DNA from: Oscillospiraceae bacterium
GTDB taxonomy: Bacteria; Bacillota; Clostridia; Oscillospirales; Acutalibacteraceae
Assembly (NCBI GenBank): GCA_015065845.1
Contig: SVPQ01000003.1
Span: 62,001-126,000, forward strand
Direction of reading: 5' to 3'
DNA: 64,000 nucleotides
Made by a program: the position numbers and the translations under genes. Shown one piece after another: positions 1-64,000 of this stretch. Numbering within the stretch: the first letter of the stretch is position 1; every line of letters starts with the position of its first letter. The notes beneath the pieces are model-generated. The model did no database searches. It saw only the letters and a program-made list of their open reading frames with translations, and was not told where the DNA came from.

Positions 1-1206
1 TTTCACAACGCCGTTCTGGATGCTTTCCAGGAGATTGATTCTATGAGTAATAGCACAAAACTAATTAATAAAAATCGCGTATTAAAAGTAGTGGCTGTTG
101 CAGCGGTTTCTGGTATTCTTTTAAGTATCTCTGCATTTGCATACACAGAAATAAGTAACTGGCTTGAAAAAACAGGTAAATACTCTGCTACTATAAATAA
201 TTCAGAAGTTGATTACGCCCAGGCACCTGAAAATGCAAAAATCGAATTAGGATATTTACCTGATGAATTTACTGAATTTGAGCCACCGTATAAATACCAC
301 TACAATGGCGAAGCAGGACTTTCATTCAATATGTTCAGAATGGGTTCAGAACGCAAAAATGAATATAAAAATGTAATAAGTACAGAAAAAACTACTTTTG
401 GTGAAAATGAAGCGGAAATTCTTACACTCAATGAAAACAGAATGAGTCTTGCACTTATTTGTTTTGAAAAAGAGGGTGTGGTAGTTGAATGTTATTTTAA
501 CAACCATATTCCAAAAGATGAGCTTAATAAAATTTTAAGCAACTTAAAGGTTGTTGAAGCAACAGCAGACGATGCATTCACTTATGATTACGAAAGTGTT
601 CCTCATTCAGAGTTTTTTGTGCCTGATGCACCAGAAACAGAACAAATTATAAAACCTGGTGAAGTTTGTGAAAACGGTTGGGACTTTGAAACTGATGCCT
701 ATTACAGTATTAAAATTGTAAATGCAGAAATCCTTGATAATACAAATGGAATTGCTAAAAGTGATTTGTACAATGCCAAAGAATTCAACAATATAGTAAA
801 TAACGATGGCACATTAAAAGGTTACAACCGTGAAGAAATAACTTATGGTGACGGAGTAAACACAATTGATACAATTAAAGATGTCAGATTTGTAGAAAGA
901 AAACTTGTAGCAGTAACTATTGAAGCAACAAACATAAATAATACTGCTGGTTCTTTATTCTGTTCAACATACAGTTTGGTTGAGAATCAAAACAACATTT
1001 CAAATGAAGCCTTTGCACTGACTTCTGAAAATGACTCTAACCCACAATTCTACTTTGTTTCAGTTGATGCCAACGGTACACAGACAGTAACAATTTACTA
1101 TCTTGTAGATGGTGATGTTGATTTCAGTAATCTCTGTTTACAGGTAAATAATCTTTACACACAAAGCAAACGCGACACATATTCATTATTAGAATTAGGT
1201 TTATAA
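1..1206 (+). CDS. Single-TM/secreted protein, DUF4367/anti-sigma C-terminal-like; 5' end outside window
   Basis: Frame is open from base 1 (FHNAVLDAFQEIDSMSNSTK...); TM segment VLKVVAVAAVSGILLSISAFAY; family call by resemblance only. Confidence 0.55.
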   Translation, partial: FHNAVLDAFQEIDSMSNSTKLINKNRVLKVVAVAAVSGILLSISAFAYTEISNWLEKTGKYSATINNSEVDYAQAPENAKIELGYLPDEFTEFEPPYKYHYNGEAGLSFNMFRMGSERKNEYKNVISTEKTTFGENEAEILTLNENRMSLALICFEKEGVVVECYFNNHIPKDELNKILSNLKVVEATADDAFTYDYESVPHSEFFVPDAPETEQIIKPGEVCENGWDFETDAYYSIKIVNAEILDNTNGIAKSDLYNAKEFNNIVNNDGTLKGYNREEITYGDGVNTIDTIKDVRFVERKLVAVTIEATNINNTAGSLFCSTYSLVENQNNISNEAFALTSENDSNPQFYFVSVDANGTQTVTIYYLVDGDVDFSNLCLQVNNLYTQSKRDTYSLLELGL

Positions 1207-1212
1207 AAATGT

Positions 1213-1251
1213 AAAACGGTTGTAAAAAACAAATTGTTTTTACAACCGTTT
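1213..1251 (+). terminator. Rho-independent terminator
   Basis: AAACGGTTGTAAAAA-loop-TTTTTACAACCGTTT just after the stop codon. Confidence 0.75.
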
Positions 1252-1313
1252 ATATTATGGGTGAAAAGGCGATACATTCGCCAAAATCAAACCGCTATCT
1301 TAAAATTATTTAC

Positions 1314-2828
1314 TTATGCAATCCATCCATAAATAGTGTCAAATATTGATAAACTTCCTAAAAGTCTTACAAGCGTATCAGGAATAATACTTGCTAATTG
1401 CCAAAGGTCTGTGTAATTTCCACTATCAGATTCCGGAACACCTTCATAATCAAGCATAAATGGTTGGGTGTAAACAATACCGCCTTCACCGAATATTTCT
1501 GCTCTTACATAGTTACCGAGTAACTTTTTGTGGTCGTCAAGGTCAATAGTATTGCCTATTTCAATTGTAACACCGTTTGCAATCCAACGCACATTTTTAT
1601 CGCCGGTTGCTACAATTGTGATAGAATCACTTTCCTGGTCAACAACAATTGCTGTAACCTTTGGTGCATCAACATCTTTTGGTGCTTCATATTTACCTTT
1701 AGGGTCTTCTGCCTGAATTGCCTGCAGTTTTTCACCAAGTGCAACTGCAGTAGGGTCAATGCTTTCAACTAAGCAGTTTGCAATTTCTGTAATTTCTTCA
1801 GGGTTACCTAAATTTTTACTGCAAGCAAAGAAAGCACCGCTTTCAAGACTCTTTCTGAAATTATCTTCAGTAAGAGATGGCATTAACATTTCAGTATAAC
1901 CTGTGTAAACTGCATCAGTTGAGTGAGCGTCAGATGTAGCAATTGCTAAAACATTTCTGCCAGTAGGAGTAACTTTCTGAAGAAGTATATCCCAGAGCTT
2001 TCTGTCGTAACGGGTTCTTGAGTCACCTTTACTGTTAATATCAATACCTATGCAAGAATCGTATTTTGTAAGAAGCCCTGCAAATTTATCAATATAATAT
2101 TTATACGCTGTGTCACTATAGTCGTAAGCATCTGCAGTTTCGTCTTCATCACGGGCATTTGTATATTCACCAGGGTGATTTATAACAGAAAGACCGCCCA
2201 TTTCGTGAACTGTTTTAATTGGTGTTTCGTAGTCACTTGTACCACCCAATAAACCATGGCCATAATCTACAAACCAACTGTTTACATGAGCGTTATTAAG
2301 TGAACTTGGGTTGTGTTCAATACCGCAAGGTACTCTCAATAATTTATGAAGTGCAACACCTTCAGTTGTTTTCTGGGAATAAAAACTACCTTTTTTTGTT
2401 ACTTCAAGAGTATATTTATTACCGTTTGCAGCCTCGCCACCTTTAGATTCAAGTGGAACAATATCACCTGCTCTGCCTTTGAATAAATCAATAAAGATTT
2501 CCATAGCAGGAATAACAGATTGTCGAGTCCAACCATAATCTACAACGCCGTGGTCAGTAACCGCTGCAATGTCAAATCCATAAGCGTACTGTTGCTCTAA
2601 CATATCTTTCAATGTATCAGTACCATCACTTGCAGTTGTGTGGTTATGAAGGTCGGCTTTGTATTGTTTGTATGTAAGCCAGTTTACATCTTCATAAGGG
2701 TCAATAATTGTATAATCAACACCTGTATCACTATCGCCTGCAAAAGCGAGAGTTGAGTAGCTTACCATCAAAAGACAAGCAACCATAAAAACAGCAATAA
2801 TTTTCTTTGCCTTTTTCATATAAAACAC
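1314..2828 (-). CDS. Secreted PHP-domain metallophosphoesterase-like protein
   Basis: Signal peptide; DLHNHTTASDGTD and AAVTDHG motifs typical of PHP domains. Confidence 0.75.
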   Translation of the reverse strand: MFYMKKAKKIIAVFMVACLLMVSYSTLAFAGDSDTGVDYTIIDPYEDVNWLTYKQYKADLHNHTTASDGTDTLKDMLEQQYAYGFDIAAVTDHGVVDYGWTRQSVIPAMEIFIDLFKGRAGDIVPLESKGGEAANGNKYTLEVTKKGSFYSQKTTEGVALHKLLRVPCGIEHNPSSLNNAHVNSWFVDYGHGLLGGTSDYETPIKTVHEMGGLSVINHPGEYTNARDEDETADAYDYSDTAYKYYIDKFAGLLTKYDSCIGIDINSKGDSRTRYDRKLWDILLQKVTPTGRNVLAIATSDAHSTDAVYTGYTEMLMPSLTEDNFRKSLESGAFFACSKNLGNPEEITEIANCLVESIDPTAVALGEKLQAIQAEDPKGKYEAPKDVDAPKVTAIVVDQESDSITIVATGDKNVRWIANGVTIEIGNTIDLDDHKKLLGNYVRAEIFGEGGIVYTQPFMLDYEGVPESDSGNYTDLWQLASIIPDTLVRLLGSLSIFDTIYGWIA

Positions 2829-2947
2829 TCCTTTTTGAAATAGAACGAAATCTAAAGATAACTATTTTATTATAATGCATTATTATATAGCAAAATTTGT
2901 TAAATTTCAACGATAATATTGACTGAAATTACACCCCTCAATATGTG

Positions 2948-2987
2948 CAAAAAAGCGACTACCAGAATTTTCAGGTAGTCGCTTTTA
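2948..2987 (-). terminator. Rho-independent terminator
   Basis: GCGACTACC-loop-GGTAGTCGC flanked by A/T runs, downstream of the MFS gene. Confidence 0.75.
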
Positions 2988-2998
2988 AAATTAACTGA

Positions 2999-4441
2999 TT
3001 AAAATTCATCTCTTATAGAGATTTTTTCGAGCGCTTCTTCGCGTGAAATTTTGCCGTTGTTACAATCAATCATAACTTTAACATCTTCATCTTTAAGTTT
3101 ATAGAATTGCCAGAAGATACCTGCTAAAATAAGACCAATCGTCGGCACCATTACAAAAATAAACCACAGACCATTAAGTGTAAAGTCAGATTGTTGAACA
3201 TTTTGTTCAGCTAAATCTTTGAAACTTTCTGCATTAACCTCTTTCCAACCGAAGAAACCGAGCAGGAACATACCAAGAGTACCAGCAAGAGCAGACGCCA
3301 TTTTTGTAACAAATGTCTGAATAGCAAAAGTAATACCTTTTGCATCAATACCCGTTTTAAATCTACCATACTCTGCGCAGTCAGGAGTAAACATAAATAT
3401 CATAATACCCTGAATTCCCAAAGGAACTGCACGAAGCAATGTTAAAATCAGGAATACTATCATATTCTGATAACCACAAAGCCAACTGATTGTGCCGAAA
3501 ATCACTGCTGCCCAGTTACTTATAAGGAAGATTTTGCGTTTACCATATTTTTCAACTAATTTAGGTACAAAGAGTGATGCTATAAACACAGGCACACCTG
3601 CTAATGCGAGAACAACAAGACTTACAAGTTCATCATGGAATAAATAATATGATGTAAGAAGACTCATTGAAATCATAACATTGAAACCGCTTTGGAAAAA
3701 ATAACCAGCATAATAAATAAGCAAATATTTATTTGAAAACAAATATTTGAACATTTTTCTTACTGTAAATTGCTCTTCATCTTCAACATTTGTAAAACGT
3801 TCTTTACCATTGATACAAACAGGAATCATTGTAGCAAGTGCAACAACACTTACAATTGATGCAGCAACACCGAAGCTTAAGCCTATACCCTGACCTGTAA
3901 TAATTGTTGGTATAATTGTTGCAATACCGCTACCAACACCTGACCAGATGCTCTTATATGAAATGATTGATGTTCTCTCATCAAGGTTATCTGTCATAAC
4001 AGTAACCATACCATGAATAGGCACATCACAAAGAGTATAAACAGTATCCCAGATAAGATAAAAAATAGCAAACCAGAGAAGTTTTACCATTTCTGTTGCA
4101 CCATTTGGAATCATATACAAAAGTGCTGTTGCAAGTGGAATTACAGGCAAAGAAATTTTAAGCCAGGGTAAAAATTTCTGTTTACTTTTAAATTTTGCTT
4201 TGTCAAAAATACAACCAAATACAGCATCGTTTATTGCATCCCATATTTTAACTATGAGCATTACTGTACCGGATTTTACAGGGTCAACCCCCTGGAACAA
4301 AAGATATGTAGTCAGAAATGATGTTATCATAGTGTAAATCATATTCTGACCTGATAAATAAAGGTAATAACTTTTTCTTTCTTTGTTACTTGTACACCAA
4401 CTGTCAGGTGTATAAGTCAATTTGTTTAAAAGTTTTTTCAA
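2999..4441 (-). CDS. MFS (GPH-type) sugar/cation symporter
   Basis: 12-TM GPH-like sequence; TTG start at 4441 (LKKLLNKLTYTPDSW) preceded by GAGAGGGG is preferred over the ORF-track start, and removes the overlap with the next gene. Confidence 0.75.
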   Translation of the reverse strand: MKKLLNKLTYTPDSWCTSNKERKSYYLYLSGQNMIYTMITSFLTTYLLFQGVDPVKSGTVMLIVKIWDAINDAVFGCIFDKAKFKSKQKFLPWLKISLPVIPLATALLYMIPNGATEMVKLLWFAIFYLIWDTVYTLCDVPIHGMVTVMTDNLDERTSIISYKSIWSGVGSGIATIIPTIITGQGIGLSFGVAASIVSVVALATMIPVCINGKERFTNVEDEEQFTVRKMFKYLFSNKYLLIYYAGYFFQSGFNVMISMSLLTSYYLFHDELVSLVVLALAGVPVFIASLFVPKLVEKYGKRKIFLISNWAAVIFGTISWLCGYQNMIVFLILTLLRAVPLGIQGIMIFMFTPDCAEYGRFKTGIDAKGITFAIQTFVTKMASALAGTLGMFLLGFFGWKEVNAESFKDLAEQNVQQSDFTLNGLWFIFVMVPTIGLILAGIFWQFYKLKDEDVKVMIDCNNGKISREEALEKISIRDEF

Positions 4442-4455
4442 ACAGAGCACCCCTC

Positions 4456-5901
4456 TCAATTTGTTGTTTGCGTTGAATCCGCTGTTTTTCTTGCCACTAC
4501 CCACGCATTAGGCAAATATCTGCCTGTAGGCATATCAGTTGACGGTTCGTTTAAAATCTCGCCTTCGTAAGCTAAAACTGAAGACGAACCACCATCACAC
4601 GCACCTGCATTTACTGCACCATACTCTTCTAAAACATCGGCACAGTCTCCCATAGTAGCACCAAGAGAATAACCAACCTGTCTGCCATCCACTACAAAAA
4701 ACATAACAACGCCATTTTCTGCCTGACCGATTACAGAGCGTGGTTGAAGTCCCCAACCGGAAGAACCCTCAATAACTTTTTCACCATTTATAATAAGTGC
4801 AGGGTGATACTGAAAAGCGTCACGCATATTATGTTCTTCCCAGTCAGAAAACTCACCGACTACAAGGCGGTCGTCCTTGTCAAAACCCACTGTTATATAT
4901 TTAGAAGAATAGTATCCCCAGTATTCACCTTGCGACATACATTGTGCGGTAACTACACCACCGACACTCGTTCCGCCCGGGTCGTGGAAACCAGATGCAT
5001 TCATACCGATTACCGCATCTTCTTTTTCGAGGTAATCACAAATAAATTCGCCTCTCGAATTTTTATAATCTGTAGCAGCTATATAAACTCTTGAAGGGTC
5101 ATCAATTAATACAAGTCTGCCGACATAGTTCGAAGTTTTAACTTTTAAAACAACAATTCCCTGTTCAATATCGTTTATCAAAACTTCGTTACCGTGAGAA
5201 TCAGGTTCGCCGACAACAAGGTCTTTCTGACCTAAAATATCAGGTTTTTCTTCCTTTTTCAAATCCGTTTTACCTATATCAGTAATATCAACTTGCGCGT
5301 TCATTACTTCATCTATTAAATATTTCGGGAAGAAACAAGTTGCAAGCCATTTGTGCTGATCAGTTGTCATAGCAGTTTCAATCCATATATTACGCCATTT
5401 TGTGACAAACGGAATATTCCCGAAAATAACTACAGCATACATCGAAATAAATAACGCAATTGAAATTACACAAGCAGTAAGAACTTTAATGAGTTTATTT
5501 GTCTTTGCTTCTTTTTCCTTTTCTTTTCGCTCGTTTTGTATTTTCTCAACTGTAGCAGTTGTATTTCTACGAGCAGGTGATGCGTTTTTTTGTTGCGGTC
5601 TGTTATTATTCACACTACGGTTTTCAGTAACAGATGAAGTATTTCTTTGCGCACTTCTCGTCTGAGTTACTTTTTCAGGTGAAGGTCTTGCGTTACTCGC
5701 AGGAGTTCTTCCGGACACAGTACGGTTATTTATAATCTGCCTGTTAGCATTCTGCAAAGAGTCTTTATCTTCATTAAAAGCATTACCGCCGAGATTCTGA
5801 ACATTTCTCGCTCTTCTGGCTTCAAAAGAATTGTTTACTAATTTCTCCGCCTGAAATTCTTCTTCACCATCAATACCTACCATAACAACACCACCTTTCA
5901 A
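4456..5901 (-). CDS. Phosphodiester glycosidase (NAGPA-like) family, membrane anchored
   Basis: TM near residue 145; C-terminal motifs MNASGFHDPGG, RSVIGQAENG, CDGGSSS characteristic of the family. Confidence 0.75.
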   Translation of the reverse strand: MKGGVVMVGIDGEEEFQAEKLVNNSFEARRARNVQNLGGNAFNEDKDSLQNANRQIINNRTVSGRTPASNARPSPEKVTQTRSAQRNTSSVTENRSVNNNRPQQKNASPARRNTTATVEKIQNERKEKEKEAKTNKLIKVLTACVISIALFISMYAVVIFGNIPFVTKWRNIWIETAMTTDQHKWLATCFFPKYLIDEVMNAQVDITDIGKTDLKKEEKPDILGQKDLVVGEPDSHGNEVLINDIEQGIVVLKVKTSNYVGRLVLIDDPSRVYIAATDYKNSRGEFICDYLEKEDAVIGMNASGFHDPGGTSVGGVVTAQCMSQGEYWGYYSSKYITVGFDKDDRLVVGEFSDWEEHNMRDAFQYHPALIINGEKVIEGSSGWGLQPRSVIGQAENGVVMFFVVDGRQVGYSLGATMGDCADVLEEYGAVNAGACDGGSSSVLAYEGEILNEPSTDMPTGRYLPNAWVVARKTADSTQTTN

Positions 5902-6148
5902 AAAACACTTTGTTTCCTTATTCTATCATAATTCTTTTTAATTTACTATACCTAATTTGAAATTTTATAGTTTATTAAACAATTTGTGAAATACTGTAAT
6001 TTAATTGATTTGAGTCATTTATGCTTTGTGCAACTACACTAACAAATACCACCTTTTTTTGTGTATCATCACTCTGCTTTTTGCATTGTAAATATATTAC
6101 ATAATATGGTATAATTGTTTTGTTATACTGAATACAGGAGTTGAAAAA

Positions 6149-8572
6149 ATGAATCTCAAAGAAAAAGCAACAGGGCTTATTTCTAATGTAAAAGAACATT
6201 GGAAAACCCCTGCCAAAGGCAGATATATGCCTTACAAAGAAATTGGTGCTTATTCCGGTGGTGGTATTGGCGCTTATATGATTATAACTATGGGTTCTGC
6301 TTGTCTTTTATCTGCAAATAATACATTGCTTTCAAGCACCTTAGGCGTTGACCCTTTGGATATGTATGTAATGTATGTTATTGCAGTACTTGCAAACATC
6401 CCTTTAACAGGTATTCGTGCAAATATTATAGATAACACCCGTAACAAAGCCGGTAAATATCGTCCATACATAGTTACAATGGCTCTTCCTGCCGCAATTA
6501 TATGTAACATTTTGGTTTGGTTCCCTTATGCAAAACTTTCAGACTGGTTAGGTACTGGAATGATTTTTGGAGAAACAAAAGCTTATGTTGCAAAATGTGC
6601 AATTATTATGGTTCTAAACCTTTTCCTTCATTTCTTTTATTATTTCTTCTATGATGCTTATGAAAATCTTATTCATGTACTCTCTCCAAACTCGCACGAA
6701 CGAAGCGATGTTGCTTCAATAAAGAGTGTTGTTTACTCATTTGCTCCAACAATAGTAAACCTTTTCACTCCTATTATTGCAGAAAACTTATTCCATTCAA
6801 ATACAACCGATATTCGCGTCTATAGATTTTTATACCCCATTCTTACAGTAGGCGGTTTACTTCTTTGTATGGTTGTTTACAAACATACAGAAGAAAAAAT
6901 TGTTCAGGCAAGAACACACATTGTTCAGATTAAGTTTATTGACGCTATTAAAGCAGTTGCAAAAAATAAATATTTCTGGATTATTTCACTTGCTGGTTGG
7001 ATTGGTTTCCTCGAAAGTGCTTACTCCAACATTATGTTCTGGCTTTATAATTATGGTGGTGCCTGTTCAGGTAATGCATATAGTTTACTTGTTACACTCT
7101 ATGGTAACGCTTCACTCTGGGGAATGCTTTTAGCACCTTTCTGTATAAGAAAATGGGGTAAAAAGAGTGTTCTTGTTGTAACCAATATCTTTAACATCAT
7201 CTTCATTTTAATGATGTTACCGTTTACTAATGAAATTCACAACTTGACAATCTGGCTTATTATGGGTTGTCTTTATCTTAATGCATTTATGGGTTCATTC
7301 GCTCATATTTTAAACCCTGCTATTCAGGCAGACATCCGTGACTATCAACAATATAAAACCGGTGAAAGAATTGATGGTGCTTTTGCAGTAGTTACAACTA
7401 TCGGTACTGTTATTGCACTCATTACATCTTCAGTTTTACCTGCTATTTACGAAAAAAACGGTCTTACAAAAAGCAATGCGGCAAAGATTACTTCTGACCC
7501 GGATATTCTTTCACGAGTTTTAGGTGATGGCAAAACAACAGTAGGTCAGATTCTTGCAGAACAATTAGAAAACGGTCAGGATAACTACAACAATGCACTT
7601 TCTGCACTTTACGACCCTGATATTCTTTTATCACTTATAAAAGTTCTTATTGTTGTTGCAGCTGTTGGTGCTTTAATGAATGTTATTCCTTATATCTGGT
7701 ACGATTTCAACGAAAAGAAACAAGAATCTGTTATTCGTGTACTAAAAATCAGAGCTATGTTTGAAGACTATGGCAATGGTATTCTTGATGATGAAAAACT
7801 TGTTGAAGGCATTGATATTATTCGTAATTCACAGGAAATGGCAGTTGCTACTCCTAAAGAAACAAACAAAAAGTCATATAAATCATTAAAAGATAAAGTT
7901 CAGAAAAAAGAAGCTAAAAAAGCTTATAAAGCAAATGTTAAATTCAATGATGAAATTGAAATTGCTCAGTTTGTTTGTGACGAGCTTAATAAATTCTCTA
8001 CACCTGCTTACAAACTTGCAGTAACAGAAAACACAAAAGTTTACTCCGCTGGTCTTAACAGTCTTTTAAGTTTTGATAAAGATGCAATAAAAGCAGAAAT
8101 TGCACAAGCAAAAGCTTTGCCAAAAACAAACAACGAAGAAAAAGAAACAAGAAAACTTGCTGTAGAAATTGCAAAGAAGAAAATGTCTTCTTACAAAACA
8201 ATCAAAAAATATTTTTCCGGTACAGGTAACCTCGTAGCTCCTGATTTTGAAGTTCTTGAAAAATGCTTTGATGATGAAGATGCTTGCGATGATAAACTCA
8301 AAGCACTTTATCTTGATTTGCAAAAATCTAAAAAAGAAAAAGATTCTGTTAAAGCAAAAGAATTAAAAGCAGAAATCAAAACAATGCAAGGCAAAAAGAG
8401 AGCCTGCAAAAAAGCAACAAAAGCAGAAACAGACAAACACGCTTACTTCAATCGTGCTGCAAAAGTTTATCTTGATGCTGAAAAGCTCATTAAACAACAA
8501 GAAAATTACAGTCACCTTGACGAAATTTTCAGTATGTATGATGAAGCAAAAGCAAGAGTTCAGGTTCAATAA
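6149..8572 (+). CDS. MFS (GPH-like) transporter with about 290-aa Lys-rich C-terminal cytoplasmic extension
   Basis: N-terminal multi-TM transporter; C-terminal charged helical extension; RBS caggag upstream. Confidence 0.75.
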   Translation: MNLKEKATGLISNVKEHWKTPAKGRYMPYKEIGAYSGGGIGAYMIITMGSACLLSANNTLLSSTLGVDPLDMYVMYVIAVLANIPLTGIRANIIDNTRNKAGKYRPYIVTMALPAAIICNILVWFPYAKLSDWLGTGMIFGETKAYVAKCAIIMVLNLFLHFFYYFFYDAYENLIHVLSPNSHERSDVASIKSVVYSFAPTIVNLFTPIIAENLFHSNTTDIRVYRFLYPILTVGGLLLCMVVYKHTEEKIVQARTHIVQIKFIDAIKAVAKNKYFWIISLAGWIGFLESAYSNIMFWLYNYGGACSGNAYSLLVTLYGNASLWGMLLAPFCIRKWGKKSVLVVTNIFNIIFILMMLPFTNEIHNLTIWLIMGCLYLNAFMGSFAHILNPAIQADIRDYQQYKTGERIDGAFAVVTTIGTVIALITSSVLPAIYEKNGLTKSNAAKITSDPDILSRVLGDGKTTVGQILAEQLENGQDNYNNALSALYDPDILLSLIKVLIVVAAVGALMNVIPYIWYDFNEKKQESVIRVLKIRAMFEDYGNGILDDEKLVEGIDIIRNSQEMAVATPKETNKKSYKSLKDKVQKKEAKKAYKANVKFNDEIEIAQFVCDELNKFSTPAYKLAVTENTKVYSAGLNSLLSFDKDAIKAEIAQAKALPKTNNEEKETRKLAVEIAKKKMSSYKTIKKYFSGTGNLVAPDFEVLEKCFDDEDACDDKLKALYLDLQKSKKEKDSVKAKELKAEIKTMQGKKRACKKATKAETDKHAYFNRAAKVYLDAEKLIKQQENYSHLDEIFSMYDEAKARVQVQ

Positions 8573-8586
8573 ACTAATAGAAACAA

Positions 8587-8625
8587 CGGCTCGGTTTAAT
8601 CCATTGATTAAACCGAGCCGATTTT
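8587..8625 (+). terminator. Rho-independent terminator
   Basis: CGGCTCGGTTTAAT-CCATTG-ATTAAACCGAGCCG followed by ATTTTT. Confidence 0.85.
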
Positions 8626-8636
8626 TAATTTGATTT

Positions 8637-9062
8637 TTATAGTACTTCGACTATCTTTACATTCTTTTCAAGTAAATCCTGAACGGAAACACTTTTAAAG
8701 TAATTATTTAATAAATTATCTACATTAGTCCACATTTCTTTTGTGTAGCAAATCTCAGACCTGTTACAGAAATTTTCGCCACAGTTAATACAGGCAACAG
8801 GTGAAAGACTACCTTCTGTTAAATTGAATATATCATAAATTGAAATTTCTTTTGCATCTCTTGATAATCTGTAACCACCAGACATACCGCGCTGACTTCT
8901 TAAAAGACCGCCGCGGACAAGAGTTGCAACTATTGTTTCAAGATATTTTAAAGAAACATCCTGGCGCTTTGAAACCTCTGAAAGTGCAACATAACCATCG
9001 CCCTGATTCTGCGCTAAATCTATGAATATTCTGAGAGCATATCTACCTTTTGCAGATACCAT
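8637..9062 (-). CDS. Rrf2/IscR-family transcriptional regulator
   Basis: MVSAKGRYALRIFIDLAQ N-terminus, winged HTH, Cys cluster CINCGENFCNRSEIC. Confidence 0.85.
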   Translation of the reverse strand: MVSAKGRYALRIFIDLAQNQGDGYVALSEVSKRQDVSLKYLETIVATLVRGGLLRSQRGMSGGYRLSRDAKEISIYDIFNLTEGSLSPVACINCGENFCNRSEICYTKEMWTNVDNLLNNYFKSVSVQDLLEKNVKIVEVL

Positions 9063-9093
9063 ATAAAACTCAAACCTTTCAAGCAGATTTCAA

Positions 9094-10875
9094 TTACATA
9101 TCACTGAAACCTGCACCATCAAAGAAGTAATAAAGTAAATCGCTGATAAGTTTAAATATTGTTGCAAGATAGTCGTTGAAATCAAGACCACCTGTGTATT
9201 CTTTTTCTGCACCGTAAATTATTTCATCACGAGTGTCATAGAAATATGCTTTTGCCGCTTCAAACTCTGCTAAATCCACATTTGTTTGTTCAAGTGCTTC
9301 TTCGCCACGCTCAATAGCGTTCTGGAATCTCGCTCTTTCATCTTCTGTGAGATAAGACAAATCCAACTTCTTAGCTTCTTCAAGGTCTTTCATAAAACCT
9401 TTTGAATCTCTTGCAATGTTGAATTGTGGGAATCTATCAGGGTAACTGTAAACATCTGTAAAGTTTTCATCCACAAGAAGTTCAGAAACAAGTTTCATAA
9501 TAACATCGTTTGAAGCTGTTCTTTCGTGGTCCTGATTGTAGAAATAGAATGTTGTACACGGAAGAAGACCTGTATTTGCATCAACAATATTTCTTGGGTC
9601 ACTGTGGTCGTGATTTGGATTTGTGCAGTTATTTACTGTGCGTACATAATCTGCAGGAAGTTCTTTACTAACACCCACACTATATGCACCCATTGATGTT
9701 GAATCAAGTTGAATAATACCATCAGCATTAACATCATCCCATGAATCAACGATTTCATAAAGAGAAATGTTGTAGTCAACAATATCAAAGATGTCAACAC
9801 CCTGTGCTTTTGCATCTAAAATATTAGCATCAGAATTTTTCTGTGCATTATAGAACCAATCTGTCTGTTCACGGATTACTGCCATTGAGTCATCCATTAA
9901 ATACATTTCTCTGCAAGGCTCATAGTTAGCTGATGGAACTAAACCCCACATAAGAGTTGAGTACCTCATATAATCATTTACAAGATCAGTTACTACGGTG
10001 TCAAGAATTGCGTTAAGATCGGCATTAGGCATAATACGGAGAACTATATTCACAAGATAGCCAGTCATTTCACCAACACCCATAAGTGCAGGAAGCATTT
10101 TACTGTAAAGTTCTTCATCGTCATCAATAAGACCGTACTGATAAATTTCACCAATTAAAATTGAACCATCGAGCGCAGGAACAACATAAACTATTCTGTT
10201 AATATCTTCGCTATACGCTCTACCATTATCTTTATAAAGTTGCATAACAGCATTCATAACAGAACCGCCCTGACTTATCGGAACTACATTAACTTTGTCA
10301 GAGCCAGAATCTTCTTTAACAAACTGAATAAAATCATAAAGTTCCTGTGCGGTATCTTTCATATTGCCTAAAGAAGCGTATGAAAAAACATAAAGATTTT
10401 CTTCGCCTGCTAACTCGATATACTTATTAAGCGGTAACTGGTCAAGTATGTATTCCTGATCATACTCACTTAAATCTCTGAACGAATCATAATACTTTGT
10501 TGCTCTTACATCATTTATAAATTTACCGTTTTCATCACTTTTTGATTTACCCATAAGAGCTTCACCCAAAACTCCAGAAAGAGCTTTTGCTGCCTGCTGG
10601 TCTTTATCTTCTTGTGAAATAAGTAATTTACTTATAGGTACAAGTGCTTCTGTAAGTGCTACACTAGCAATTTCCATAGTGTCATCCATAAAGAAAGGTG
10701 GTTCTAAGTCAGTTGCTACACCATCTTCATAATACTTTGTTTCGCTCTGAAAAACGCCAGGAACAATTATACTTGGCGTTGGTTTGTAATTTGCAGCACT
10801 TGCCGCTACCATAAATGTGGTAGAAAGCATAACTACTGCTAAAACTAAAGATATAATTTTCTTTGATTTCTTCAT
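9094..10875 (-). CDS. Secreted alpha/beta-hydrolase-like protein
   Basis: Signal peptide MKKSKKIISLVLAVVMLSTTFMVAASA; VVPISQGGSVMNAV nucleophile-elbow-like motif; start set at 10875 with GGGGATAGGTAAA upstream. Confidence 0.5.
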   Translation of the reverse strand: MKKSKKIISLVLAVVMLSTTFMVAASAANYKPTPSIIVPGVFQSETKYYEDGVATDLEPPFFMDDTMEIASVALTEALVPISKLLISQEDKDQQAAKALSGVLGEALMGKSKSDENGKFINDVRATKYYDSFRDLSEYDQEYILDQLPLNKYIELAGEENLYVFSYASLGNMKDTAQELYDFIQFVKEDSGSDKVNVVPISQGGSVMNAVMQLYKDNGRAYSEDINRIVYVVPALDGSILIGEIYQYGLIDDDEELYSKMLPALMGVGEMTGYLVNIVLRIMPNADLNAILDTVVTDLVNDYMRYSTLMWGLVPSANYEPCREMYLMDDSMAVIREQTDWFYNAQKNSDANILDAKAQGVDIFDIVDYNISLYEIVDSWDDVNADGIIQLDSTSMGAYSVGVSKELPADYVRTVNNCTNPNHDHSDPRNIVDANTGLLPCTTFYFYNQDHERTASNDVIMKLVSELLVDENFTDVYSYPDRFPQFNIARDSKGFMKDLEEAKKLDLSYLTEDERARFQNAIERGEEALEQTNVDLAEFEAAKAYFYDTRDEIIYGAEKEYTGGLDFNDYLATIFKLISDLLYYFFDGAGFSDM

Positions 10876-10968
10876 TTTACCTATCCCCTTTTGGTATTTG
10901 AATTTAAGTTGCACTTAATCAAAAATAGTATACCATATTTTCCTTAAATTTGCAAGAGAAAAAATCAA

Positions 10969-11115
10969 GGAACCAGGAATCAGGAACCAGGAACTAGTTG
11001 AATTTTAAAATAAAATGCATTCTATCATTTAAAGTTCTTCGTAAACTAAATATGATAGAATGCATTAATTTTCATTCAACCTAGTTCCTAATTTCTAATT
11101 CCTAGTTCCTGATTT
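10969..11115. repeat. Heptamer-array palindromic element (GGAAYYA arms)
   Basis: Left arm GGAACCA GGAATCA GGAACCA GGAACTA; right arm is the inverted complement; core hairpin AATGCATTCTATCATTT...ATGATAGAATGCATT at 11014-11066. Confidence 0.85.
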
Positions 11116-11190
11116 ACCATTCAAGCGTAGCTTGATGTGCAAATTTGATGATAGTTGGCTTTTGCGAATCCCCGAAGCGTATCGCAACAA

Positions 11191-11300
11191 GATTGATGTG
11201 TTAGTTGTGATTTAGTTCGTGTTTTTTATGTCCCGAAGCGTACAAAGGTACGCGAGTTTGGGCATAAAAGGCACGAAATAAACGCAAATAACCATCAAGC
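11191..11300. repeat. Long imperfect foldback with conserved apex CCCGAAGCGTACAAAGGTACGCGAGTTTGGG
   Basis: Arms pair over about 40 bp each; apex 11232-11262 shared with 52093-52124; overlaps the glpK stop codon. Confidence 0.8.
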
Positions 11301-12800
11301 TTCTTCCCAATTCATTGAACATTTGACTGCCTTATGCCATCCCTTAAGCATTTTTTCGCGTTTATCGGTGTTCACATTTGGAATAAAGATTCTGTCAACT
11401 TCACGGTCTGTTTCAATTTCTTCTAAACTATTCCAGAAACCTACTGCAAGACCTGCCATATAAGCAGCACCGAGGGCAGTTGTTTCAACAAGTTTTGGTC
11501 TGTTTACTTTAGCACCTGACATATCTGCCTGAATCTGAAGCATTACATTACTTACAGATGCACCACCGTCAACACGGATTTCTGAAATGAGAATTTCACT
11601 ATCCTTTGACATAGCTTCAATTAAATCTGTAACCTGATAGGTTATACTTTCAAGTACTGCTCTTGCAAAGTGTGCACGGTTTGTACCACGGGTAAGACCT
11701 ACAATACAACCACGGGCATACATATCCCAGTAAGGTGCACCAAGCCCTGTAAAAGCAGGTACTAAATAAATACCATTTGAATCAGGAACGCTTTCTGCTA
11801 AGAAGTCACATTCAGATGGTTCTGAAATCATACGAAGTTCATCACGAAGCCATTTAATAACTGAACCGGCATTAAATGCACTACCCTCTAAATCGTAAGT
11901 AACCTTACCGTTAAGTCCCCACGCAATACCTTCAATAAGTTGGTTTTTAGAGTGAATTCTCTTGTCACCTGTATTCATAAGAAGGAAGCAACCAGTACCA
12001 TAAGTGTTTTTTGCCTGACCTGCATTAAAACAAGCCTGACCAAAAAGTGCAGACTGCTGGTCACCGATAGCACCGCCAATAGGAATACCGGCGAGTGAAG
12101 AAAGCCCAGGTAAATTATCTGCAATTTCGCCATAAATAGCACTTGACTCTTTAACTTCAGGTAACATACTCATAGGAATGCCTAATTTATTGCAAAGGTT
12201 TTCATCCCATTGTAATTTCTCAATATCAAAAAGCATTGTTCTTGAAGCGTTACTGTAATCGGTAACATGCACCTGTTTATTTGTAAGATTCCATATAAGC
12301 CATGTTTCAACTGTACCGAAACAAAGTTTATTCTCATTAGCTAAAGTTCTTGCTTCAGGAACATTGTCTAAAATCCATTTGATTTTTGTTGCAGAGAAGT
12401 ATGCATCTATTAAAAGTCCTGTATGTTCTTTAACATAAGGCTCAAGACCCATTTCTTTTAATTTTTCACAAATAGGTGCAGTTCTTCTGCATTGCCATAC
12501 AATAGCATTATAAACAGGTTTACCTGTTTCTCTCTCCCAACAAATAGTTGTTTCACGCTGATTTGTAATACCGACAGCGGCAATCTCTTCAGGATTTATA
12601 TTACCATTCTGTAAAGCAACCTGTAATGAATGGAGCTGACTTTCCCAGATTTCATAAGGGTCGTGCTCAACCCAACCACTTTTTGGATAAATCTGTGTGA
12701 ATTCAAATTGTGCTTTTGAAACGATGTTACCTTTTTTATCAAAAACAATCGTTCTTGAAGAAGTAGTACCCTGGTCAAGTGCTAAAATATATTTCTTCAT
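11295..12800 (-). CDS. glpK: Glycerol kinase
   Basis: [21 protein letters not shown]...; FGGY family full-length similarity by eye. Confidence 0.92.
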
Positions 12801-12819
12801 AATTCATCACCTTTTAATT

Positions 12820-13830
12820 TTAGTCGTAAATAAAATCGATGTAATCAACCTTATTTTCTGTCTTATAATTAAGATTTTCAAATGTATAAAGACTTCTTGA
12901 AGCATCTGCAATAAAAACATTAGTTTCATAAGAAGTTGAATAACTTACAGGGTAACCTGTATCTGCTTCAAATTCTGCAACTAAAACTGCATTTTTGTAG
13001 TGAACTACTTCTGTACCATCTGCAACCTTAGTAAGTATTGTATTAATTGCAGTTTCTGTTGCACCTAAAAGATTTTCTGAGTTAAATACTTTTATGTAAC
13101 TCGAGTCGTTTATATCAACTTTTTCTGTATCAGGAATTGCAATTGTTATAGTGATAACACCACCATTTTCAGGGTGACGGGTTGCATCATATTCGACCTT
13201 CATACCTAAAACATCCTGATTAGTAAGTCTTGTGACATAAGACTGACCTTCTACACTCATTTTATTTGTTGAACTTGTATTGTAGGCTACATAATATTCT
13301 TCGTCAGAGTCACTACCGATTGTATTCATAATACCTTCGATTAAAGTTGCAGTGTTTTGTGCTTCCTGACCTAACAATGTAATTTTATCTGCTTTGAATT
13401 CTTTCATTTCAACATCTGTCAATGCTGTAAAACCAAATTTTTCAGATTTTATTTTATTGAGATTTATATTGAAGAAAGTAAGAGCTTCTTCCTGCGAACC
13501 AAAAATCTGATTTCTATCTGTATAACCCTTGAATTTACCTGTTGGTGCAAGGTTTGTAAGACCTGCCGCTGCCCTTAAAATTCTTCTTGCATCGAAAAGT
13601 GAAATGTAACCATCACCGTCGATATCGCAAAGTGCTTTTGCTTCATCTGAAAGATTATCTTCTATCCCCGCAGCCGCTCTTAAAACAAGTAATGCGTCAT
13701 TTGATGTTACATCTCCGCTATTATCCGCATCACCTAAAACTGTACTCTGTGCACCTGTTGTAACTGTCAATGCAAACATTGTCATAATAAGTGACATCAC
13801 AAGCACTACTGCTAAAATCTTCTTTTTCAT
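12820..13830 (-). CDS. Secreted dockerin-domain protein
   Basis: Signal peptide; two EF-hand-like dockerin repeats (DADNSGDVTSNDALLVLRAA, DIDGDGYISLFDARRILRAA). Confidence 0.8.
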   Translation of the reverse strand: MKKKILAVVLVMSLIMTMFALTVTTGAQSTVLGDADNSGDVTSNDALLVLRAAAGIEDNLSDEAKALCDIDGDGYISLFDARRILRAAAGLTNLAPTGKFKGYTDRNQIFGSQEEALTFFNINLNKIKSEKFGFTALTDVEMKEFKADKITLLGQEAQNTATLIEGIMNTIGSDSDEEYYVAYNTSSTNKMSVEGQSYVTRLTNQDVLGMKVEYDATRHPENGGVITITIAIPDTEKVDINDSSYIKVFNSENLLGATETAINTILTKVADGTEVVHYKNAVLVAEFEADTGYPVSYSTSYETNVFIADASRSLYTFENLNYKTENKVDYIDFIYD

Positions 13831-13865
13831 TTTTCTTTATCCTTTCATAAAACTAAAATTTCAGT

Positions 13866-14651
13866 TTATTTTATTTCATCAAAAATATTTTTTACTGAAT
13901 CAAATATATAAGTTGGTTCAACATCTGATGCCTTTAAAATCGCCTCATCTGTTTCACCTGACATAACAAGAATTGAAGTAACACCAGCGTTCACACCGGT
14001 TTTAACATCAGTATAAAGCCTGTCACCCACCATTGCGATATTTTCATAAGGAGTGCCAGTTTCTTTTTGTAAAATATCTATCATAGTTCTGTCGGGCTTA
14101 CCTAAAAAGATTGGTCTTCTTTTAACTGCATTTTCGAACATATCTGCAAAACTGCCACAATCCGGTAAATATCTTCCGTTTTCAATAGGGCAAACCATAT
14201 CTATGTTGGTTGCATAATACTCTGCCCCCGCATCCAAAAGGTCGCACACCTTGGTAATTTTTTTATAATCCAATTCTGTGTCATAACCTAAAAGAACTAA
14301 ATCGGCATCATCTTCTGAAATTTCAACACCATATTTTAAAAGCTCGTTTTTTAAGGATTCTGTACCACAAACATAAACTTTTTTACCCTTTTTGTTATCC
14401 CTTAAAAACATTCCTGCTGCCATACCGGAGGTGAAAACATTTTCTTTTTCACAAGGGAACCCGAGTTTTCTCATTTTTTCAACATAATCATTTGCATTCT
14501 TTGAAGAATTATTTGTTAAGAAAATGAATTTTTTGCCTTGCTTTAATAATGTTTCTAAAAATTCTTTTGCACCATCTATAGGGTCGAAACCTAAATTCAC
14601 AGTGCCATCCATATCAAGTAAAAAAAGTGTAATATCTTTTAAATTGCTCAT
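13866..14651 (-). CDS. HAD-IIA family (NagD-like) hydrolase
   Basis: FLLDMDGTVNLG, FLTNNSSKN, MVGDRLYTDVKTG motifs. Confidence 0.85.
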   Translation of the reverse strand: MSNLKDITLFLLDMDGTVNLGFDPIDGAKEFLETLLKQGKKFIFLTNNSSKNANDYVEKMRKLGFPCEKENVFTSGMAAGMFLRDNKKGKKVYVCGTESLKNELLKYGVEISEDDADLVLLGYDTELDYKKITKVCDLLDAGAEYYATNIDMVCPIENGRYLPDCGSFADMFENAVKRRPIFLGKPDRTMIDILQKETGTPYENIAMVGDRLYTDVKTGVNAGVTSILVMSGETDEAILKASDVEPTYIFDSVKNIFDEIK

Positions 14652-14653
14652 TT

Positions 14654-16117
14654 TTATACCCTGCCGAATAATTCGTTTAATTCTTTAAATTCTTGTTTAT
14701 TTATGTTGTCAACCTGCTCTTTTGTAGTTCTGTAAAGCCAGTTGCCCTCTGCTCTACCCGGTACATTAAGACGGGTGTCAGAGCCGTAGCCCAATAAATC
14801 CTGTATCGGGAATATTGTAAGACCCGCGTTACTCGCCATAATAGTTTTAATTATAGCTTTACAACCGTCTTCGTTCCAACGGTCGTAATTACAGGAGCAG
14901 TACTGCATAACTTTTCTTTTCATATCTTCAGGTGTTTCCCAGAGATAGCCTAAAAGCGTGTTATTGTCGTGCGTACCGGAGTAAGCAACACAGTTATTTA
15001 TGTAGTTATATGGTCTGTGTGGTGTATTCCACATTGAAAGGAAACCGAACTGGAATACTCTCATTCCGGGGAAACCGCTATCATTCACAAGTTTTACTAC
15101 ATCTTCTGTAATATCGCCCAGATCTTCTGCAATAATGAGTTTGTCGCCCTTGACTTCATTAAATACTTTTATGAGTTTCATTCCAGGACCTTTAACCCAT
15201 TTACCATTTTTTGCAGTTTTTTCTGTGCCTTTAACTGCCCAGAAACTTTCGAAACCTCTGAAATGGTCAATTCTTACACCGTCAAAAAGCTCTAATGCAA
15301 ATGAAATTCGTTCTTTCCACCAGGAAAAACCATCTTTTTCCATTTCTGCCCAGTCATAAAGTGGATTACCCCACAACTGACCATCTTCTGAAAAATAATC
15401 CGGTGGAACGCCCGCAACATCTGTAAGATGATTTTCTTCATCCATTAAAAACATTTTCTGGTTGAAACAAACATCTGCACTGTCAAATGAAACATAAATA
15501 GGAATATCACCGATTATGCTTATTCCGTTTTCATTTGCATACTTTTTAACCTTTGCCCACTGAGTAAAGAATTCATATTGAATAAAACACCAGCCAAAAT
15601 AAATTTCGTCTGAATATTCTTCTACTTCCCACTCTGTCCACTCTTTTTCATTGTTGGCAGTTTTAAGTGCCATAAATTTACAGAATTCTTTTATATGTGT
15701 ATTTTCTTCTATAAATTCATTTATTTTTGCTTTTAATTCTGCATCTGCTTTTTTTGATGCTTTAACCAAAAGCGGAACCCTTTCATTTTTCAAGCGGTCA
15801 AATTCACAGTAATAAGGTGTACCCTGTTTTGCTTTGTTTAAATCTTCCTGTGATAAAAGTCCGTCTTTAAAAAGCAATTCCAGATTCACAAAATACGGAT
15901 TACCGCCGAATGTAGAATATGATTTATAAGGGGAATTACACTCGTCAGGAATAACGAATGGCAACACCTGCCAATATGAAAAACCGCTATTTTTAAGAAA
16001 ATCTATAAATTCAAATGCTTCTTTACCGAAACTACCACTTGAATATTCGCCCCAGAGCGAAGAAATGTGCATTAACACACCGCTTTTTCTTTCCAAAAAG
16101 GATACACTCCAATACAT
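14654..16117 (-). CDS. malQ: 4-alpha-glucanotransferase
   Basis: RKSGVLMHISSLWGEYSSGSFG, VRIDHFRGFESFWAV, SGTHDNNT motifs. Confidence 0.9.
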   Translation of the reverse strand: MYWSVSFLERKSGVLMHISSLWGEYSSGSFGKEAFEFIDFLKNSGFSYWQVLPFVIPDECNSPYKSYSTFGGNPYFVNLELLFKDGLLSQEDLNKAKQGTPYYCEFDRLKNERVPLLVKASKKADAELKAKINEFIEENTHIKEFCKFMALKTANNEKEWTEWEVEEYSDEIYFGWCFIQYEFFTQWAKVKKYANENGISIIGDIPIYVSFDSADVCFNQKMFLMDEENHLTDVAGVPPDYFSEDGQLWGNPLYDWAEMEKDGFSWWKERISFALELFDGVRIDHFRGFESFWAVKGTEKTAKNGKWVKGPGMKLIKVFNEVKGDKLIIAEDLGDITEDVVKLVNDSGFPGMRVFQFGFLSMWNTPHRPYNYINNCVAYSGTHDNNTLLGYLWETPEDMKRKVMQYCSCNYDRWNEDGCKAIIKTIMASNAGLTIFPIQDLLGYGSDTRLNVPGRAEGNWLYRTTKEQVDNINKQEFKELNELFGRV

Positions 16118-16229
16118 AATTATACAAAATATAGTATATCATAACAATTGCTTGTTTGTAAAGAAATAATAAACTTTTTAATAACTAAATTAGCACTGTT
16201 ATTTTAGGCGAAATAAACAAAAAATAAAA

Positions 16230-16262
16230 CACTCTGACTGAATTACAAAATCCTGTCAGAGT
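16230..16262 (-). terminator. Rho-independent terminator
   Basis: CACTCTGAC-loop-GTCAGAGTG followed on the minus strand by TTTTATTTTTT. Confidence 0.75.
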
Positions 16263-16270
16263 GAGAGTTA

Positions 16271-17668
16271 CTATTTCGCTTCATCTGAATCTCTGTAATA
16301 TTGTGTGAAAATTTTCGGATGCGGATTATTTTTCCACAATTCCTCGGCAACCGGTGCCCATTCTTTACTGAAATCTACACATTTATCACAAAGAGCGTCA
16401 ACATCTTCGTTTATTAAATGGTCGGTACTTTTAGCCCCTGTTTCTTTAATAATTCTTCTTAGAATATCAGGGTTTTCAAGCATCGGACAAGGCATTAAAT
16501 GGTTATCATTGAAAGGCTGACCTTTTCTGTACGCCTGAAAAAGTGGTCTCTGCAAAGACTCTAAAAGTGTAGTATTTCTTATATTTGAATCCGAATAGTG
16601 AACAAATACACAAGGTTCAATATCACCTTTTGAATTTATATGGAAGTAGTTTCTACCGCCTGCAATACAACCGCCGACATATTCACCGTCATCCTGAAAG
16701 TCCATAACAAATATTGGCTTACCTGTTTTACCATTTCTGATTCTTTTAAGCCACATATACATATATTTTCTTTGCATAGGCGAAGGAATAAGTTCTTTTT
16801 GTCCGTCACTACCAACAGGCATATAGTTGAAATAAAGTGCGTATTTTACACCTTTTTCAATCATATCGTCTAAGAACTCGTCACTTGTTACACTTTCAAC
16901 ATTTTTATTTGTGTAGCAAACAGAAATACCAAAAAGAATTTTATTTTGTTTTAAAAGTTCCATAGCCTTGACTGTTGTGTCATAAGCTCCATCACCACGG
17001 CGGAAGTCGTTGCTTTCTTTTGAACCTTCAATACTTAAAGCAAGTGTAATATTGCCACATTTTTTAATATCATCACAGAATTTCTGGTCAATTAAAGTAG
17101 CATTTGTGTAAATTAAAAATGTACACTCTTTATTTTCAGAAGCAAGAGTAACAATATCATTTTTTCTTATAAGTGGCTCGCCACCTGTAAGCATATAAAA
17201 ATGAGTGCCCATTTCTTTACCCTGACTTACAATGCTACGCATTTCATCAAGTGAAAGCTGGAAAGAATGACCATACTCTGCAGACCAGCAACCTTTGCAT
17301 TTCAAGTTACATGCAGAAGTCGGGTCAAAAAGAATTATCCACGGGATATTGCATTTATATTTTTCACGGTTTGCTCTTACAATTTTTGTTCCGTAAAAAC
17401 CTGCGTGAACACCTAAAGAAAGAAGAAGGCTTTTAATTAAACTGTGGTCAACATCTTTTAAAATATTTTTTGCTAAAATTGTGTGTGCATTACTGTCATC
17501 TAAAACAGCATTACGCATTTTAGCATAGTTTTCTTTTGGGTACATTTTAAAAGTTTTTTCAACAATCCCCAGAATTTTAAGAAGATTCTTCTGTGGCTCT
17601 TTGTCAATATATTTCAATATACTCGAAATAGTTTTATCCGCCGCAAAATGAACTAATTTATGCTCCAC
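16271..17668 (-). CDS. Radical SAM (SPASM-type) protein
   Basis: DPTSACNLKCKGCW radical-SAM-type Cys cluster; MLTGGEPL; C-terminal Cys-rich region. Confidence 0.85.
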   Translation of the reverse strand: MEHKLVHFAADKTISSILKYIDKEPQKNLLKILGIVEKTFKMYPKENYAKMRNAVLDDSNAHTILAKNILKDVDHSLIKSLLLSLGVHAGFYGTKIVRANREKYKCNIPWIILFDPTSACNLKCKGCWSAEYGHSFQLSLDEMRSIVSQGKEMGTHFYMLTGGEPLIRKNDIVTLASENKECTFLIYTNATLIDQKFCDDIKKCGNITLALSIEGSKESNDFRRGDGAYDTTVKAMELLKQNKILFGISVCYTNKNVESVTSDEFLDDMIEKGVKYALYFNYMPVGSDGQKELIPSPMQRKYMYMWLKRIRNGKTGKPIFVMDFQDDGEYVGGCIAGGRNYFHINSKGDIEPCVFVHYSDSNIRNTTLLESLQRPLFQAYRKGQPFNDNHLMPCPMLENPDILRRIIKETGAKSTDHLINEDVDALCDKCVDFSKEWAPVAEELWKNNPHPKIFTQYYRDSDEAK

Positions 17669-17790
17669 AAGTTCTGCCTCCTTTCAAAAAATTCAACTGA
17701 ATAGACATTTTAACACACTTTACAAATTTTGTAAACAACTATTTTCTTTAATTATTGTCACTTTTTACATTATTTATACACTCTATTTTC

Positions 17791-17819
17791 TTGACTTTAC
17801 TCTCATAGTCATTTATAAT
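17791..17819 (+). promoter_or_regulatory. Sigma-A-type promoter for the glycan operon
   Basis: TTGACT-17 nt-TATAAT. Confidence 0.6.
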
Positions 17820-17884
17820 AAAATAGAAATAATTTGCAATGATAATTTGTGATTTTTGCAAAATAAAAACAAAGGAGTTTTCTT

Positions 17885-19294
17885 ATGAAAAAAGAAAAAA
17901 CAATCGCTCCAGGCTCTAAACTTTCTGGCAGAATCTGGTTCAATCTTTGCCTTTTTGGCTTTATAGGTCAAGTGGCCTGGAATCTTGAAAATATGTATTA
18001 CAACACATTTATGTACAACACCGTTTATGAGGGCGGAACGGCTACAGGCACACTTTCTTCTATGGATGCCATAACTTTAATGGTTAATCTCAGCGCCATT
18101 GTTGCTGTTCTCACAACATTTATTATGGGTAACCTCTCCGACAAAATGAATAAACGAAAAGTGTTTATCTCTGTTGGGTATCTCATCTGGGGTGTTATTA
18201 CTGCTGCTTTTGGGTTCCTTACAAAAGATAATATTTCAGGTGTATTCGGCATTACCGAACCTGCTTTAATTGTTACCGCAACTGCCGTTTCAATTATTGT
18301 TATGGACTGCATTATGACTTTCGTAGGTTCAACAAGTAACGACTCCGCTTTCAATGCATGGGTTACTGATGTTACAACTACTAAAAACCGTGCAACAGCT
18401 GAAAGTATTCTTGCTATTCTTCCTATAGCAGCAACTATTATTGTTACTGTTTCTGGTGGATTCATTGAGCCTTTGGGTGGTGGTGACATCCAGAAAGGCT
18501 ACACATATTATTTCCTCGGTCTTGGTGCTTTAGTTATTCTTTGCGGTATTATTGGTCTTTTCTCACTTAAAGATTCAAGAAGTGGTGAAAAGAAAGTCAA
18601 TTCAAACTACTGGAAAGATTTAGTTTACGGATTTAAGCCTTCAGTTGTAAAAGAAAACAGTAAACTTTATATTGCTCTTTCGGCAGTTGGTATTTACTCA
18701 ATTGCAGTTCAGATATTCTTCCCTTTCCTTCTTATTTACCTCGACCATGGTTTAGGATTTAAAATCGAAGCTCTTTTCGGTTATATAACAACACCTGTTC
18801 TTATTGCAGCGCCTTTTGTTCTTGTAGCTGTTGTGCTCGGTGTTATAGGCATAGGTAAATTCGCAGATAAAGTCGGCAAGAAAAATCTTGTATTTATTGC
18901 TGCAGGACTTTTCGTTGTAGGTTTAGTAGCGGCTTCATTTGCAAAAACAATTGGTCCTTTCGGAATTGCAGCAATTCCACTTCTTGCAGGTTATGGACTT
19001 TTAGGTATTCTCCTTAACTCAACTGTCCGCGACTATACACCAGAAGACAAAACAGGTCTTTTCCAGGGTATAAGAATGATTTTCTTCGTGCTTATTCCTA
19101 TGCTTGTAGGTCCACAAATAGGTAAATGGGTTTGTCAGGTAGCAGGTGCAGGTTCTTATGTTGACCAGAGCACAGGTCTTACCCAGGCAGAACCATGTGC
19201 TGAAATGTTCCTTGCTGCAGGTATAGTTGCAGTGTTTGTTTTCATTCCACTTGTAGTACTTCGCAAAAAAGGTATTGATAAAGTAGAAGACTAA
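17885..19294 (+). CDS. MFS transporter
   Basis: 12 hydrophobic segments; RBS aaaggag. Confidence 0.8.
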   Translation: MKKEKTIAPGSKLSGRIWFNLCLFGFIGQVAWNLENMYYNTFMYNTVYEGGTATGTLSSMDAITLMVNLSAIVAVLTTFIMGNLSDKMNKRKVFISVGYLIWGVITAAFGFLTKDNISGVFGITEPALIVTATAVSIIVMDCIMTFVGSTSNDSAFNAWVTDVTTTKNRATAESILAILPIAATIIVTVSGGFIEPLGGGDIQKGYTYYFLGLGALVILCGIIGLFSLKDSRSGEKKVNSNYWKDLVYGFKPSVVKENSKLYIALSAVGIYSIAVQIFFPFLLIYLDHGLGFKIEALFGYITTPVLIAAPFVLVAVVLGVIGIGKFADKVGKKNLVFIAAGLFVVGLVAASFAKTIGPFGIAAIPLLAGYGLLGILLNSTVRDYTPEDKTGLFQGIRMIFFVLIPMLVGPQIGKWVCQVAGAGSYVDQSTGLTQAEPCAEMFLAAGIVAVFVFIPLVVLRKKGIDKVED

Positions 19295-19330
19295 AACAAT
19301 ACCCAAAACCAGAAAACCGAGGTGTGAACT

Positions 19331-20974
19331 ATGAAATCTATTTTACTTTCTTCTCTTACAAAAGTATTTAAAGATGTTGAACCGAACTTTGATGAATTCA
19401 CAGAATTTTCAGTTCTTCGTGGTGAAGTGTTTAACTTTCAGATAGCAATTTTCCCTCAGACTGACGAAGACTGCAACATTACAGTTGAAGTTGCTTCAAA
19501 TCTTCGTGATGGCATAAAAGTCTACAAGGTACTTAATGTTCCTTCAACTTATGCAGCACCCGAAGACCACGATGATTTTCACTACGACACAAAAAGAACT
19601 GAATACCCCGATTTATTACAACCAATAAACGAAGACAATACTGTTGAACTGGTAAAAGGTGAATGGAATTGTCTCTGGTTCAAATATACACCTGAAATGG
19701 ACTATATTGCAGGTACAAATGGTATTACTGTATTTCTTAAAAAAGGTTTGTATGATGAAAACAACAAACACATTTTTAATTTAAGAACAATACCAAGACA
19801 GTTGCCAATGCAGGATTTAATTTACACAAACTGGTTTCATAATGACTGCCTTTGCACACACTACAAAGTAGAACCTTTCAGTGAAGAATACTGGACGCTT
19901 TTAAGAAACTATGTAAAAAACGCAGTTGCACACGGTGTAAATATGATTTACACACCTGTCTTTACTCCACCGCTTGATACAGAAGTCGGTGGCGAAAGAC
20001 CTACTTTCCAGTTAGTTGAAGTCGATAAAATAGATGTCGGCTACCGTTTCAGTTTCCGTAATTTTGATAAATATGTAAGAATATGTACCGAATGTGGTAT
20101 TAAATATTTTGAGATTTCACACCTCTTTACACAATGGGGGGCAAAACATGCACCAAAAATTATGGCAAATGTAAAAGGAATACAGCGTCAGATTTTTGGT
20201 TGGGATACTGTTGCAAATGGCAAAGATTATGTTCAATTCCTCGCAGTATTTGCAAAAGCATTCACTAAAGAAGTTGAGCGTCTTGACATCAAGCAGAATT
20301 GCTATTTACATGTTTCTGACGAACCAAACGATGAACAAATAGAAGACTACAAAAACGCATCATATATTGTAAACCAGCTCTTTCCTGATTTTCACATTAT
20401 TGATGCACTTTCTGAAATTGAAATTTACAGACAAGGTCTTGTAAAAACTCCTATTTGTGGCGAAGATGTAGCAGATACTTTCAAAGCGGAAGTAAAAGAT
20501 TTCTGGACTTATTATTGTTGCTGTGAAACTCACGACTTTTTACCTAACAGAATGTTTGCAATGCCACCAACACGAAACAGAATTTTAGGTATGCTCCTTT
20601 ATAAATATGAAGCAAAAGGCTTTTTACAATGGGGTCATAACTTCTGGTACACACAATACTCGAAGAAACACATAAACCCATTTGAAGTTACAGATGCAGG
20701 TGGTGCTTTCCCGTCCGGTGACTCATTTGTTGTTTACCCCGGACCATATATGCAACCACTTAACTCTACTCGTCACGAAGTATTTTATGAAGGTCTTTGT
20801 GACTACCGTGCTATGAAATATTTAGAAAGACTTACAAGTAGAGAGCATGTTTTAAAAATCCTTACAAAAAATCTTGATACAGAACTCACATTTAAAAACT
20901 ACCCACATGACATTGAGTGGCTTTTAAACAAACGAGCAGAAATCAACAAAGAAATCGAGTTAGCTATAAGATGA
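19331..20974 (+). CDS. DUF4091/GH123-like glycoside hydrolase
   Basis: DUF4091-type sequence (YTNWFHNDCL..., HVSDEPNDEQ, MLLYKYEAKGFLQWGHNFWY). Confidence 0.75.
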   Translation: MKSILLSSLTKVFKDVEPNFDEFTEFSVLRGEVFNFQIAIFPQTDEDCNITVEVASNLRDGIKVYKVLNVPSTYAAPEDHDDFHYDTKRTEYPDLLQPINEDNTVELVKGEWNCLWFKYTPEMDYIAGTNGITVFLKKGLYDENNKHIFNLRTIPRQLPMQDLIYTNWFHNDCLCTHYKVEPFSEEYWTLLRNYVKNAVAHGVNMIYTPVFTPPLDTEVGGERPTFQLVEVDKIDVGYRFSFRNFDKYVRICTECGIKYFEISHLFTQWGAKHAPKIMANVKGIQRQIFGWDTVANGKDYVQFLAVFAKAFTKEVERLDIKQNCYLHVSDEPNDEQIEDYKNASYIVNQLFPDFHIIDALSEIEIYRQGLVKTPICGEDVADTFKAEVKDFWTYYCCCETHDFLPNRMFAMPPTRNRILGMLLYKYEAKGFLQWGHNFWYTQYSKKHINPFEVTDAGGAFPSGDSFVVYPGPYMQPLNSTRHEVFYEGLCDYRAMKYLERLTSREHVLKILTKNLDTELTFKNYPHDIEWLLNKRAEINKEIELAIR

Positions 20975-22380
20975 CTTTAGCAGAAATTTTCAAAACAAAC
21001 TGTCGGGCAAGTGCAAAGCTTTGTGGTTTCAACCCCACACTTGCATTCAGCGATTTAACATCGGGAATAGGTGGTAAAAACAAAAACGGAGTTATTGCCC
21101 GACTTTCATTCAATGACTTTTTTATTGATTTATATTTTATAGAAAACGGACCCTTAGCTTACGCACCAAATACAATCTGGCTCAGCGTAGGCTTTGAGTC
21201 TGTTCCTTTTTTACCTTTTTCTGTTTATGATATTCTTGCGTTTTCAGAAATAAAGAATTATAAAAGTTACACTTACCCCTTTATTTACACCACAGAAATT
21301 ATGGTAGAAAGTTTCGGAGAAATAAATGATTTTTTAAAAACTTTCATACCGCTTATGCATGATATTACAAGTAATGGTGTTAAGAAAAACAGATTAATTA
21401 CATCCCAAAAAGAAACAATAAATAAGTTTATCGGTGATGACATTTTTCAGAAAGAAATAGAAATGCTTGACGCGAGTGTAAAAATAAGAGAAATGCTTAT
21501 AAGAAACTATGTTGAAGGCATTATAAGTCACACCGTTTTAGGTGGCGTAGCAGAATTTTTTAAAGGTGAACACCAGAAAGCAATAAAAAAATTAGAAAGG
21601 CAAAAAAACAGAACTCTTTATGAAGAAAATCTTCTGAATGCTTTAAAAACTGGCGAATTAAAGGATTATAACGCATCACCTTACAGAAATGAAAAATATA
21701 AAAACTACTCTAAAGTCGCAAAAAAATCGACTTATTCTCTCGGTATGGGTGGATTTTTTAAATTCTTTATAAAAGCACTTTTAATGACTCCTGTTTTCTT
21801 TCTTATTCTCGGTATTATTTATTTTTTGTTGTGTTATATAAAATATAATGATGCTCTTTTTTGTCTTAATACCGATTTGCTTTCATTTGCATCTTTACTT
21901 ATTGCAGGTTTTTCTATTGCAGAAGCAGTTCTCTTCAATTTTCCACTTAATTCAAAAAATCTTTTCAAAAAGAAAAAAGCTAAAGATGTTCCCCCTGTGA
22001 AAAAACCAAGCGTCGTAAAATACATAACTATTTTCACAGAAACAATTGTAATCATTTTACTTATGTCTTCTGTAAATAATGCTGTTGTTTTCACTGAAAA
22101 CAAAGTTTATTTCCCTGAAAATAAATATATTTCTTTAAGACAGGATGCAATGAGATACGAACATTTCCAAACTGTTTATAAAGCTCAAAAATATTATCAT
22201 TTTGGTGTGCAGGAGTTAGACCATCCTCACTACATTTTGGTTTCAAAAAATGGTGAAAAAATTGATTTGGCACTATACCCTGACAACACATCAGAAGAAT
22301 TTGAAAAAACAATTTTACCATTATTTACAGAAAATGGTTGTGAAATAATAGAAATTGAAAGTGAACGCGATATAAAATGA
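20971..22380 (+). CDS. Hypothetical membrane protein inside glycan operon
   Basis: ATGA overlap with upstream gene sets start at 20971; TM segments near residues 265 and 300 and a third near 360. Confidence 0.75.
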   Translation: MTLAEIFKTNCRASAKLCGFNPTLAFSDLTSGIGGKNKNGVIARLSFNDFFIDLYFIENGPLAYAPNTIWLSVGFESVPFLPFSVYDILAFSEIKNYKSYTYPFIYTTEIMVESFGEINDFLKTFIPLMHDITSNGVKKNRLITSQKETINKFIGDDIFQKEIEMLDASVKIREMLIRNYVEGIISHTVLGGVAEFFKGEHQKAIKKLERQKNRTLYEENLLNALKTGELKDYNASPYRNEKYKNYSKVAKKSTYSLGMGGFFKFFIKALLMTPVFFLILGIIYFLLCYIKYNDALFCLNTDLLSFASLLIAGFSIAEAVLFNFPLNSKNLFKKKKAKDVPPVKKPSVVKYITIFTETIVIILLMSSVNNAVVFTENKVYFPENKYISLRQDAMRYEHFQTVYKAQKYYHFGVQELDHPHYILVSKNGEKIDLALYPDNTSEEFEKTILPLFTENGCEIIEIESERDIK

Positions 22381-23408
22381 ACAACATAGAATTTTTTAAA
22401 AATGCGGGCTACGGAATGATGATGCATTTCGGACTTTACTCCATTTTAGGTGGCGAATACAAAGGTAAATTCGGTGATAATTATGCCGAATGGATTGGTT
22501 CACACTTTGCTATTCCTTTAAAAGAATATGAGCAACTTGCAAGTATATTTAACCCGATTTATTTTAATGCGGATGAAATTATTAAACTTGCAAAAGACTG
22601 CGGAATGAAATATTTTGTAGTAACCACAAAACACCACGATGGTTTTGCACTTTTTCACTCAAAAGTTGATAAATATAATGTTGTTGATGCAACACCTTAT
22701 AAACGCGATATTATTTACGATTTGGCAAACGCGTGTAACAAACACAATATAAAATTAGGTTTTTATTATTCACAGGACCTTGACTGGCACGAAAAACATG
22801 GTGGCGGATACCTTTCAAATCATTTAGGTTGCTCCGGTGTCACATGGGACAACAGTTGGGATTTCCCGAATCCCGAAGAAAAAGATTTTAATATCTGTTT
22901 CGAGAATAAAATATTGCCACAAATCAAAGAGATTATGACAAATTATGGTGATATTTTTACCGCGTGGTTTGATGTGCCAATGACTTTAACTGAAAAACAA
23001 AGCAAAATTATTTATGATACTGTAAAAGAATTACAACCCGATTGCCTTATAAATTCAAGGCTCGGTAACGGACTTTATGACTATGTTTCTTTAGGTGATA
23101 ACGAAATCCCCGAAACAAAAGAAGAATGGCAAAAACTTTCACAAGTAGATGAAAAAAATATTAACTACCAGAGTATTGACGGTTTTAAACCAAGTAAATA
23201 TAATCTTTATGAATCTGCTTGTACATTAAATAATTCGTGGGGATTTTCTTACCGTGACCACAACTGGATTTCACCAGAAAAATTAGCCCAGAACAGAAAA
23301 CACTTAAACTCACTCGGAATTAACTACCTTGTGAATGTCGGCCCTGACCATTTAGGAAGAATACCGGGACCGTCCATTGAAATTCTGAAGCAAGCTTCAG
23401 AATTATAA
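22377..23408 (+). CDS. GH29-like alpha-L-fucosidase
   Basis: GMMMHFGLYSILGGEY, YFVVTTKHHDGFALF, LGFYYSQDLDWHEK; ATGA overlap with the preceding gene. Confidence 0.85.
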   Translation: MNNIEFFKNAGYGMMMHFGLYSILGGEYKGKFGDNYAEWIGSHFAIPLKEYEQLASIFNPIYFNADEIIKLAKDCGMKYFVVTTKHHDGFALFHSKVDKYNVVDATPYKRDIIYDLANACNKHNIKLGFYYSQDLDWHEKHGGGYLSNHLGCSGVTWDNSWDFPNPEEKDFNICFENKILPQIKEIMTNYGDIFTAWFDVPMTLTEKQSKIIYDTVKELQPDCLINSRLGNGLYDYVSLGDNEIPETKEEWQKLSQVDEKNINYQSIDGFKPSKYNLYESACTLNNSWGFSYRDHNWISPEKLAQNRKHLNSLGINYLVNVGPDHLGRIPGPSIEILKQASEL

Positions 23409-23577
23409 TTCGGAATGCGTAATTCGGAATTCGGAATTATAATTAAATATGGATAAAAACAACTACATTCTCTCATTTATGATTAAACCAAAAATGAAAG
23501 AATGTAGTTGTTTTTATTATATTAAAATCGCGTCGCAGACCCTTCAATTCCGAATTACGCATTACGCATTCCGAATT
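23409..23577. repeat. Heptamer-array palindromic element (TTCGGAA/TGCGTAA arms)
   Basis: TTCGGAA TGCGTAA TTCGGAA TTCGGAA; central 24-bp-arm hairpin 23455-23515; inverted array 23546-23577. Confidence 0.85.
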
Positions 23578-23591
23578 AAAAGCGAAACCCT

Positions 23592-23680
23592 GATTCCTAG
23601 TTCCTAATTTCTGTTTCCTATTTCCTTGCCACTTGCAACTTGCACACTTGCAACTGAACTGACAACTCTAGTTCCTATTT
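23592..23680. repeat. Mixed heptamer array (TTCCTAN and ACTTGCA units)
   Basis: TTCCTAG TTCCTAA TTTCTGT TTCCTAT ... ACTTGCA ACTTGCAC ACTTGCA ... TTCCTAT; runs into the stop codon of the 23675 gene. Confidence 0.8.
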
Positions 23681-24085
23681 CATAAGGTCATCTGTAAGAC
23701 TGATTATTTGCGGGGCGATTTTTTTGCGTTCTTTCTTTACAATGCGATTGTACACGGGGTGTGCAATACCCGCTAAAATAATACCCGCTACACCAAGAAC
23801 AATTCCAATAAACATATTATGATTTTTTATAAACTCACCAAGGTTTTCTGCTAAATCTGTCATTACAAGACTCATACCAGAACCTAAAATCAAAACACCG
23901 ATAATGCCTATGACAAGTGAAACACTTGTTGCTTTTTTTGTGACACTCTCATCAAGTTTTTTTAACTGCTCCAGCTTATTTTCCGTTTTTTCTTCGGGTA
24001 AATATTTTTCTCTTATCCTTTTAATTTCTGCCTGTTCTTTTGCAGAATAAGTAAATTCAAAGGTCTCTTTTTCGTTATTTGTCAT
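23675..24085 (-). CDS. Small two-TM membrane protein, paralog of 26807-27172
   Basis: LGSGMSLVMTDL motif shared with IMGSGMSLVMTEI in 26807-27172. Confidence 0.7.
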   Translation of the reverse strand: MTNNEKETFEFTYSAKEQAEIKRIREKYLPEEKTENKLEQLKKLDESVTKKATSVSLVIGIIGVLILGSGMSLVMTDLAENLGEFIKNHNMFIGIVLGVAGIILAGIAHPVYNRIVKKERKKIAPQIISLTDDLMK

Positions 24086-24956
24086 TTTTTAACTCCTTAA
24101 TTTTTTTACCACCTGAAACAATCATATAAATTGCCATAGCAACAATAAAAATTGAAATTACGCCACCTGTTACACCCAGTAAAATTTGCCTTGTCAATAA
24201 ATCCATTGTGCCATCACCAAAGGTTGTAAGCATTGTTGACTCGAGTGTAAGCATTGACACACACGCCGCCGCTAAATTTATTGCTTTTGATGCCGAATAG
24301 ACAGGGCTTTCGTATTTTCTGAATTTCACAATACCCCTTATTGCTATTACAAGTGAAGTAAATGTATATAAAGCCATAGCAATAGTTGTTATTTCGTGAT
24401 GATTAAAGGTTCTGTTCCAATACACCTTAAAAAACACCATTACTGCAAGTGACAAATTCACCAAAAGGAATACTACTCCACAAGCACGATATTTTTTAAG
24501 CTCGATTATCATTTTTTCACCTGGCTGATATTTTCTTGTGTAACGAACCAAGAAAAACCGCATTAAAACAAGCGAAAAATAATACCCGGATAATGTTAAA
24601 AACCAGAATGTTTTATGATAGAACCCCAACCACAACATAAATATTGCATAAACTGTATTTAATATAAGCGACTTGTAAAGTGATACATTTACTCTTAAAC
24701 GGGTATCACTGTTCCAGCGAAGCAAATATTTATTTTCATTATTAAAATTTCTGAAAAACCTGATTGAATCTGGTATTTTAAAACACCAGATTGTCAATGT
24801 ATAAGCAGAAACCACATAAGAAATTATTGCAACAACTGAATCTGATTCAAGTTTAAGCATTGAATAAATCAGAAATGCTACTGCCACAGGAATTAAAATG
24901 AACATTACAGCAATATGCGGAAATAATAATACTCTAAAAATTTTTTTCCAATTCAT
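24075..24956 (-). CDS. Polytopic membrane protein, unknown function
   Basis: Multiple TM segments; overlaps next gene by 11 nt; downstream of HK/RR. Confidence 0.7.
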   Translation of the reverse strand: MNWKKIFRVLLFPHIAVMFILIPVAVAFLIYSMLKLESDSVVAIISYVVSAYTLTIWCFKIPDSIRFFRNFNNENKYLLRWNSDTRLRVNVSLYKSLILNTVYAIFMLWLGFYHKTFWFLTLSGYYFSLVLMRFFLVRYTRKYQPGEKMIIELKKYRACGVVFLLVNLSLAVMVFFKVYWNRTFNHHEITTIAMALYTFTSLVIAIRGIVKFRKYESPVYSASKAINLAAACVSMLTLESTMLTTFGDGTMDLLTRQILLGVTGGVISIFIVAMAIYMIVSGGKKIKELKNDK

Positions 24957-24957
24957 T

Positions 24958-26031
24958 TTACATTCTCCGTATTTTTACTGTAAATGTTGAACCCACACCG
25001 AGAGTGCTTTCTACACTTATTTCACCCTGCATAATATCCACCACTCTTTTTACAAGTGCAAGACCTAAACCGTTTCCTTGTGAAGAATGAGAAGTATCTC
25101 CCTGATAAAATTTTTCAAAAATATGCTTTCCTACTTCTTTTGACATACCACAACCGGTATCCTGCACCTTAACAACTGCGAAACTTTCAGTTGTTTTTAA
25201 CGATACACTTACTTTACCGCCTGGTTTTGTAAATTTGAATGCATTTGAAAACAAGTTATTCCACACAAGGCTTAAAAGCTCTGCATCGGCTTTTACTTTT
25301 ACATCTTCTTCTATATCCGTATCAATCTCTATTTCTGATTTTTCCCAGATGTTTTCAAACTGTAAAAAGCACTCGCAAAGCTGCTCTCCGAGGTCATATT
25401 CAGTAATTTCAGGATAAATCTGCTGATTTTCAAGTCGGTTGAGTTTTAATATATTTGTCATCATTTCTGCAAGACGTCGTGAACCATCTGTAACGCCTTT
25501 TGCATACTCAATTCTTTTTTCTTCTGATAAATCCGGTGCTTGTAAAAGTGTTCCGTAATTTCTCATTACTGCAAGTGGTGTTTTCATTTCGTGAGAAACA
25601 TTTGCAATAAAATCTGTTCTTAATGTTTCTACACTACCGAGCTCTTCTGTCATTTTATTAAAGCAATCAATAATCTCAGAAAATTTTTCATCTACACCAA
25701 GATTTTTAACAGGCTCAATTCTTACAGAAAAATCTCCTTCAACCACTTTTTTTGCTGCATCTACAATATGCTTTGTGATTTTTTCGGTTGTGAGCTTACG
25801 ACGAATTGCATCAATGACAGTAAATAAAATACTGAGAAGAATTACGTTTAAAAAAGTAACTTTTGCCGCCGCTTCAATATTTTCTGTTGTTAACTCAAAG
25901 TTTAACGTACTTGAAAAGATACTTATAAAAAGTGAGGTTGTGCAAGTAACAAGGAATGCAACAAGGAGAAAAAACATTAAATAATTATAAACTGCACGCG
26001 ATATTTTATGAAAAATATTACTGTGTTTCAC
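24958..26031 (-). CDS. Sensor histidine kinase
   Basis: HAMP-like region, FIANVSHEMKTPLAVM H-box, DTGCGMSKEVGKHIFEKFYQGD, GNGLGLALVK. Confidence 0.92.
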   Translation of the reverse strand: MKHSNIFHKISRAVYNYLMFFLLVAFLVTCTTSLFISIFSSTLNFELTTENIEAAAKVTFLNVILLSILFTVIDAIRRKLTTEKITKHIVDAAKKVVEGDFSVRIEPVKNLGVDEKFSEIIDCFNKMTEELGSVETLRTDFIANVSHEMKTPLAVMRNYGTLLQAPDLSEEKRIEYAKGVTDGSRRLAEMMTNILKLNRLENQQIYPEITEYDLGEQLCECFLQFENIWEKSEIEIDTDIEEDVKVKADAELLSLVWNNLFSNAFKFTKPGGKVSVSLKTTESFAVVKVQDTGCGMSKEVGKHIFEKFYQGDTSHSSQGNGLGLALVKRVVDIMQGEISVESTLGVGSTFTVKIRRM

Positions 26032-26699
26032 TTAATCACCGCCTTGTAACCCAAACCATGAACTGTAACAATCTGAAAAGATTCGCAAGAAGAAAGTTTG
26101 GTGCGGAGTTTTGTCATATAAACATCAACTGCCCTTGGTGCTGTGTCAGTATCAGCATCCCAGAATTCATCCATAAGCTGAGTTCTGGTGAATGTCTTTT
26201 TGGGGTATGAAAGCAGTTTATATAAGATGTTGAATTCTCTGTGTGTTAAAGATATTTCTTCACCATCGATGTATGCAGTACGTTCATCTGCATCCATTGA
26301 AAAATTGCCAATTTCAAGTTTTCTGCTTGAAGCGATTTTTGCGCGTCTTAAAAGTGCACCAATTCTTAAAAATAATTCGTCAAGGTCAATAGGTTTCACC
26401 ATATAATCATCAACACCTATACGGAAACCCCTCTCTTTTGAAGCAATATCATCACGGGCAGTCATAAAAAGAATTGGAATATTATCGTTTAAATCTCTTA
26501 CATTTTTTGCGAATTCAAAACCATCAACACCTGGCATCATTATGTCTGAAATAATTGCATCAAAGATATTTTCGTAAAGAGCATCATACGCTTCATTGGC
26601 ATCAAGACAACCAACCGCTTCATAACCGCTGTGATTTAAAAACGAACAGACTGTTTTATTAAGTTCTTTATCATCTTCAACAACTAAAATTTTAAACAT
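26028..26699 (-). CDS. OmpR/PhoB-type response regulator
   Basis: ILVVEDDKELN receiver; C-terminal winged helix (VDVYMTKLRTKL...GLGYKAV). Confidence 0.92.
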   Translation of the reverse strand: MFKILVVEDDKELNKTVCSFLNHSGYEAVGCLDANEAYDALYENIFDAIISDIMMPGVDGFEFAKNVRDLNDNIPILFMTARDDIASKERGFRIGVDDYMVKPIDLDELFLRIGALLRRAKIASSRKLEIGNFSMDADERTAYIDGEEISLTHREFNILYKLLSYPKKTFTRTQLMDEFWDADTDTAPRAVDVYMTKLRTKLSSCESFQIVTVHGLGYKAVIK

Positions 26700-26770
26700 A
26701 AAATACCTCCGTGCACTATCATTTTATTATATAATAACACACAAATGTTAAAGTTTTGTTTCTGTTTTAA

Positions 26771-26804
26771 AAAAGTGAGATGATTTTTTCATCATCTCAC
26801 TTTT
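26771..26804 (-). terminator. Rho-independent terminator
   Basis: AAAAGTGAGATGAT-TTTTTC-ATCATCTCACTTTT. Confidence 0.7.
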
Positions 26805-26806
26805 CT

Positions 26807-27172
26807 TCAGGCTTTCATAATTTCGTCGCTTAATTCAATAATTTGCTTTGAATATTTTTTGCGTCTTTTGTAAAGTATTTTTTTGTAACTCGGATAGTTA
26901 ATAATTGCCATTAACATACCAACTACACCAATTATAATTCCTGACATCATTCCGTTTTCAATTCCTAAAACAGAACCGATTTCTGTCATAACAAGACTCA
27001 TACCACTACCCATAATAAGTGCTGAAATGCTACCGAAAGTGTAACCAAATATGTTAGCAGTTTTTTTCACTTTACGGTCTAACGCTGTTAATTCATCGAG
27101 TTTTGTGTTTTCTTTTTCTGTGTACTGTGTGCGGATTTTCTGCACGAGAAATTCTTTATCGTTTTTATTCAT
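26807..27172 (-). CDS. Small two-TM membrane protein, paralog of 23675-24085
   Basis: Shared GSGMSLVMT motif and C-terminal basic segment. Confidence 0.7.
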   Translation of the reverse strand: MNKNDKEFLVQKIRTQYTEKENTKLDELTALDRKVKKTANIFGYTFGSISALIMGSGMSLVMTEIGSVLGIENGMMSGIIIGVVGMLMAIINYPSYKKILYKRRKKYSKQIIELSDEIMKA

Positions 27173-27192
27173 TTTAATCTTCCTTTCTGTTT

Positions 27193-27408
27193 TCAGATGT
27201 TTTTTGAAAGTCTTTGTTTTGCTTCTTCGACTGTTTCATTTTCTTTTTTGAAAAGTTTTTCAACGCATTTATCAGCTACTTTTTCAAAACCTTCAACAGC
27301 ACCATTTTCGATTTTTTTGTAGCCGTTCACTACACCGTCTTCGATTTTCTGATAACCTGCTACTACCTTTTCTGCGATTTTTTCATTTGCTTCTATAAAT
27401 TTTGACAT
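27193..27408 (-). CDS. Small amphipathic repeat protein (71 aa)
   Basis: Three 11-aa repeats VVAGYQKIEDG / VVNGYKKIENG / AVEGFEKVADK. Confidence 0.65.
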   Translation of the reverse strand: MSKFIEANEKIAEKVVAGYQKIEDGVVNGYKKIENGAVEGFEKVADKCVEKLFKKENETVEEAKQRLSKNI

Positions 27409-27501
27409 TTTGAAAACTCCCTTCGTGTTTTGTTATGTCTGCATTATATCTTCGTGTTGTTTTTGAGTTTTTTACAAAATGTTTCTGTTTTATTAAAAAA
27501 T

Positions 27502-27543
27502 AAAAATCACTGTCTGAATTTCAATCCAAACAATGATTTTTTT
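27502..27543 (-). terminator. Probable terminator
   Basis: Imperfect AAAATCATTGT...ACAGTGATTTT hairpin with T-rich tail on the minus strand. Confidence 0.5.
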
Positions 27544-27552
27544 GTCATTTAT

Positions 27553-28800
27553 TTATTCTTCAGGAATCTCAGCAAGTTGTGTCATTTCTTCCATATTAAC
27601 TACTTCTTTCTCGAATTGAGAAATATATTTGTCCTGATAATAGTTTTCATTCTGACTTGTGAAACTGCCATCTGGTGAATATGTAATGACTTTACAACCG
27701 CGTTGTGCGCCTACTTTTGAAATACCAATGTACGCGAGATAGTCAATACTCATTCCGTATGATAATTGAATACCCTTATACTCAATACTGAAATTATTTT
27801 CGTGGTCGTGACCACAGAAAATACCTTTTGTTGACCCTAACTCAAGCATAGTTTCAAAAAGAGCATCTTCACCCTCTCCTGTGAAAACAATTACGCCATC
27901 TTCACCTGCAACACCATGAATAAACTTTACATTTTCGGTGTCTTTAAAATCGTTTTTTACATATTCGTACCATGCATCCCGATATTCTGTTAACGGAATA
28001 TGGAAAAATGCAGTTGAACTTGGAACAGGATTTTTCATATCTGAAACCGATTTATTATATGCAGTTAATTCTTCCACACAATTTCTGTACCACTCAACCT
28101 GACTTTCACGGATATTTTCGTAACCATGGCCAAAACCTAAAATATCGTGTCTTAAATATGAATGACTGTCAAATGTAAAAATTGACTGGGTAATTTCGCC
28201 TTTGGAATTCTTAATATTTATAATATTGTTGCCATAACCGTCTACATCTTCAAGACCGCTTTTGAAAAGGCAATATTTAAAGCCTCCATTTTCATAAAAC
28301 TCTGCGATTTCTGCCCTGTCGTAATCGCTGTATATTTCTGTGTCGTGGTTACCAAAAGTAACTGTCCAGTAAATGCCGAGTTTTTCCATAAGACTTGCAA
28401 ACATCTTTGCAGAAGCCAAGTTATCATCTGTACCCGCCTGAGGTGGTACCGGGTAAGCAATGTCACCTGTAACAATTACCAAATCAGGTTTTTCTGCAGT
28501 TACCATTGCCGCAACTGCATTGAGCGCTTTCAAGTCTTTAAAATGAGACATAAATCCCGCACCAATGTGAACATCTGTAAGTTGAACTACTTTAAAATCT
28601 CTGTCCGTTGTAAAAGTCCAGTAACCGTTTTCATCTTCAACCGGCACTATCCTGTTTTCAATTTTTACCTGTTCAAAACTTTCAATTTTTTTCATATTGC
28701 TGTTCTTGCCCACAGTAGTTATCAATGAAGTTACTGCAAAAAACAATACAACAACTGCAAGAATAATTCCAACAATTTTAAAAAACAATTTCCCTTTCAT
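27553..28800 (-). CDS. Membrane-anchored metallophosphoesterase
   Basis: N-terminal TM; QLTDVHIG, VTGDIA, TFGNHD, FCGHDHEN motifs. Confidence 0.85.
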   Translation of the reverse strand: MKGKLFFKIVGIILAVVVLFFAVTSLITTVGKNSNMKKIESFEQVKIENRIVPVEDENGYWTFTTDRDFKVVQLTDVHIGAGFMSHFKDLKALNAVAAMVTAEKPDLVIVTGDIAYPVPPQAGTDDNLASAKMFASLMEKLGIYWTVTFGNHDTEIYSDYDRAEIAEFYENGGFKYCLFKSGLEDVDGYGNNIINIKNSKGEITQSIFTFDSHSYLRHDILGFGHGYENIRESQVEWYRNCVEELTAYNKSVSDMKNPVPSSTAFFHIPLTEYRDAWYEYVKNDFKDTENVKFIHGVAGEDGVIVFTGEGEDALFETMLELGSTKGIFCGHDHENNFSIEYKGIQLSYGMSIDYLAYIGISKVGAQRGCKVITYSPDGSFTSQNENYYQDKYISQFEKEVVNMEEMTQLAEIPEE

Positions 28801-28824
28801 ATAGCACCTCTGATATTATTAAAA

Positions 28825-29433
28825 CTATTCTTCATCTGGTTGTTGCCCGTCGTGAGCAAGCCATTTACATTCGGTTATTTCCATATTTGTAAATGTTGCT
28901 TTGAATGATGAATTTTCAGGACTGCAAGCATAAATACCAAATTGAATTTTATCTTTAACATTAAATATATGACAAATTCTCATTTGCTTATAAGTTACAC
29001 CGTCTTCTGAACACTCAATGCAAAAATCATTTTCTCTTCTGCTGAATCTGTACCACATTGATTTTATTGAAGCATCAATTTCGGTTGTTGCCCAGTCAGA
29101 GTACCCATTATTTGTAACAACACTGCCTAAATGCTGAAACTTTTCATTCTCGTATTCAATAGAACCTTTGAGCCAGTTTTCACTATCAAGGTACATTACA
29201 ACACCGCACTGGTCAAAACGATTTTTGCTCTCAAATTCAGTTTTTACAATAAAAGAAAAAAACTTTTCATCTGTTTCCATCTGCAAAACAGGTGCATTGT
29301 CGTTTCTGAAATGATAGTATGTTCTCTGCCATAAATCTGTATGTGGCTCTGTTATAATTTCGATTTTGTCCTGTGTTACTGTGTAATCTTTCGGTTCTCT
29401 TATCCACTTTAATTTGTTTACATCAAAAATCAT
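28825..29433 (-). CDS. DUF1349-like concanavalin-fold protein
   Basis: DQCGVVMYLDSENWLKGSIEYE and FGIYACSPENSSFKATFTN resemble DUF1349. Confidence 0.7.
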   Translation of the reverse strand: MIFDVNKLKWIREPKDYTVTQDKIEIITEPHTDLWQRTYYHFRNDNAPVLQMETDEKFFSFIVKTEFESKNRFDQCGVVMYLDSENWLKGSIEYENEKFQHLGSVVTNNGYSDWATTEIDASIKSMWYRFSRRENDFCIECSEDGVTYKQMRICHIFNVKDKIQFGIYACSPENSSFKATFTNMEITECKWLAHDGQQPDEE

Positions 29434-29443
29434 TTTTTAACCT

Positions 29444-30094
29444 CTATATATCAAGCTCACTATAATTATGAATATATATATCCACAAGATTTTTCAATTC
29501 TTCCTGACAAGGTTCACTTTTGTCATATATACCTACAACATTATAACCTGCTTTTTTTGCGGTTTTTGCGGCATATAACGCATCTTCAAAAATCCAGGTA
29601 GTCTGCTTTTCTGTACCCAATTCATTCAAAACAACATCGTAGACCTTTGGTTCTGTTTTAGAAGCGCCGACTGTGTATGTTGAATAAATTTCTTCGAAAT
29701 AGTGAAGCATATTGAATTTTTCAAGAACAGCAATAAGTGCAGGTTCACCTGTCGCGGTGGCAATACCCATTTTTACACCTTTAGATTTTAATTTTTCTAA
29801 AAATTCAATAATATCATTTTTAGGTTCTGTATCAGCAAGATATTTTTCTTTTATCAAACTGAAAAACTCGTTAAAAAGTTCTTTATCAGTCATTTTTAAA
29901 TCAAATCGTGTTTTTGCAACTTCTATTGCCTCTAAAAGAAAAAGGTTTTTAAATTCTTCTCTTTGTTCTTCTGAAAGTACAAGACCGATTCTGTCAAAAA
30001 ACTGGAATTTTACGCCTTTCCATATATGCATAGAGTCAAAAACTGTTCCGTCAAAATCAAAAATTGCGCCTGTAATGTTCATTGTGTTCTCCAA
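29444..30094 (-). CDS. HAD family hydrolase (beta-phosphoglucomutase-like)
   Basis: AIFDFDGTVFDS, GIATATG, FEDALYAAKTAKKAGY motifs. Confidence 0.85.
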   Translation of the reverse strand: MENTMNITGAIFDFDGTVFDSMHIWKGVKFQFFDRIGLVLSEEQREEFKNLFLLEAIEVAKTRFDLKMTDKELFNEFFSLIKEKYLADTEPKNDIIEFLEKLKSKGVKMGIATATGEPALIAVLEKFNMLHYFEEIYSTYTVGASKTEPKVYDVVLNELGTEKQTTWIFEDALYAAKTAKKAGYNVVGIYDKSEPCQEELKNLVDIYIHNYSELDI

Positions 30095-30151
30095 TCGTAT
30101 TTATCTTTCATAACATCTAATTCAACACCATTTATAACGATTATAGTTAGT

Positions 30152-30324
30152 CGAAACAGTGTAAAATTACACTGTTTCGATACCAAATCATATATTTGGT
30201 ATCGAATTTTCTTTGAAAATTCGACTATAATCCTTTCAATGACTGTAATGCAAAATTGTGTTTATGAAAAACAATTTTGCTAAAAGCCGATAAAATCGGC
30301 TTTTACGAAACGCAACTGCGTTTC
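30152..30324. repeat. Run of six hairpins, the first three directly adjoining
   Basis: Palindromes at 30152-30179, 30180-30202, 30203-30223, 30250-30280, 30282-30304, 30307-30324. Confidence 0.85.
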
Positions 30325-30679
30325 AACTAATTACAATCATTATTCTGGCAGTATCTTCATCAATCCATTCTATTTCTGCTTTTTCACATTTATAATTCCA
30401 ATAAAGATTTCTATCTCTGCCAGTTTCGTTATCTGTAGCAGTACAAAGCACGGCATAATCAGTTGTCGCACCACCATTATTAAGATATGCGGTAACTGTA
30501 TACCGACCATCCGGTGATGTACTCTTACTTAAAAAATCCTGCCCGTCAATTCTTTGAATATAAAAAAACGCACAGTGTATAATATAAACAATTAATGTTA
30601 TTAGTAATATTGGTATAAAAATTATTTTTACCTTTTTTCTTTTACATTTTTTCACTATATTGATTCCTCTATCATCCAC
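30323..30679 (-). CDS. DUF5412-like membrane protein; start may be GTG near 30655
   Basis: N-terminal TM, TSPDGRYTVTAYLNNGGATTDYAV motif. Confidence 0.6.
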   Translation of the reverse strand: MDDRGINIVKKCKRKKVKIIFIPILLITLIVYIIHCAFFYIQRIDGQDFLSKSTSPDGRYTVTAYLNNGGATTDYAVLCTATDNETGRDRNLYWNYKCEKAEIEWIDEDTARIMIVIS

Positions 30680-30697
30680 GAATTATTACTTATATCA

Positions 30698-31237
30698 TCA
30701 ACCGAAATGTAGGGTTTCATCTGTTTTTTTATAGTGAATAATACCAATAATAAATGGTACAAATCCTAAACAAGAAAGCATTGATGCAACAATAAAACCT
30801 ACTTTATCATCATCTTTGTGAACTATGAGATAGTCTTCGTAAGACCATATATAATCATCACCATAAAATAATGAATACAAATAAGCTTTATCCGATATAC
30901 TTACTGTGATTTTATCACCACTTCTTAAAGATAATAACTCACTCTCTTTTATTGACTGAAAAACCATCTCATCTATTTCCAATGGTTCTTCGTATTCTTC
31001 AACATATATGTAGTAATGATTATAAACGCTTCCTCTTGCACCTTTTTTCTGTTCAAATTCATATTTTACAAATGTACAATTTTCATAAACAAGTGTTTCT
31101 GCTGGTGGAGGGTCATCAATCATAAAGTAAATTAAACTCACTAAAAAGAGCATACCAACACCAGCAAAAAATAAGCTTTGTACAAAAAACATTACTTTAT
31201 TTAATTTCGGTGAAATTACTCTGTATTTTTTTGCCAT
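30698..31237 (-). CDS. Two-TM membrane protein (DUF3592-like)
   Basis: TM segments at both ends with an intervening beta-rich domain. Confidence 0.55.
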   Translation of the reverse strand: MAKKYRVISPKLNKVMFFVQSLFFAGVGMLFLVSLIYFMIDDPPPAETLVYENCTFVKYEFEQKKGARGSVYNHYYIYVEEYEEPLEIDEMVFQSIKESELLSLRSGDKITVSISDKAYLYSLFYGDDYIWSYEDYLIVHKDDDKVGFIVASMLSCLGFVPFIIGIIHYKKTDETLHFG

Positions 31238-31315
31238 ATCAACACCATATTTAAAAAATTTGTTATTTTGATTGATTATATCATAAAAAGAAAAGAAAGT
31301 AAATTTTAAAAAAAC

Positions 31316-31723
31316 TTACTCCTTTTCTCCCACATACAAATCAATATCAATTTCCGTTCTTGTTTCGTGACAAAAACCGATTACTTTCATTGACGGTGCA
31401 AGGCACGGAGTCGCATTTTCTGAATAAACTGTCGGAACAATTTCCAATACAAAAACTACATCAGATTCTTTTCGTATTTCATTGAGAATTGCGGTTTTAC
31501 TGAATAATGGTTCAAGTGTTTTTTGCATTTGTTTTTCTGTTACAACATCATATTCATCACAGAACCCAAATTCCCAGTATGAAAAATCATACTCAGTGCC
31601 ATTATCACTTTTATCTCCTGCTTCCCACACTTTTGAAGGCTTCAACCTTAATCTTCTGGTTATATCATCAGGATTAAATTCGCCTTTAATTGCAAAATAT
31701 GTATAACAACTGTTTTTGGGCAT
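31316..31723 (-). CDS. DUF4279-like protein
   Basis: CYTYFAIKGEFNPDDITRRLRLKPSKVWEAGD; start set at MPKNS with AAAGGAGAAC upstream. Confidence 0.7.
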   Translation of the reverse strand: MPKNSCYTYFAIKGEFNPDDITRRLRLKPSKVWEAGDKSDNGTEYDFSYWEFGFCDEYDVVTEKQMQKTLEPLFSKTAILNEIRKESDVVFVLEIVPTVYSENATPCLAPSMKVIGFCHETRTEIDIDLYVGEKE

Positions 31724-31843
31724 TTTTGTTCTCCTTTTACGATAATTTTTAAGTTTCAATTTCTTTGATTATAGCATTAAAACACTTCAAAATCAATTAT
31801 TAATGATTCATTGAAAATCCGTTTTAATGAATGACAAAAAAGT

Positions 31844-31872
31844 AAAAATCCCCGTATAGTACGAGGATTTTT
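31844..31872 (-). terminator. Rho-independent terminator
   Basis: AAAAATCC-loop-GGATTTTT downstream of the XRE gene. Confidence 0.6.
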
Positions 31873-31895
31873 GGTCTAATTATTACTAACAAATT

Positions 31896-32303
31896 TTATA
31901 AATTCAAATTACAAACACCATGTATTTTATAAACTTCACCATAGTCAAAATGAACATTTATTTTATTTGTTCCGTTTTCAAGTTGATATGTTGATTGTTG
32001 CGTAAGTTTTTTACCATGATAAATAGCAAACCTTATTTTCCTGTCATCGTCCCACGGAACATTATCAACTAAATTAAACATGGGTTCCCTATCAACTTTC
32101 TTTCCAAACAATTCATCTATACTGATGTTGAAAATACTTGCAAGTTCCGGCAAAATCATAATATCAGGTGAAGAAAGTTTTTGTTCCCATTTTGAAACGG
32201 CTTGAGTAGAAATATTTAACTTTCCGGCAAGTTCCTCCTGTGTCATTGCATTCATTTTTCTATAGTAGGCAATTCTTTCACCTATACTGGTTTTCGTGTT
32301 CAT
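31896..32303 (-). CDS. XRE-type HTH regulator with C-terminal domain
   Basis: IGERIAYYRKMNAMTQEELAGKLNISTQAVSKWE. Confidence 0.85.
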   Translation of the reverse strand: MNTKTSIGERIAYYRKMNAMTQEELAGKLNISTQAVSKWEQKLSSPDIMILPELASIFNISIDELFGKKVDREPMFNLVDNVPWDDDRKIRFAIYHGKKLTQQSTYQLENGTNKINVHFDYGEVYKIHGVCNLNL

Positions 32304-32468
32304 ATTTTTCTTTACTGCATCCTTTCATTAAGTTTTTTGATAATTAAATTATACATAGGTAGGTGAAAAAATAAAAGGTATTGTTTGGATTATTATTATC
32401 ATTGTTGGTTGATATTATCATTAACTTTTCTATAAAATCAATTTCGTTTGTCAAAAGAGTACCATAAT

Positions 32469-32697
32469 CACGGCGTAGCCGTGGATATCATCAATTCCGT
32501 AAGGAATTGCATATCATCAAAGCAACGCTTTGTATATCATCATTGCGAAAGCAATTTTGATACACACCTAAAGGTGTGATGATATACAGTCCTGACGGAC
32601 TGATGAGATACAACGATAGCTTTGCTATCGTTGATGATATGCCATTGCTTTCGCAATGGATAAAAAAAGAACTAAGCTTTCGCTTAGTTCTTTTTTG
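32469..32697. repeat. Mini-hairpin array, copy 1 (TATCATCA/TGATGATA linkers)
   Basis: Nine palindromes in order; 68-bp and 66-bp blocks identical to copy 2. Confidence 0.9.
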
Positions 32698-32806
32698 TCT
32701 GTTACGAACAATTTAGATGCCACTTTGTTTTTGAAAAAAGAGCTAAAATTAGCTACTTTTTATTATTTTTTAAAAAATATTATCTATTCGATAAATTGGA
32801 ATTGGC

Positions 32807-33466
32807 TTAACTGTTTTCTGAAATCCATTTCTTTGACCAAGTAAACAATGTTTCGGACATCAAATCGAAATCTACCGTTCCACCATTTTTCAAATTCAAA
32901 AATGTTTCGACAATGACCTGTTCATTGGAAGACACAACTTGAAGCAATTCTTTTTGATGGCTGATATAGTTTCCCGTTTCCTTGAAAGCAATTGCCTGCA
33001 CAACAAAAGAAGCAGATTTATACAATCCTCGTAAAATATCTTCGCTTTTTTCATGGAGCATATTGTGAACACACCCGTGGTATATGTTACAGGCACCGAT
33101 TTTGATTGCTCTGTTAACAGCATTGTCGTCAACAACAGCCAACACCTCGCCAAGACTTCCCTTTATTGGTGTGGTGTCATGACAAAACCGGAACAGGTCA
33201 GATGGCTCCCAATTCAAAATTTCATTTTTACCTGAAAGGAAACCGCAAATCAGTTCCCTATGAGACATTGTGTCCAGCATGTTATTATAAGTTTGAATGT
33301 CCATAGCAGATAATTCATCAAAAATTACAACAATATCAATGTCGCTTGTTTCTGTTGCTTCACCACGGCCATAACTGCCTTGCAAACCAACAAACCATAC
33401 ACGGTTTGCGAAGGTTTCATTTAATGTCTGCAAGAAATTTTTCGTCCAAGCAGTAATATCTATCAT
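32807..33466 (-). CDS. Nucleotidyltransferase (aminoglycoside-type/MNT fold)
   Basis: VGLQGSYGRGEATETSDIDIVVIFD (GSxxRG..SDxD); start set at ATG 33466 with GAGGTG RBS. Confidence 0.75.
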   Translation of the reverse strand: MIDITAWTKNFLQTLNETFANRVWFVGLQGSYGRGEATETSDIDIVVIFDELSAMDIQTYNNMLDTMSHRELICGFLSGKNEILNWEPSDLFRFCHDTTPIKGSLGEVLAVVDDNAVNRAIKIGACNIYHGCVHNMLHEKSEDILRGLYKSASFVVQAIAFKETGNYISHQKELLQVVSSNEQVIVETFLNLKNGGTVDFDLMSETLFTWSKKWISENS

Positions 33467-33491
33467 CTTAATCACCTCGTCAAATTGGAAT

Positions 33492-34010
33492 TTACAGGTT
33501 AGCCCATTCTTCTCTCGTTATTGCAAAAACCTTTGTGATTTCATTCGTATCATCCTTATATTCACCAACCTGCTTACATCCGTAAGAAATTGCCGTTTTA
33601 TACGACGGCTCATTTGTATGTTTCATATAGGAATAAATAACATTAAACGGTGTGTTATTAAAAGTCCAATCTCTGACAGCAATCGAAGCTTCTTTTGCAA
33701 ATCCGTTTCTTTGCTTGTCAGCTCTGATATGGTATCCGAGTTCAGGCTTTATTTCACCGTTGATAAGTTGCATAGTTAATCCGCAGTCACCTATCATTTC
33801 ACCCGTCTCTTTTAAGCATACGGCCCACAAGCCAAAACCAAATACCCTATATCGTTCAATATTTCGCTCAATCCAATTTCTTACCCTGTTACCATCAAAA
33901 GCATAGGGATAATGATGCATTATATCCGAATCTGCTAACACCTTATAAAGTGCGTGAAAATCTTCATCCGTCATTTCTCTTAAGTATAACCGCTCTGTTT
34001 CAACAACCAT
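33492..34010 (-). CDS. GNAT N-acetyltransferase
   Basis: ETERLYLREMTDEDF; ELGYHIRADKQRNGFAKEA acetyl-CoA motif. Confidence 0.85.
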   Translation of the reverse strand: MVVETERLYLREMTDEDFHALYKVLADSDIMHHYPYAFDGNRVRNWIERNIERYRVFGFGLWAVCLKETGEMIGDCGLTMQLINGEIKPELGYHIRADKQRNGFAKEASIAVRDWTFNNTPFNVIYSYMKHTNEPSYKTAISYGCKQVGEYKDDTNEITKVFAITREEWANL

Positions 34011-34049
34011 TGTTTTACCTCTACGAATTCTTATTTGTCGCTCTAAAAA

Positions 34050-34556
34050 CTAGACAAATACTCGTCCTTTTATAATATAGTATCCTTCTTGAATTGCAGA
34101 AAGTGTTGCAAGGAAACACACAACTATGGCAGTGTATTTTAATTCCACTAAGGATACTGTCAAAGGCAACAGGAACAGCAGTAATCCCGTTATTTTATTC
34201 ATAACCGTATGCAGGGATACAAACTGTTTTTCAGTAACATATCCTAATATGATATTGCTGATTTTAATAGCCGCAATCACACCGCCCCATATCCACAACC
34301 ATCCCGGGATATGAATTGCCGGCACCAACTTAAACAAGGATACCACTACAAAAATAAGGTCGGCAACAGTGTCCAGTCGGCTTCCGAATTTGCTGATACT
34401 GTTTGTTTTTCTGGCAATGCTACCGTCTATCATATCACTAAAACCGCAGATGAGATATGTGATATAAAAAGCTAAGGAAAAAGTAGGAAAGAACAGTAAC
34501 AGAATACTGCCGATAATACGGCAACCGGTAATTATATTTGCAATATGTTTTGTCAT
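34050..34556 (-). CDS. CDP-alcohol phosphatidyltransferase family protein
   Basis: CGFSDMIDGSIARKTNSISKFGSRLDTVAD (DG..AR...G..LD..D). Confidence 0.85.
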   Translation of the reverse strand: MTKHIANIITGCRIIGSILLLFFPTFSLAFYITYLICGFSDMIDGSIARKTNSISKFGSRLDTVADLIFVVVSLFKLVPAIHIPGWLWIWGGVIAAIKISNIILGYVTEKQFVSLHTVMNKITGLLLFLLPLTVSLVELKYTAIVVCFLATLSAIQEGYYIIKGRVFV

Positions 34557-34847
34557 TTGTTCACCTACAAATTTTTATTTGTTTAAACAATTATAACATA
34601 TACCATTAAAACAAATCAACCTGAATGCATATCCTCGTGTAATCACAAGGATTTTATATCACAAAATTTAAAGTAAAAATATTTAATCTAACTGTTTTGA
34701 ATTTGGAAAATAGTGTTGCTTGGTGCTTTAATGCTTTGACACAACAATGCGATATCAGTTGCAAGTTATTCTGAATAAATAAACAAATAGTTTTTCGGCA
34801 TAGTACCACTCCCTGTTTACGAGTATACTATGAATTATCAATAAAAT

Positions 34848-35077
34848 CAACGGCTTTGCCGTTGTATATCATCAATTCCGTAAGGAATTGCATATCATCA
34901 AAGCAACGCTTTGTATATCATCATTGCGAAAGCTTTTTTTATTTATACACGCTACGCGTGATGAGATACAACAACGGCTCTGCCGGTGTTGATGATATAC
35001 AGCCTGACGGCTGATGATATGCCATTGCTTTCGCAATGGATAAAAAAAGAACTAAGCTTTCGCTTAGTTCTTTTTTG
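34848..35077. repeat. Mini-hairpin array, copy 2, ending at the tRNA-Tyr 3' end
   Basis: Same order of hairpins as copy 1; the final hairpin also reads as the tRNA-Tyr terminator on the minus strand. Confidence 0.9.
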
Positions 35078-35160
35078 GTGGGAGCGGGTGGATTCGAACC
35101 ACCGAAGGCGGTGCCAACAGATTTACAGTCTGCCCCCTTTGGCCACTCGGGAACACTCCC
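35076..35160 (-). tRNA. tRNA-Tyr (GUA)
   Basis: GGGAGTGTTCCCGAGTGGCC...CAGACTGTAAATCTG...GGTTCGAATCCACCCGCTCCCACCA; long variable arm. Confidence 0.95.
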
Positions 35161-35180
35161 ATATTTAATTTGCAAAAAAA

Positions 35181-35256
35181 TGGAGCTGGTGGACGGACTC
35201 GAACCCCCGACCTGCTGATTACAAATCAGCTGCTCTACCAACTGAGCTACACCAGC
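35181..35256 (-). tRNA. tRNA-Thr (UGU)
   Basis: GCTGGTGTAGCTCAGTTGG...CTGATTTGTAATCAG...GGTTCGAGTCCGTCCACCAGCTCCA. Confidence 0.95.
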
Positions 35257-35329
35257 ACTTTAATGCTTGAACAATATAACACAATTCTTTTTGGTTGTCA
35301 AGCATATTTTTCAATTTTTTTAAAAATTT

Positions 35330-36043
35330 TTATTTTGCCATAATAAATTTCATAAATTTTTCTTTAAATTCTTTATATTTTCGTTGTGACATATATGTTT
35401 CAACTGTTTCTTTTTCGCTCTTCTGCAGTGTAACAATTGTCTTGTCAAAATTCACTACACTCTGCAAATTAACCACAATACTGTTATGAGAGTGAACAAA
35501 AACATCAGGCTGATTTATAAGTGTCAGGCAATCATCAAGTTTTTCTTTCACTTCAAATTCACCATTTACTGTAATAATAGCAGTACCGCCTGATTTCCTT
35601 TCCATATAAAGTATATCGTTTGTATTCACCACAATAAAACTGTCGTTACTTTTAAGTGTGAGTTTTTTATTCGTTTTGTAATATTCTTCAACCGCTTCTT
35701 CAAGATTTCTAATAAATCTGTTGCGGTCAATTGGTTTTGAAAGATACCTGAACACCTGAATTTTCATAGCATAATCAAGATAATTATCAAATGCTGTGAG
35801 TATCATTATGCAGATTTTAGGATTTATTTCTTTTAACTTCTGTGAAAGCTCTATACCGCTGATACCCGGCATTTCAACATCTACAATTGCAATGTCGTAA
35901 CTGTTCTTTTCGGTCAATATAAAATCACCTGAAAGTCTTGTGTCTTTCTCAAATTCTATATTATATTTCTTTTCAAAAAGTTCAACAAGGAACAAAACTA
36001 AATCTATATTTATCTGACTGTCATCACAAATAAGTAATTTCAT
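35330..36043 (-). CDS. LytTR-family response regulator
   Basis: CheY receiver (LLICDDSQ, IAIVDVEMPG) plus LytTR-like C-terminal domain (ILYMERKSGG...FVHSHNSIVVNL). Confidence 0.85.
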   Translation of the reverse strand: MKLLICDDSQINIDLVLFLVELFEKKYNIEFEKDTRLSGDFILTEKNSYDIAIVDVEMPGISGIELSQKLKEINPKICIMILTAFDNYLDYAMKIQVFRYLSKPIDRNRFIRNLEEAVEEYYKTNKKLTLKSNDSFIVVNTNDILYMERKSGGTAIITVNGEFEVKEKLDDCLTLINQPDVFVHSHNSIVVNLQSVVNFDKTIVTLQKSEKETVETYMSQRKYKEFKEKFMKFIMAK

Positions 36044-36046
36044 ATT

Positions 36047-36382
36047 TTAATTTTTCTCCTTGCTCCTGTTTTCTAAAATACATCTTATAATTCCATCTAT
36101 AAGTTGCAGTTCTTCGTTTGTACAAAGTTTTAAGTTGTCCTTTATATTTTCAGGAATGTTATCCACCCTTATTACACCTAAAAGCAATAAATCGGGCGTA
36201 ATTTTAAGTTTAATACAAATATCTGAAAACACTTCAAGACTTGGTATTGAGTGACCATTTTCAATATTTGAAAGGTAATTATTTGAAATTTTCATCATTT
36301 CAGCAAGTTCATTCTGTTTTAAACCCAACTCGCGTCTTCTTTTTTTGATTCTTAATCCTAGTTCATCGAAATCAATATGCAT
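36047..36382 (-). CDS. XRE-type HTH regulator
   Basis: LGLRIKKRRRELGLKQNELAEMMKISNNYLSNIENG. Confidence 0.88.
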   Translation of the reverse strand: MHIDFDELGLRIKKRRRELGLKQNELAEMMKISNNYLSNIENGHSIPSLEVFSDICIKLKITPDLLLLGVIRVDNIPENIKDNLKLCTNEELQLIDGIIRCILENRSKEKN

Positions 36383-36576
36383 TTTCTCACCCCATATATA
36401 TTGAGAATATTATACACATTTATTTCTTGTTTTGCAATATATTAAAACAAATACACTCACAACAAACAATTTTTATGCAAATCATTAATTTGTTTCTCCT
36501 TTTTTCTTGACTATTATTGTTTGAAAGTGTAAAATATATAGTTAGTTTAATTATTGTAAAATATAAAGGTGATTTA

Positions 36577-37281
36577 ATGAGCGAGAAAATTATCGAAGTT
36601 AATAATCTCTCAAAGTCTTACGGCGACCACCTTGTGCTTAATGATATTTCATTTTCATTACCAAAAGGTGAAGTTATAGGTCTTTTCGGCCCTAACGGTT
36701 GCGGTAAATCTACACTTATGAAGATTTTAACAGGTCTTATTCACGATTATAAAGGTTCTGTTTTGATTGAGGGTAATACTCCCGGTGACAAGACAAAAGC
36801 AATTACTGCTTATTTGCCCGAACAGACTTTTATCCATGAATGGATGAGAAACATTGACGCAATAGATTATTTCAATGACTTTTTCAAAGATTTTGACAAA
36901 AACAAAGCATTGGAAATGTTAAAGCGTTTTTCATTACCGGAAAAGCAAAAATGTAAAACTATGTCAAAAGGTATGCAGGAAAAACTGCTTCTTTCTCTTA
37001 CTATGTCAAGAGAAGCAGGGCTTTACATTCTTGACGAACCAATGGGTGGTGTTGACCCTGCTACAAGAGAGTCTATTTTAAAATTCATAATGGACAACTA
37101 CACAGACAAGTCTACAATGCTTATTTCAACACATCTTATAAATGATTTACAAACTGTATTTACCCACGCTTTGTTTTTAGGTGGCGGTAAAGTTCTTCTT
37201 AATAAATCTTCAGAAGAAATAACAAAAGACGGTAAATCACTTGATGATGTTTTTAAGGAGGTTTTTTCAAATGTTTGGTAA
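36577..37281 (+). CDS. ABC transporter ATP-binding protein
   Basis: Walker A GPNGCGKST, signature-like TMSKGMQEK, Walker B LYILDEP; ATG 36577 preceded by aaaggtg. Confidence 0.9.
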   Translation: MSEKIIEVNNLSKSYGDHLVLNDISFSLPKGEVIGLFGPNGCGKSTLMKILTGLIHDYKGSVLIEGNTPGDKTKAITAYLPEQTFIHEWMRNIDAIDYFNDFFKDFDKNKALEMLKRFSLPEKQKCKTMSKGMQEKLLLSLTMSREAGLYILDEPMGGVDPATRESILKFIMDNYTDKSTMLISTHLINDLQTVFTHALFLGGGKVLLNKSSEEITKDGKSLDDVFKEVFSNVW

Positions 37282-38080
37282 ACTTTTAAAAAATGACCTT
37301 AAAGCACAGTGGTTTTCAGTTTCTGCAATTTATTTTTGTGCTCTTATTGCAGTTGTAGTTTGCGAAATAGGTGCAAATGTTTTAGATGATCAGAAACAGG
37401 TTGTTCTTTGTGGTGGCGGCGTTTGCCTTGCACTTTTAGTTGCAAGTGTCACAACACTTATAACTGTTGCTATTATGTTCAAAAACACAATGTTTGGAAG
37501 AGCTGGTTATTTAACCCTTACATTACCTGTAAAAACCGGTTCTTTGCTTATTTCAAAAACAATTTCAGGACTTATATGGATTTTTACAGTTTATGCACTT
37601 CTTGTAGGTTCACTCATTTTGTGGCTTTACCAGATTAAAATTATTTTAGGCGACCAGATGACAGACACTATAAATAATCTTTTAGCAATTTTTGGTGTAC
37701 CGACTGTTAAAACGATTTCACTCGGTGTTATTATCGCCTGTGTTTTATTTGCGGCTATAATTCTTCTTACAGTTCAGTGTATGTATTTATCACTTACACT
37801 TTCACAGATAAAACCAATAAGTTCATTCGGCAAATTCGGAACTATTGTTTTGTTCTTTGTTTTAGCGGGCGGACTTTTAAGTTTAAGTGGTACTGTTTCA
37901 AATATGTTCCCACTCAATGTGGTGGTTTCAGACACCGCAATCCGCTTTACTTCAAGTGCGGAATTGACTGAAACTGCTATGAGTTACAGACTTACAGGTG
38001 CATTTTTCAATATTATTGCTTCAATTGCACTTCATTTCCCTATGAAATTTTTGGTAAGCAAAAAAATCAATCTTAAATAG
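37271..38080 (+). CDS. ABC transporter permease
   Basis: Polytopic, overlaps the ATPase gene, aaggagg RBS before ATG 37271. Confidence 0.8.
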   Translation: MFGKLLKNDLKAQWFSVSAIYFCALIAVVVCEIGANVLDDQKQVVLCGGGVCLALLVASVTTLITVAIMFKNTMFGRAGYLTLTLPVKTGSLLISKTISGLIWIFTVYALLVGSLILWLYQIKIILGDQMTDTINNLLAIFGVPTVKTISLGVIIACVLFAAIILLTVQCMYLSLTLSQIKPISSFGKFGTIVLFFVLAGGLLSLSGTVSNMFPLNVVVSDTAIRFTSSAELTETAMSYRLTGAFFNIIASIALHFPMKFLVSKKINLK

Positions 38081-38141
38081 GGTAAGATATGATTTAATAC
38101 ACTCACCCTATAAAGCTAAAACCCGAAAGGAATTTTAATAT

Positions 38142-39929
38142 ATGGATAATATGACAGGACTTAAAAGAACTCACTACTGTGGGGACCTTCGTAGTGAAAA
38201 TATCGGTGAAGAAGTAACCGTTTCAGGTTGGGTTGCAAAGCAACGCGACTTAGGTTCACTTATTTTTATTGACCTTCGTGACAGAACAGGTATTGTTCAA
38301 CTTGCATTTGACGAGAACACAGATAAAGAAATTTTCGAAAAGGCTTTTTCTACGAGAAATGAATTTGTTCTTATGGCAAAAGGTGTTGTAAAAGAGCGTT
38401 CTTCTAAAAACCCTGATTTACCAACAGGTGATATTGAAATTGATGTAAAAGATTTACGAGTTCTCTCAAAGAGTGAAACACCACCTTTTGATATTGTTGA
38501 AAATTGCAAAACAGGTGAAAGCACCCGTCTTAAATATCGTTATCTCGATTTAAGAAGACCTGATTTACAAAGCAATATTTTATTCCGTCACAAAGTTACA
38601 AAAATCACCCGTGACTATTTTGACGAAAACGGATTTATTGAAATTGAAACTCCGATGCTTATAAAATCTACTCCTGAAGGCGCTCGTGACTTCTTGGTTC
38701 CAAGCAGAATTCACAATGGTAGTTTCTATGCATTACCACAGTCACCTCAACTTTACAAACAACTTTCAATGGTTGCAGGCTTTGACCGCTATATGCAGAT
38801 TGCGCGTTGCTTCCGTGACGAAGATTTAAGAGCAGACAGACAACCTGAATTTACTCAGATTGACCTTGAAATGTCTTTTGTTGATATGGAAGATGTTCTT
38901 TCTATCGGCGAGGGATATATGGCAAGAATTTTCAAAGACACTTTAGGAATTGATATTCCGCTCCCACTCCCAAGACTCACTTATAAAGAGGCTATGGAGC
39001 GTTACGGTTCAGACAAGCCTGACACCCGTTTCGGTATGGAAATCTTTGACCTTACAGAAGAGGTTAAAAACTGCGAATTTTCAGTATTTACTTCTGCAAT
39101 TTCAGGCGGTGGCTCTGTAAGAGGTGTAACTGCGAAAAATGCGGTAAATGTTTACACAAGAAAAGAAGTTGACAAATTAACAGAATTTGTTAAAGGTATA
39201 GGCGCTAAAGGTCTTGCGTGGATTCGTCTTACAGATGATGGTATTGCTTCATCTTTCGCTAAATTTATGACAGAAGATGAAATGAACGCAATTCTTAAAA
39301 AAGCAGGCGCAGAAAAAGGCGACGTTGTATTTATTATTGCTGACACAAAAAATAATGCTGTTCTTTCTACTCTCGGTGCAGTAAGATGTGAGGCAGCTAA
39401 GAAGTTAGATATTATCGGTGACGGTTTCAATCTTTTATGGATTGTTGAATTCCCATTCTTTGACTGGGATGAAGAAACACAGCAATTTGTTGCTATGCAC
39501 CACCCATTCACCGCTCCGCTTGATGAATGTTTAGATTACCTTGAAACAGACAAAGGTTCAGTTCGTGCTAAAGCCTACGACCTTGTTCTTAATGGTATTG
39601 AACTTTCATCTGGTTCTATAAGAATTACTGACTCTGACCTTCAGAGCAGAATCTTCAAACTTTTAGGTCTTTCCAATGAAGAAGCACATCAGAAATTCGG
39701 TTATCTTCTTGACGCATTCAAATTCGGACCACCACCACACGGTGGTATGGGTATTGGTCTTGACAGACTTATTATGCAACTCTTGAAAGCAGAAAGTCTT
39801 CGTGACGTTATTGCATTCCCTAAAGTTCAGAATGCTTCAGAACCTATGACAGAATGTCCGTCACCAGTAGATGGTGTTCAACTTACAGAACTCGGTATTC
39901 AATTATTGGATATAAAAACAGAAGAATAA
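38142..39929 (+). CDS. aspS: Aspartyl-tRNA synthetase
   Basis: GLKRTHYCGDLRSENIGEEVTVSGWV; GIGLDRL class II motif 3. Confidence 0.97.
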   Translation: MDNMTGLKRTHYCGDLRSENIGEEVTVSGWVAKQRDLGSLIFIDLRDRTGIVQLAFDENTDKEIFEKAFSTRNEFVLMAKGVVKERSSKNPDLPTGDIEIDVKDLRVLSKSETPPFDIVENCKTGESTRLKYRYLDLRRPDLQSNILFRHKVTKITRDYFDENGFIEIETPMLIKSTPEGARDFLVPSRIHNGSFYALPQSPQLYKQLSMVAGFDRYMQIARCFRDEDLRADRQPEFTQIDLEMSFVDMEDVLSIGEGYMARIFKDTLGIDIPLPLPRLTYKEAMERYGSDKPDTRFGMEIFDLTEEVKNCEFSVFTSAISGGGSVRGVTAKNAVNVYTRKEVDKLTEFVKGIGAKGLAWIRLTDDGIASSFAKFMTEDEMNAILKKAGAEKGDVVFIIADTKNNAVLSTLGAVRCEAAKKLDIIGDGFNLLWIVEFPFFDWDEETQQFVAMHHPFTAPLDECLDYLETDKGSVRAKAYDLVLNGIELSSGSIRITDSDLQSRIFKLLGLSNEEAHQKFGYLLDAFKFGPPPHGGMGIGLDRLIMQLLKAESLRDVIAFPKVQNASEPMTECPSPVDGVQLTELGIQLLDIKTEE

Positions 39930-39973
39930 TTTACACTTTTTACCTGTATTTTCATTAAAATATGCAAAAGCAC

Positions 39974-40002
39974 TTGAAAATACAACGAAATTAGTGTAAA
40001 AT
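39974..40002 (+). promoter_or_regulatory. Promoter for efp
   Basis: TTGAAA-17 nt-TAAAAT. Confidence 0.55.
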
Positions 40003-40045
40003 TAATGTGTATGAAATAAATAAAATTTTTCGGAGGAAAATATTT

Positions 40046-40603
40046 ATGGTAACAGCAGGCGATTTTAAAAACGGCGTAACATTCGAAATGGATGGAAAAG
40101 TTTATTCTATTATCGAATTCCAACACGTTAAACCTGGTAAAGGTGCGGCTTTCGTTCGTACAAAAATCAGAGATGTAATCAACGGTAGTGTTGTTGAAAA
40201 AACATTCAGCCCTACTGACAAATTCCCAACTGCTTTCATTGAAAGAAAAGAAATGGAATATTCTTACGAAGATGGTGGTCTTTACTACTTTATGGACCAG
40301 GAAACTTACGATATGGTTCCGGTTGACGCTGCAAATCTTGACGACAACTTCAAATTCGTAAAAGAAAATATGGTTTGTAAAATCCTTTCTTACAAAGGTA
40401 ATGTTTTCGGTGTTGAACCACCAACATTCGTAACTCTTCAGGTTACACAGACTGACCCTGGTTTCAAAGGCGATACTGCTACTAACGCTACAAAACCAGC
40501 TACTCTTGAAACAGGTGCTGAAATTAAAGTTCCTCTTTTCATTGATGAAGGCGAAAGCATCAATATTGATACAAGAACTGGCGAATATCTCTCAAGAGCA
40601 TAA
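40046..40603 (+). CDS. efp: Elongation factor P
   Basis: [40 protein letters not shown]; cggagg RBS. Confidence 0.97.
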
Positions 40604-40666
40604 TTAAATTTTTGTCTACAATAATACTTTATTATATAGTATTATATATTCAAGGAGGTTTTTACT

Positions 40667-41116
40667 ATGACACTTACAGAAAAAGTTGCTTACCTTAAAG
40701 GTCTTGCAGAAGGTTTAAATCTTGATAAGGATGCAAAAGAAACAAAACTTTTTGAAGCTATGTTTGACATTTTAGAAGATATGGCTCTTACAGTTAACGA
40801 CATAGATGAGGACCTTGCAGCCGTTGAGGAATTAGTTGATTGCATCGATGAAGACCTTGACGAGCTTGAAGACATCATTTATGATGACGATTGTGACTGC
40901 GATTGTGGTTGCGGTTGTGATGATGATTTCGACTGCGACTGTGGCGATGAACTTTACGAAGTTGAATGTCCATCTTGCGGTGAAGCAATTTATCTTGACG
41001 AGAGTATGTTCGATGAAGAATATATTGAATGCCCTGAATGTGGCGAAAAATTAGAACTCGACATCGATTTTGAAGATTGTGATTGCGACTGCGATTGCTG
41101 TGATGACGAAGACTAA
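40667..41116 (+). CDS. CD1247-like protein with Asp/Cys-rich insert and zinc-ribbon-like CPSC...CPEC
   Basis: N-terminal TLTEKVAYLKGLAEGLNLD; DCDCDCGCGCDDDFDCDC and CPSCGEAI...CPECGEKL. Confidence 0.75.
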   Translation: MTLTEKVAYLKGLAEGLNLDKDAKETKLFEAMFDILEDMALTVNDIDEDLAAVEELVDCIDEDLDELEDIIYDDDCDCDCGCGCDDDFDCDCGDELYEVECPSCGEAIYLDESMFDEEYIECPECGEKLELDIDFEDCDCDCDCCDDED

Positions 41117-41147
41117 TTAAAAACATTTAAATTTATTAAAATTGTTC

Positions 41148-41176
41148 TTTACAAATGAAAACATTTGTGATAGAAT
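41148..41176 (+). promoter_or_regulatory. Promoter for rpsO
   Basis: TTTACA-17 nt-TAGAAT. Confidence 0.55.
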
Positions 41177-41191
41177 AACACAGTCCTTTTG

Positions 41192-41246
41192 ACACGGTGC
41201 AAGGAGTAAACTCTTTTGGGGTATTTCACCTACCTTACACTGAGTC
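41192..41246 (+). promoter_or_regulatory. Candidate rpsO leader (S15 autoregulatory-type three-way junction)
   Basis: GACaCGGTGcAAGG pairs with CCTTaCACTGaGTC enclosing two small hairpins, directly upstream of rpsO. Confidence 0.5.
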
Positions 41247-41276
41247 GATTGGTATAAAAATTATGAGGTGAAAAAA

Positions 41277-41540
41277 ATGACACAGGCAGAAAAACAAGCA
41301 ATTATTAAAGAGTATGCTACTCACGAAGGAGATACAGGTTCTCCAGAAGTACAAATCGCTGTTCTTACAAAAAGAATCAACGATTTAAACGAACATCTTA
41401 AAGCAAACCACAAAGACCACCACTCACGCCGCGGTCTTCTTAAAATGGTAGGTCACAGAAGAAACCTTCTTGCTTACCTTCAGAAGAATGACATTGAACG
41501 CTACCGTTCAATCGTTGCTCGTCTTGGTCTTCGTAAATAA
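41277..41540 (+). CDS. rpsO: 30S ribosomal protein S15
   Basis: [34 protein letters not shown]; gaggtg RBS. Confidence 0.97.
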
Positions 41541-41742
41541 TTGCACTATTCGGGGCAAACGGTTTTCCGTTTGTCCCGTTCGTAGTTTTTTTATGTTGTT
41601 ATTAACCTACTGTTTTGGGTATTAGCGATAAAGAAAAGTTTAAATATTTTTATATAAATTTGAATTTTTCTTTGTTGCTAAACCTCAGAAAACAAGTAGG
41701 AAAGAATAGAAAAAGACAGAAAAAAGAAAGAGGTAAAAGTTT

Positions 41743-43917
41743 ATGTTTAATGAATTCAGAACATTCGAAACAGAAGTTGCTGGTAGAAAACTCGTAATTG
41801 AAACCGGCAAAATGGCAGGCCTTGCAAATGGCGCTTGTCTTGTTCGTTACGGCGAAACAGAAGTACTTTGTACAGCTACAATGGCTCCAAAGCCAAGAGA
41901 AGGCGTTGACTTCTTCCCACTCTCAGTTGACTTTGAAGAAAAACTTTATTCAGTAGGTAAAATCCCAGGTTCTTTCGGCAGACGCGAAGGTAAAGCATCT
42001 GACAAAGCAGTTCTTACTTCCCGTGTTATTGACAGACCAATTCGTCCACTCTTCCCAAAAGATATGAGAAACGATGTTTCTGTTGTTGCAACAGTTATGT
42101 CTGTTGACCCTGACTGCTCACCTGAAATTGCAGCTCTCTGGGGTGTTTCTACCGCTATTGCTATTTCAGAAATTCCGTGGGATGGCCCTGTTTCAAGCGT
42201 TTCTCTCGGTCTTGTTGATGGTAAATATGTTATCAACCCAAATCTTGAAGAAAGAGCAAAAACAGAAATGACTGTTACAGTTGCTTCTACTGACTCTCTC
42301 GTTGCTATGATTGAAGCAGGTGCAAACGAAATTTCAAACGAAGTTATGTTTGATGGTATTATGTTTGCTCACGAAGAAAATAAAAAGATTGTTGAATTTA
42401 TCAAAGGAATTGTTAAAGAAATCGGTAAAGAAAAAATTCCTTTTGAATCAAACGACCCATCTGAAGAACTTTACGAAGCAGTTAAAGCATTCGCTATTGA
42501 AGATGTTAAAGTTGCTCTTGATACAGATGACAAGAGAATCCGTGACGAAAGACTTCAACCAATTTATGACAGAGTTCACGCTGAATTTGATGAAAAATTC
42601 CCTGAAGAAGCTGCAAAAATTGATGATTGTCTTTACAAACTCCAGAAATTCATTGTTCGCCGTTGGCTTCTTGATGAAGGAAAACGCGTTGACGGCAGAG
42701 GCATTGATGAAATCCGTCCACTTAATGCACAGGTTGACCTTTTAAGCCGTGTTCACGGTTCAGGTATGTTTACCCGTGGTCAGACTCAGGTTCTTTCAAT
42801 TGCTACTCTCGGTACTGCTCGTGATGCTCAGATTCTTGACGGTATTGATGAAGAAGTTGAAAAAAGATATATCCACCACTACAATTTCCCATCTTACTCA
42901 GTTGGTGAAACAAAGCCATCTCGTGGCCCTGGCAGACGCGAAATTGGTCACGGTGCTTTAGCAGAGCGTTCACTCGTTCCAGTTATTCCATCAGTAGAAG
43001 AATTCCCATACACAATCCGTGTTGTTTCAGAAGTTCTTTCTTCAAATGGTTCAACTTCACAGGGTTCAGTTTGTGGTTCTACACTTGCTCTTATGGCTGC
43101 TGGTGTTCCTATTAAAGCACCTGTTGCTGGTATTTCTTGCGGTCTTGTTTCTGAAGGCGACCGTTTCATGACAATGGTTGACATTCAGGGTCTTGAAGAC
43201 TTCTTCGGCGATATGGACTTTAAAGTTGCTGGTACTAAAAAAGGTATTACAGCAATTCAGATGGACTTAAAAGTTCACGGTCTTACACCTGAAATTATTA
43301 AAGAAGCATTTGAAAAAACATATAAAGCTCGTTGCTATATTCTTGATGAAATTATGCTTCCTTGTATTGCAGAACCAAGAAAAGAACTTTCTAAATATGC
43401 ACCAAAACTCCTTTCAACAAAAATTGATGTTGAAAAAATCGGTGATGTTATTGGTAAACAAGGTAAAGTTATTCAGAAAATTTGTGCTGAATGTAACTGT
43501 AAAGTTGATGTTGAAGAAGACGGTACAGTTTATGTTACAGCTATTGATATTGACGATGCACATCGCGCACTCGACATTATCAACACAATCGCAAATGACC
43601 CGGAAGTTGGCGCAATTTATAAAGGTGTTGTTACTCGCCTTATGTCATTCGGCGCATTCGTTGAAATTGCTCCTGGTAAAGAAGGTCTTGTTCACATTTC
43701 AAAACTCGATGTAAAGAGAGTTGAAAAGGTTGAAGATTGTGTAAATGTTGGTGACGAAGTTATCGTTAAGGTTTCAGAAATTGACGACCAGGGCAGAATT
43801 AACCTTTCTCGCCGCGATGCTCTTATTGAAGTTGAAGGTCTTGTTCCTGAAAATGATGTTGAAGAAGAAAGACCAAGAAGAAACTTCAACAGAGATAGAA
43901 GACCGAGAAGAGACTAA
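41743..43917 (+). CDS. pnp: Polyribonucleotide nucleotidyltransferase
   Basis: Two RNase PH domains, KH (VIGKQGKVIQKI) and S1 domains; downstream of rpsO. Confidence 0.97.
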   Translation: MFNEFRTFETEVAGRKLVIETGKMAGLANGACLVRYGETEVLCTATMAPKPREGVDFFPLSVDFEEKLYSVGKIPGSFGRREGKASDKAVLTSRVIDRPIRPLFPKDMRNDVSVVATVMSVDPDCSPEIAALWGVSTAIAISEIPWDGPVSSVSLGLVDGKYVINPNLEERAKTEMTVTVASTDSLVAMIEAGANEISNEVMFDGIMFAHEENKKIVEFIKGIVKEIGKEKIPFESNDPSEELYEAVKAFAIEDVKVALDTDDKRIRDERLQPIYDRVHAEFDEKFPEEAAKIDDCLYKLQKFIVRRWLLDEGKRVDGRGIDEIRPLNAQVDLLSRVHGSGMFTRGQTQVLSIATLGTARDAQILDGIDEEVEKRYIHHYNFPSYSVGETKPSRGPGRREIGHGALAERSLVPVIPSVEEFPYTIRVVSEVLSSNGSTSQGSVCGSTLALMAAGVPIKAPVAGISCGLVSEGDRFMTMVDIQGLEDFFGDMDFKVAGTKKGITAIQMDLKVHGLTPEIIKEAFEKTYKARCYILDEIMLPCIAEPRKELSKYAPKLLSTKIDVEKIGDVIGKQGKVIQKICAECNCKVDVEEDGTVYVTAIDIDDAHRALDIINTIANDPEVGAIYKGVVTRLMSFGAFVEIAPGKEGLVHISKLDVKRVEKVEDCVNVGDEVIVKVSEIDDQGRINLSRRDALIEVEGLVPENDVEEERPRRNFNRDRRPRRD

Positions 43918-43933
43918 TATTTCGCTTCGCTCA

Positions 43934-43980
43934 AGTGAAGAGTGAATAGTGAATAATAAATAGTTTCGGGTCTGCGACGC
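43934..43980. repeat. Heptamer array (AGTGAAT) plus GGGTCTGCGACGC 13-mer
   Basis: AGTGAAG AGTGAAT AGTGAAT AATAAAT AGT; 13-mer 43968-43980 is the inverse of 23530-23542. Confidence 0.75.
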
Positions 43981-44000
43981 TATTATAAAAAGACAAAAAC

Positions 44001-44032
44001 AGGTGCCGTAACTTTCAGTTACTGGCACCTTG
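44001..44032 (+). terminator. Terminator-like hairpin
   Basis: AGGTGCCGTAACT-TTC-AGTTACTGGCACCT. Confidence 0.6.
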
Positions 44033-44055
44033 TATTTATTAAGAGTAGGTATTTT

Positions 44056-45411
44056 ATGCAACATAATTCACAAATCAAAGATTTTACTAAAGGTAGTATA
44101 ACAAAAAACTTAATAATCTTCGCTTTGCCACTGTTCTTTGCGAATCTTTTGCAGGTTGTTTACAATATGGCAGATATGGCGGTTGTAGGTCACGTTTTAG
44201 GTAAAACTGGTATTTCTGCCGTTTCTGTCGGTGGTGATGTTACCCACCTTTTAACATTTATTGCAATGGGACTCTCTAACGCGGGGCAAGTATTAATTGC
44301 CCGTTACATAGGCGCAAAAGAAAAGCATAAAATCGGCAAATTTGTAGGCACAATGAGTGGTTTTTTAGTTATAAGTGCTTTTGTTCTGACCGCCTTAGGA
44401 CTAATTTTTCAGACAGAACTTTTAACGCTTATGAACACGCCCGAAGAAGCTTTTAAGGGTGCAGTAAGTTACTCAACTGTAAGTATGGCAGGACTTATTT
44501 TTATTTATGGTTATAACACAGTAAGTGCTATACTTCGCGGTATGGGTGACTCTAAGCATCCATTTATATTTATTGCAATTGCCGCAGTGTTAAATGTTTT
44601 TTTAGACTTATTGTTTGTTATAAAATTCAATATGGGAGAAATGGGGGCGGCACTTGCTACTATTATAAGTCAGACAGTAAGTTTTATTTCTTGTGTTGTA
44701 TTCCTTATTAAAAGGCGAAAAGAATTTGAACTTACAATGAAATTAAAAGATTTCATTTTCTGGGATAAAGAAATGCTTTCTGCTCTTTTAAAATTAGGTA
44801 TTCCTATGGCAATAAAAACAGCATCTATTCAGATTTCAAAACTCTTTGTAAACTCTTATATTAACTCTTACGGTGTTGCAGTTTCTGCATTCTCAGGAAT
44901 CGCAAATAAAATTGCGAGTGTTGCAAACTTAATTTCAATGGCTATGAACACCGCAGGTAGCACTGTTGTCGGTCAAAATCTCGCCGCAGGTGAATTTAAG
45001 CGGGTTAAAAAAGTCTTGAAAAGTCTCGCAGAAATTACGCTTACAGTTTCAACATTTTTCTCAGTTCTGATTATTCTTTTCCCTGAGGAGATTTTCTCGT
45101 TATTTATAAGCACAAATGAAACCGACGTTTTAAGCATTGCTAAAAACTATATTCCGATTGCGATTCTTCTCTTTTATGGTGCTGCCGCAAGAGCTATTAT
45201 GAATGCACTTCTTAATGGTAGCGGTAACTATAAAATAAATTTTGCAACTGCTATTTTTGACGGAATTATTATGAGAATTGGTCTCGCACTTCTCTTTGGT
45301 CTTGCACTCAATATGCAATACTACGGTTTCTGGCTCGGTGATGCCCTTGCAGGATTCACACCGTTCTTTATTGGGGTAGTTTTTTATGTAAGTGGACGTT
45401 GGAAAAAATAA
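44056..45411 (+). CDS. MATE-family efflux transporter
   Basis: FTKGSITKNLIIFALPLFFANLLQVVYNMADMAVVGHVLG. Confidence 0.92.
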   Translation: MQHNSQIKDFTKGSITKNLIIFALPLFFANLLQVVYNMADMAVVGHVLGKTGISAVSVGGDVTHLLTFIAMGLSNAGQVLIARYIGAKEKHKIGKFVGTMSGFLVISAFVLTALGLIFQTELLTLMNTPEEAFKGAVSYSTVSMAGLIFIYGYNTVSAILRGMGDSKHPFIFIAIAAVLNVFLDLLFVIKFNMGEMGAALATIISQTVSFISCVVFLIKRRKEFELTMKLKDFIFWDKEMLSALLKLGIPMAIKTASIQISKLFVNSYINSYGVAVSAFSGIANKIASVANLISMAMNTAGSTVVGQNLAAGEFKRVKKVLKSLAEITLTVSTFFSVLIILFPEEIFSLFISTNETDVLSIAKNYIPIAILLFYGAAARAIMNALLNGSGNYKINFATAIFDGIIMRIGLALLFGLALNMQYYGFWLGDALAGFTPFFIGVVFYVSGRWKK

Positions 45412-45480
45412 TTAAAAAGTTTGTAAGATTTTCATTTTTGCTTAGTCTTATAAGTGAAAAGAGACGAAAGGGGTGATAAA

Positions 45481-45984
45481 GTGACCGATTTCGAGAAAGT
45501 TTATAAAGAATATTTTAATGATGTTTATCTTTATATAAAACGACTTTCGGGTGATGAACATATAGCGGAAGAAATAACGAGTGAAACATTTTTTAAAGCA
45601 CTCAAATCCATTGACAGTTTTCGTGGCGAATGTGAAATAAGAGTGTGGCTGTGTCAGATAGCAAAGAATAGTTTCTACACTTATATAAAGAAGAACTCTA
45701 AAATACAGAATATAGAAGAATCCGAGCTTATAAATCTACCCGACAGTAAAAACAATGTAGCAGATGAAGTTCAGAGTAAGTTACAAGCATTTGAAATACA
45801 AAGGATACTACACGAAATAGATGAACCATACAGAGAGGTTTTTATGTGGCGTGTTTATGCTGATTTGAGTTTCAAGGAGATTGCCGGAATCTTCAATAAA
45901 AATGAAAACTGGGCGTGCGTCACTTATCACCGTGCCAGAAACCAAATCAAAAAAAGACTGGAGGAAAAGCAAAATGAAAAATGA
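45481..45984 (+). CDS. ECF-type RNA polymerase sigma factor
   Basis: Region 2/4 motifs (EEITSETFFKALKS; LSFKEIAGIFNKNENWACVTYHRARNQIKKRL); GTG start at 45481 after AAAGGGG. Confidence 0.85.
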   Translation: MTDFEKVYKEYFNDVYLYIKRLSGDEHIAEEITSETFFKALKSIDSFRGECEIRVWLCQIAKNSFYTYIKKNSKIQNIEESELINLPDSKNNVADEVQSKLQAFEIQRILHEIDEPYREVFMWRVYADLSFKEIAGIFNKNENWACVTYHRARNQIKKRLEEKQNEK

Positions 45985-46525
45985 ATGTAAAATAATTTCA
46001 GACCTTTTGCCATTGTATCTGGAAGATATGGTATGCGAAGAAACCGCGAAATTTATTAAAAATCATTTAGCTGAATGTGAAAATTGCAAAAACGATTTTG
46101 AAGCACTCAAAAATGGCGATGACATAAAAGAAGTTTTTAAAGAAGAAAATATAAAACCAGCAGAAGACATCAAACCATTTAAAAAGATAATGAAAAAAAT
46201 GAATTTACAAGTTCACAGCATTTCTTATCTGTTAATTGTATTCTTTATATTTTTCGGCTTTCTTTCAATGGATAGTGGCGATGTTTTTTACAACAGTTTA
46301 ATAATGCCGATTGTAGGTGTTTTTGGTTATATAATTTTCAGATTTAAGGCATTTTACAAGTTGCCTGTTTTACTTCTGGTAATTAACCTTTTAGCGTGTC
46401 TTTTCAATTTTGCAGATGTTGAATTTATAGATATATTCTTCTGGACTGCAATATTTACTGCATTTGTATTTGCAGGAATTTTAATAGCATTCTTAATCCA
46501 CTTTGCTCTCAGAAAGGAGAAATAA
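45974..46525 (+). CDS. Anti-sigma factor, zf-HC2 type membrane protein
   Basis: CKIISDLLPLYLEDMVCEET...HLAECENCKNDF plus TM segments; ATG 45974 overlaps the sigma gene. Confidence 0.85.
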   Translation: MKNECKIISDLLPLYLEDMVCEETAKFIKNHLAECENCKNDFEALKNGDDIKEVFKEENIKPAEDIKPFKKIMKKMNLQVHSISYLLIVFFIFFGFLSMDSGDVFYNSLIMPIVGVFGYIIFRFKAFYKLPVLLLVINLLACLFNFADVEFIDIFFWTAIFTAFVFAGILIAFLIHFALRKEK

Positions 46526-46527
46526 AT

Positions 46528-47367
46528 ATGAAAAAGAAGATTTTAAAAGTTTTAGCGTTAGTAGTAGCAATAATTTTAATAATTGGTATCGGAATTTTCG
46601 CAAATGGATTGGTTGGCAACCCTGTTTCGAAATATTTAGCAACAAAAAGTGCGAATGAATATTTAGAAAAAACTTACAGCGATAAAGATTTTGTAATCGA
46701 AGAAGTAAATTATGACTTTAAAACAGGTGGATATTATGCAAGAGTTACTTCCCCTACAAGCATTGACAGTCATTTTTCGTTGTCATTCGATTTGATGGGC
46801 AAACTCGTTCTTGATGCTTATGACGATGTTACAAGTGGTTGGAACACTGCAATGAGACTTGAAGACGATTACAGAAATGCAGTGAAAGCAATTACTGAAT
46901 CGAAAGATTTCAGTGAAAAATATTTTATTGCTTATGGTGAAATCCCCTGTATTTTAAGTGATTACCCAATAGATGAGGAACATCCAGAATATGCTTTACA
47001 AAAAGAGGAACTTGTTATAGACAAAATTTATGATATAAAAGAAGTTGCTTCCCAGCACGGTAAACTTGTTCTTTACGCTTATGATGATGAAGTAACACAC
47101 GAAAGACTCGCTGAATTACTTTTAGATGTAAAAAATAAATTTGATAATTCCGGTGTTACTTTTAAAGCAGTTGACTTTGTACTTGAGCCACCAAAGGTAG
47201 AAGGTGAGCCTTATATGAGTGATGAACAAATATCAATCAGGAATTTCTATTACAGCGATATTTATGAAGATGGTTTAGTCGAAAGAGTTAAAAAAGCTAA
47301 TCAGGAAACGATTGAATATTACGAGGAACAGGATAAGATAAAAGAGCAGGAAATTAGTGGTCAGTGA
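46528..47367 (+). CDS. Membrane-anchored hypothetical protein in the sigma/anti-sigma operon
   Basis: N-terminal TM, downstream in same operon. Confidence 0.7.
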   Translation: MKKKILKVLALVVAIILIIGIGIFANGLVGNPVSKYLATKSANEYLEKTYSDKDFVIEEVNYDFKTGGYYARVTSPTSIDSHFSLSFDLMGKLVLDAYDDVTSGWNTAMRLEDDYRNAVKAITESKDFSEKYFIAYGEIPCILSDYPIDEEHPEYALQKEELVIDKIYDIKEVASQHGKLVLYAYDDEVTHERLAELLLDVKNKFDNSGVTFKAVDFVLEPPKVEGEPYMSDEQISIRNFYYSDIYEDGLVERVKKANQETIEYYEEQDKIKEQEISGQ

Positions 47368-47509
47368 GTCGGTGGTCAGTTGCTAGTATGGCTAGTGTGG
47401 CTAGTTGCTAGTATGTGAATAAAAATAGTTTATCCTATCATTTAAAGTTAGTATCAACTGAAAATGATAGGATTTTTTTATTATAATACTACTAGCCACA
47501 CTATCCGCT
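47356..47509. repeat. Heptamer-array palindromic element (TGCTAGT / GTGGCTAGT arms)
   Basis: Left array overlaps the preceding stop codon; core ATCCTATCATTT...AAATGATAGGAT 47432-47473; TAGTGTGGCTAGT repeated inverted on the right. Confidence 0.85.
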
Positions 47510-47510
47510 A

Positions 47511-49091
47511 TTAAAGTTCCACCGCTGCTCTTTCAACCTTAAGTCCTTTTGTGTAACGAACCATAAAGTTATTGAAACTTTCTTTAAGTTTATTATCCGC
47601 AGTAGAAGTTACCATTTTTTGTGAAGCGAAAACATCGTCCTCAAGGAATTCTGCAAGTGATTTTTCGCCTTTATTCATCATATACGAAGCGAGTACAGCA
47701 ATACCCCAGGCACCGCCTTCACCTGCAGTTTCCATAACAGAAACTGGTGTATCCATAACTGCAGAGAGTACATTCTGACCAACGAGTGGAGTTTTAAAGA
47801 AACCACCATGACCTAAAATTTTATCAATTGCAACATTCTCTTTCTTTAAAATGTCAAGACCTGTTCTTAAAGCACCAAAGCAAGTAAAGAGTTGAACTCT
47901 CATAAAGTTTGCTAAATTAAAGTTACTGTCAGGCTCTCTGAAGAGAAGTGGTCTACCACTTTCGAAACCTGTAATATGTTCACCTGAGAAATAGTTGTAA
48001 GAAAGAATATTGCCTAAATCATCATCTGCTTCAAGGCTCTTTTTAAAGAGTGCAGTGAAAATATCACCCATATTAAGTGAAACGCCCATTGTATCTGCAA
48101 AATCTTTAAAAAGATTTGCCCATGCATTTATATCTGAAGTACAGTTGTTACAATGCACCATAGCAACTGCATCACCTGCAGGGGTAGTTACAAGGTCAAT
48201 TTCTTCATATCTTTTTGAAAGCATTTTTTCAAGAACAATCATAGCAAAAACAGAAGTACCCGCAGAAACGTTACCTGTTCTTACACCTACTGAGTTTGTT
48301 GCTACCATACCAGTACCTGCGTCACCTTCTGGTGGGCACATAGGAATTCCTGCTTCTAAATCGCCTTCTTCGTCAAGTAAAAGTGCACCTTCTTTTGTTA
48401 ATGTACCAGCACTCTCACCAGCAGAAAGAACTGTTGGAAGAATATCTTGTAATTTCCAAGGGAATTTTTTAACTTCGTCTAACGCATTGAATTTTTCAAT
48501 GTAATCTTCATTGAATTTTCTTGTATCATCGTCAATAGGGAACATACCAGATGCTTCGCCTACACCTAACACTTTTTCGCCTGTTAATTTCCAATGAATG
48601 AAACCTGCAAGTGTTGTGAAGAATGTAATATCTTTAACATGTGGTTCATCAATTAAAATTGCTCTGTATAAATGAGCAATGCTCCAGCGTTGCGGAATAT
48701 TAAACCCAAATAAATCTGAAAGCTTTGTTGCGGCTTCGCCTGTAATAGTATTTCTCCAAGTTCTGAAATGAACGAGTAAATCACCATTATCGTTAAATGG
48801 CATATAACCGTGCATCATACCACTGATGCCAATTGCTTTTAATTTTTTAAGTGTTACACCATACTCGTCTTTTACATTCTTTTTAAGTGATGCGTAAGCG
48901 CCTTTCATTCCTGCGTAAATTTCATCGAGTGAATAAGTCCAGATGTTATCGAGAAAACTATTCTCCCAATCGTAAGCACCAGAAGCAATTGGTGCATTTT
49001 TTTCATCAATAAGCACTGCTTTGATTCTTGTTGAACCGAATTCAATACCTAAAACGGCTTGACCATTTAAAATAAGTTCTTTTACTGACAT
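47511..49091 (-). CDS. FGGY-family carbohydrate kinase (xylulokinase-like)
   Basis: [41 protein letters not shown] motifs. Confidence 0.85.
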
Positions 49092-49145
49092 AATTATTCC
49101 CCTTTGTCAATTAATAAAATAATTTTACCATATTATAAAAGAAAT

Positions 49146-49715
49146 TTAAAGATTTATTTCTAACTCTTTAATTTTTTCTCTTAAATTCTGAAAATCAGAA
49201 AGTGCATCTGCCTTTTGTGCTTCATTTCTTAAAAGTGCGGCTGGATGAAAAGTGCCCATAAATAAAATATTTCCTTTTTTAATAAATTGCCCGTGTTGTC
49301 TTGTTATTTTAAAATCGGGCGAAATAAGTCTTGTTGCCGCAATTCTACCAAGGCACACAATGATTTTTGGCTTTATAAGTCTTGTTTGCTCACGAAGCCA
49401 GTTTATACACGCTTCCTGCTCGTCTTCTTTGGGGTCGCGGTTTTGTGGCGGTCTGCATTTAACAATATTTGCAATATAGATGTTTTTGTTTCTATCTAAA
49501 CCTATAACTTCCAAATATTTATCTAAAAGTTTGCCCGCTTTCCCTACAAATGGCTCGCCTTGTAAATCTTCATTTTCACCAGGGCCTTCGCCAACAAATA
49601 ATATATCTGCATTTTCGTTACCTACACCAAACACAAGATTTGTTCTTGTGCTTCCCAATGGACATTTCTGACAAGCAAAGCAATCTTTTCTTAATTCAGT
49701 AAAATTTTCGTACAT
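49146..49715 (-). CDS. Type 4/5 uracil-DNA glycosylase (Fe-S)
   Basis: CQKCPLGSTRTN, GEGPGENEDLQGEPFVGKAGKLLD, TFHPAALLRN. Confidence 0.92.
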   Translation of the reverse strand: MYENFTELRKDCFACQKCPLGSTRTNLVFGVGNENADILFVGEGPGENEDLQGEPFVGKAGKLLDKYLEVIGLDRNKNIYIANIVKCRPPQNRDPKEDEQEACINWLREQTRLIKPKIIVCLGRIAATRLISPDFKITRQHGQFIKKGNILFMGTFHPAALLRNEAQKADALSDFQNLREKIKELEINL

Positions 49716-50791
49716 TATAAAATTATCAACTCTTTTTCGCAGTTTGTTAAATTTATATATCCGTTTTCTGTTATGAGTGCCATATCTTCAATTCTTACAC
49801 CAAATTCATCAGGAATATAAATACCGGGCTCTACAGTTACAATATTACCTGTTTCTAATATTGCTTTACTGTATGGTGAAAGATTTGGAGACTCGTGAAT
49901 TTCTATACCGACGCCGTGACCAGTTCCGTGACCAAAATTTTCTTTATAACCTTTTGCTTCTATAATATCTCTTGCGGCTTTGTCAGCATCAACACCAGAA
50001 ACTCCTGCCTTTAATACTGCGAGTGCTTCAGTTTGTGCCTTTAAAACAGTTTCGTAAACTTCTTTTTGTTTTTCTGTAGGCTCACCCACAATTACAGTTC
50101 TTGTCATATCACTATGGTAACCATTATAAACTGCACCGAAATCCATTGTTATAAAATCGCCATTTTCTATTCTTTTGTCGGTTGGCACACCGTGTGGCAT
50201 AGAAGAATTTTTGCCACTTACGGCAATAGTTTCAAATGAAACTGCCTCAGCACCGTGACTTAGCATATAAAAGTCAAGTTTAAGTGCAATCTCTTTTTCA
50301 GTTACACCTACTTTTATAAATTTTAATATATGTTTAAATGCATCTTCTGCAATTTGTTGCGCTTTTTTAATATATTCAACTTCTTTTTCTGTTTTAACTG
50401 AGCGAAGTTTATTTATAATTTCATCTACTTCTTCTTTTGCTTCTACTTTGCAAAAATCAAATACTTTTTTAAGTGAATTAAGTTCTGCAACAGTAAGTCG
50501 CTCTGTTTCGAGATATATATTCTCTATATTCTTTTCTTTTAAATAAGGTGCTATTGTTTCAGAAACACGCTTTAAAAGAACAGATTTACACACTGTAACC
50601 TGATTTTGTGCCGCTTCAATATAACGGCTATCTGTAAAAAATATCGTTTCATTACCTGTTATTACTAAAAATCCATCAGATGAATTAAACGAAGTAAAAT
50701 ATCTGCGATTTTGGGGTGAAGTAATAATAACACAATCGTTTTTTGATTTTAAAATTTCAGAAAATTTATTTTGCAAATTGAACACACTCAC
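49715..50791 (-). CDS. M24 family Xaa-Pro peptidase
   Basis: FITMDFGAVYNGYHSDMTRT, HGTGHGVGIEIHESP, VTVEPGIY. Confidence 0.93.
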   Translation of the reverse strand: MSVFNLQNKFSEILKSKNDCVIITSPQNRRYFTSFNSSDGFLVITGNETIFFTDSRYIEAAQNQVTVCKSVLLKRVSETIAPYLKEKNIENIYLETERLTVAELNSLKKVFDFCKVEAKEEVDEIINKLRSVKTEKEVEYIKKAQQIAEDAFKHILKFIKVGVTEKEIALKLDFYMLSHGAEAVSFETIAVSGKNSSMPHGVPTDKRIENGDFITMDFGAVYNGYHSDMTRTVIVGEPTEKQKEVYETVLKAQTEALAVLKAGVSGVDADKAARDIIEAKGYKENFGHGTGHGVGIEIHESPNLSPYSKAILETGNIVTVEPGIYIPDEFGVRIEDMALITENGYINLTNCEKELIIL

Positions 50792-50815
50792 TCTAAAAAT
50801 AATTAAGCTAAAATA

Positions 50816-50848
50816 AAAGAGATGATACCAAAAGGCATCATCTCTTTA
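50816..50848 (-). terminator. Terminator for rpsU
   Basis: AAAGAGATGATACC-AAAA-GGCATCATCTCTTT. Confidence 0.75.
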
Positions 50849-50852
50849 CATT

Positions 50853-51029
50853 TTAATAATATTTGCGTTTACGAGCAGCCTCGGATTTTTTCTTTCTCTT
50901 TACAGAGGGTTTTTCATAATGCTCTCTTTTACGAACTTCTTGGATAACACCGTCTCTTGATGTTTGTCTTTTGAATCTACGAAGAGCACTGTCTAAGGAC
51001 TCGTTTTCTTTAACTTTTACCTGACTCAT
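50853..51029 (-). CDS. rpsU: 30S ribosomal protein S21 (58 aa; absent from ORF track)
   Basis: Manual translation [65 protein letters not shown] upstream. Confidence 0.95.
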
Positions 51030-51158
51030 TTAACATTCCCTCCCTCCGTTGTTACCAACAAAGGTATAATTATCATAATACATATGCCATTATACAAGAA
51101 ATCAAGCAATGTGTCAAGTAAAATTTTTTAAGAATTTGTTAAAATCAAATTTTCTTGA

Positions 51159-51974
51159 TTATTTTGCGTAATTTCCGACCATAATCATATATTCACCGAT
51201 TTGTGCACCGAATTCAGGAGCACCATCCATAATGAGTTTACCTTTTTGTACTGATTCCAACATATCATCAATAGACATTAAAATACCTAATGCACTATCG
51301 AGATTGTCAAAACGCATTGTAAAGAATGGTAATGCTCTCTTATATTCGCCACGACCTGCTTTACTTTTACCTGCCTTTATTCTTATGTAAGCAGAAACTG
51401 TTGGTTCGTCATTAACTTTCCATGCATAAACACGGTCAGGGCTTTTACTGGTCCAGTCGTGAATTGTTTCGTGACCCATTTTATTGAGTGCGCTTATACC
51501 CGCAGAAAGAAGGTAGAAATAGCATTTTACAAGAAGTCTTTTATCTTCTTCCTTTTCCGGTGGTGTTTCAAGACCTAAAAGATTTGCCATTTTAAGAAGT
51601 GCCATCATAAATACGCCGAATTCATAAACGAAATTTACACCTTTCATTTTAGGAAGTGTTGCCGGACCAATTTTGCCTTTGAAAAATGCGTTCATTGTTT
51701 CAACACTCTTGAATTCAAGTTCAACAAATTTTTGTTTATCTACCCTCTGGGCAACTTTATTTGCATGAATAAGCCATTCATCACCATTTACAACAAAATG
51801 TGTAGCCCATTTGCCATCAGGTGCTTCTGCGTCACGACAACTAACCTGAAAAACACAATGCACTTTTTCAAATTTTTTCTTGAGTGACGGAACATCCTGG
51901 ACAATTGTTTTTAAAAGCGGTAAAGCACCACATAAGAATATTTTATTGGTATAAAGTTGTTCTTTATCTGCCAA
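51159..51974 (-). CDS. SCP2-like (sterol carrier fold) protein
   Basis: TTG start near 51974 with AAGGGA 8 nt upstream preferred to 51992; C-terminal domain resembles that of 55364-56131. Confidence 0.5.
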   Translation of the reverse strand: MADKEQLYTNKIFLCGALPLLKTIVQDVPSLKKKFEKVHCVFQVSCRDAEAPDGKWATHFVVNGDEWLIHANKVAQRVDKQKFVELEFKSVETMNAFFKGKIGPATLPKMKGVNFVYEFGVFMMALLKMANLLGLETPPEKEEDKRLLVKCYFYLLSAGISALNKMGHETIHDWTSKSPDRVYAWKVNDEPTVSAYIRIKAGKSKAGRGEYKRALPFFTMRFDNLDSALGILMSIDDMLESVQKGKLIMDGAPEFGAQIGEYMIMVGNYAK

Positions 51975-51997
51975 AAATCTCAGTCCCTTCAAATTAA

Positions 51998-52028
51998 TTC
52001 GGAATGCGGAATGCTTAATTCGGAATTA
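51998..52028. repeat. Heptamer array (TTCGGAA/TGCGGAA)
   Basis: TTCGGAA TGCGGAA TGCTTAA TTCGGAA TTA; shares AATTCGGAATGCG with 23407-23419. Confidence 0.75.
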
Positions 52029-52053
52029 TCACATTCTGCCCGATATACCCTAT

Positions 52054-52162
52054 AATTTTGTTCAGAAGTGCTCAGGTTTGGTTTTTAGCGACCCCGAAGC
52101 GTACAAAAGGTACATGAGTTCGGGTCGATAAAAGCCAAAGATGAGTGCTTATGAGCAAAATT
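52054..52162. repeat. Long imperfect foldback with conserved apex CCCGAAGCGTACAAAAGGTACATGAGTTCGGG
   Basis: About 40-nt arms pair; apex 52093-52124 matches 11232-11262; overlaps transketolase stop codon. Confidence 0.8.
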
Positions 52163-53171
52163 AAAATTCATCGTCCCAGTCGTTATCTTCTTCAAAGTCC
52201 GCTTTCATTACTTCACGAACTGCAGCAATAATACCGTTTGAGTCGATACCGAGAGTTGACATAATATCTTCGTGAAGACCTATTGGAGCGAATTCGTCCT
52301 GAATACCAAGTTTTTTGAATGCACAACCTTTACCTGATTCAACAACTACTTCTGCAACTGCTGAACCAAGACCGCCGATTACTGTGTGGTCTTCAACAGT
52401 AATAATACGACGAGTTTCTGTAACTGCCTTTAAAATTGCTTCTTTATCAATTGGTTTTATTGTGTGCATATCCAACACACGAACTTTAAGACCATCTGCA
52501 TTGTCAAGGAATTCTGCTGCCTGTAAAGCCTGGAATACGCAGGAACCACAAGCAATAATTGTAAGGTCTGTACCCTCGTGAACTTCTACTGCTTTACCAA
52601 GTTCAAAACCATAGTTTGCATCTTTATAAAGAACACGGTCAAAACCACGGTTAATTCTTATATAGAATGGGCCTGGTGTGTTGTAAGCCGCCATAACTGC
52701 GTTGTATGTTTCGTAACCATCTGCAGGGCAGATAACTGTAAGATTAGGAATTGAACGGGTAAGAGCCAAATCACAGATAGCGTGGTGAGTAGAACCTGCC
52801 TGACCGAAAGATGTACCTGAGTGAGTTGCAATAACTTTTGCATTTACATTCTGGTAGCAAAGGTCTGTGTGGAGTTGGTCTGCAGAACGGAATGATGCAA
52901 ATTGTGAGAATGTTGAAAGGAATGGTACAAGACCTGCTTTTGCCATACCTGCCGCAACACCGAACATATTTTGCTCTGCAATACCTACATTGAAAAATCT
53001 GTCAGGGAATTTCTTCTGGAAATCACCTATTTTTGTTGATTTTGCAAGGTCAGCTGTTAAAGCAACAACCTCAGGATGTGCTTCTGCTAATTCAACAAGA
53101 GCCTGACCATAAATTTCAGCAGTTGAAAGAGATGTTGATTGTTCTGCTGTGTAAGATAATCCGCCAGCCAT
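52161..53171 (-). CDS. Transketolase C-terminal subunit
   Basis: AEQNMFGVAAGMAKAGLVPFLSTFSQFASFR; start set at MAGGLSY with AAGGAGG. Confidence 0.92.
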   Translation of the reverse strand: MAGGLSYTAEQSTSLSTAEIYGQALVELAEAHPEVVALTADLAKSTKIGDFQKKFPDRFFNVGIAEQNMFGVAAGMAKAGLVPFLSTFSQFASFRSADQLHTDLCYQNVNAKVIATHSGTSFGQAGSTHHAICDLALTRSIPNLTVICPADGYETYNAVMAAYNTPGPFYIRINRGFDRVLYKDANYGFELGKAVEVHEGTDLTIIACGSCVFQALQAAEFLDNADGLKVRVLDMHTIKPIDKEAILKAVTETRRIITVEDHTVIGGLGSAVAEVVVESGKGCAFKKLGIQDEFAPIGLHEDIMSTLGIDSNGIIAAVREVMKADFEEDNDWDDEF

Positions 53172-53172
53172 A

Positions 53173-54045
53173 TTATTCTGCCTCCTTCTCAACACGCTCT
53201 ACGCGTTTTTTGTATGTTTCTTCAAGAGCTTTTTTACCGTTTTCATATTTAGCATCGTCAAATGCACCATAGTGCCATCTGAAATCGCCTTCAATGAAAT
53301 CAATACCGCAACCCTTTATTGTATCGCAAAGAATTAAAACAGGTTTGTCTGTTTCGTTATTGTATGCAAAGTCAATTGCTTCACAAAGTTCTTTAATGTT
53401 ATTACCATCAACCTTTTTAACAATAAAACCGAATGCTTCCCACTTATCTGCAAGTGGTTCAAGTGCCATAACTTCTTCTGTTGGTCCGTCAATCATATTG
53501 TGGTTACGGTCAACGAAAGTAATAAGGTTTGTAAGTTTGTAGTGAGCCGCAGACATTGCTGCTTCCCAGTTTGAACCTTCGTCCAATTCACCGTCACCGA
53601 GAACTACGAATGTTTTGAAATCTTTCTTTAAAAGACGAGCCGCAAGAGCAGTACCAACACCAATTGAAAGTCCGTGACCGAGTGAACCTGTTGAAGCGTC
53701 AACACCTACAACTTTATTTGAGTCAAGGTGCATACCCATTTTTGAACCTGAAAGGTTAAAAGTTTTGAGCATTTCTTTATCATTGAAACCTAAATCGCAA
53801 AGAACAGGTGCATAAGCAATACCTGCGTGACCTTTACTTAAAATAAATCTGTCGCGGTCTTCCCAATTTGGTTCTTCAACTTTAATGTGCATATATTTGT
53901 GGTAGCACACTGTCATAATATCCATAACACTCATACCACCACCGATATGACCGCTACCTGCCCAGTATGTAGTATCAAGGCAGAGGTTACGAAGCTCGTG
54001 TGCTTTCTTTTCAAGACTTAACCACTCTTGTTTTGTTAATGCCAT
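53173..54045 (-). CDS. Transketolase N-terminal subunit
   Basis: GSGHIGGGMSVMDIM, GDGELDEGSNWEAAM TPP motif. Confidence 0.92.
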   Translation of the reverse strand: MALTKQEWLSLEKKAHELRNLCLDTTYWAGSGHIGGGMSVMDIMTVCYHKYMHIKVEEPNWEDRDRFILSKGHAGIAYAPVLCDLGFNDKEMLKTFNLSGSKMGMHLDSNKVVGVDASTGSLGHGLSIGVGTALAARLLKKDFKTFVVLGDGELDEGSNWEAAMSAAHYKLTNLITFVDRNHNMIDGPTEEVMALEPLADKWEAFGFIVKKVDGNNIKELCEAIDFAYNNETDKPVLILCDTIKGCGIDFIEGDFRWHYGAFDDAKYENGKKALEETYKKRVERVEKEAE

Positions 54046-54084
54046 AAGAATTACCTCCCGTTTATCCTTTAATTTTTATTTTAA

Positions 54085-55350
54085 TTATTTAAAAAGTTCC
54101 GGATGATTATTTTTAACTACCTTAAATGCTTCATCAGCAATTTCAATAGTTCTGTTGATATCTTCATGAGTCAATGCCGCATTTATGAAATGGTTGTGGT
54201 GAGATGCAAAGAATACACCTCTGTTAACACATTCTGCAATCCAGTCCTGATGGAGAAGCATCGAGTCATCATTTGCAATTCTCAAATAGAAAAGTGCCGG
54301 TGGGCCTGATGTAACTAAATCAAATCCGTTTTCTGCACCCGCTTTTTTAAGACCTGTTAAAAGTTCAGTACCAAGGTCATTGAAAAGTTTTGGTGCATTT
54401 ATTGCTTTTAATTTATTAATACAAGCAATACAAGCGGCGAATGGCACTGCACTCATCCAGTAAGAACCTGTGTAAGAAAGTGATGAAGCGGCACTTCTTA
54501 AAAATTCTTTACCACAGAATGCAGACATATTGTAACCATTTGCAAGTGCTTTACAGAAACAGATTATATCTGCTTCAAAGCCAAAGAAATGGTCAGAACC
54601 CGCTAAATCGAGACGGAAACCTGCACGAACATCGTCTATAATAAGAACAATATCTTTTTCTGTACAAATTTTTCTTACTTCCTGCCAGAAACCATCTATA
54701 GGGAAAGCGTTGTCAAAGAAGTTACCGTGGTTATATGGTTGAGCAATGATTGCCGCAACTTCGCCTTCATTTTCTTCTAAAGTCTTTTTAAGACCTTCAA
54801 TATCATCCCATTTGCAATATAAGTTGTTTGCAACATCTTCAGGAGTAACGCCAGGGTAGTCAATTTTTTGCACCATTGGTGAAACACCGTGATAGAAGCC
54901 GTTAAAGAAAATGAGTTTCTTTCTGTGTGTGTAAGCACGAGCAGTTAAAATAGCACCTTGTGTTGCATCGTTACCATTCTTTGCAAAAAATGCCCAGTCT
55001 GCAGTGTTTACTGTATCAACTAAAAGTTCTGCACATTCAACCATAACTTTGTCAGGTGAAGAGGTACAGTTACCCTTTTTAATCTGCTCAATAGCGGCGT
55101 TGTCAACATCTTCATCGCAATAACCTAAAATGTTAGGACCATAAGCACACATATAGTCAATATATTTGTTGCCGTCAACATCCCAGAAGTAACTGCCTTG
55201 TGCTTTTTCTGAAAAACGGGGCCATCTGTTAACAGGAATAAACTGACCTTCTGCAGGGCCTAAATGCCCGTAAACACCTGATGGAATAACTTTAGAAGCT
55301 CTGTCGTACCATTCATCAGATTTTGTAGTTGTATATAATGGAAAAGACAT
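54085..55350 (-). CDS. Class III PLP aminotransferase (GSA-aminomutase-like)
   Basis: FWDVDGNKYIDYMCAYGPNILGY; IIDDVRAGFRLDLAG; CKALANGYNMSA PLP-Lys. Confidence 0.85.
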   Translation of the reverse strand: MSFPLYTTTKSDEWYDRASKVIPSGVYGHLGPAEGQFIPVNRWPRFSEKAQGSYFWDVDGNKYIDYMCAYGPNILGYCDEDVDNAAIEQIKKGNCTSSPDKVMVECAELLVDTVNTADWAFFAKNGNDATQGAILTARAYTHRKKLIFFNGFYHGVSPMVQKIDYPGVTPEDVANNLYCKWDDIEGLKKTLEENEGEVAAIIAQPYNHGNFFDNAFPIDGFWQEVRKICTEKDIVLIIDDVRAGFRLDLAGSDHFFGFEADIICFCKALANGYNMSAFCGKEFLRSAASSLSYTGSYWMSAVPFAACIACINKLKAINAPKLFNDLGTELLTGLKKAGAENGFDLVTSGPPALFYLRIANDDSMLLHQDWIAECVNRGVFFASHHNHFINAALTHEDINRTIEIADEAFKVVKNNHPELFK

Positions 55351-55363
55351 TTTTTACCCTCCC

Positions 55364-56131
55364 TTATGCCAAATATAATGCTACACGGTCTAAAATACGG
55401 TTGACATTGTCAAGCATATTAACCATACCGTGCATTTCGATTTTACCAGTACCAATGCAAGTAAGAGCATTAACTTTGCCATCAAACAAAGCTCTTGCTG
55501 TTTCAATTGAGTCAAAAATCATAGCCGCTCTGTATTTTTCAGGCGGTTTCTTGACTGTAACAAGACGATTATCTTTACAGATAAGTTCAACACCTATATC
55601 GTTTTTAATTCCTATGTAAACGCTACCATCAATAATATGTGATGCACTGAATTTACCGATTTCATCATTATTACCAATCTGTGCAATTGCAACACCTATT
55701 GTGTAAAGCATAAGACGGGTACTTCTCTCAAAAAATACAGGGTCTTTCAAATCTTCTTCAGTTGCTCTCATATATTTAGAAAGCACATCTGTAAGTGGTG
55801 TGAATTTTTTAAGTAAAAAGTTAATGTGTGTAAAACCTTTTGATGGAATCGGTGTGACTGTACCATCTATAAGTCCATTAAACTTTTCTGGTGATGAAAA
55901 TGGTAATTTAACATCACAAGCACCACAACCCTGTTCCATACGGCATTTGCCATTTTTAAAGAACAATGTTGCAGCAGGACCACCTTTTACATCAAAGCCT
56001 ATTGAAATAGGTTTCTGGTCTTTAATAATTTCATTAGCTTCAGGTACTAATTCGCAAAGATTTTCTAAAGTACCCAAAACTCCGAACATATTGATATATG
56101 CAAGTGTTTTTGCATCCATCATATTCTGCAT
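55364..56131 (-). CDS. SCP2-like protein
   Basis: Duplicated SCP2-like segments; ARALFDGKVNALTCIGTGKIEMHG. Confidence 0.5.
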   Translation of the reverse strand: MQNMMDAKTLAYINMFGVLGTLENLCELVPEANEIIKDQKPISIGFDVKGGPAATLFFKNGKCRMEQGCGACDVKLPFSSPEKFNGLIDGTVTPIPSKGFTHINFLLKKFTPLTDVLSKYMRATEEDLKDPVFFERSTRLMLYTIGVAIAQIGNNDEIGKFSASHIIDGSVYIGIKNDIGVELICKDNRLVTVKKPPEKYRAAMIFDSIETARALFDGKVNALTCIGTGKIEMHGMVNMLDNVNRILDRVALYLA

Positions 56132-56249
56132 AAGTTTTTCTCCCTTCCGAGGTTTTTGTTCATAACAATACTATTTTATTTTACCAAATTATATCAGTAA
56201 AGTCAACAAATCTTTATGTATAAAACACAAATTTTTTATAGAAAATTAC

Positions 56250-56277
56250 TTGACATTTTGTCTTATAATAGTATAAT
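56250..56277 (+). promoter_or_regulatory. Promoter for 56341 aminotransferase
   Basis: TTGACA-16 nt-TATAAT. Confidence 0.6.
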
Positions 56278-56340
56278 TATAAGTGAACACATATTCACTT
56301 TTTCGGAAGTGTTTGAATTTACTTTTCAGGAGGTTTTATA

Positions 56341-57822
56341 ATGGACACAAGATTCGCTATCACAGAGTACCATGATGCTCAAGAGGTTACAAAACAACTC
56401 GACAACCTCATAAAACAACCAATTTACACAATTAAGCCAGATGTTCTTAAAAAATATGAAGAAGAATATTATGGCAAAAAATGTGCAAAAAGTAAAGAAA
56501 TGATTGAAGAAGCAAAACAGGTTATCCCAGGTGGTGTGCAGCACAACCTTGCTTTTAACTATCCTTTCCCACTCGTTTTCACAAAAGCTGATGGTATGAT
56601 GCTTTATGATATTGATGGTAATGAATATTTTGACTTCCTCCAGGCAGGTGGCCCTACTGTTCTCGGTTCTAACCCTAAAGAAGTAAGAGACCAGGTTATC
56701 GACCTTCTTAATACTTGCGGTCCTTCAACAGGTCTTTTCCACGAATTTGAATATAAATTAGCAAAGAAAATTTCTGACAGTGTTGAATCTGTAGATATGT
56801 TCCGTATGCTTGGTTCAGGTACAGAAGCATGTATGGCAGCAATTCGTGTTGCAAGACTTGCTACAAAGAAAAAAAATATAGTTAAAATGGGTGGCGCTTA
56901 CCACGGTTGGTCTGACCAACTCGGTTACAGTATCCGCGTTCCTGGTTCAAAATTCACACAAGCTCACGGTGTTCCGCTTTACCTCTTTAAACATACTCAA
57001 GAATTCTTCCCAAATGACCTTGATTCACTTGAAAGAGTTCTTCGTAAAAACCAATTAAAAGGCGGTACTGCTGCAGTATTTATGGAACCAATCGGTCCTG
57101 AAAGCGGTACAAGACCTCTTGACAAAGACTTCAATAAGGGTGTTGAAAGACTTTGCCGTAAATATGGCGCACTTCTTATCTTTGATGAAGTTGTTACAGG
57201 TTTCCGAATTGGTATGGCTGGTGCACAAGGTTACTACGGTGTTTCACCTGACCTTACAATCTTCGGTAAAGTTATTGCTGGTGGTTATCCGGGTGCCGGC
57301 GGTATCGGTGGTAAGAAAGAATATATGAAATACCTCGGTGCTGGTCTTGACGCAAGTGGCGAAAAAGTTAAGAAAGCATTTATGGGTGGTACAATGGCTG
57401 CTACTCCACTTTCTTGCGTTGCTGGTTACTATACACTTGAAGAAATCGACAGACAAAACGCTTGTCAGAAAGCAGGTCAGATGGGTGACAGACTTACTAA
57501 AGGTCTTCAGGAACTCATTAAAAAATACAACCTTCCATTCGTAGCTTTCAACCAGGGTTCTGTTTGTCATATTGATACAGTTGGTACAATGCATTACTCA
57601 ATCAACTGGTCTAAACCTTGGGAAATCCCGGGCGTTCTTTCAGCTACAAGCGAAAGAAAGAAAGAAATGCAACATATGGGTGCAGCGTACATGGCAGAAG
57701 GTCTTGTTACTCTTGCAGGTAGCCGTCTTTACACAAATGCTCAGTACACACCTGAACTTATTGACGAAGCTCTCGTAAGATTTGACAGAGTATTCCAGAA
57801 TGTTGATAAAAAAGAAGGCTAA
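56341..57822 (+). CDS. Class III PLP aminotransferase (GSA-aminomutase-like)
   Basis: LYDIDGNEYFDFLQAGGPTVLG; LLIFDEVVTGFRIGMAGAQ; FGKVIAGGYPGAG. Confidence 0.88.
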   Translation: MDTRFAITEYHDAQEVTKQLDNLIKQPIYTIKPDVLKKYEEEYYGKKCAKSKEMIEEAKQVIPGGVQHNLAFNYPFPLVFTKADGMMLYDIDGNEYFDFLQAGGPTVLGSNPKEVRDQVIDLLNTCGPSTGLFHEFEYKLAKKISDSVESVDMFRMLGSGTEACMAAIRVARLATKKKNIVKMGGAYHGWSDQLGYSIRVPGSKFTQAHGVPLYLFKHTQEFFPNDLDSLERVLRKNQLKGGTAAVFMEPIGPESGTRPLDKDFNKGVERLCRKYGALLIFDEVVTGFRIGMAGAQGYYGVSPDLTIFGKVIAGGYPGAGGIGGKKEYMKYLGAGLDASGEKVKKAFMGGTMAATPLSCVAGYYTLEEIDRQNACQKAGQMGDRLTKGLQELIKKYNLPFVAFNQGSVCHIDTVGTMHYSINWSKPWEIPGVLSATSERKKEMQHMGAAYMAEGLVTLAGSRLYTNAQYTPELIDEALVRFDRVFQNVDKKEG

Positions 57823-57837
57823 TTAAAACATTTTATA

Positions 57838-57860
57838 AAGCACGGATTTTTCCGTGCTTT
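57838..57860 (+). terminator. Terminator/attenuator hairpin
   Basis: AAAGCACGGATTTTTCCGTGCTTT. Confidence 0.6.
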
Positions 57861-57885
57861 ATTAGTAGATAAAGGAGAAAAACTT

Positions 57886-59106
57886 ATGGATATTCTCGAA
57901 GCAAAACAAATAGTTATTAAAGCTGGTCACGAATTATTAAAAGCAGGGCTTATTGTGCGTACATGGGGTAATATCAGTTGCAGGGTAAGTGACACACAGT
58001 TTGTCATTACACCAAGCGGCAGAGCTTATGAAGATTTGACACCAGATGATATTGTTCTCGTTAATATTTCTGACCTTTCTTATGAGGGTGAAGTTAAACC
58101 ATCTTCTGAAAAAGGTATTCACGCATCTTGTTATGAGTTAAGACCTGACTGTAATTTTGTTATTCATACACATCAGGCAAATGCTTCTATTGTAAGTGCT
58201 TTAGGATACGATATAAATTCGCTTACAGAAGAACATTCAGCTATCATCGGTAGCGATGTTCCTTGCGCTAGTTATGGTCTTCCCGGTACCGGAAAATTAA
58301 GACAGGGCGTTATTGATGCACTTAATCGTTCAAAGTCAAAAGCAATTATTTTGGCACACCACGGTGCAGTTTGTGTAGGTACTGACTATGATGATGCATT
58401 TAAAGTAGCAAGTACTTTAGAAGATGTTTGTGAAAAATATATTGCTGACCGTTGCAGTGAAGTTTCTGGCAAAGCAGTTGGCACTCTTTTAAGTGTTAAA
58501 GATTATATTGCCGGTGTATTTACATCTGATTCAAATTACAAAGCAGAAAAAGAATTTGCTCCGTTTGACAGTGAAAGAAACGGCGACACTATGAGCATTT
58601 TTGCAGAAGACAAAGACCCTGTAAAAATCGATATTAAATCTGGTGCTTTAGTCGGTGGCGGAGAAATCCCTGAAAATGCAGATTTACACCTTGCTATTTA
58701 TAAAAAGCGAGAAGATGTAAACTTCATTCATCACTCTCACAATGAATATGTTAAAGCAATTTCAAAACAAGGTAAAAAGATGAAACCTCTTCTTGATGAC
58801 TTTGCTCAGCTCATTGGTCCAACAGTTAAATGTGCAATTTTCGATACAAATTCAACATTAAAATCCGCTAAAAAAGTTACAAAAGCACTCGGCAATAAAA
58901 ATGCAGTTCTTATTAAAGATAATGGTGCTATTTGCGTAGCAGGTACAAAATATGACGCAGAAGCAATCGAAATTGTTATGGATAAGGGTTGCAAAACTTT
59001 AGTTGGTGCAAATCTTTACAGTGGTGTTAAAACAATAAACGCAATTGAAGCAAATCTTATGAGAATTATTTATAAGATGAAATATTCTAAAAAAGCAGGG
59101 AAGTAA
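57886..59106 (+). CDS. Class II aldolase/adducin family, two tandem domains
   Basis: RTWGNISCRVSDTQFVITPSG, FVIHTHQANASIV, LAHHGAVCVG; second copy IHHSHNEYVKAI, LIKDNGAICVAG. Confidence 0.85.
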   Translation: MDILEAKQIVIKAGHELLKAGLIVRTWGNISCRVSDTQFVITPSGRAYEDLTPDDIVLVNISDLSYEGEVKPSSEKGIHASCYELRPDCNFVIHTHQANASIVSALGYDINSLTEEHSAIIGSDVPCASYGLPGTGKLRQGVIDALNRSKSKAIILAHHGAVCVGTDYDDAFKVASTLEDVCEKYIADRCSEVSGKAVGTLLSVKDYIAGVFTSDSNYKAEKEFAPFDSERNGDTMSIFAEDKDPVKIDIKSGALVGGGEIPENADLHLAIYKKREDVNFIHHSHNEYVKAISKQGKKMKPLLDDFAQLIGPTVKCAIFDTNSTLKSAKKVTKALGNKNAVLIKDNGAICVAGTKYDAEAIEIVMDKGCKTLVGANLYSGVKTINAIEANLMRIIYKMKYSKKAGK

Positions 59107-59135
59107 AAAATGGTCGCTTACGCGACCATTTTTTA
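59105..59135 (+). terminator. Rho-independent terminator
   Basis: AAAAAATGGTCGC-TTAC-GCGACCATTTTTT. Confidence 0.8.
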
Positions 59136-59262
59136 ATGCAAAATTCAAAATGCAAAATGCAGAATTTCGGAAACGCTTCGCGTTTGATTATAATTATAAG
59201 TGAACAGAAACAAAAATATCCTATCATTTTTCAGTTTTTAACTAAAAATGATAGGATATCTA

Positions 59263-59502
59263 TTACTTTGAAAGCTCTTCAAAAGTGATATTAAAAACTC
59301 GTGTAAAAGCTTTTATCTCAATATCAGTAACAAATCTTTTACCACATTCTATTCGTTGTATTGCATTTTTATCTATATCAAGACCTACTAATTGCAATTT
59401 GTCTGCAAGTTCTCTTTGAGATATTTTCATTTTATTACGATAGAAAGCAATATTTTTACCACAAATGTTATTTAAACCATCTTGAGTTTTATTTATGAAC
59501 AT
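59263..59502 (-). CDS. XRE-type HTH regulator
   Basis: CGKNIAFYRNKMKISQRELADKLQLVGLDIDKNAIQRIECGKRFVTDIEIKAFTRVF; ATG 59502 after AAAGGATGG. Confidence 0.85.
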   Translation of the reverse strand: MFINKTQDGLNNICGKNIAFYRNKMKISQRELADKLQLVGLDIDKNAIQRIECGKRFVTDIEIKAFTRVFNITFEELSK

Positions 59503-59514
59503 ATAACCATCCTT

Positions 59515-59588
59515 TTGACATTTAGTGCTTGTCAACAAAAAGATTATATGTTATTATTTAGATGTTATTGACACTCACTAAATGTCAA
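59515..59588. promoter_or_regulatory. Paired operator candidates TTGACA-N9-TGTCAA
   Basis: 59515-59535 TTGACATTTAGTGCTTGTCAA; 59568-59588 TTGACACTCACTAAATGTCAA (inverse TTGACATTTAGTGAGTGTCAA). Confidence 0.7.
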
Positions 59589-59708
59589 TATATGTAAAAT
59601 TAGATAAAGTAGTAAAATTATGTTTTTTACGAATAAGGTTTGCTTTTAAATTCAGCTGTTTTTATACCCATATTATGAAAATGTGATTACTTTAAGAGGA
59701 GAATATAG

Positions 59709-59960
59709 ATGAACATATTTGAGATTTATTATAATGCAGTTGCAAATAGTTACGATACCGACCTTGATGGTGCAAAAGAAATCATTGAAAAATTTATTAA
59801 AGAACTGAAAAAAGAATTAGACGAGTCCGATGACGAAAAAGTAAAAACTTTGTGGTATGAAGAATTCGCGGGTAAAGAATACCCCGATGCAGAAGAATTT
59901 CTCGCAACAATTTTTATGTTTGGTAAAAACCCATTTATACCCAAAAAGAGAAATGAATAA
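59709..59960 (+). CDS. Small acidic protein (83 aa), unknown
   Basis: aagaggag RBS; MNIFEIYYNAVANSYDTDLDGAKEIIEKFIKELKKELDESDDEK... Confidence 0.65.
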   Translation: MNIFEIYYNAVANSYDTDLDGAKEIIEKFIKELKKELDESDDEKVKTLWYEEFAGKEYPDAEEFLATIFMFGKNPFIPKKRNE

Positions 59961-60096
59961 AATAACACAAAAAACATCCTATCATTTAGGTTTACAAAAA
60001 ACTTTAAATGATAGGATGAACTTATTTTATTGAATTGTAATTACAATCAAACGCGAAGCGTTTCCGAAATTCTGCATTTTGCATTTTGCATTCTGC

Positions 60097-60129
60097 ATTC
60101 AGTAAAAAGGTTTTACCTTTTTACTGAAT
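60097..60129. repeat. 33-bp perfect palindrome across the stop codon of the surface-protein gene
   Basis: ATTCAGTAAAAAGGT-TTT-ACCTTTTTACTGAAT. Confidence 0.85.
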
Positions 60130-63100
60130 TGCTTGCTTCATAAGAACTCTTATATTTACCATTGACTGCGCAGACTGTGTAGCGGTATTCTTTTCCTGAT
60201 TCTACAGTTTTATCTGTATAAGAATTTTCTGTTGCTTTAGCTGTAGTTAAAGACTCCCACTTACTCCATGCACCATCAGTCATTTCCTGACGATAAATGA
60301 TGTAACTCTCGGTTCCTGCGGATTTTGTCCACTTAACTACTATACCACTTGTAGTTTTTGCCGCTGTAGCAATCGGTTGTGCAAGGTAAATAAGGTGTGA
60401 ACTTGAAGTAAAAGTACTCTTGAAACTACCACTTATCGCTTTTACAGTATATTTATATTTCACACCACTTGTAACATTCTTATCTGTCCAGGAAGTTTTC
60501 AAAGAATCTACCGTTTGTTTCTTTGACCAACCTGACCACTTCTTTGTTTTTGCGTTATATTCTGAACGATATATTATATATTTTGTAGCACCTGCGCTCT
60601 CAAGCCAGGTTACTTTAATACCACTAGAAGCGTTCACTACACTAGCTGTTGGCATAGCAAGGAACATAAGGCTTTCTGTTGCAGTATAAGAACTTAAATA
60701 CTTACCATTTTTTGCTCTTACCGCGTAACGATAAGTTGCTCCACTTTCTACTTTTGTATCTGTCCAGGAAGTTTTACTTGATTTAGCGGTATCTAAACTC
60801 TCCCACTTACTCCATTTTCCATTTACAAGTTCCTGACGATAAATTTTGTAACCGGTTGTTCCTGTTATTTTATTCCATTTAACTGTAATACCTGTCTTTG
60901 TATTCGAAATTTTTACAGTCGGTTGTAAAAGTCTTACAAGTGATGCAGAAGAAGTAAATGTACTCTTGATTTTACCATTAACTGCTTTTACAGTATACTT
61001 ATATTTCACACCGCTTGTTACATTCTTATCTGTAAACGAAGTTTTTGTAGAATCAGGTGTTCCTATACTCTTCCAAGAAGACCATTTTTTAGTAGAAGCG
61101 TTATACTGTGCACGATAAACTATGTAGTTCTTTGCACCTTCTGATTTTGTCCATTTAACAACAACGCCTGATTTTGCATTGCTAATTGTAACCGTTGGTT
61201 CTGCTAAATAAAGCAATGTATTACTTGCAGTATAAAGGCTCTTATTATCCCCATTTACCGCTTTTACTGTGTAACGGTATGTTTTACCCGAAACAGCAGT
61301 TTTATCTGTAAATGATTTTGTTGTAGCCTTAGCTGTACCTAAATTAGTCCAGGCAGACCACTTGCCATTTGAAAATTCTGAACGATAAACAATATAACCC
61401 TCAGCACCTGTAACTGCATTCCAGCTACCTTTTACGCCACCTTTTGCATTTGCAATTTTAACTGCTGGTGTAGTAAGGTAAACTAATATAGGTGTACCTT
61501 CATAAGCACTTGCAACACCACCACTTGCCAGCGCACGAACTGTATATTTATATACACCTCCCGCTTTTACAGTTTTATCTGCAAAAGAAGTAACAGAAGC
61601 TTTCTGGTCAGTTAATTTATTCCAATTTGACCATTTTCCATTCGCATATTCTGCTCGATAAATTCTGTAAGTTGAAGCACCATCAACTTTTGTCCATTTA
61701 ACAGCGTAACCTGATTTACCCAGAACTACAGTTGTTTTTGGCATTGCTAAATATGAAACTGTCTTTGCACCACCAAAATTACCAGTATTGGTAGAATTGA
61801 TACCACGAACTTTGTAAGTGTATGTATTACCTGAAACTACTGTTTTATCAACAAATTCAAGTTCAGCTGAAGTACCGACTTTTTCATATTTTCCACCATT
61901 GGTACTACGATAAATTTCATATTCTGTTGCATTTTCTGATGCAGAAAAAGTAACCTTGACACCATATTTTGCATTTTCTGCATTGATTGTTTTAATAGTG
62001 CCACAAGCCCCCGTTACAAATGAAATTGACTCTATGTAGCCAGTATCAGCTAAAACTACTGCAACAGGTGTAGTATTATCTGTAAATTCAGAAACCCAAT
62101 CTGCTGTATAAACAAATTTACCATTTAAATATTCTAATTTTTCATCGCTGATAAATCCCTCTGCATAACGGATAAAGTACACTTTAATCTCTTTAGCAGC
62201 AGCATTATACATAGGTGATGTTGTAATATCAACTTTTGCAGGGTCAAAATACCTCTTTAATAAAGTTTTTGCTTCCTCCAACGAAAGAATTGCAAATTGA
62301 CCTTTTTCATCTTCTCCCCAATTTTCATAGTCTTTGTAGAATTCTTCAGCTGTACACATTGTAAGCGCATCATCAACCAGATAATCTTTGATAGTACCTT
62401 TTATACCATTAAAGTCACGATTATAATAACGCTTTGAGTAACCGTCTGCATAAGTTGGTGCAATATACGCAATATTATCTACGCAAAGCGCGATATCAAG
62501 CCATTTGTTTGAAGCAAGTGTATTACTGTTTAAAGCACTTTCTTTTTCACCTGATGTAACTGAAATATTTTGTAAAGATGTACCATCTTTATTTAATTCA
62601 TAATTAACTACAATTTCAATTACTCCATTCTCAGCTTCAAGGAATACGCCTAACTGACCTTCGCCCATTCCGATAATATCCAACGACTCAGCAGTATAAA
62701 CAACTTTTGAATTATCCTGTTTTATAAATGTTACAACGAAGTTATTATCACCACTGATTTCAATTGCTTTATAATCATTCTTTACTACTTCTACAGAGAA
62801 TGTACAAGTAGCATTTTTATAGTAAGCAACACCTGTGTTGTTTTTGCCGACTGTAAATCTGTTGTCATAAGAATGACAATCAAAATCAATCTTAAAATCC
62901 GCACCATCTATTTCCTGATAAGGAGAGATATTTTTCAATGTTTTTGTTGTTCCGTCAGAATATTTTATTGTTACATTATATTTTAAAGCATAAGGGTAAT
63001 AAATAAAGAACTCTTCGTCTTCGTTTTCATAATCAATGTAACCGTTGGTGTTTTCTATAAGTTTACCCTGTGGAACAACTGAAATTGAAGTAACAGTTTT

Positions 63101-64000
63101 CTCTGCTTTTTTTACATTGAATGTGTAGTCGCACTCCTTATTATTTACAGAAAGAGTTGTTTTGTGTGCACCTGCTTTTATCTGTGATGTACTGTCCTGA
63201 GAGTCATCAATATTCAAACTAAAATCTCCATATCTTCTGATTTCATCATAAGTATATGTTTTTGAAGTACCATCTTTATAATTTATTGTTACAGTCGGAT
63301 GTGTTCTGTATAAATCATAACAGAAGAAATATTTACCGTCAGAACCCTCCATATTATAACCATCTTCATATTCGGTTAAATCTCTTGTAGGAACAGCAAC
63401 AATATTTTTAACAGGGTCTTCTGTAATTTTAAATGTAAACTCACATTTTATGCCTGCAAACTCAACAATACCAGTGTTTGTACCCGGTTTGAGAGGGTTG
63501 TCAGCACTCTGCTGAGCATAAACAGAAAACTCTTCACCAAGATTACTTATCTCCTGATAACTATAAGTTTTAACTTTTCCATCTTTATAAGTAACCGTAA
63601 CATCCGGCTCGGTATTTGAAATGTAATACTTGAAGTATTCTTCACCAAAATCCTCACCATTTAGAGAACCGTCTTTATTTTCTGCTAAATCTTTTGTTGC
63701 TCTGGCAGAAATTGATTTTACAGGGTTTTCTACAATTTCAAATGTAAATTCTGCTTTAACACCTAATACTAAAACCTCTGCAACATTATCTTTACCAATC
63801 TTATATGGATTCGCATGGTCATTATTATCTGCTACCATTAAATCATAACCTGTTTCATCCGAAATGTTACTGTAAAGATATGTTTTTGTCTCACCGTTTT
63901 TATAGTTAATTGTTATAGTCGGCTCTGTTTCGGTAACATCATAAAAGAATGTTTGACCTACTACAACTTCGTCGCCGTTTTCATCTGTTTCTATTTCGTC
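60113..64000 (-). CDS. Large repetitive surface protein with FN3-like repeats; N-terminus beyond window
   Basis: Frame open to base 64000; about seven repeats of the type YIVYRxEYxxxxWSxW...KTSFTDKxVxSGxxYKYTVKAVNG, and upstream repeats of PTVTINYKDGTSKTYTYDEI type. Confidence 0.85.
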   Translation of the reverse strand, partial: DEIETDENGDEVVVGQTFFYDVTETEPTITINYKNGETKTYLYSNISDETGYDLMVADNNDHANPYKIGKDNVAEVLVLGVKAEFTFEIVENPVKSISARATKDLAENKDGSLNGEDFGEEYFKYYISNTEPDVTVTYKDGKVKTYSYQEISNLGEEFSVYAQQSADNPLKPGTNTGIVEFAGIKCEFTFKITEDPVKNIVAVPTRDLTEYEDGYNMEGSDGKYFFCYDLYRTHPTVTINYKDGTSKTYTYDEIRRYGDFSLNIDDSQDSTSQIKAGAHKTTLSVNNKECDYTFNVKKAEKTVTSISVVPQGKLIENTNGYIDYENEDEEFFIYYPYALKYNVTIKYSDGTTKTLKNISPYQEIDGADFKIDFDCHSYDNRFTVGKNNTGVAYYKNATCTFSVEVVKNDYKAIEISGDNNFVVTFIKQDNSKVVYTAESLDIIGMGEGQLGVFLEAENGVIEIVVNYELNKDGTSLQNISVTSGEKESALNSNTLASNKWLDIALCVDNIAYIAPTYADGYSKRYYNRDFNGIKGTIKDYLVDDALTMCTAEEFYKDYENWGEDEKGQFAILSLEEAKTLLKRYFDPAKVDITTSPMYNAAAKEIKVYFIRYAEGFISDEKLEYLNGKFVYTADWVSEFTDNTTPVAVVLADTGYIESISFVTGACGTIKTINAENAKYGVKVTFSASENATEYEIYRSTNGGKYEKVGTSAELEFVDKTVVSGNTYTYKVRGINSTNTGNFGGAKTVSYLAMPKTTVVLGKSGYAVKWTKVDGASTYRIYRAEYANGKWSNWNKLTDQKASVTSFADKTVKAGGVYKYTVRALASGGVASAYEGTPILVYLTTPAVKIANAKGGVKGSWNAVTGAEGYIVYRSEFSNGKWSAWTNLGTAKATTKSFTDKTAVSGKTYRYTVKAVNGDNKSLYTASNTLLYLAEPTVTISNAKSGVVVKWTKSEGAKNYIVYRAQYNASTKKWSSWKSIGTPDSTKTSFTDKNVTSGVKYKYTVKAVNGKIKSTFTSSASLVRLLQPTVKISNTKTGITVKWNKITGTTGYKIYRQELVNGKWSKWESLDTAKSSKTSWTDTKVESGATYRYAVRAKNGKYLSSYTATESLMFLAMPTASVVNASSGIKVTWLESAGATKYIIYRSEYNAKTKKWSGWSKKQTVDSLKTSWTDKNVTSGVKYKYTVKAISGSFKSTFTSSSHLIYLAQPIATAAKTTSGIVVKWTKSAGTESYIIYRQEMTDGAWSKWESLTTAKATENSYTDKTVESGKEYRYTVCAVNGKYKSSYEASNSVKR

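Follow-up and report, generated by a model that had tools for sequence, protein, structure and literature searches.

A dispersed terminator-like hairpin as a probable site where small regulator cassettes enter, are exchanged and are lost in an Oscillospiraceae bacterium and its closest relatives

Between an aldolase gene and an FN3 gene of this Oscillospiraceae bacterium, two small genes are enclosed by hairpins and inverted arrays, which raises the question of how they came to be there and whether the whole moves as a unit. The window, by which we mean the entire stretch of 64,000 nucleotides analysed, is G000:C27:62001-126000, from a genome of 2.18 Mb in 51 contigs that is 82% complete. An initial annotation had described the composite as a gene-carrying member of a MITE-like family bounded by a perfect inverted repeat of 44 bp. 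That repeat was confirmed: the arm at 59146-59189 matches the one at 60045-60088 exactly in reverse complement, and the longest perfect inverted match among 200 dinucleotide shuffles of the region reached only 18. Both arms can be extended to 75 nt at 89% (59135-59209 and 60025-60099).

On the aldolase side the host flank ends in the intrinsic terminator of that gene (inverted repeat I12, 14 bp perfect; 59104-59135, plus strand), and a similar GGTCGC-GAAA-GCGACC terminator is present in the related genomes G001 and G011. It is followed by the left degenerate heptamer array with a mini-stem (CGGAAACGCTTCGCGTTTGATTATAATTA; 59135-59209, plus strand), common to G001 and by that comparison probably pre-existing, and by the left TCCTATCATTT hairpin with its 16-bp stem (59216-59259), which resembles a bidirectional terminator. 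Directly abutting this hairpin is the stop codon of an XRE/HTH_3 regulator gene on the minus strand (59263-59502; 79 aa from ATG, HTH_3 2e-6), for which a TTG at 59538 is an alternative start giving 91 aa and which has homologs at 86-90% in G001, G011 and G021. Two putative operators, both TTGACA..TGTCAA-type inverted repeats, lie at 59515-59538, where the first spans the divergent promoter region, and at 59565-59588; in G001:C76 and G001:C32 the operator still accompanies the XRE homolog, and the regulator may well control the divergent promoters. ORF83, an acidic orphan protein of 83 aa with a predicted four-helix fold, is encoded divergently on the plus strand (59709-59960). About 15 bp past its stop stands the right TCCTATCATTT hairpin with a 14-bp stem (59975-60018), then the right inverted heptamer array with its mini-stem (60025-60099, plus strand), a side that aligns in G021 and partly in G011, and finally inverted repeat I11 of the host flank, a terminator candidate at the 3' end of the FN3 gene (60097-60129, minus strand; 15 bp perfect arms, 3-nt loop). 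Hairpins with stems of 14-16 bp just inside the arms, and between the arms the regulator, paired operator and 83-aa frame, are thus present as annotated. An Rfam search of the window returned nothing beyond two tRNAs. The smaller copies that had been claimed elsewhere in the window are indeed without genes, but their array units differ from the arms: they are a solo hairpin of the TTCTATCATTT variant with AGGAACT-type arrays (11020-11060), a degenerate one with AATTCGG-type arrays (23468-23502) and one with CTAGTGTGG-type arrays (47433-47472).

These hairpins belong to a family with a narrow distribution. The pattern TCCTATCATTT-N3..30-AAATGATAGGA gave 33 matches in the G000 genome and 0 in a reversed-pattern control. 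The core CTATCATTT..AAATGATAG occurs in 50 copies in G000, 60 in G001, 99 in G011, 50 in G018, 45 in G021 and 11 in G015; it was absent from the other 15 congeners searched, with 0 matches for the reversed pattern in the genus, and a search of the wider family and order (126 genomes) gave one match, which looks like chance. The six hairpin-bearing species are the closest relatives (LysRS 97-99% identical, others 79-90%). No match to the hairpin was found in viral contigs, and literature searches returned no description of this hairpin repeat. Among 116 copies from several species, the stem is preserved through paired changes at its foot, where pair 1 was TA in 57, CG in 52 and AT in 5, and was paired in 114, whereas CTATCATTT is nearly invariant, a conservation that is partly biased since the set was collected with a CTATCATTT-based pattern. 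Between loci, perfect identity of the hairpins is limited to about 11 bases in each arm. At two pairs of orthologous solo sites (L066:7351 and L162:7721; L069:2068 and L171:5673) we observed another hairpin subtype or an inverted loop, so that the hairpin itself is replaced or flipped there.

The copies are flanked by degenerate arrays of several types, many with 7-nt units, and in none of 74 hairpins was the right array of the same element the best match for the left one. The window arms are therefore a common array type and not a private pair. Degenerate short-unit arrays with mini-stems (such as GGGACCTGCGGTCGGCAATTATAAT or GGGTCTGCGACGC) also occur in congeners that have no TCCTATCATTT hairpin (for example L127, L128, L132, L124), and this genus-wide set looks like a second, older repeat family. 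Two further dispersed repeats were seen at hairpin sites: TTCTTCGTAGGGGATGAGC...CGACAACGCGTTGTTTAAT, directly adjoining several hairpins (L047:2665, L048:2438, L074:2105), and an inverted repeat ACTCCCACTA..GTAGTGGGAGT with an inner AGGGGC..ACCTGTGGT.GCCC (L060:3800-3860, L057:770-830).

The position of the hairpins relative to genes points to what they may do. By intergenic gap, the G000 hairpins fall into 24 convergent, 21 co-directional and 0 divergent cases, and those in a G011 sample of 360 kb out of 2.2 Mb into 16, 9 and 0, compared with 25, 90 and 32 for all gaps of G011; none of the hairpins in these two counts lies within a gene. At least 7 T were found in the 12 nt past the stem on one strand in 66 of 73 hairpins, and T-tracts on both strands (at least 6 T) in 53 of the 73. 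One orthologous gene end carries a solo element in G000 (L079) and an ordinary terminator in G011 (L157). The hairpin stands only 3' of genes and is flanked by T-tracts to either side, so that it looks like a bidirectional intrinsic terminator, with termination activity predicted from these features.

Loci where the aldolase 3' side lacks the genes, which the initial annotation had proposed to seek, were found in G011, G021 and G001: each has an array, one hairpin and an array, and no genes. BLAST alignment of the window with G001 is collinear across the left array and left hairpin and ends no more than 2 bp from the hairpin end, and alignment with G021 on the FN3 side starts 15 bp inside the right hairpin and is collinear outward. 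Both window hairpins align to the single hairpin of the relatives, and by this alignment one ancestral hairpin would correspond to both. Since the relatives are collinear through the array and the single hairpin, arrays and hairpin appear to have pre-existed, and the genes and a second hairpin to have been added there. The site has a solo and an occupied state, the latter known here from one genome, G000, and the window composite is, as had been suggested, a gene-bearing version of a dispersed repeat.

The same hairpin was also sought around other cargo, and cassettes were found at further sites. Between LysRS and GNAT, G018 and G021 have a solo hairpin and G000, G001 and G011 have cassettes; both sides of the G018 locus align with G000, with an overlap of 84 bp that includes the hairpin. 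At ackA, G018 has a solo hairpin and G000, G001 and G011 have cassettes, those of G000 and G011 being about 89% identical over 571 bp; no ackA hairpin was found in G015 or the outgroups inspected. The inserted tract at ackA starts immediately past the hairpin in G000 and G011, but no hairpin closes it at the far end, where the last hairpin is followed by one more gene (DUF3267 or ORF132). Between rimP and UPF0210, G000 and G021 have common flanks up to the hairpins, both breakpoints fall in hairpins, and the contents differ (XRE74/217aa/91aa in G000, Cys74/XRE80 in G021), which shows exchanged contents with junctions at the hairpins. All genomes are drafts, mostly MAGs, in which short repeats can mislead assembly; a G001 contig ends inside the second ackA hairpin (end of L186), as expected if the repeat disturbs assembly.

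A tree of the concatenated aldolase, LysRS and AckA genes gave (G015,(G011,(G001,(G000,(G018,G021))))) with support of 94-100%. Placed on this tree, G000 would have gained the aldolase cassette, and losses would explain the solo states of G018 and G021 at LysRS and of G018 at ackA, so that acquisition of cassettes and reversion to a solo hairpin both appear to be needed, on branches that are short and where exchange between strains could blur such calls.

Cassettes have a common layout, with small genes diverging from a common centre and outer stops often 5-25 bp from a hairpin. They contain XRE79 with its operator, XRE66, XRE74, RHH-like proteins (called by eye, with no confident Pfam match), Cys-rich proteins of 63-74 aa, ORF83, a VbhA-like antitoxin and PIN7. 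Single modules are spread over several loci. XRE79 with its operator is about 82% identical in DNA among the window, G001:C76 and G001:C32, and in four species the XRE79 module adjoins hairpins, at four loci that are unrelated to each other; the RHH56 module stands at ackA in G000, G001 and G011 and at gdhA in G018 and G021, there with a hairpin on one side. Bounding hairpins whose orientation can be read are direct repeats, 38 of 39 positions being identical at G000 ackA and a 43-nt pair being identical in G001:C50; the orientation of the two window hairpins is unreadable from sequence. Hairpin pairs were partly found through the hairpin search, which makes any enrichment around cassettes a biased figure; the loci of ORF83 and XRE79 came from protein searches only.

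ORF83 has many invariant residues and occurs only in G000, G001, G011 and G018; several of its loci (dacA, secA, C14) lack such a hairpin pair. In GTDB r220 genome contigs it was found in only three MAGs, all of hairpin-bearing species of the genus, and the named relatives that carry it are Oscillospiraceae/Clostridia MAGs, one from sheep rectum. Searches of viral contigs, phages and plasmids gave no match, and Pfam, NCBIfam, PHROGs and PADLOC nothing convincing. Its predicted four-helix model is confident (pLDDT 91) and has no match in the PDB with E<=0.001. Among other cargo, the VbhA-like antitoxin (PF18495, E 1e-8) lies in a hairpin-bounded cassette (L160:2400-2564) with no toxin partner recognised alongside; as to toxin-antitoxin content, this protein and PIN7, each in some cassettes, were all that was seen. 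The insert holding the PIN7 (NYN-like) gene carries a second copy of about 60 bp from the 3' end of XRE66 (L060:3560-3620, 4637-4696), and the L060 hairpin at 4714 matches G011 L171:11377 exactly in reverse complement.

We consider it likely that a dispersed, probably mobile hairpin of bidirectional-terminator type doubles as the junction at which small regulator cassettes are gained, exchanged and lost. In a cassette, two short operons would diverge from an operator region common to both, and each would have its stop just before a hairpin; a site would toggle between X-hairpin-Y and X-hairpin-genes-hairpin-Y by recombination within the hairpin and the sequence directly adjoining it. In the case of the window, the XRE/ORF83 cassette would have entered a solo array-hairpin-array that stood behind the aldolase gene and is of the type kept in three sister species. 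The comparisons support recombination at the hairpin as the step of gain, exchange and loss, and either RecA-type recombination among the repeats or a recombinase supplied in trans could carry it out. RecA-type recombination would fit well with loss between direct copies that are nearly identical, and less well with entry at new loci, where each arm offers about 11 perfect bases; the near-fixed CTATCATTT would make sense if a recombinase acted in trans. We tentatively raise the further idea of an integrase-free chromosomal cassette system in which a sequence-specific recombinase in trans attaches at the terminator hairpin, and self-contained regulator modules insert, exchange and leave at any terminator of the family. 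No recombinase tied to the hairpin was found among the integron integrases (22 genomes) and Y1 transposases searched.

The pattern could instead be nothing more than ordinary homologous exchange, in which strains swap entire intergenic regions and hairpins mark the edges merely as gene-end terminators that take no part in recombination, an account that is possible but that we hold to be doubtful. The hairpins do stand exactly at gene 3' ends, and the ackA cassettes of G000, G011 and G001 look vertically kept, as the G000 and G011 identity there illustrates. Against such exchange speak the second hairpin and the homology through a single hairpin from both sides, as in the LysRS overlap between G000 and G018, the occurrence of the same module between hairpins at unrelated loci, and the conservation of CTATCATTT far beyond the needs of termination. 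The MITE-like, arm-to-arm transposon of the initial annotation, a non-autonomous element with inverted heptamer arrays as its ends whose gene version is a cargo copy moved whole by a transposase in trans, now seems quite unlikely. It draws on the 44-bp perfect inverted arms, on arrays outside the G000 ackA cargo that are likewise inverted copies, and on solo elements present or absent at orthologous sites (L079 and L157). Terminal inverted repeats would move together with what they enclose, but the gene-less relatives already have arrays and hairpin at the site; the array units also vary between loci and between orthologous sites, an element's own arms are not best partners, and clearly oriented hairpin pairs are direct. 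No partner transposase was found; by family, Y1_Tnp was searched, and its loci are not hairpin-flanked.

That a RAYT transposase spreads a repeat of REP/REPIN type, two copies of which now and then trap genes between them, is improbable, though there are likenesses: as in REP/REPIN families (PMC3116915), these are short extragenic palindromes in tens of copies, specific to a species group, dispersed (11-99 copies) and never within genes, and Y1 transposases of about 250 aa are present in G011 and G018. However, the hairpin-rich G000 and G021 (both about 82% complete) gave no Y1 match, similar Y1 genes occur in the hairpin-less G020 and G006, and the Y1 loci inspected (L209, L210) have no such hairpin alongside. 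Here, unlike in the REP/REPIN and RAYT systems, the hairpins are single terminators or flank genes, and no RAYT stands beside them. We regard as very unlikely the reading of the hairpins as attC sites for a distant tyrosine recombinase, which would make these integron-like cassettes without a local integrase. Like integron cassettes and CALIN (PMC9024848), small genes in variable order lie between structured, directly repeated sites, and contents are gained, exchanged and lost, down to one hairpin. The differences are that no attC R/L boxes (RYYYAAC / GTTRRRY pair in 0 of 78 hairpins) and no IntI were found, integron integrase TIGR02249 being above cut-off in 0 of 22 genomes (G000 82% complete), that the sites are scattered over the chromosome, that the cassettes seem to have divergent promoters of their own, and that the boundary is also terminator-like.

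The hairpin cassettes resemble integrons, morons and REPs but fail a tested defining feature of integrons, REPIN/RAYT and MITEs. Phage morons (PMC6316719) are whole transcription units that have joined phage genomes, and the cassettes are comparable as self-contained small units, with predicted promoter activity, added between conserved genes, to which their architecture and the gene-less sites conform; unlike morons they are chromosomal, and they are bounded by, and exchanged at, one dispersed hairpin family. For IS elements reported to target REP palindromes (PMC1525189), a palindromic repeat is likewise the landing site; the insert here differs in consisting of regulator genes without a transposase and ending in another hairpin copy. 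The heptamer repeats of cyanobacteria and Beggiatoaceae (PMC4679880) are also intergenic arrays of short 7-nt units for which rearrangement is suggested, but they are direct repeats, whereas here several degenerate units form inverted arrays around a terminator-like hairpin.

If the preferred reading of the hairpin as a cassette junction is true, terminators would serve as docking points for accessory genes besides stopping transcription, and a simple rule, to enter behind a gene and bring one's own stop, would spread small regulators without disturbing the neighbours. It would explain how orphan XRE and RHH modules change place between sister species, and the CTATCATTT stem would provide a defined sequence with which to seek a recombinase. 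In this small group of gut bacteria, apparently of ruminants, the hairpin would then mark where small regulator-gene pairs were gained, swapped and lost between species.
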